24,432 nt of DNA from a virus (IMGVR_UViG_3300020159_002739:1-24432), one strand, 5' to 3'. Shown: positions 1 to 24,432, counted from the stretch's first letter. Notes: generated by a model not told the origin, from the sequence alone. Numbers and translations: made by a program.

Positions 1-65
1 ACTCCCACGAGCATACGCTCAACAGATTTTAAGTCTGGTGTGTCTACCGATTCCACCACACTCCC
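1..65 (-). tRNA. tRNA-Leu(UAA), 3' part cut off by window edge
   Basis: Read on the minus strand from 65 down, the sequence has an acceptor strand GGGAGTG (65-59), a D arm with GTGGAATCGGTAGACAC, an anticodon arm CAGA-CTTAAAA-TCTG with anticodon TAA, and a long variable arm GAGC-GTAT-GCTC (20-9), which is the class II feature expected of tRNA-Leu. The start of the T arm is visible, but the T loop and 3' acceptor lie beyond position 1. It would decode TTA leucine codons, which suit an AT-rich phage. No promoter is seen directly in front of it; it lies downstream of a terminator and of the small-gene block. Confidence 0.88.
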
Positions 66-67
66 AT

Positions 68-92
68 AAAAAACTCAGAGGAAACTGAGTTG
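68..92 (-). terminator. Intrinsic terminator between small-gene block and tRNA-Leu
   Basis: On the minus strand a 7-bp stem AACTCAG/CTGAGTT closes a 6-nt loop and is followed by a run of six T. The stem contains the stop codon of the 59-aa gene (75-77), so the gene ends inside its own terminator. It would limit read-through from the early promoter at 522-550 into the tRNA. Confidence 0.75.
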
Positions 93-254
93 ATTGTTAG
101 ATTCTACCATATAAGTGGCGGGGTGTAAACGGCAGTATTCATTAAACGTAATCTTCATTTCTTTATTGGTGAGATTACAGTTCTCTGCTGCCTTTGGAAC
201 GTTCCACTTTGCAGTGAAGAGCATTTCCATTGATTTTCTTGTTTCTGTACGCAT
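75..254 (-). CDS. Small hypothetical protein, 59 aa, possible helix-turn-helix
   Basis: An ATG at 254 opens a 59-codon frame ending in TGA at 75-77. The protein begins MRTETRKSMEMLFTAKWNVP and continues with a basic, mostly helical stretch containing KAAENCNLTNKEMKITF, which has the look of a short helix-turn-helix (inference only). There is no clear Shine-Dalgarno sequence, since the codons before the ATG are TTT-TTT-AAA. It follows the 60-aa gene by 59 bases and shares its promoter. The frame is preferred over the overlapping plus-strand frame because it lies in the same direction as the promoter, the terminator and the neighbouring gene, and its composition is typical of a soluble protein. 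The function is unknown. Confidence 0.6.
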   Translation of the reverse strand: MRTETRKSMEMLFTAKWNVPKAAENCNLTNKEMKITFNEYCRLHPATYMVESNNQLSFL

Positions 255-313
255 TTTAAAAAAAGTATCGTGTGAGAATTTTTACCGGGGTTTTTCCCGA
301 CTAAAAATGAAAC

Positions 314-496
314 TTAAAGTGGATTTGCGTATGAGAGAGTTTCTTCATCCACTGTAGCACGAACGAACTCTAGCACATTCATAAACTCTTCGACTGTATC
401 ACAGGTCACTTGCTTCTCCGACCCCTCACTGGAGTACAGGTACACGGTTCGCTTGATAGGGTCCACCACGCAGCGTGAGAGGTACTCGTCTTGCAT
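314..496 (-). CDS. Small hypothetical protein, 60 aa
   Basis: The frame begins MQDEYLSRCVVDPIKRTVYL and is acidic in its second half (CDTVEEFMNVLEFVRATVDEE). It alternates predicted beta strands (RTVYLYSSEG, KQVTC) with a helix, which looks like a small folded domain. I do not recognise a family with a known function; small proteins of this kind are common in cyanophage early regions. Its ATG lies about 20 bases downstream of the expected start point of the sigma-70 promoter at 522-550, so it is the first gene of an early transcript that also covers the 59-aa gene. The ribosome binding site is weak. Confidence 0.65.
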   Translation of the reverse strand: MQDEYLSRCVVDPIKRTVYLYSSEGSEKQVTCDTVEEFMNVLEFVRATVDEETLSYANPL

Positions 497-521
497 TCGG
501 TCGTCCGTTGATTACCCATGT

Positions 522-550
522 ATCATAGCACGGTCAGGGGGACGTGTCAA
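522..550 (-). promoter_or_regulatory. Host-type sigma-70 promoter for the small-gene block
   Basis: On the minus strand a perfect -35 TTGACA (550-545) is followed by exactly 17 bases and a -10 TATGAT (527-522). The -35 overlaps the stop codon (549-547) of the upstream structural gene, so this marks the switch from late virion genes to an early-type unit. Cyanophage early genes are known to use promoters resembling those of the host's main sigma factor. Confidence 0.8.
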
Positions 551-822
551 GCCAACCTGAAAAATGTAGATCCGATCCCCACAGCGGTAAAGGAAAGTAT
601 ATTTCCACTCAAAGTGATTTTGATGGGAGTTGTGCTTCCCATACTTATAAACCCCGTCGTAGCAGTAACAACACCAGAAGAGTTTACTGAAGTTGCAGTT
701 ACGATACCAATATCAACATTTGGACTTGCAGTGTACATAGAAAATACTGGATCCGCATCTGTTGTATAGGTCCCAACATTTACTGTTCCAGCAACTCCTG
801 CTTTTGAAAGAATATTATCCAT
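547..822 (-). CDS. Small beta-rich virion protein, 91 aa
   Basis: The protein begins MDNILSKAGVAGTVNVGTYT and is rich in Gly, Thr, Ser, Val and Ile in alternating strand-like stretches. It ends in a segment resembling the recurrent beta motifs of phage appendage proteins (GFISMGSTTPIKITLSG, then a hydrophobic end). It has almost no charged residues after the N-terminus. A strong AAGGAG lies 9 bases before the ATG, and the gene sits 2 bases after the fibre-domain gene, so it is the last gene of a late structural run. I infer a virion or fibre-associated role from composition and position; no specific family is recognised. Confidence 0.65.
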   Translation of the reverse strand: MDNILSKAGVAGTVNVGTYTTDADPVFSMYTASPNVDIGIVTATSVNSSGVVTATTGFISMGSTTPIKITLSGNILSFTAVGIGSTFFRLA

Positions 823-824
823 TT

Positions 825-1565
825 TCAGTTCTCCTTAACATCATAATGATAACCAGCAACAGAATACTCACTGTTATCTCCTGGATAATCTGCTGGAGAT
901 TGTCCTTCATACTCTACAATCAGGTTTTCGCCATCAATGCGAGTACCGTATACCAAATAATAACAGTTGATATTTGATGCATTTCCAGACTTGATAACGA
1001 TTTTAGATCCCCATTCAATCTTTTCGACAATCAAATCTTGAGATGTTTCTATTTGAGTTAATGATACAGTGATGCTTTCTGGGTCAACAAATCCTTTCCA
1101 GTATTCTGGAAGTTCAATAACATTAGAATCTTTCAATCTTCCCCTAAAATAAACAGCATTCTCTGGACCTTCTACACAAGTGTGTCTGAGTCTCCATCCA
1201 GGTTTATTTGGGTGCGGAATATCAAAGTTCTTCTTATTGGAAAGTCTATGAGATCCACTATTAGAGGTAACTTCACCTGTAGATGCAACATTTCCACTAA
1301 AGTTGGAATTGTTTGCTTCTACATTAAAAGTTGGAATAGGACCAGTGCTTCTTTCCAAAGTAACTGTTGAAGTGCTGGTCCCATTCAAGTGCATATACAC
1401 ATAATCTGCAGGAGATGATGATGTGTTGATCAGGCACATTGAAACATCGCTTAGATTGAATGTTGAATCATCATAACTTGAAACATCAAAGTCATTATTA
1501 TCCCTATAATCAAATGGAGTTCCTGGACCCGTGAAAGTTCCGTAACTTCTAAAATCAAAAGCCAT
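825..1565 (-). CDS. Virion structural protein with H-x-C-x-EGPE fibre domain (copy 1)
   Basis: This is a 246-aa protein. Residues 1-105 are Ser/Thr/Asn-rich and beta-like. Residues about 110-210 carry a domain recurrent in phage and giant-virus fibre-like proteins: a KNF-x-I-x-HP start (KKNFDIPHPNKPGW), then HTCVEGPENAVYFRGR, ELPEYWKGFV, SVSLTQI-type strands and a closing YLVYGTR. The neighbouring product has the same domain at the same residue positions. The ATG overlaps the previous stop by one base (TAATG), and GGAGG lies about 11 bases upstream inside the previous gene, so translation is coupled. The likely place is in the tail fibres or baseplate periphery, inferred from the domain and from late-gene context. 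Confidence 0.72.
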   Translation of the reverse strand: MAFDFRSYGTFTGPGTPFDYRDNNDFDVSSYDDSTFNLSDVSMCLINTSSSPADYVYMHLNGTSTSTVTLERSTGPIPTFNVEANNSNFSGNVASTGEVTSNSGSHRLSNKKNFDIPHPNKPGWRLRHTCVEGPENAVYFRGRLKDSNVIELPEYWKGFVDPESITVSLTQIETSQDLIVEKIEWGSKIVIKSGNASNINCYYLVYGTRIDGENLIVEYEGQSPADYPGDNSEYSVAGYHYDVKEN

Positions 1566-2224
1566 TATTCTTCAACCTCCGTAACTAACCTCTCAACATC
1601 TTTTCTTGTTCCAAAGATATGATAAAAACAATGTATTGGCATCCCACCTTTTGATTGTAAATGTATTTTATTGTCGTCTATTCTTTTTACTATAATATCT
1701 TGATGAGAACCAATTGGAGTAAGGGAAACTGTAATAGTTGTTTCATCAACTAATCCAGTCCAATACTCAGGAAGTTCAATATAGTTTCTATTTAACACTC
1801 TACCGCGAATATAAACACCATTCTCTGGACCCTCTAAACAAGTGTGTACTAGTTTCTTTCCTGGTTTTGTTGGGTGATCGATCACAAAGTTTTTAATAGA
1901 TGCCTGAAGAACTTTCGTGCGAACTATTTCAGCTTCTATAAACTTTGACTTCAATAAGGTATCAACACGAACAAACTCTTGAAATCTAGCATACAACTTA
2001 CACCACAAAGAATATAGTGGTGACTGAGCATCGGAGTTAAATGTCCTACCAACCATTAATGTTGCATCAACAGATCCAAATTCTTGAGCACCTCCAGTTT
2101 GCATTGGTCCTTCAACAAATGCTGAACCATTAATCTTTCCTGGTCCAACACCCATCATAGATGGAAGTCCTGCACCAACCATTAACTGCCCACCTACAGC
2201 AATATCATCTTGAGAAAATGCCAT
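1565..2224 (-). CDS. Virion structural protein with H-x-C-x-EGPE fibre domain (copy 2)
   Basis: This is a 219-aa protein. The N-terminal third is Gly/Met-rich (MAFSQDDIAVGGQLMVGAGL) and is followed by a helical link (residues about 65-105). Residues about 111-209 carry the same domain as the downstream gene: KNFVIDHPTKPGKKL, HTCLEGPENGVYIRGR, ELPEYWTGLV, SLTPIG and FYHIFGTR. The order of motifs and their spacing match well-known KNF-IDHP / EGPE domains at the ends of tail-fibre and appendage proteins. A textbook AGGAGG precedes the ATG by 6 bases. The pair looks like a tandem gene duplication whose N-terminal parts have diverged, perhaps to attach to different partners. Confidence 0.74.
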   Translation of the reverse strand: MAFSQDDIAVGGQLMVGAGLPSMMGVGPGKINGSAFVEGPMQTGGAQEFGSVDATLMVGRTFNSDAQSPLYSLWCKLYARFQEFVRVDTLLKSKFIEAEIVRTKVLQASIKNFVIDHPTKPGKKLVHTCLEGPENGVYIRGRVLNRNYIELPEYWTGLVDETTITVSLTPIGSHQDIIVKRIDDNKIHLQSKGGMPIHCFYHIFGTRKDVERLVTEVEE

Positions 2225-2233
2225 GTATACCTC

Positions 2234-2893
2234 CTAAAATACGTTTTGATTTACTTGGAAGTTTCTACCTCCAGTTTTTCCTTCCTTATTTGCCACAGCG
2301 TCAGTAACTCCTTTAACGATTGAACTATAGATCTTCATGCAACTATTTGCAGATATTTGCATAGTTCCCGGAGTTGCTAACCTTAGATTAGTCTTGGCAT
2401 TGATAGCTACTTTTTTACTATCAAGTTCTATATTTTCTGTTGCCTTCATTCGGATGTTCCCTTTAGATCCACCCTCACCAACAGCAATCAACTCAATATC
2501 AGTCCCCTGAAGACGAAGTTTACCATCTTGAGCGACAATACAAATATTGCCATGCCAAGAATGAATAAACAAGGTATCTTCAGTCTCTGTACGATCTTCT
2601 CCTGCTTCTATTGAAATTCTTCCTGGAGCAGTAAGTTGAGTGCATCCTTTTCTTTGCCCATCTTTATCAAGAGCAATAGAATGTCTCCCATCTGATGCCT
2701 GCAGAAGAACATCTGCGGTACAGTCTCCCATCTTATGAACATGACCAAAGTTAATAGAACCGTGGTCGTTACCATAACGAAGACCAGTATAGTTTTTCTT
2801 AGAAGTATTATTCTCTGGAAGAGATCCAGTTGCATAAGCAGAACTTCTAGGAGCTCCTACTCTTGTATTAATTCTATTTTGGGAAGTTGCCAT
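2234..2893 (-). CDS. Beta-helix spike-like virion protein, 219 aa
   Basis: The first 50 residues are flexible and polar. The rest consists of short repeating strands with regularly placed hydrophobic residues: GHVHKMGDCTADVLLQASDG, ISIEAGEDR, GKLRLQGTDIELIAVG, GNIRMKATENIELDSKKVAI, NLRLATPGTMQISANS. This pattern is typical of the triple-stranded beta-helix at the C-terminus of T4 gp5 and of VgrG. The gp5 gene of this window lacks such a C-terminal region, so this protein may supply the spike needle as a separate chain (inference). It lies just after the 1585-aa gene with a 35-base gap; ACAGGA sits immediately before the ATG. An uncharacterised fibre or wedge component is the alternative. Confidence 0.6.
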   Translation of the reverse strand: MATSQNRINTRVGAPRSSAYATGSLPENNTSKKNYTGLRYGNDHGSINFGHVHKMGDCTADVLLQASDGRHSIALDKDGQRKGCTQLTAPGRISIEAGEDRTETEDTLFIHSWHGNICIVAQDGKLRLQGTDIELIAVGEGGSKGNIRMKATENIELDSKKVAINAKTNLRLATPGTMQISANSCMKIYSSIVKGVTDAVANKEGKTGGRNFQVNQNVF

Positions 2894-2928
2894 TCCTGTA
2901 AATCAATATAATCTATTTAATGGTTTTT

Positions 2929-5900
2929 TTAGATGAGATTTTCTGGAGTACCTGGAATATTGAGTCTGGGATTATTAGAACTGAGTTCAGTATCAGTACC
3001 AGACTTTTGAATGGCACTTGGAGTAGCAGTAACTGTTGCAGCAATGCTCTCCTGAAGAGTGTCATAAACCTGAACAAGGTCTCCTGGAGTTTCATAGAAC
3101 CCAGCGTATCTGATACCATCTTTGTAGAACACGGAACCATAGTATGCTCTACCTTCGATATATCCATTTTGTTTGAGTCCAACAAGATCAGTAACTTGAA
3201 TCAGTTTTTCTGGAAGAGTTACGATAGGATCTCTAACAACTTCAAACTGAGGTTTAAATGATGCATTGATACCAGTAGGAACCCCTCCCGCTGGTGTTAC
3301 TATTTCTATCTGTGGATACTCAGTAAATCCAAGACCTGGATTTAAAACCTTCACTTCCCTAATCTTTCCAAAAGGATCACAAACATAATCTAATACTGCG
3401 CCATTACTTGGTGTTATTTGTATCTGGTCAACGCCACAATTGTAATTGATTCCAGGATTTTCTACAAGGACATCTTTTAATCTCAAAGAAACTGGATATT
3501 TTGACTCTGATGATGGGGGCAAATATCCATTACCAGGATCATCTACAAGAACTTCTTTAACAACACCTCTACCACTTATCTTTTTAGGACAAGGTGGAGG
3601 AACAAGAATTGCAGAAATACCCATTGGGTTTGATGACCAAGGAGTTTTATTCTGATCTCTTATTGTTACATTTTTACGAATAATAACACCAAATCCTGTT
3701 GGATTATTGTTAAAAATATCTGTTGAATCCTTAATATTTTCAACTTCAACTACAACATCATAAGTCCCTGCACTAATATTAACATTTTCGAAGGTAGGTG
3801 TAGCAATAAACGAGGCAGATGATAATACTTTTGTTCCTCCAATATAAAGAGATCCTATATTATCTGCCTGAAATGCTACTCTATACTGTCCACTTTCGGG
3901 AAACTTGACATTTTTCCAAGCATAAGTTTTCTTCCCATTAATATCGGGATTATCTCTATCAAGAGGTGGTAGATAAGGAGATACTGAATTATCATTCATA
4001 AAAGATCCCCATCTACTATCCCTATAATGGAATAAAACAGGACCCTCATAAGTTACTCCATCCCTAGATGCGGGTAGTTGTGGAGGAATGTCAGTTGTTC
4101 TATTTGGGGATTTTTGATCTGGTGGGGGAATCAATGTTAATGTGGCATTAGCATCATTACCATCAGCATCGAAAAATTTAATTCTTTGCTGGAATGTTCC
4201 TGGATCTTTTTGAGGATTTCCAGTGTTAGCTAACTCTGGCAAACGAGAACCTGCTACTCTTCCTTCAAAAACTATTGGACCATAATCTTGATTTGCTTTA
4301 AAAAGTCCTTTTTTTATAACGGATCCCTTTTCTTTAAAGAAAGATGAAGTTTTCTCTCTTTCAAGAACCAAGTTACCTTCAATAGTTGGTATAATAACTT
4401 TGGTTATAGCTGTACCCGCAATAAATTGACTATCATCGTATGCGAGTTGAATATTCAATCCAACTAAATCATTACCACCTACTTTCAAATAATAATCACC
4501 ACCCTTTTTCCAAAAATATCCTCCCGGAGGTTGTTCAGTACTAACAGTTTGGGTAAGGGCAACCTGCCAATCTTTAGTGGAAAATATTTTTTGATCTATA
4601 ACACTTTCTGTGATAATTGGTGTATTATAAACTTCTGCCGTGATTGTATGTCTTCCTTTTGTAAGGAATGTTTTAACTAGTTTGGGATCGTCTACATTAA
4701 ATCCATCAAGTTTTGATATCTCATTATTATCAATTAAAATTCTTCCAGTATTATCTCTGGTTCCCTTAACACCATAGAATCCATCATAAGGAATATCAAC
4801 ATCCCAACTTGTTGAATATGTGGCACCTGCTTTATCACTGCCAGGAGTATCCAATGGTTTGACTGGAGAGATAGCGTAACGATTCATAAACCTACTCCAC
4901 CCAGGAGCATTAAAAGTTCTGGTTGAAGTCGTTGTGTTGTTTTTAGTTGTTGGAGCAGCATTTAATCTATAGATTAAATCGTAAGTGTTTCTCCCACTAT
5001 TCTTTGCCTTTCTCCTATTAGAACTTGTAAATGTTCCAGAAACTGCTGTGATTTGAATGTCATCATTATCATTATTTGTTTTTGTATAATCAGCAAAAAT
5101 TTTATTAGAAGTTCCAGTACTCTGTTCTTTTTCTTTATTTCCTCCCTTTATCAATCCCTGCTCAACAGAATTAAACTTAGAAGAATCTTCTTTTGCAACT
5201 ACGATGTAGTTGATATTTGGGTTTATTTGTACTTTATCTTTTCTAGTTTTTTTATTCTTATCTACTCCATACAGAGTGAATGTATGTGATCCATCAACTG
5301 CGGTAAAAACGAATGAAAGATCTCTAAAAGCACCCTGACCATAAACAGAAAACTCAACTTCTTTTTTCTCTAAGGTAGGTGTTGTAGTGTTTGCAGTAAC
5401 AATTTCAGTTATTGTTCTTGGTCCAGGGAACTTTACTGGAAACCATCTTTCAGTTTTTGCTGGGAATCTTGTTGTCCATATTGGATTGTTTGGGCATCTA
5501 CCTTCTTGTTCAGGAACTGATTCTTGCGGAACAGTAGGTTCAGGAGCATCTATTGTAACAGAAACTCCCATTGGATTTTCATTCCAAGATTTAGGAGATA
5601 TTGTTATCCCCTCAACTACATCAACTTGAATATCAACAGCAAGAGCCATTGGATTTATATTTTTACCACCATCAAATCCAAATTTCCCGCCAGGAATCTG
5701 TTCAAGATCTGCAACTATTTTATATGTCCCCGCCTCTATAAATCTAGATTCATTAAGTTCTCCAGTAGAAATACTAGTTCCAGGTCTATATCCCTCTTTT
5801 CTTATTCTAACTTTATCCCCAACATATAAAGTTACATTGTCATCAACCGCTAAACGAATTCTGTAGTTTCCGGATACTGGAAAGTTTATATTGTCCCAAA

Positions 5901-7686
5901 CTATTCTATGAGTTCCGGCGTATGGATTGTCTTTTAAAGTTACCGTGGTATCAAAGGGGCAAATGCCAAACTCATTAATAAACCCACCTCGCCCAAATAC
6001 ATTAGTTCTCCAAAGAGTTCTATTTGCTTTATTGATGTAATCAATAGTATTAAATATTTTTTTAACCGCTATGCCACCAGATGAGTTTGGGAATAATGGT
6101 GATGAGGTTGAAATATTTACAACTCTATTTGGAGATTTTTGATCTGGAGGAGGTATTAATGTTATTGAAGCATTAGCATCTCTCCCATCAGCATCAAAGA
6201 AATTGATTCTCTGCTGAAAAGTTCCAGGATCTTTTTTTGGATTACCTGTATTTGCAATTTGTGGCTGAGGTGATCCCGATACTCTTCCTTCAAAAACTAT
6301 TGGACCATAATCTTGGTTTGCTTTAAAAAGTCCTTTTTTAATATCTGATCCTTTCTGCTTGAATGTAGTACCAATCTTTTCCCTTTCAAGAACCAAGTTA
6401 CCTTCAACCGTTGGTATAATAACTTTGGTTATAGCTGTACCTGCAATAAATTGACTATCATTGTATGCAAGTTCAAGCTTGAGTCCAACCAAATCATTGC
6501 CACCCACTTTTAAATAATAATCATTACCCTTTTTCCAAAAATATCCCCCAGCAGGTTGTTCAGTAGCAGTGGTTACGGACTGTGATATTTTTTCATATAT
6601 GGGAAGATTGACAAGATCAACACGAATGTTGTGTATACCCTCTTTGATTGTTTTTCTAATATCTTTTACAGGATCTCTAAATCCACCAAGATCAAAAACC
6701 AGTTGATTATCCAGATAAAGTTTTGCAGAATTATCACACAATCCCCTAAAAATATACTCACCAGTAACGGGGAATTCTTCATTCCATTCCATTGTAAATA
6801 CCGTTGCAGCATAATCACTTCCCCTAACATTAGATGGAGAAACTGGAGATATTGCAAAGGTGTTCATAAACTCATTCCATCCAACTGGATTGTTTACGCC
6901 ATCCTTTCTTTGTTTTTCTAGAAATGTTGCATCAGTAACTTTATAAACTTGATTAGTTGTCACTCTAGCATCATTTGATGCTATTTTAGTAGGACGATTT
7001 CTTCTAGTATCCCAAAAAGGTGCTCTTGCTAATCTCCTTACAATCCTTTCATATTTTTCAACCTCAGTTCTTATAGGATCTGCACCAATCTTTGTATATA
7101 CATTTGGTTCCCAAGGACCTAGATCTTCACCATTGGGACCATACCTTCTCCCAAATCCAGCATCATTAGGATCGCAAAGTTCATACTCTTCAAAATCAGC
7201 ATCATCAGTATAAGTTTCAAAACCGTCACTTACTTCGCCAATAACGGCAGTTAAAACAGTTCCACTACCATAGTTACAATTATCATTTGCAGTTACTTGG
7301 GGAGAATATTGATATCCGTGCCCACCACTAACCAAATCAACTGCCAATAAAGCACCATCAGTTCCTATAACAGGGTTACCAACAGCACCAATACCACCTC
7401 CCCCATAGATCTGAATAGATGGAGGTCCACATTCTTTTTTCTGATCTACACCCTCACATTTTTGATTTGTTTCCAAATCCGAAGGAGTAAGTATATTAAC
7501 TTCATTAATATTAATATATCTTAAAACTTTATTCCCATCCTTGAATAAGAATGTAGTACCAGGATTTATTTTTGCATACTTGTTTGCTTCACAAATGGAT
7601 ACGTCACTGACATATCCAAGTTGGGGATCTATATATCCAACTCTTATATCGTTCTTTGAAGGTTGTCCGAATAAGTTACTTGCCAT
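2929..7686 (-). CDS. Giant virion protein with duplicated PA14-like units, 1585 aa
   Basis: Visible modules in order are: an N-terminal region with a GGHGY-xx-SP motif (about 119-130); a PA14-like domain a1 (about 268-365, FMNTFAISPVSP through YIFRGLCDN and KLYLDNQLV); repeat R1 (375-521); PA14-like b1 (562-690); a linker; PA14-like a2 (928-1024, FMNRYAISPVKP); repeat R2 (1049-1197); PA14-like b2 (1222-1343); and three copies of a V-x-NPG-x-GY motif (about 1378-1462) before the C-terminus. PA14 domains bind carbohydrates in several protein families, so a role in host-surface binding or in a baseplate appendage is likely but inferred. No signal peptide or membrane segment is seen. A late promoter lies 42 bases before the ATG. 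It is far longer than any T4 baseplate protein except the fibres, and I do not assign a T4 number. Confidence 0.8.
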   Translation of the reverse strand: MASNLFGQPSKNDIRVGYIDPQLGYVSDVSICEANKYAKINPGTTFLFKDGNKVLRYININEVNILTPSDLETNQKCEGVDQKKECGPPSIQIYGGGGIGAVGNPVIGTDGALLAVDLVSGGHGYQYSPQVTANDNCNYGSGTVLTAVIGEVSDGFETYTDDADFEEYELCDPNDAGFGRRYGPNGEDLGPWEPNVYTKIGADPIRTEVEKYERIVRRLARAPFWDTRRNRPTKIASNDARVTTNQVYKVTDATFLEKQRKDGVNNPVGWNEFMNTFAISPVSPSNVRGSDYAATVFTMEWNEEFPVTGEYIFRGLCDNSAKLYLDNQLVFDLGGFRDPVKDIRKTIKEGIHNIRVDLVNLPIYEKISQSVTTATEQPAGGYFWKKGNDYYLKVGGNDLVGLKLELAYNDSQFIAGTAITKVIIPTVEGNLVLEREKIGTTFKQKGSDIKKGLFKANQDYGPIVFEGRVSGSPQPQIANTGNPKKDPGTFQQRINFFDADGRDANASITLIPPPDQKSPNRVVNISTSSPLFPNSSGGIAVKKIFNTIDYINKANRTLWRTNVFGRGGFINEFGICPFDTTVTLKDNPYAGTHRIVWDNINFPVSGNYRIRLAVDDNVTLYVGDKVRIRKEGYRPGTSISTGELNESRFIEAGTYKIVADLEQIPGGKFGFDGGKNINPMALAVDIQVDVVEGITISPKSWNENPMGVSVTIDAPEPTVPQESVPEQEGRCPNNPIWTTRFPAKTERWFPVKFPGPRTITEIVTANTTTPTLEKKEVEFSVYGQGAFRDLSFVFTAVDGSHTFTLYGVDKNKKTRKDKVQINPNINYIVVAKEDSSKFNSVEQGLIKGGNKEKEQSTGTSNKIFADYTKTNNDNDDIQITAVSGTFTSSNRRKAKNSGRNTYDLIYRLNAAPTTKNNTTTSTRTFNAPGWSRFMNRYAISPVKPLDTPGSDKAGATYSTSWDVDIPYDGFYGVKGTRDNTGRILIDNNEISKLDGFNVDDPKLVKTFLTKGRHTITAEVYNTPIITESVIDQKIFSTKDWQVALTQTVSTEQPPGGYFWKKGGDYYLKVGGNDLVGLNIQLAYDDSQFIAGTAITKVIIPTIEGNLVLEREKTSSFFKEKGSVIKKGLFKANQDYGPIVFEGRVAGSRLPELANTGNPQKDPGTFQQRIKFFDADGNDANATLTLIPPPDQKSPNRTTDIPPQLPASRDGVTYEGPVLFHYRDSRWGSFMNDNSVSPYLPPLDRDNPDINGKKTYAWKNVKFPESGQYRVAFQADNIGSLYIGGTKVLSSASFIATPTFENVNISAGTYDVVVEVENIKDSTDIFNNNPTGFGVIIRKNVTIRDQNKTPWSSNPMGISAILVPPPCPKKISGRGVVKEVLVDDPGNGYLPPSSESKYPVSLRLKDVLVENPGINYNCGVDQIQITPSNGAVLDYVCDPFGKIREVKVLNPGLGFTEYPQIEIVTPAGGVPTGINASFKPQFEVVRDPIVTLPEKLIQVTDLVGLKQNGYIEGRAYYGSVFYKDGIRYAGFYETPGDLVQVYDTLQESIAATVTATPSAIQKSGTDTELSSNNPRLNIPGTPENLI
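4097..4541 (-). repeat. Internal repeat R2 of the giant virion gene
   Basis: This segment encodes residues about 1049-1197 and matches 6123-6562 closely at both protein and DNA level. Shared peptides include LKVGGNDLVGL, DSQFIAGTAITKVIIPT, EGNLVLEREK, LFKANQDYGPIVFEGRV and LIPPPDQKSPNR. Runs of more than 25 identical bases occur, for example across the part encoding KANQDYGPIVFEG. Confidence 0.9.
6123..6562 (-). repeat. Internal repeat R1 of the giant virion gene
   Basis: This segment encodes residues about 375-521, the first copy of the repeat at 4097-4541. Both copies sit between an a-type and a b-type PA14-like domain, so the duplicated unit is larger than the repeat itself; the repeat is its best-conserved part. 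The flanking PA14-like domains have diverged much more. Confidence 0.9.
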
Positions 7687-7727
7687 CAGAATATATTAAA
7701 TGATCTCTCTACAAAGAAGCATATGTA

Positions 7728-7735
7728 TATTTATT
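7728..7735 (-). promoter_or_regulatory. Late promoter (AATAAATA) for the giant virion gene
   Basis: On the minus strand the sequence AATAAATA fits the T4-like late promoter form NATAAATA, where T4 itself uses TATAAATA. It lies 42 bases before the ATG of the 1585-aa gene, in the 53-base gap after the hub operon. Confidence 0.55.
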
Positions 7736-7739
7736 GGGG

Positions 7740-9509
7740 TTATGCAATATTAGAATTTGCCCCAACTGTAAATCCAGAAACAGTTGGATTATTATAATCA
7801 AGATCCGCTGTAGTCTTAGCAGGTTGTGCGAAATCTTTCAGTGGTTGTGCAGTAACTGGAGTTGGGTTTTCTATAGCCTTAGCCACAGATGTTGCATTTG
7901 GAGTTTGTGCTTCTTCACCAGCACCTCCACCCTTATGTAAAGTATAATAATCCGAGACAGGACAACTTGGCTTCAAATCACATCCAAAAACATTCAACTT
8001 AATATTTTCAAAACTCAATGCAGAAGTAATGCTGCTTGTTATGGAGGAGACACTTGCAGAAATATCAGATAGGTTAGAACTAACCTGCGCAAGTTGAGAT
8101 TGAATATCTGATAAAAATCTATTAATAATATCTAAGATATTATCGATGCCTTGATTTATATCATTTTGATTCGCTGCAATAATATTTCCAGTCAAATCCT
8201 CAACAGAACACATATCAACTTTTGGTGCAGTATTATCGGGTGATGGGTTTTTAGTATCTAGAATACTATTCAATGCACCTTGTATTTGCCCACATAGATT
8301 GCCTGTTATTTTATTGAAGAGACAAGTGATTAACTCAGTGATAGTTTCTTTAATATCAAGAAACTGATGTCTCTGATTTGGATACATTGAGTCTACTGTT
8401 GGTGCAATAGACTTATTGATTTGCTTTAATATAAACTCAAGTATCTTATCAAAGACGATTTTCATATATTTTGCGATCTGACAAGCAAAGTCTGCGATCA
8501 ATTTCTGAATGTCAGACAAAATCTGAGATGCTGCGTCAATATAACTTTGCGCTCCTTGCAAAATCTTATCTATTTCTTTAGTAAGATTTTCTAACAATAC
8601 TTGAATAGCTTTTAAAGCTGATGATGTAATGTCACAAGGACTCATCATAATTCTTTTCTTCAGATACAAATCATTTCTTTTTGTATCTGCATTTGTTTGA
8701 ATATGATTATCGTCAGGATTTTCAACTGTTGCTCCAGGTTTTGATGGAGAGGATGGTGAGTTTGCTTCTTGACATCTTGCTTTAATGCCATCAGCAACCT
8801 TACTTTGAATAAAGCGACTTCTCTCAGTTCCTGTTAAACCTCTTGCCTGTGCCTCAGCGATTGCACTTTGTTGATCGGCAAACTGTTGAGAGTTTAGTGA
8901 TTTGTCAGCACGAAGACCAAACTCATTAACAGCAACTCCAGGTGGAGGAGGAGCACACTCAGAAGACTGAACAGAATCTTTTGGTTTTGTTACTGAGATT
9001 CTATCATCAGGAACTTTTGGTTTTGCGGATCCAACTGGAGGATCTTTTCCTTCTGCAAAACCACTAACTGCCAAACTTCCAGGACTTTCATTCGTAACTT
9101 GTTGTACTTTGCTCCAACTTGTTGCCAGTTGTGTTTGAGCATTGTTACCAAGAACACCCATAATAACGGGTACTTGTTGCTCTTGTCCATCAAGGAAAAA
9201 TCCAAATACAAAATTACCTTGACGAAGATTTGGAGTCTGAGAGGAACCAGTTTGTCCACCGCCCGCAGTGATGGGATACATCACTTGAGCCCAAGGAAGT
9301 TGATTAGAGGGAATCGCTGTTTCCCCCTGATCATGAAGACCGATGATTCTTACTTTATATCTTCTGCCCCATCCAGGAACTTGTTCTGCAGACTCGTGTT
9401 TTCCCGCAAGAGCATTATCTCTCCAAGTGGAATCGTCGGCAATCTGACCAACCCACCAGCTGAAATGTGCCCCTAAAAACCCTGGATTAAAAAGAGATCC
9501 GCCTTCCAT
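7740..9509 (-). CDS. 5: gp5-like baseplate hub / spike base, lysozyme domain absent
   Basis: This is a 589-aa protein. Residues 1-125 match the OB-fold of T4 gp5: FSWWVGQIADD, RRYKVRIIGLHDQGE, IPSNQLPWAQVMYPIT, then GNFVFGFFLDG and PVIMGVLGNN. In T4 this fold sits on the gp27 trimer in the tail hub. Where T4 gp5 then has a lysozyme domain and a beta-helix, this protein has a low-complexity linker (about 150-280) and long helical, coiled-coil-like segments (about 285-405 and 440-510, with SALKAIQVLLENLTKEIDK and INRFLSDIQSQLAQVSSNL). No glycosidase motif is visible. It is the last gene of the hub operon, 6 bases after the 72-aa gene. The ATG is preceded only by a weak purine run. Confidence 0.82.
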   Translation of the reverse strand: MEGGSLFNPGFLGAHFSWWVGQIADDSTWRDNALAGKHESAEQVPGWGRRYKVRIIGLHDQGETAIPSNQLPWAQVMYPITAGGGQTGSSQTPNLRQGNFVFGFFLDGQEQQVPVIMGVLGNNAQTQLATSWSKVQQVTNESPGSLAVSGFAEGKDPPVGSAKPKVPDDRISVTKPKDSVQSSECAPPPPGVAVNEFGLRADKSLNSQQFADQQSAIAEAQARGLTGTERSRFIQSKVADGIKARCQEANSPSSPSKPGATVENPDDNHIQTNADTKRNDLYLKKRIMMSPCDITSSALKAIQVLLENLTKEIDKILQGAQSYIDAASQILSDIQKLIADFACQIAKYMKIVFDKILEFILKQINKSIAPTVDSMYPNQRHQFLDIKETITELITCLFNKITGNLCGQIQGALNSILDTKNPSPDNTAPKVDMCSVEDLTGNIIAANQNDINQGIDNILDIINRFLSDIQSQLAQVSSNLSDISASVSSITSSITSALSFENIKLNVFGCDLKPSCPVSDYYTLHKGGGAGEEAQTPNATSVAKAIENPTPVTAQPLKDFAQPAKTTADLDYNNPTVSGFTVGANSNIA

Positions 9510-9515
9510 TAATTA

Positions 9516-9734
9516 TTAATCTTCATAAACTCTACACTCAAGTGCCTCTGGATTTTCGTCACAATACATTTCAAATCCGGTAGGATCATGCTCAGTATCT
9601 GGATGATTATTTCGATACTTCTCTAGATGCTCTAACTCATCTTGTAGATGCCTACGGCGTTGTCCATTGGTGTTAGGGTTATATATTTCATCTTTATCAT
9701 CATTAATATGTTGTTGGAGTGTTCTGTCGCTCAT
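9516..9734 (-). CDS. Small charged protein between hub genes, 72 aa
   Basis: The protein begins MSDRTLQQHINDDKDEIYNP and continues with a strongly charged helix (RRRHLQDELEHLEKYRNNH) and an acidic tail with two Cys residues (CDENPEALECRVYED). Its ATG overlaps the stop of the gp27-like gene (ATGA), and it ends 6 bases before gp5, so the three are translated together. Size, charge and position would suit a small assembly factor or an accessory subunit of the hub, but no family with a known role is recognised. Confidence 0.7.
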   Translation of the reverse strand: MSDRTLQQHINDDKDEIYNPNTNGQRRRHLQDELEHLEKYRNNHPDTEHDPTGFEMYCDENPEALECRVYED

Positions 9735-11071
9735 AATGGTATCTTGCCAGAAGTGTGATTTCCAGTTCTACCAAAAGAATCTCTTACCAAATTAAGTTTA
9801 GTATAAGTTTCTCTAGTAGAAATATAATGGCATAAATCTGCTATAATATATATCCCACCATAATCCTTGTTTACTTCTTCATCAGCAGTTGAAAGTTCTT
9901 TAGCATCTATAAAGACAACATCTCCTGCGTGTAATGAGAAGTCACCTGGTATTGTAATAGTGCTCTTTGCAGAAAAGAGTTGGTTATATCTCATTATAGA
10001 CTGGTTCAAAATATTCTTATACTCAAAGTTTTCCTCTTTAGATTTTCCTATTTGTTGTTTTGTATCTCCGGAGGGAAGAGTTCCTTTGTCAAGAAGATAA
10101 TAAGTTGTCCTAGAGAACTCTTGATTCTTACCATCCCTATTAAACTCTGGATTTAAAGTGGGCAACTCCTTTCCACCCAACTTCAAATCCTTTTCTTTCT
10201 CCTTAGCGTTTGGAGTAACGACTTCATAGTAACAAGTGAAAGGATCAAATAAAACTGTGCGTGTAGAAAAGGCACCCATCTTAAGTTTCTCCTGAACATC
10301 AACACGATTATCTTTTGAATATTCAAGTGCCTTCACATCATATCCAGATGGAATATTATCTCCCCTAGAGTCTGGTGTCTGGTTGAAAGTTATAGACTTC
10401 TTCTTTTCTTGACTCAATAAAGAGTCAATTGACTTGAACTTAAATCCCTCAGAAGTTTCAAAGAAGAAAAATCCCGCAGTATTACCTTTTGCATTCTGAG
10501 TATTTGGAACTGATTTCTTAGACAACCAGTTCATAGCATAATATGGTTTTCTATTATTGCCCATAAAATTATAGGTATTGGATGTCTCCTCAACATCAGT
10601 TTTCTTTTCAGTTCCAATATATTTTTTGTCTGTTAATATCTTTTTAATATGATCAGATATTTTACCATCAAATCTACTATTCAACCTAACTTTTTCATTT
10701 AAAATAAATTCTTTTGATACAAGATCAAGTTGAACCATTGATTTGGTGGTGTCTTCCGAAAGTGGAGTTACTTTGTTAACATATAAAACCAGGTCTAGAG
10801 TTATGTTATTGTTATCTTTAAACTTAACATAAACCTTTTCCTGACCAACGATGGGCAATCCAGCGACTGCTGTTTTATTATCAATCGCAGTTCCAGAATC
10901 TGCGAAAGTTACTGTTGCTTTGATAGAGTCTTGAAGGATGCTTTCATAATACATCAAACGAATGGTTCCTCCAGTAACACTCACAGTCTTACTTGGATCC
11001 TTATTGGAGACTACATCTAGTCTTTCTATAAAAGACGTTTCAGCACTTTTTGAGATTATTGGATTTGCCAT
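9731..11071 (-). CDS. gp27-like baseplate hub protein
   Basis: This 446-aa protein lies directly upstream of gp5, as a gp27 equivalent should (T4 gp27 has 391 residues). The first 130 residues are beta-rich (VSVTGGTIRLMYYESILQDS, KATVTFADSGT), followed by a helix typical of hub proteins (KISDHIKKILTDKKYIG). The C-terminal barrel carries the pattern ITIPGDFSLHAGDVVFIDAK ... GGIYIIADLCHYIS, which recurs in gp27, gpD of P2 and the first domain of VgrG. In T4 the gp27 trimer forms the central channel between the tube and the gp5 spike. AGAGGT lies 10 bases before the ATG. The fold-level assignment is fairly firm; direct sequence identity to T4 gp27 cannot be judged by eye. Confidence 0.72.
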   Translation of the reverse strand: MANPIISKSAETSFIERLDVVSNKDPSKTVSVTGGTIRLMYYESILQDSIKATVTFADSGTAIDNKTAVAGLPIVGQEKVYVKFKDNNNITLDLVLYVNKVTPLSEDTTKSMVQLDLVSKEFILNEKVRLNSRFDGKISDHIKKILTDKKYIGTEKKTDVEETSNTYNFMGNNRKPYYAMNWLSKKSVPNTQNAKGNTAGFFFFETSEGFKFKSIDSLLSQEKKKSITFNQTPDSRGDNIPSGYDVKALEYSKDNRVDVQEKLKMGAFSTRTVLFDPFTCYYEVVTPNAKEKEKDLKLGGKELPTLNPEFNRDGKNQEFSRTTYYLLDKGTLPSGDTKQQIGKSKEENFEYKNILNQSIMRYNQLFSAKSTITIPGDFSLHAGDVVFIDAKELSTADEEVNKDYGGIYIIADLCHYISTRETYTKLNLVRDSFGRTGNHTSGKIPL

Positions 11072-11094
11072 TTTGTATTACCTCTTATTTCTAT

Positions 11095-14000
11095 TTACCC
11101 ACCCATATAAAGAGAATCAAATGGATCACTCTCATCTCCACCTCCCATTACTAAAGTAGAACCACCCGAAGAGTAATCAGATTGATCATTATTTTGCATT
11201 AAGAGACTACTTGGATCAATAAGGATTTCGTCTGGTGGTCCAAATCCATAGTTACTAAATGATCTTAAAGCATTTGCAAGCTGCTTTTTACTTTTTGATC
11301 CAATAATTGCTGGTAAAGTTCCAGGAGCCATCTCCTCAAGATACTCTGTAATCTTACTTCCGATAACACCTTCAGGTTTCCCTCTTTCACCAAGAATAGC
11401 AGGAGTTAAACCATTAACCATACCACCCTCATCCATCAATCTAACTCCAGCAAACCAACTTGTTCCTGACGCAGAATCCCAGTGCGGTCTATAGTGCCAT
11501 CCTCTTGCTCTATTGTGATCATATTGATTTTTTAAACCATCATCAGCAGCGATACCCACATGAGTAATAGCACCCTTATTATAGCTACCACCAGAGGAAG
11601 TCTGTCTCCACAAAATAATATCACCTGCTCTAATATCACTTTTATTACGAATTATTTGTCCCATATCACTTCCACCAAAAGAAGCTGCAAATGACGGTGC
11701 ATTATATCCAATTCCCTTTGGAGTATCCAAATCACCCCGCTGTGTTCTTTTATTTGCAGATGGGTGTCCTGCTGCTTTTAAAGCTGCTCTAGTTGTATTG
11801 GCACACTGATCTCCAACACCAGCACCCATTCCTATGATCTTTTTAGCACCCTCAAGAATTTGTTTAGCTTTTGGATTCGCTCCAGTTACCCTACCGTCTC
11901 CAACAGATCCAACTGGTCCAATATATGTTCCCGCTCCCTCAGTTGCTTTCCCTTCACCTTTTGCAAGTTTATCAAATATTGGTTTAGACATATTATATCT
12001 TTCCATTATCTTAGATTCAGTTTTATATCCAGCAGGAATCTCATACTGCTGCATAAAGATGGTAGATGCTGCTTTAACATCTTGAGCTTGTTTTATTTGT
12101 TTCAAAACATTTCCATAAGAACCTTGAAATTCTTTAAGAAAAAATTGATATTCAATGTTCATTGAAAGTGGTTTACTTAAATCAGCACCCCTAGACTTTG
12201 CAAAATCGGCAAGAGCTTGTTGCCTTCCCTTAGATGTCCATTGAACCAAACCATAACCAGTGACGCCATCAACCTTCAAGGGTGCTTTAGTGCCAGGGGA
12301 AGATCCTTGAGGTCTAGCATTTTCAACACCAGACTCAGCTGCCATATTACCAACAATGCCAGATGCTTGTGCTGCAGTTAATTTCAAATCCCTCATTAAG
12401 TTTCTAGCCATTGTAAGTTTATCACCACTACTTCCGGCAGGACCAACTTCAAGTCCATCACCACCATCCATAGTTTCTGTGGATTTTTTTTCCTCTTCTT
12501 CCTGCTCCTTTTTCAATCTCAAATTTTCTTCAATCATTTTCAAAGTTTTTTGAGCATTGCTGTCAACACTATCCCTAAAAGTTTTAGAAACCCAATTGGA
12601 AATATCCCCACCTTCAGTGGCAGCAAAAATAGTTTGCGGATCAACCAAACCACCAGTCTGAAATGCTGCAGCAAGACCACCTTTGATTTGTCCTTGTTGC
12701 AATCCTCTAGAAAGTAGCAAGTTAATACCTAGTCCTACATTGTCATAATCTTTTTTATCCGGTTTTTGTCCTAATAATATCTTAGAAGTTAACGCCAGAA
12801 TGGGTCCAAAATAATCAGTTTTTCCAAGATTTTCTCCACCTCTCTTAATAACTTGGAATGGATTCATTACATCAATAACTTTCTTAGCCGCCTTTAAGGG
12901 GTTGGGGAAAAGACCAAAAAGTTTGTCTTCTCCTCCAACATCAGATCCGGGATTATCCATCCCAATATCTCCTGGTTTTTTGGCAAGAGTTCTCTTATAT
13001 TTTTTCATCTTAGCAGATGAAAGTCTTCTTCTTGGCCCACTCTGAGTTTTCCCACCTCTTGTGGGTCCACCCCCAGCTCTTTTTTGAGTTTTTGAAGTTA
13101 CTTTTTTACCACCAAAAAATAAATCATAAATGGCACCTCCAGCCATATCACCAAGAGTTCCCCCAGCAATAGCACCAAGAGCACCGGTAGCTACTGCTAG
13201 AGGTCCTCCAGCAAGACCTAGTGCTCCTGCCAAACCACCACCTATAGTTCCTAATATTGCCGCACCTATTGCCCTGAATGCTGCCCTACCAGGATTTTCC
13301 CCCAATGCCCAAGATAATCCAAAATCTATTAAAGCTCCAACAACAGGAAGAGGTATTCTTTTCAAAAATGGACGAACTGTAGAAAGAACAGTTTTTGCTC
13401 CTCCTCTACCCATAGTGACTTTTGGGCGACCTCTTAAGGGGTTTCTAATATCAACACCACCAGCACGACCGCCACCACTCGTTGTTACTCTAGGTCTACC
13501 TCCACTTCCAGGTCTTGCTCCTCCTCTACCACCTTTACCACCACCAAATCCACCAGACCCAGCAGCAACCATCCCTGCTATGATAGCAAGATTTAAAAAC
13601 TGATTTAATAATCCAGAAAGTTGGTCAAACTGTTTTACGCCATCATTACCAAAAAGATTTTTTACGAATCCTCTAGTTGCATCATAAGCTTTATAACCCC
13701 AATCAACAAAAGTTACAAGTCCATCTAAAAGTTTTCCACCAACATTAAGAACAAAGTCTGTTGCTTGTCCTAAAAATTTGATAATAGGAATTATTTTTGG
13801 CAAATGATCTACTAATCTTACAGCAAAATATCCTAAGATAACATTACCTATAAAGTTTTTTACCCAGTCCAAAAATCCCATTCTAGGAAGACTTGGCATT
13901 TTTATATTACCAGATTCTACCTTTGGTTTTGTCTCTAACTTTTCTTCTATCTTTTCACGTCGTTTAGAACTTTCTTGCTTTTTTGTCTCGTTTAACTTTT

Positions 14001-14190
14001 TCTTTTCCGAAGCTAAAGTCCCCTTCAATATACTATCAATTTCAATTACTTTAACTTTAATAACTCCTATATTCTTTACGGAGTTTTCACTTAGAACAAC
14101 AGAGGAAGATCCTTTAATATTAGTCTTATTAACTTTAGCAAGTACACCACCTTTCGATGATGGTAAAAACTTTTGAGCATTGATTGCCAT
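11095..14190 (-). CDS. Tape-measure-like tail protein with two murein hydrolase domains, 1031 aa
   Basis: Residues 1-100 are highly charged and helical. Residues about 105-170 hold hydrophobic segments (FIGNVILGYFAVRLVDHLPK), 210-260 are a Gly/Arg-rich linker, and 300-355 are a Gly/Ala-rich membrane-like stretch. Residues about 584-740 resemble the phage tail lysozyme family: LTAAQASGIVGNMAAESG with likely catalytic Glu619, then GYGLVQWTSKGR. Residues about 770-905 resemble a CHAP or NlpC/P60-type amidase: GDQCANTTRAAL with Cys796, GDIILWRQ, and GAITHVGIAA with His877. The end has the tape-measure phrase GGMVNGLTPAILGERGKPEG. The likely role is spanning the tail and opening peptidoglycan during infection. 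It starts 7 bases after the 898-aa gene, with TGAGGT before the ATG. Confidence 0.78.
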   Translation of the reverse strand: MAINAQKFLPSSKGGVLAKVNKTNIKGSSSVVLSENSVKNIGVIKVKVIEIDSILKGTLASEKKKLNETKKQESSKRREKIEEKLETKPKVESGNIKMPSLPRMGFLDWVKNFIGNVILGYFAVRLVDHLPKIIPIIKFLGQATDFVLNVGGKLLDGLVTFVDWGYKAYDATRGFVKNLFGNDGVKQFDQLSGLLNQFLNLAIIAGMVAAGSGGFGGGKGGRGGARPGSGGRPRVTTSGGGRAGGVDIRNPLRGRPKVTMGRGGAKTVLSTVRPFLKRIPLPVVGALIDFGLSWALGENPGRAAFRAIGAAILGTIGGGLAGALGLAGGPLAVATGALGAIAGGTLGDMAGGAIYDLFFGGKKVTSKTQKRAGGGPTRGGKTQSGPRRRLSSAKMKKYKRTLAKKPGDIGMDNPGSDVGGEDKLFGLFPNPLKAAKKVIDVMNPFQVIKRGGENLGKTDYFGPILALTSKILLGQKPDKKDYDNVGLGINLLLSRGLQQGQIKGGLAAAFQTGGLVDPQTIFAATEGGDISNWVSKTFRDSVDSNAQKTLKMIEENLRLKKEQEEEEKKSTETMDGGDGLEVGPAGSSGDKLTMARNLMRDLKLTAAQASGIVGNMAAESGVENARPQGSSPGTKAPLKVDGVTGYGLVQWTSKGRQQALADFAKSRGADLSKPLSMNIEYQFFLKEFQGSYGNVLKQIKQAQDVKAASTIFMQQYEIPAGYKTESKIMERYNMSKPIFDKLAKGEGKATEGAGTYIGPVGSVGDGRVTGANPKAKQILEGAKKIIGMGAGVGDQCANTTRAALKAAGHPSANKRTQRGDLDTPKGIGYNAPSFAASFGGSDMGQIIRNKSDIRAGDIILWRQTSSGGSYNKGAITHVGIAADDGLKNQYDHNRARGWHYRPHWDSASGTSWFAGVRLMDEGGMVNGLTPAILGERGKPEGVIGSKITEYLEEMAPGTLPAIIGSKSKKQLANALRSFSNYGFGPPDEILIDPSSLLMQNNDQSDYSSGGSTLVMGGGDESDPFDSLYMGG

Positions 14191-14197
14191 CTTTTTA

Positions 14198-16894
14198 TTA
14201 CCTCATCATCCCTAGAGTTTGTTGTTTTGATCTCATTCCATTTGTAGTTGCATTAAAACTGGGGACTTTAGTTTTTGAACTTCCTCCTCTAGAGGATGTA
14301 GACTGATTACCTCTGGGTTTCACATAAGTAACTTTTGGTTTAGGTTTTACTGATTTATTAATGGCAGCAGACTTGGGTTTTGTTGCTGCTATCTGTGCTT
14401 GTTTTTGTTTGATTACTTTTGATCCTCCCCCAAACCAACCCAACTTATCATACCAAGATCTTTGAGATTTGACTTTTTCTTCGTTAGATCTCTTTTTAGC
14501 AAGCTTAGTAGCTTCAGCTCTCATTTTAGATTGCTCTGCTGCCATTTGTGCCTTTGTCTTTTGTCTTCCTGTTTTGGGATCTAAACTATTCCTATTAACA
14601 GTTCCTATCTTGATTTCACTACCAAGTGCCCTTTGATTCAACCAACCTATATCTTGGGCAAATCTTCCCAACATAGATGCCCCAAAATATGTTGCATCAC
14701 TTACAGAACCTTTCATTAATCCTTGTTTTGCTAGTTCTGCATACTCAGATACAGTTCTATTGAAGTTATATCTATCATCACTATAGAGAGTATTTCCACC
14801 GCCAGGTTTTGTACTTGCAGAAAATCTTCCAAGAATAGAATTAAAAGAAGATCCTCTTGGTCCAAGATCATCTGTATATGCACCACCACCTTTTGCTCCC
14901 TTATTGATGTCTTCTTGATTCCAGTTCATTCTAACTTGCCCCGTTTTAGGGTCAACATCCAATCCACTTTTACCCATAGTTTTTTCTATGGTCTTTTGTC
15001 TCATTTCATCAACTTCCTTATTAGAAAGAATTTTAAAAGGTCTTCCCATAGGACCCAGAAGAGCTTTCATAAAAGTCAAATTTCTCATCATAGTAGCATT
15101 ACCACTTGGAATCGGTATTAATCCTTTATCAGCCATTTCTTTGAATGGACCATCTGGTAATTTTTGGATGAACTTGTCACCAAGAGAAATCATCTTGCCC
15201 TGAACCTTTTCCATTCCAGCAGCGCCCTGCTGATATGATTTTGATGAACCCATTTTCTTAAAGGCATCAAAAAATCCAACACCTGCTTTTTTAGGAATCC
15301 CCGCAGCCGTATTAGCCGCATCCATCGCTTTCTTTTGTATCTTGCCAGATTGAATATCAGATAGTGCTTGATTCCCAACTTTCAAAGCTTGATCATAAAG
15401 TCCGGCACCAAATTGAGTACCAGACTGCATGAGTTTAGATATATCTTTTTGAAGTCCACCACCCTGCAAATACTTTTGACTTTGTGCTGCAATATTCATT
15501 CCAGCATTTCCAATGCCAGACAAAGATCCACCAACTGAAGATTGAGCTTGTCTGGACATCTTATCTAAAAATCCAGTATATGTTTTTGGATCTTGAACAT
15601 TGATACCTTGACTTCTAAACCAGGTATCAATATCAATAACATGTTTTCTCATGTCACCAATATTACCTATTCCACCTCCACCTGCAGCATAAGTAGTTCC
15701 TCTAACAATTTTTGGTTTGTTAGTTCCTCCACCGGCAGCATTCATTGCCTCTAGAGTTCCAAGTCCCCATGTCTCTACAGCTCCACGAGACATAACAAAC
15801 TCACCATCACTAAGCATTGCGGGGATTTTATCTACACCTTTTTCCCCACTTACAAATCCATTGGCAAACCCACCACCAGAAAATGCTCTAGCAAGTCCCC
15901 CACCATTGAGCATTCCACCAAAACCACGCTGCAGAACCTGTTCTCTTTGCAGTTGAGCGGCTCCAGGAGTTCCTTGCCCGGGTTTTACACCTTCTCGTTT
16001 CTGCTCATTTTGTTGAGATGCAGCATAAGCACCTACGCCTCCAGCAACAGCTAAAGAAGCGACAGGATTTCTAGCAACAAGTCTTAAAAGAGCTGGTATT
16101 GCAACTTTACCAATACGGAAGATAAATCCTCCCACCATTTTGGTTAACCCTAAGGTGAACCTACCAAAAGAAGTTCCAAATAAAATATAAGAACTGAGGA
16201 GTGCTGGCCACCAATCTTTTACAAAACGAATAATGGACTTAACTTTACTTTCGTTTTTAGGATCACCTAACCACTCAACAAGTTTATAAACTATTCTTCC
16301 AAGTATGATATTTGTAAAGAATTCAACTACCCTATCAAGTAAAGATTTTACCGGCGCTATTATTTTTTCAGCAATTTTCTTTAAACCTTCAAATCTTTTT
16401 TCAAGTTTACTTTCAGCAAGTCCTCTTTTTTCCTGCTCTGCTTTTCTTCTATCATAAGCAGATGCATCATCAGATATTTTTTTCTGTTGCCTTAAAGTAT
16501 CACTTATCGAAACTATGGCAGAAGTGATTGCAGAAATATTACCTTCTAAACTTTTAGCTAATGGAGAAGCACTAATAGAAGTTCCAGGTAGAGCTTTAGT
16601 TGCTGTTCCTGCTATTTTTCCCTTTACGCTACCAACAGTAAATGATTTGCCAGATATCTTTTTCTTCTTTACTTCAAATCTACCTTTGTCTTTTTTGCTT
16701 TTAACTCTTTTATACTCATCAGTTAAAAGCATAACCTCTTCGGTAGGAATTGTTTTTTTGGTCATCCTACCCTTGACCATTGCCTCTTTAATAAGAGTCA
16801 AATAAGTTTCATAATCTAAATCAAAAACATCATCAAGCCCGATGAGCCTTAAAATTCTAACATCAATTTCTTCTTTTTGATTAGAAATGGGCAT
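14198..16894 (-). CDS. Tape-measure-like tail protein, 898 aa
   Basis: The N-terminal 150 residues are charged and helical. Then come a coiled-coil-like stretch (about 140-180), hydrophobic segments (FFTNIILGRIVYKLVEWL near 195, SSYILFGTSFGRFTLGL near 235, and ARNPVASLAVAGGVGAYAAS near 280), and a Gly-rich middle with the tape-measure hallmark GVDKIPAMLSDGEFVMSRGA (near 345-365). Helices and a basic, Lys/Ser-rich tail follow. In T4 the tape measure is gp29 (590 aa), encoded after genes 26, 51, 27 and 28. Here two large proteins take that place directly after the gp26-like chaperone region. No enzyme motif is seen. The start overlaps the preceding short frame by 14 bases, so translation is probably coupled. 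Confidence 0.7.
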   Translation of the reverse strand: MPISNQKEEIDVRILRLIGLDDVFDLDYETYLTLIKEAMVKGRMTKKTIPTEEVMLLTDEYKRVKSKKDKGRFEVKKKKISGKSFTVGSVKGKIAGTATKALPGTSISASPLAKSLEGNISAITSAIVSISDTLRQQKKISDDASAYDRRKAEQEKRGLAESKLEKRFEGLKKIAEKIIAPVKSLLDRVVEFFTNIILGRIVYKLVEWLGDPKNESKVKSIIRFVKDWWPALLSSYILFGTSFGRFTLGLTKMVGGFIFRIGKVAIPALLRLVARNPVASLAVAGGVGAYAASQQNEQKREGVKPGQGTPGAAQLQREQVLQRGFGGMLNGGGLARAFSGGGFANGFVSGEKGVDKIPAMLSDGEFVMSRGAVETWGLGTLEAMNAAGGGTNKPKIVRGTTYAAGGGGIGNIGDMRKHVIDIDTWFRSQGINVQDPKTYTGFLDKMSRQAQSSVGGSLSGIGNAGMNIAAQSQKYLQGGGLQKDISKLMQSGTQFGAGLYDQALKVGNQALSDIQSGKIQKKAMDAANTAAGIPKKAGVGFFDAFKKMGSSKSYQQGAAGMEKVQGKMISLGDKFIQKLPDGPFKEMADKGLIPIPSGNATMMRNLTFMKALLGPMGRPFKILSNKEVDEMRQKTIEKTMGKSGLDVDPKTGQVRMNWNQEDINKGAKGGGAYTDDLGPRGSSFNSILGRFSASTKPGGGNTLYSDDRYNFNRTVSEYAELAKQGLMKGSVSDATYFGASMLGRFAQDIGWLNQRALGSEIKIGTVNRNSLDPKTGRQKTKAQMAAEQSKMRAEATKLAKKRSNEEKVKSQRSWYDKLGWFGGGSKVIKQKQAQIAATKPKSAAINKSVKPKPKVTYVKPRGNQSTSSRGGSSKTKVPSFNATTNGMRSKQQTLGMMR

Positions 16895-17069
16895 TGCTCA
16901 TCTGTTGTTTTTGTTTTAACTCTTCATCTTCAAGATGCTGTTGTAATAAAGCAACATAGATGTCTCGTTCCCAAGGCATCATATTCTCAATATCTGCTAA
17001 TGAATATTTATGATACTGCATTAACGAAAAATTGAGACGAAAATAATTTTCAAGGTCCATATGGACCAT
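16881..17069 (-). CDS. gp51/GT-like short tail assembly frame, 62 aa; likely -1 extension of the gp26-like protein
   Basis: The frame starts ATG at 17069, with a second ATG at 17060 that is better spaced from the preceding AGGG. The product carries MDLENYFRLNFSLMQYHKYS and the motif MMPWERDIYVALLQQHLEDE, and ends in a Gln/Lys-rich tail. Short frames with an MPW-x-R-x-x-Y-type motif just before the tape-measure gene are typical of the second tail assembly chaperone. Its frame is -1 relative to the gp26-like gene and stays open back to a TGA four codons before a slippery T6C run. It can therefore be made as a 65-residue extension giving a 303-aa fusion, with or without independent initiation. 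It corresponds in map position to T4 gene 51. Confidence 0.72.
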   Translation of the reverse strand: MVHMDLENYFRLNFSLMQYHKYSLADIENMMPWERDIYVALLQQHLEDEELKQKQQMSNAHF

Positions 17070-17097
17070 CCCTATGCGAAAAAAGATGCTAAGCCCT
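17049..17097 (-). promoter_or_regulatory. Putative programmed -1 ribosomal frameshift signal
   Basis: In the frame of the gp26-like gene the heptamer T-TTT-TTC occupies 17084-17078, a canonical X-XXY-YYZ site. A Shine-Dalgarno-like GAGGG lies about 9-10 nt upstream, as in dnaX. The perfect palindrome GGTCCATATGGACC (17067-17054), able to form a 5-bp stem with an ATAT loop, starts 10 nt downstream. The 0-frame stop TAG is at 17074-17072. The -1 frame has a TGA eight codons before the shift region ends and is open from there to 16881. Confidence 0.7.
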
Positions 17098-17791
17098 CAA
17101 GCACAACTTCACTTTCAATTTCGGTTACTGGATTTTTAACATTAATAGTATGAGAAAGTTTGGGCATAGTCTCAAAGAACTTTTCAATATCTTTGAACTG
17201 AGAAGAGTTCATTGACTCTAGAAAATCGCCAAGTTCTTTTTTGGAAACATCAGCGGTAGCCCAAACTTCATCTTCAGTAAAAATCTTATCAATACAAGAT
17301 GCGATTAAATCAAATGATTGATCCATTGCATTCTTATCATTAAAATCAAAGTTACTCTTAATAAACTGATCCAAAGATGGATACTTCATTTCCATCATAA
17401 TAGATTCATCTACTTTGATTCTCTTACTATGTTCATCATTTTTCTGAACTTGAATATCATCAAGATTGATTTTCACAGGCACTTGTGTTTCACCATCATC
17501 TGGACAAATAATATTAACCTCAATCTCTTCTCCAACAGACTTACCGCGAATATTTAAAAACAAATACTCAATATCAAATGTGGGAAGTGCTTCTACTTTA
17601 ATATTCTTTGTTAGAATACAGTTTTTAATAACTGTTTTAATTGCTGTTGTGATTTGCTTCGTATCTTCACTTTCTAAAGCAATCACAAGTAGTTTTTCTT
17701 CCTTGACAAGAAAAGGTCTATATTGAATTGTTTCTCCTGTTGATGGCAATTCAAGTTCATATGATGGTGTTGCAATCTTTGGTAAAGGCAT
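17072..17791 (-). CDS. 26: gp26-like baseplate hub / tail assembly chaperone
   Basis: This is a 239-aa protein of the T4 gp26-like baseplate family (T4 gp26 has 208 residues). It begins MPLPKIATPSYELELPSTGE and continues with the family signature YRPFLVKEEKLLVIALES. A domain with NIRGKSVGEEIEVNIICPDD and VPVKINLDDI follows, then a helical C-terminal half (SLDQFIKSNFDFNDKNAMDQ, FLESMNSSQFKDIEKFF). It is the first gene of the hub and tape-measure operon, directly behind a perfect late promoter, with AGGA before the ATG. Position before the tape-measure genes and the -1 frameshift signal at its end suggest it acts as the gpG-type chaperone of tape-measure assembly. That role is inferred; the family match is the firmer statement. 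Confidence 0.82.
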   Translation of the reverse strand: MPLPKIATPSYELELPSTGETIQYRPFLVKEEKLLVIALESEDTKQITTAIKTVIKNCILTKNIKVEALPTFDIEYLFLNIRGKSVGEEIEVNIICPDDGETQVPVKINLDDIQVQKNDEHSKRIKVDESIMMEMKYPSLDQFIKSNFDFNDKNAMDQSFDLIASCIDKIFTEDEVWATADVSKKELGDFLESMNSSQFKDIEKFFETMPKLSHTINVKNPVTEIESEVVLEGLASFFA

Positions 17792-17810
17792 AATGTCCTA
17801 TAGATTTTTC

Positions 17811-17863
17811 AGGTGTGATTATTTATAGGCAATGGACAGAAGAAAAAGTGTCCACTCACACCT
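17811..17863. repeat. Nested inverted repeat between late promoter and membrane-gene cassette
   Basis: An 8-bp inverted repeat AGGTGTGA (17811-17818) / TCACACCT (17856-17863) encloses a second pair GGACA (17834-17838) / TGTCC (17849-17853). The late promoter at 17820-17827 lies between the arms. There is no T-run, so it is not a terminator; it could be an operator or an RNA structure in one of the two divergent leaders. Confidence 0.5.
17820..17827 (-). promoter_or_regulatory. T4-type late promoter (TATAAATA) of the hub operon
   Basis: On the minus strand a perfect TATAAATA lies 28 bases before the ATG of the gp26-like gene. In T4 this -10-like element is recognised by gp55 with gp33 and the sliding clamp gp45. 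No other strong late promoter is seen before 7740, so it probably drives the whole run down to gp5. Confidence 0.8.
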
Positions 17864-17883
17864 CCAGGCAAGACCTTTTGCCC

Positions 17884-17898
17884 TATAATAAGGAGGTA
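17884..17898 (+). promoter_or_regulatory. TATAAT box and strong ribosome binding site for membrane-gene cassette
   Basis: A perfect -10 hexamer TATAAT (17884-17889) is followed at once by AAGGAGGT (17890-17897), a consensus Shine-Dalgarno sequence 2 bases before the ATG. No TTGACA-like -35 is seen 17 bases upstream, and a start point 7 bases after the box would fall inside the ribosome binding site. The box is therefore doubtful as a promoter; the ribosome binding site is sound. Confidence 0.45.
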
Positions 17899-17899
17899 A

Positions 17900-18151
17900 A
17901 TGACTAAGGCAATGCGTCAGTTCTTTTTTGGTTTAGTGTTCCTCTATGGAGTTGGTCTTTCAACTTACTTTGCTTCTTGGGGGGTCCGTGATATGCAAGC
18001 ACTAGAAAAAGCAGTTTCGGTGGGAGCTCAACACGAAGAGATGCGACATCGGTTAAATGTCTCCGCAGAAGGAAACTGGTTTCTATTGGCAAACTTGATT
18101 GCAGTAACTGGTGCTCTTGGCACGATTGGAACCTCTAAAAAAGATGATTAA
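17900..18151 (+). CDS. Small membrane protein, 83 aa, two predicted transmembrane segments
   Basis: The protein begins MTKAMRQFFFGLVFLYGVGL. Residues about 7-29 form a first hydrophobic segment; 30-56 are a charged, helical stretch (MQALEKAVSVGAQHEEMRH); 57-78 form a second segment (WFLLANLIAVTGALGTIG); the end is KKDD. Both ends probably lie on the cytoplasmic side, by charge. It stands alone with the next gene on the plus strand between two minus-strand tail genes, has a consensus ribosome binding site, and is closed by a strong terminator, which is the layout of a self-contained accessory cassette. The function is not recognised; action on the host membrane or lysis timing are possible guesses without direct support. 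Confidence 0.75.
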   Translation: MTKAMRQFFFGLVFLYGVGLSTYFASWGVRDMQALEKAVSVGAQHEEMRHRLNVSAEGNWFLLANLIAVTGALGTIGTSKKDD

Positions 18152-18275
18152 ACTTCTAAAGTATACTCTTATTGGTTACTGTGCTATATTAGCATTTGCA
18201 TATGCATTTGCATCCGTCATCCCAACCCCGCCAGCTAGTGTAAGAGAGGGTTGGGATCAAGATTTTAAAAAGTAA
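18144..18275 (+). CDS. Very small membrane protein, 43 aa
   Basis: The frame begins MIKLLKYTLIGYCAILAFAY, continues with AFASVIPTPPASVREGWDQD and ends FKK before TAA. It has one hydrophobic segment (about residues 5-27) that could be a transmembrane helix or an uncleaved signal, followed by a short Pro-rich, polar tail. The ATG lies within the last codons of the 83-aa gene (overlap of 8 bases), so translation is coupled. The UUCG-loop terminator begins directly after the stop. Pairing with another membrane protein suggests they act together, as small two-component lysis or membrane proteins do, but no known family is recognised. Confidence 0.6.
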   Translation: MIKLLKYTLIGYCAILAFAYAFASVIPTPPASVREGWDQDFKK

Positions 18276-18302
18276 AAGAGGGTCTTCGGACCCTCTTTTT
18301 TT
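18276..18302. terminator. Strong bidirectional intrinsic terminator with UUCG loop
   Basis: A perfect stem AAGAGGGTC/GACCCTCTT closes a TTCG tetraloop and is followed by seven T on the plus strand. On the minus strand the same stem is followed by a shorter T-run. It ends the plus-strand membrane cassette and lies immediately downstream of the stop codon of the gp54-like gene on the minus strand, so it serves both convergent units. Confidence 0.9.
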
Positions 18303-19182
18303 ATATACCAGCAAACCTAGCAGTAGGTCCTCTATTCCTTCCAACATAAGGAAGTCCTGCTTCAACTCTTCTATCAATAGCATTGCCCGATGCATCTGCT
18401 GCAGAAGTAGGAACTCCACCAGTTGATAATGCACCAGCACCCTCAAGACCAGGTAAAGCCATATCACTTGTACTGAACTGAGCATTATTAAATGCTGCTT
18501 GTTGTTCTGGAGTTGCTGGTTGTTGAGATTGACCATTCATCGGTGACGTACCCTGAACCAACACATATCTTAGATATGTCATTGATACTGTACACTTTAA
18601 CAACGAAGAAGAATCATAAGAAACTGGCATTGAAGAAACGCTGATTGGAAAACTTCCAATAAATTGATACTCTAAACTATTACCAGTCATCTCAAAGTCT
18701 CTCTCAAATTTTCTAACGACTAATCCCTGCTTAGCAACATAATCATCGGGATATCTAACCCTATAAAAGTATTCCATAGATTGAGACCCAGCACCCTTAT
18801 CGGGATCTTCAGCAATACTTTCATTTACAATATACTTAACCCAAGTTTCAAAATAACGAATAGGCAAATAGTTCTGTGCATCAACATAGAATGTTAGATC
18901 TATCCTATCATCATAGACTCTTCTATAAGCATGTCTTTCAGTAACGCCGTGAAAGTCGCTTGTGAGTTCTAATGTAGCTAGATTAGATCCAGGCAAAGTT
19001 GCTTCGCTACATAAAAAGTTTACCCTATCCAATCCCAAAGGTCCCATATTGGGAACATTATCTTTCAAAAATTGAGCCCACTTTTCTCCACTCGGTTGAG
19101 GAATCTGAACTTCAAAGTGAGAAGTTAGGGCAGGTCTAAGTAAGTTTGATTTTATTTCTGCTAAAGTTTTTGCCCTTGGCAT
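18301..19182 (-). CDS. 54: gp54-like baseplate tail tube initiator
   Basis: This is a 293-aa protein (T4 gp54 has 320). The first half has the tail-tube-type pattern: LTSHFEVQIPQPSG, CSEATLPGSNL, then VTERHAYRRVYDDRIDLTFY and RYFETWVKYIVNE (residues about 75-125), as in gp54 and gp19 relatives. The middle (YRVRYPDDYVA, FPISVSSMPVSYD, KCTVSMTYLRYVLV) completes the tube-like fold. The last 80 residues are a Gln/Ala/Gly-rich tail ending RNRGPTARFAGI. In T4, gp54 and gp48 nucleate tube polymerisation on the baseplate; gp48 is encoded nearby. The gene is divergent from gp4 and has no clear Shine-Dalgarno sequence before its ATG. A tube paralogue is the alternative reading. Confidence 0.68.
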   Translation of the reverse strand: MPRAKTLAEIKSNLLRPALTSHFEVQIPQPSGEKWAQFLKDNVPNMGPLGLDRVNFLCSEATLPGSNLATLELTSDFHGVTERHAYRRVYDDRIDLTFYVDAQNYLPIRYFETWVKYIVNESIAEDPDKGAGSQSMEYFYRVRYPDDYVAKQGLVVRKFERDFEMTGNSLEYQFIGSFPISVSSMPVSYDSSSLLKCTVSMTYLRYVLVQGTSPMNGQSQQPATPEQQAAFNNAQFSTSDMALPGLEGAGALSTGGVPTSAADASGNAIDRRVEAGLPYVGRNRGPTARFAGI

Positions 19183-19183
19183 T

Positions 19184-19191
19184 TATAAATA
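19184..19191 (+). promoter_or_regulatory. T4-type late promoter (TATAAATA) for the gp4-gp53 run
   Basis: A perfect TATAAATA on the plus strand lies 33 bases before the gp4 ATG. It begins 2 bases beyond the start codon of the divergent gp54-like gene, within the palindrome ATTTATAAAT. Confidence 0.78.
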
Positions 19192-19198
19192 CAGATAG

Positions 19199-19206
19199 TC
19201 TTTATA
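19199..19206 (-). promoter_or_regulatory. Possible late promoter (TATAAAGA) for the gp54-like gene
   Basis: On the minus strand TATAAAGA differs from the T4 late consensus TATAAATA at one base and lies 17 bases before the ATG at 19182. The element faces the plus-strand late promoter at 19184-19191, and the two would interleave. Confidence 0.45.
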
Positions 19207-19224
19207 TATTATGTAGTAGGGATA

Positions 19225-19668
19225 ATGGCAGAAAGTATTAAGAGTAAATACAAACCATCATATCCTAAAAAATATAAAGGAGATCCGGATAATATCATAT
19301 GCAGAAGCAGTTGGGAAAGAAGATTCTGTAGTTGGTGCGATCTAAACGAAAATATTGTTGAATGGGGAAGCGAAGAGTTTTGGATACCATACCTATCTCC
19401 CGTTGATAATAGAGTACATAGATATTTCCCAGACTTTATTGTTAAAGTAAAGGAACAATCTGGGCAAATTAAAACATATGTAGTGGAGGTAAAACCAAAG
19501 AAACAAACTGTACCACCAAAACAAAAATCAAGAGTGACTAAATCCTACATGTATGAGTGTAAAACTTATGCAGTCAATCAAGCAAAGTGGAAAGCAGCAA
19601 AAGAGTTTTGTGATGATAGACTTATAGAGTTTAAAGTAATCACAGAAGAAGAGTTGGGTCTAAAATAA
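19225..19668 (+). CDS. 4: gp4 head completion protein
   Basis: This 147-aa protein matches T4 gp4 (150 aa) along its length: YKPSYPKKYKGDPDNI, CRSSWERRFCSWCD, NIVEWGSEEFWIPYLSP, HRYFPDFIVKVKE and VVEVKPKKQTVPP. T4 gp4 (gp50/gp65 complementation group) finishes filled heads before tails join. The family has a nuclease-like fold related to TnsA: Glu31, Asp70 and the pair Glu88/Lys90 occupy positions expected of a PD-(D/E)xK site, so trimming of DNA ends at the head vertex is a plausible activity. The gene opens a plus-strand late run; AGGG lies 4 bases before the ATG. It overlaps the next gene by one base (TAATG). Confidence 0.93.
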   Translation: MAESIKSKYKPSYPKKYKGDPDNIICRSSWERRFCSWCDLNENIVEWGSEEFWIPYLSPVDNRVHRYFPDFIVKVKEQSGQIKTYVVEVKPKKQTVPPKQKSRVTKSYMYECKTYAVNQAKWKAAKEFCDDRLIEFKVITEEELGLK

Positions 19669-20054
19669 TGGCAGAAGGTTTCGGAAAATATACAAATATT
19701 CCACCAAGAATGAAAGAGTTGAAAAAAAGAATATCAACTTTAGGTTCACCAGATCCGGAAGATTTAATGCTCGTGATTATGGATGTACTGAAGAAAGAAG
19801 TTTTATATCCAGAACCAGGAAAATTCTATACATTCATCTATAATCCAAAAACTCCCAATATTGATTATGATCAACACCCATTGATTGCTTGCACAGAACT
19901 GCAGAGGTGGGGGTTCAAAGCAGTCAACTTCCACTGGAGAGAATCAAGAAACTATACTTGGGAAGAAGTTGCTGGAAAACTCCATGTAGTTGAATACGAT
20001 GAACTTGATGAGATGCTTTCTATACCTTATGCAAAATTCCGTCTAAATAAATAA
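19668..20054 (+). CDS. Conserved hypothetical protein between gp4 and gp48, 128 aa
   Basis: The protein begins MAEGFGKYTNIPPRMKELKK, then a helix (DPEDLMLVIMDVLKKEVLYP), a strand region FYTFIYNPKTPNIDYDQHPL, and GFKAVNFHWRESRNYTWEEV with an acidic segment before a basic end. The mixture of aromatic and charged residues suggests a compact folded domain. No membrane segment or enzyme motif is seen. Its translation is coupled to gp4 (TAATG), and it lies in a run of head and baseplate assembly genes, so a late assembly or minor structural role is likely. I do not recognise a T4 protein with a known role, and its map position before gp48 does not fix one. Confidence 0.78.
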   Translation: MAEGFGKYTNIPPRMKELKKRISTLGSPDPEDLMLVIMDVLKKEVLYPEPGKFYTFIYNPKTPNIDYDQHPLIACTELQRWGFKAVNFHWRESRNYTWEEVAGKLHVVEYDELDEMLSIPYAKFRLNK

Positions 20055-20066
20055 AAAACTCTGTCA

Positions 20067-20126
20067 ATGTCTGATAAACTAGGACAACATATCTTCACTT
20101 GTTCCTCTGGTGGGGAGGTTGTCTGA
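20067..20126 (+). CDS. Possible 19-aa leader frame coupled to gp48
   Basis: An ATG at 20067 opens MSDKLGQHIFTCSSGGEVV and stops at a TGA whose last base is the first base of the gp48 ATG (TGATG). The frame spans most of the 71-base gap and carries the gp48 ribosome binding site within its last codons. No Shine-Dalgarno sequence precedes it, so it may be chance; if translated it would couple or tune gp48 synthesis. Confidence 0.3.
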   Translation: MSDKLGQHIFTCSSGGEVV

Positions 20127-21451
20127 TGGCATCAAAAACTATTACCAGCGACAAGTCGGAAACAAAAGTAGGAACAGCAGAGACTAAAATATATACAGCA
20201 ACCAGAACAACATATAATGTAGATACAAACGGAAAGATAGACCCCAAATCAGTTAAGCACGAATTAGTATATTACGATGCTCCATTAAGTCCAGGAGTTG
20301 TTGCTGCTACAAGCACTGGAACATCAAACGATTGGACTTTTGCAAATAAACCCCTTTCAAATACTCCATATCTAGGAGCAGATGCACAAAAATCCTTAAA
20401 GGAAGGTGCATTAAAAGCAACTACACAACAACAAATTCAAACTGCAGCAACAAAAGAAAAAATCCCACCAGAACAACAAAAGGCATTATCGACAAAACAA
20501 GTTAATACTGCACAAGAACAAGAAGATGCAGAAAAACAACTAAAAGCAGAACTAGCAAAAGAAGTAGACGGCACCAGAAACTCCTTTCCAGGAGCGAATG
20601 GAGGTGTTCCACTAAAGTACCCAAGAAACCTAGCAAATACAAAGCAAGATGTAATCAAGTTTAGAATGGTCAAGTATTCTCCCAAAGAACTTGATAAAAC
20701 TGCACAAGATAAGAATACTAGTGCTTTTAACGACAGAAGAGCAATCAGCGATAAAAATACAATAGGAGTAGTTGTTCTACCTATCCCCGCAGGAATCGGT
20801 GATGCAAACTCAGTTAACTGGGGATCAAATGAAATAGGTCCTTTAGGGTCAAACTTATATAATATTGCAGAATCTGCTATAACAAGAGGAGGCGCTGCAG
20901 GAGCAGAAACTGCAGAAGGAACTTTAGAGGCAGGGGCTGCACAATCTCAAGACCTTAAATATGCATTTGGAGTCGGTTTTGCGGAAGCAGCATCAGGAAC
21001 AACAAATATGCTCTCAAGAACTCAGGGAGCAGTGTATAACGCAAATATGGAACTTCTGTTCAATGGACCATCATTAAGACCATTTAGTTTCACATTTAAG
21101 TTGTCTGCGAGAAGTAAAGAAGAGGCAAGAGACATCAGATCAATAATCAGATTTTTTAAACAGGGAATGTCTCCCATTAGAACTCAATCTCAACTATTCT
21201 TAAAGGCACCTCATACATTTCAACTTGAATATCTGCATGTAGGAAAGTCTCATAGTTTTTTGAATAAGTTTAAAGAATGTGCTCTCCAATCATTCACAGT
21301 TGATTATACACCAGAAGGTCAGTATGCAACCTTTACTGATGGTGCAATGGTTTCATATCAAATCACAATGCAGTTCCAAGAACTAGAACCAATCTTTAAT
21401 GATGACTATGCAACGATTGATCAAAATAAAGATACGCAGATAGGTTACTAA
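20126..21451 (+). CDS. 48: gp48 baseplate tail tube cap
   Basis: I start the protein at the ATG at 20126 (MASKTITSDKSE), because GGGGAGGTT lies 6 bases upstream; the frame is open 9 codons further, but without such a site. The product has 441 residues (T4 gp48 has 364). Residues about 85-150 are a Gln/Ala/Lys-rich helical insert. The C-terminal domain carries the gp48 and tube-fold pattern AVYNANMELLFNGPSLRPF, FTFKLSARSKEEARDI, IIRFFKQGM and a closing QITMQFQELEPIF. In T4, gp48 sits on the hub under gp54 and starts the tail tube. It is separated by 1 base from gp53, so both are co-translated. Confidence 0.87.
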   Translation: MASKTITSDKSETKVGTAETKIYTATRTTYNVDTNGKIDPKSVKHELVYYDAPLSPGVVAATSTGTSNDWTFANKPLSNTPYLGADAQKSLKEGALKATTQQQIQTAATKEKIPPEQQKALSTKQVNTAQEQEDAEKQLKAELAKEVDGTRNSFPGANGGVPLKYPRNLANTKQDVIKFRMVKYSPKELDKTAQDKNTSAFNDRRAISDKNTIGVVVLPIPAGIGDANSVNWGSNEIGPLGSNLYNIAESAITRGGAAGAETAEGTLEAGAAQSQDLKYAFGVGFAEAASGTTNMLSRTQGAVYNANMELLFNGPSLRPFSFTFKLSARSKEEARDIRSIIRFFKQGMSPIRTQSQLFLKAPHTFQLEYLHVGKSHSFLNKFKECALQSFTVDYTPEGQYATFTDGAMVSYQITMQFQELEPIFNDDYATIDQNKDTQIGY

Positions 21452-21452
21452 G

Positions 21453-22121
21453 ATGCCAAGTTACTTCCGCCAGGTTCCAGATTTCGAATACGTTAGTAGA
21501 TTGCCTGATGCTAAGATCGGAGATTACTTTTCTGTCAAAAATTTATTTAAGAAAGGTAAGTTAAGAGAAGACATCTTTCAAGACCTTGCATTCTTTACCA
21601 AGTATAAGATAGAAGGAGATGATCGTCCAGATAATGTTGCCGCTAAAGTCTATGGAGATTCAACCCTTGATTGGTTGGTTCTTATTTGTAATAATGTCGT
21701 GAACATTCAAACAGAATGGCCAATGACTCAACAAGGATTTGATACCTTTCTTTTAGGAAAGTATGGTGATTATGAAACTCTTTATGGTGGTATTCATCAC
21801 TATGAAACGCCCGAAATAAGAAACAGTCGGGGAGTAATAATAGTTCCCGCAGGACTACAAGTTCAATCAGATTATTCTATAAGTTTCTATGATTACTTTA
21901 TAGACTCAATAGAAACTTATGAGAATATTGCAATTCCAGTAACGAACTATGAGTATGAAGAAAAACTTGAAGATGATAAGAGAAATATATTTGTACTGAA
22001 GCAGAGATATCTAAATGTAGTTCTAGATGATATGCAAGATATTATGGCATATAAAAAAGGTTCCAGTCAATATCAGACTGAAACCCTTAAGAGAGGAGAT
22101 AATATTAAACTCTACGAATAA
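21453..22121 (+). CDS. 53: gp53 baseplate wedge protein
   Basis: This is a 222-aa protein (T4 gp53 has 196). Diagnostic features are the wedge family pattern RPDNVAAKVYGDSTLDWLVL followed by ICNNVVNIQTEWPMTQQGFD, equivalent to the T4 segment around SPRPEELANAIYGNPQLYWVLLMCN. After it comes an aromatic region (YGDYETLYGGIHHYETP), a strand-rich part, and a basic C-terminus (YLNVVLDDMQDIMAYKKGS). In T4, gp53 binds the assembled wedge and is needed for wedges to join around the hub. It ends the plus-strand late run, and its stop codon abuts the stop codon of gp32 on the other strand without any spacer. Confidence 0.9.
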   Translation: MPSYFRQVPDFEYVSRLPDAKIGDYFSVKNLFKKGKLREDIFQDLAFFTKYKIEGDDRPDNVAAKVYGDSTLDWLVLICNNVVNIQTEWPMTQQGFDTFLLGKYGDYETLYGGIHHYETPEIRNSRGVIIVPAGLQVQSDYSISFYDYFIDSIETYENIAIPVTNYEYEEKLEDDKRNIFVLKQRYLNVVLDDMQDIMAYKKGSSQYQTETLKRGDNIKLYE

Positions 22122-23084
22122 TCACTCTTCAGCAAGACGTTGGAAATATGCCAGGGCATCATCTTCATCTTCATCATCTGAAGGGCGACGAACGGAAGAT
22201 TCCACTACAGGAAGTGAAGGAGACTTAGAGCGAGCATAGGACTGCTCAAGTTCTTCTACTACACGATTCTGAAATGAGGAAGTTTGATCATATGCTTCAA
22301 GTTCCTCTTCTTGCTCCATCACAGCACGAGACTGAGTAGGAGAAGTTTTCTGACCAAGAACATACTTCAGACGCTTTTCAAGATCTTCATAAGACTTGAA
22401 TTGATCAGGAGCAGTGAGTGCAGTCAGGGAATACTCTTTCTTCCAGAGGGCTTCAAGAGCATCGTCATCATCCAGTAGTGGTTCAACTGAACCAAATTCA
22501 GACTTGTCGTAGTTCCAATACCCATCTTTCTTTACGATTTTGAGTTTGAAATTAGCACCTTGCCAGAAATCAAAGGGGTTGATTGGAGTTTCATCCTCAA
22601 ACTCAGGTTGCATTGCTTCCATAACCTTATCAAAGATCTTCTTACCATACTTGAAGAGGAAGACTTTACCTTCGTTTGCAGGATTTACTGGATCTTTTAC
22701 AACATAGATGTTGCTGTAGTAGGAGAGTTTACGCTTCTGCTTGCGGACAGTTTCTTTGTTTGATTCCGTACCACTGTTCCACAGTTCACGGTTATACTCA
22801 CCAAGAGGATCTTTACCACCAATGGTAGTCAAAGAGTTTTCAATGTACCAACCACCAGGACCTTGGAAGGCATGGGAATACATTTTTGCCCAAGGAAGTT
22901 CTTCACCTTCAGGGGCAGGAAGGAAACGGATAACTGCGAAACCGTTACCAGTTTTATCCATCTCTGGTTTCCAGAGACGCTCATCAGCACCTCCAGATGT
23001 TGTACTCATCTTCTCAACTTCCTTTACCAGTTTGGAAGTGAGAGAACCCAGTTTGGATTGCTTTTTAAGATTTTCAAATGACAT
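22122..23084 (-). CDS. 32: gp32 single-stranded DNA-binding protein
   Basis: This is a 320-aa protein (T4 gp32 has 301). Residues 1-25 are the basic cooperative-binding segment (NLKKQSKLGSLTSKLVKEVE). The core carries GFAVIRFLPAPEGEELPWAK, WYIENSLTTIGGKDPL, then KRKLSYYSNIYVVKDP and EGKVFLFKYGKKIFDKVMEA, which closely follows the T4 OB-fold core. Residues after about 230 form a long acidic, Ser-rich tail ending DEDEDDALAYFQRLAEE, the usual docking tail for replication partners. The protein has no cysteine at all, so the zinc site of T4 gp32 (one His, three Cys) is absent; only a His (71) remains. ACGGAG lies 7-9 bases before the ATG. Confidence 0.95.
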   Translation of the reverse strand: MSFENLKKQSKLGSLTSKLVKEVEKMSTTSGGADERLWKPEMDKTGNGFAVIRFLPAPEGEELPWAKMYSHAFQGPGGWYIENSLTTIGGKDPLGEYNRELWNSGTESNKETVRKQKRKLSYYSNIYVVKDPVNPANEGKVFLFKYGKKIFDKVMEAMQPEFEDETPINPFDFWQGANFKLKIVKKDGYWNYDKSEFGSVEPLLDDDDALEALWKKEYSLTALTAPDQFKSYEDLEKRLKYVLGQKTSPTQSRAVMEQEEELEAYDQTSSFQNRVVEELEQSYARSKSPSLPVVESSVRRPSDDEDEDDALAYFQRLAEE

Positions 23085-23098
23085 TAGATTTCTCCGTA

Positions 23099-23149
23099 TT
23101 AATAGGATTTGGCTTTTGGACTTTGCTTAAGGGATTGTCTAGCCCACAT
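23099..23149 (-). CDS. Possible 16-aa frame between DUF1825-like gene and gp32
   Basis: An ATG at 23149 opens MWARQSLKQSPKAKSY and ends TAA just before the gp32 ribosome binding site. It fills most of the 70-base gap and starts 5 bases after the stop of the upstream gene. It is strongly basic. There is no clear ribosome binding site, so it may be a chance frame or a coupled leader; I cannot decide from the sequence. Confidence 0.25.
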   Translation of the reverse strand: MWARQSLKQSPKAKSY

Positions 23150-23154
23150 CTATT

Positions 23155-23499
23155 CTACAGGTCGGAACCAGTTTTGTCAATCTGTTCTTTCATCACCTCA
23201 AGCATCTTAGACATATTGTTCAAAATAATCTTCATGTCAGTCCCAGGAGGCATACCCATCATGATCGCAGATTGAATAACCTTTTCTTTCATTTCAACTG
23301 CTTCTGGATCGTCAGATAAACTCAATCTAGTATAAAGAACTTTTTGTTTATCTAAAAGAGTTTCTAAAACTTCAACATGCTCAAGTTTTTCTTGCTTGGT
23401 CATTGTAGGAAACTTAAAGATATTTCCGTAGATTTGTTCTTGAAGTTCTGCAATCTCAGTCATCTCCGCACGGACGACATCTGAACTAAAGAAACTCAT
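23155..23499 (-). CDS. DUF1825-like protein, 114 aa
   Basis: This is a helical protein with MSFFSSDVVRAEMTEIAELQ, then KLEHVEVLETLLDKQKVLYT, RLSLSDDPEAVEMKEKV and a Met-rich end with MMGMPPGTDMKIILNNMSKM. Overall pattern and length resemble the cyanobacterial family DUF1825, recalled from memory and not searched. If right, it is a host-type protein in a phage replication operon. The ATG overlaps the gp59 stop (ATGA), with GGAGG 5-6 bases upstream inside gp59, so it is tightly co-translated between the helicase loader and gp32. The function is unknown; a role at the replication or transcription complex is suggested by position only. Confidence 0.75.
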   Translation of the reverse strand: MSFFSSDVVRAEMTEIAELQEQIYGNIFKFPTMTKQEKLEHVEVLETLLDKQKVLYTRLSLSDDPEAVEMKEKVIQSAIMMGMPPGTDMKIILNNMSKMLEVMKEQIDKTGSDL

Positions 23500-24092
23500 T
23501 GATCCTCCAGAATAATCTCTTTCAAAATTTTACGAAAACGAAATACATCAATATTTAGAAAAGGATTGTATTTTTTAATCCTGCGACTGACGGTTTCCCA
23601 CACTGGGTCTTTGAGTTTCTTATCAAACGTGTTCCCGTACAGGAATATTCTATCGTAAATCACCATAGTTTCTAGGCTAATCTTCCCGCTCAGGAACTTT
23701 TTGAGTAGAGGAGGATGCCCTTTAGAACAACTGAAGACATCCTCAAACTTGTTTTCCTCAAATAAAGATTGACTTTCTTCTCTGAAGATATAGGAAAGTG
23801 ATTGGATTTTCTTTTGCCACTGTTGATATCTACCTTCACCTTCTTTCATCATTTCACCAATCCAAAGTGTTTCTGGGTCAGGACAAGATACAAAGTTAGC
23901 AACAAAAAACTCTACAACTTCTTCGTCTGATTTTTGCCTTGAGACTCTCTCAAACCACATCCTATCTTTTCTTTTATAGAATGACTGAAGGGTTGCACGA
24001 CTTTTACCACAATACTTATGATAATCATAACTGTCTTTAGTGAAGTGATTCTTCAAAGACAAATAACATTTATAGGCATCAAAAGGCATCAT
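23496..24092 (-). CDS. 59: gp59 loader of the gp41 DNA helicase
   Basis: This is a 198-aa protein (T4 gp59 has 217), basic and almost entirely helical as the T4 protein is. Matching landmarks are MPFDAYKCYLSLKNHF (T4: VYKLYLMIKQHM), YDYHKYCGKSRATLQSFYKR, DRMWFERVSRQKSDEEVVEF with FFVANFVSCPDPETLWIGEM (T4: ALIFISNLVANQDAWIGDI), KISLETMVIYDRIF and a C-terminal KKYNPFLNIDV. T4 gp59 places the hexameric helicase gp41 on gp32-coated forks. It follows gp33 by 3 bases (TAATGAATGATG), which implies coupling; either of two adjacent ATG codons could start it. The order 33-59-x-32 resembles T4, with one gene inserted. Confidence 0.88.
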   Translation of the reverse strand: MMPFDAYKCYLSLKNHFTKDSYDYHKYCGKSRATLQSFYKRKDRMWFERVSRQKSDEEVVEFFVANFVSCPDPETLWIGEMMKEGEGRYQQWQKKIQSLSYIFREESQSLFEENKFEDVFSCSKGHPPLLKKFLSGKISLETMVIYDRIFLYGNTFDKKLKDPVWETVSRRIKKYNPFLNIDVFRFRKILKEIILEDQ

Positions 24093-24095
24093 TCA

Positions 24096-24350
24096 TTAAA
24101 GGGGTAGTTTTGCCCTAGAACTTTTCTTTAAAAAGTTAAGTTCCATTGCTTCATACTTAATTTTTTCTTTCAAAGGTTTTGAAATTAGTTTCGGAACAGA
24201 CTCTACATCAATATTATTCTGCTCACAAAAATGAACTATCGCATCAATGTAGTTCATATCCGAACTATGAACAAGTCCTTCAATCTCTTGAGCAAAACGA
24301 GATGGACAGAAGAATTTACTTTCTAATACTTTCTCTAATTCATTCTCCAT
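24096..24350 (-). CDS. 33: gp33 late promoter transcription coactivator
   Basis: I start at the ATG at 24350 (MENELEKVLESKFFCPSRFA), giving 84 residues; the frame is open further only from a TTG without a ribosome binding site. The body carries SSDMNYIDAIVHFCEQNNID, VESVPKLISKPLKEKIKYEA and the end ELNFLKKSSRAKLPL, typical of cyanophage gp33 and comparable to the late sigma region 4-like pattern of T4 gp33 (112 aa). In T4 it bridges RNA polymerase and the sliding clamp gp45, allowing gp55-directed late transcription. It is the first gene of an operon with gp59, a DUF1825-like gene and gp32. Confidence 0.87.
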   Translation of the reverse strand: MENELEKVLESKFFCPSRFAQEIEGLVHSSDMNYIDAIVHFCEQNNIDVESVPKLISKPLKEKIKYEAMELNFLKKSSRAKLPL

Positions 24351-24402
24351 CTGACCTAGTATTGTGATGTACAAATTCTTTGATATAACGAACTAATAAC
24401 TT

Positions 24403-24431
24403 AATATAGTCCCCTTTGTTTCTTTTGTCAA
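24403..24431 (-). promoter_or_regulatory. Host-type sigma-70 promoter for the gp33-gp59-gp32 operon
   Basis: On the minus strand a perfect -35 TTGACA (24431-24426) is followed by exactly 17 bases and a -10 TATATT (24408-24403). It lies about 53 bases before the gp33 ATG, and no terminator follows before gp32. Confidence 0.78.
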
Positions 24432-24432
24432 A

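Follow-up and report, generated by a model that had tools for sequence, protein, structure and literature searches.

A putative programmed -1 ribosomal frameshift linking gp26-like and gp51-like reading frames in a cyanophage and its T4-like relatives

Introduction

The gp26-like gene in the DNA of the marine T4-like virus analysed here (IMGVR_UViG_3300020159_002739:1-24432, 24,432 nucleotides in all and hereafter called the window) very probably carries a programmed -1 ribosomal frameshift near its 3' end, through which one locus would yield a short and a long form of a tail assembly chaperone (TAC). We put the probability of this reading, which was made from sequence comparison, at roughly 0.92. 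Most ribosomes would read the gp26-like ORF through to its TAG and so produce a short form of 239 aa. A minority would slip back one base with tRNA-Phe on T TTT TTC, aided by a small hairpin in the clade to which the window belongs and perhaps by an SD-like stretch upstream, and would then continue for 65 codons in the -1 frame to give a long form of 303 aa. By analogy with gpG and gpGT of phage lambda, the N-terminal part shared by both forms would form a coat around the tape measure protein, and tail-tube subunits would be recruited by the frameshifted tail of the long form. The share of the protein that gains the extra tail is very probably small, and the frameshift very probably operates in hundreds of relatives as well.

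Results

Organization of the locus

The relevant features of the window are the following:

18301 to 19182, minus strand: tail-tube gene, upstream of the chaperone locus (Pfam Phage_TTP_2, E 1.5e-12; PHROG phrog_45 tail tube, E 2.8e-32)
17072 to 17791, minus strand: gp26-like ORF, 239 aa, the putative short chaperone form (TAC-N) and candidate counterpart of lambda gpG
17097 to 17099, minus strand: TGA, last upstream stop of the -1 frame, which bounds where joining can occur
17094 to 17098, minus strand: SD-like GAGGG seen in the sequence 9 nt upstream of the heptamer, of uncertain role
17078 to 17084, minus strand: slippery heptamer T TTT TTC, in the X XXY YYZ phase of the gp26 (0) frame
17072 to 17074, minus strand: TAG, stop of the 0 frame, after one GCA codon 3' of the heptamer
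17058 to 17069, minus strand: possible independent starts ATG 17069 (2 nt past the TAG) and ATG 17060
17054 to 17067, minus strand: hairpin GGTCC-ATAT-GGACC, 10 nt 3' of the heptamer (fold -8.3 kcal/mol)
16881 to 17078, minus strand: extension in the -1 frame, RIGMVHMDLENYF...NAHF, 65 aa plus stop, a gp51-like domain and candidate counterpart of lambda T
14198 to 16894, minus strand: downstream gene of 898 aa, putative tape measure (phrog_23013 tape measure, E 2.3e-4; phrog_35029, unknown function, E 4.4e-77)

The gp26-like ORF matched the Pfam family PF12322 (T4_baseplate, E 4.7e-76) and the PHROG family phrog_150 (baseplate hub, E 5.2e-80), and was the single gp26-like match in the record, which is a 24-kb fragment. 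Its 3' end reads GAG GGC TTA GCA TCT TTT TTC GCA TAG, and in relatives the 0-frame stop also lies a few codons at most from the heptamer. The ORF in the -1 frame, which terminates at the stop at 16883-16881, matched phrog_634 (baseplate hub assembly catalyst) at E 6.9e-28. It also matched columns 241-281 of the phrog_150 profile, which has 282 columns, and this hints that the family includes fused sequences. The predicted fusion would comprise 238 + 65 = 303 aa, with a junction that in the window reads ...ASFFR / IGMVHMDLENYFR. An earlier reading of the window from its sequence alone (the sequence-only reading) had described the heptamer, the GAGGG, the TGA, the TAG, the hairpin, the -1 frame and the length of 303 aa, and all of these were recovered on the minus strand as it had given them. 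The pair of overlapping ORFs is located between the tail-tube gene and a weakly tape-measure-like gene, as in loci of the lambda G/GT type; the PHROG matches lend weak support to the identification of the 898-aa product as the tape measure.

Invariance of the heptamer among relatives

The number of TTTTTTC occurrences in the window is unremarkable (15, versus 17.8 expected from shuffles), and the case therefore rests on position, conservation and comparison. We surveyed 269 gp26 ends taken from IMG/VR loci and annotated phage records, and 268 of them had T TTT TTN, all in one and the same phase relative to the codons; the heptamer was missing only in Vibrio phage K368. The hosts of the isolates in the survey include Synechococcus, Prochlorococcus, Methylophilales, Sinorhizobium, Vibrio, Cronobacter and Aeromonas. 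The last base of the heptamer was C in 190 junctions, A in 53, T in 24 and G in one. An A at this position swaps the 0-frame Phe for Leu; the six T's are nevertheless retained. Eight different codons were found ahead of TTT (AGT, AAT, TCT, GAT, GGT, GCT, CAT and ACT), all with a final T, and where this codon specifies Ser it alternates between TCT and AGT, which takes two changes, with the final T kept. A codon alignment of 70 close relatives had invariably TTT (70/70) for the first Phe and TTC (70/70) for the second, whereas most other conserved Phe columns in the same 70 relatives had TTT and TTC mixed. Elsewhere within the 269 gp26 ORFs, a T6 in the same phase occurred 22 times in total.

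Several loci outside this count add to the picture. TTTTTTC is present in Aeh1, phage 65.2 and R10Z, and also in the 469-kb Sinorhizobium phage Phosso, in which the extension looks different. A profile built from 15 diverse gp26 proteins was too divergent for searching, and a search of IMG/VR for relatives of the Vibrio D479 protein returned none.

The T4-type phages, in which gp51 is encoded by a separate gene, provide a control. T6 was absent from all 12 gp26 genes of this type (12/12). Eight of them encode Phe-Phe with the codons TTC TTT. In none of the 12 did the -1 frame lead into gp51; it was either closed or ran into gene 25. Since T4-type genes keep Phe-Phe without T6, retention of Phe-Phe alone does not force the heptamer.

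The fusion could in principle also arise during transcription, if RNA polymerase added or dropped a base in the T run and the edited mRNAs encoded the long form. The site is indeed a T homopolymer, with a run of 8 in 23 relatives, but in 244 of the 268 junctions the run is exactly 6, and six T's are short for slippage by a bacterial polymerase. Moreover, polymerase slippage would not need the fixed codon phase of T TTT TTN, and a covarying downstream hairpin (see below) suits ribosomal frameshifting. We consider this route extremely unlikely: codon phase, run length and hairpin all point to the ribosome, rather than RNA polymerase, as the machine that slips.

Selection on the extension and the question of internal starts

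Over the six codons past the 0-frame stop, the pN/pS values of the -1 frame in six clades were 0.29, 0.12, 0.26, 0.37, 0.16 and 0.72, compared with 1.12, 1.03, 1.77, 1.38, 0.94 and 0.86 for the 0 frame in the same stretch and the same clades. The sixth clade (0.72 versus 0.86) is weak; the other five -1 values range from 0.12 to 0.37. Purifying selection on the -1 frame from its first codons onwards, and thus also upstream of the ATGs, is strongly supported by sequence variation of this kind. At the junction itself, the last residue of the 0 frame is varied (A, G, V, E or D), and the -1 frame mostly has Arg at the corresponding residue (Arg/Ser if Z, the last base of the heptamer, is A).

A simpler arrangement would be one of two cistrons, with the gp51-like domain translated by coupling or reinitiation at ATG 17069 or ATG 17060 and the T6 being incidental. 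This is the scheme that database annotation follows (e.g. for P-SSM2), and it fits the window in that an ATG is found 2 nt past the stop with a GAGGG upstream, and in that 73 of 77 distinct close relatives retain the ATG at the 17060 site. The ATG at the 17069 site, however, is present in only 47 of these 77 and replaced by a Leu codon in the remaining 30, and early ATGs are often absent in other clades: the first 12 codons of the -1 frame have no ATG in 92 of 226 distinct loci, and neither ATG, GTG nor TTG in 70 of the 226. Early start codons being missing in so many loci, independent initiation is not the general route to the gp51-like domain. The constraint on the -1 frame upstream of the ATGs, the invariant phase of T6 and the homology of the whole fusion to T4 gp51 (see below) likewise speak against two cistrons, an arrangement we judge very unlikely. 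Independent initiation as the sole route was also the outcome that the sequence-only reading had set against its own proposal, and the lack of conservation of the start at 17069 (47/77) leaves that proposal standing. The proposal itself, a -1 fusion of the G/GT type between gp26-like and gp51-like frames, is borne out by relatives, close and distant alike, in which heptamer and -1 frame are both retained.

Internal initiation might still occur next to the frameshift, so that this cyanophage clade would use three products, with a free gp51-like domain in addition to gp26 and the fusion. Such a scheme supplements the frameshift and is not an alternative to it. An additional free product started at ATG 17060 is possible in this clade, given an ATG that is found in 73 of 77 close relatives at the edge of the hairpin loop. 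The same Met can be explained by amino-acid and hairpin constraint, though, and an early ATG is mostly absent from clades C, D, E and G. On balance we regard use of all three products as unlikely.

Candidate stimulatory elements

For the frameshift itself, the sequence-only reading had included the hairpin in the signal, and this holds for the clade of the window. Among its 73 distinct sequences double changes were found in all five pairs (5/5), and the pairing was kept in 85% of cells, versus at most 53% for slid versions and above all 500 shuffles. A hairpin of this type is absent, however, from clades D, E and G; other clades have hairpins, but in different registers. In four clades, and also in the phage records taken as one mixed set, the 35 nt past the heptamer were more stable in folding than their synonymous recodings, with mean z values of -1.2 to -1.7; this effect was not seen in the Melnitz-like, E and LPCS28-like groups. 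As hairpins are present in some clades only, we take them to be a lineage-specific stimulator outside the universal core of the signal.

The GAGGG was proposed at the same time as an SD-like element. It is present at 9 nt upstream, and most loci have a GAGG or AAGG core 9-10 nt upstream of the heptamer, but the motif is largely implied by conserved Glu-Gly codons. A putative role of the motif in frameshifting is thus hard to distinguish from conservation of these two residues.

Homology to gp26 and gp51 of T4

In T4, gp26 (208 aa) and gp51 (249 aa) are encoded by divergently oriented genes and are paralogous (HHalign, E 6.3e-18). We found the unshifted product to align with the T4 gp26 family (HHalign probability 99.7%, E 4.3e-26), and the predicted fusion to align with T4 gp51 over 244 columns that span the junction (99.5%, E 4.5e-23, residues 11-286 of the fusion and 5-252 of gp51). 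The C-terminal tail alone matched the C terminus of gp51 (E 2.1e-10) and had no match to gp26 in HHalign. The end-to-end alignment implies that the polypeptide predicted from the frameshift is an ordinary gene product in T4. The short form thus has its homologue in gp26 and the fusion in the whole of gp51, with the difference that T4 makes both forms from two separate genes and does not have the slippery site.

Straboviridae contain both arrangements, which suggests that the frameshift is ancestral and the duplication in T4 derived. More fully, the T TTT TTN shift would be ancestral in the T4 supergroup, the T4 state would have arisen by a duplication in Straboviridae (genes 26 and 51) followed by decay of the slippery site, and the hairpins would have arisen separately per lineage. 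We give this scenario even odds; the tree of short and long forms is unrooted and has long branches, and does not settle the order of events.

Structural models

The AlphaFold2 model of the gp26-like protein was of high confidence, with a mean pLDDT of 87.5. The best VIA-align match of its N-domain (residues 1-96) was the HK97 tail assembly chaperone gp13 (2ob9; Z 7.9 over 84 residues, 4.0 A), followed by 3fgx (Z 7.8) and YqbN (3klu, Z 7.3), both of which we take to be TAC-type proteins; the fourth row had a Z of 4.9. These matches are moderate evidence for a tail assembly chaperone fold in the modelled short form, as a Z just below 8 can arise by chance. A Foldseek search of the PDB with the same model gave nothing at E < 0.1, with the HK97 TAC (2ob9) third at E 0.7. 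Helices and strands follow one another in the same order in the T4 gp51 model, which has three further helices at the C terminus; this second model did not retrieve TACs in VIA-align, and the fold evidence therefore comes from the gp26 model alone. At the sequence level, the gp26 profile had only weak, unrelated matches among solved structures, and NCBIfam gave nothing above threshold, with a sub-threshold match to 'phage tail assembly chaperone G' (E 0.06).

Discussion

The locus resembles the gpG/gpGT system of lambda in several respects. The genes for the tail tube, the chaperone and (here probably) the tape measure are in the same order, a -1 shift shortly before the first ORF ends would give a short form and a C-terminally extended form, and the -1 frame has no conserved start of its own. 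The slippery heptamer of lambda is G GGA AAG and that found here T TTT TTN, and the short form is larger here (239 aa). The layout of the signal in the window is the same as in dnaX of E. coli, where an SD-like element upstream, a heptamer and a downstream hairpin are combined. The heptamer of dnaX is A-rich, however, compared with UUUUUUC here, and the hairpin of the window is shorter and lineage-specific, with the SD-like element being a putative stimulator only.

A review describes wide conservation of the G/GT frameshift in long-tailed phages, 'except T4' (PMC5009743). According to two papers that cite their study (PMC10274946, PMC12846349), Vladimirov, Gautam and Davidson (2022, Virology 566:9-15) identified the TAC genes of T4-like phages. 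In the account given by the first of these, some T4-like phages encode the short form and a longer, fused form in separate genes and use no frameshifting (PMC10274946), and the second attributes to the same study poly-T -1 signals in the TAC-N genes of T4-like phages (PMC12846349). Going by these descriptions, the locus in the window belongs to the frameshifting T4-like TAC kind already reported in 2022. A comparable case is the TAC of Vandenendeviridae and Andersonviridae (Pseudomonas phage Adele, PMC12846349), where TAC-N has a conserved GTTTTT at its end, together with an open -1 frame; this phage group differs from that of the window, and the likeness is one of description.

Our literature searches turned up no report of frameshifting in cyanophages. 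The sequence-only reading had considered the fusion not to be a standard cyanophage annotation, and a joined CDS at the junction was indeed absent from all annotated phage records examined. The idea as such is less new than that reading implied, as T4-like TACs and poly-T signals were reported in 2022 according to the citing papers, and it is database annotation that goes without it. The present analysis adds the breadth and depth of the conservation, the covariation of the hairpin, the control provided by T4 and an explanation for two older puzzles. In addition, the two-gene arrangement of T4 set against the frameshifting pair would offer a clean test of the role of the ratio between short and long form in the assembly of contractile tails.

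Many records of cyanophages and other T4-like phages leave out or shorten the C-terminal domain. For instance, no gene is annotated over the -1 frame in S-PRM1, LPCS28, Ah1, S-WAM2, ACG-2014e, DSL-LC03, Aeh1 and 65.2. The two puzzles concern gp51: cyanophage gp51 was described as having about 20% of the normal length, with the first ~200 residues 'missing', and gp51 as a whole was described as 'missing' in Aeh1 (Sullivan et al. 2010, PMC3037559). Both oddities would be explained if the missing part is gp26 itself, joined by frameshifting. In line with this, TTTTTTC is present in Aeh1, where the gap 3' of the gp26 gene contains a -1 frame that is not annotated.

The gp51-like domain in related phages

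In Aeromonas phage Aeh1, gp51 was earlier described as missing (PMC3037559), but a gp51-like domain is present after all, behind the heptamer in the -1 frame (positions 1378-1543 of locus L289), where the phage record carries no annotation at all. A -1-frame gp51-like domain is likewise unannotated in seven other phage records (L086, L088, L090, L095, L097, L098 and L290).

Among the gp26 ends surveyed, the T6 heptamer was absent only from that of Vibrio phage K368 (L091, 2600-2720), which reads CTTTTCAAG TAA. The -1 frame is nevertheless still open and an ATG lies a short way past the gp26 stop; therefore, reinitiation or another slip site may be in use in this phage. A distant gp26-like protein, ending in CATTTTTTCGAATGA, is encoded by the jumbo phage Phosso of Sinorhizobium (469 kb; L092, 3240-3489), where the open -1 frame codes for a different extension.

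Sequences flanking the heptamer

The Glu-Gly codons preceding the site in the window (17098-17093) and its clade-A relatives are GAA GGG or GAG GGN (70 close relatives), and GAA paired with GGA, GGC or GGT was found in none of these 70, a bias that may reflect either common descent or selection favouring a purine-rich core. Directly past the heptamer, a separate clade (L163, L170, L187, L190 and others) has hairpins of 7-8 bp, for instance GGCTCTC-ACAT-GAGAGCC, which start 5 nt past the heptamer and show compensatory variants. The register and spacing of the putative stimulators thus vary from lineage to lineage.

Neighbouring genes

The adjacent large tail proteins encoded at 14198-16894 and 11095-14190, the second of which contains a tail lysozyme domain (PF18013), have a hydrophobic N-terminal region in common (29% over 85 aa, E 3e-4), which may represent a tape-measure-like segment that was duplicated. 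The gap that separates gp26 from the tail-tube gene holds an ORF on the strand opposite to theirs:

17900-18151, plus strand: small ORF of 83 aa with a hydrophobic start

Of roughly 270 related loci, a single one (L056, 84% identity) yielded a counterpart.
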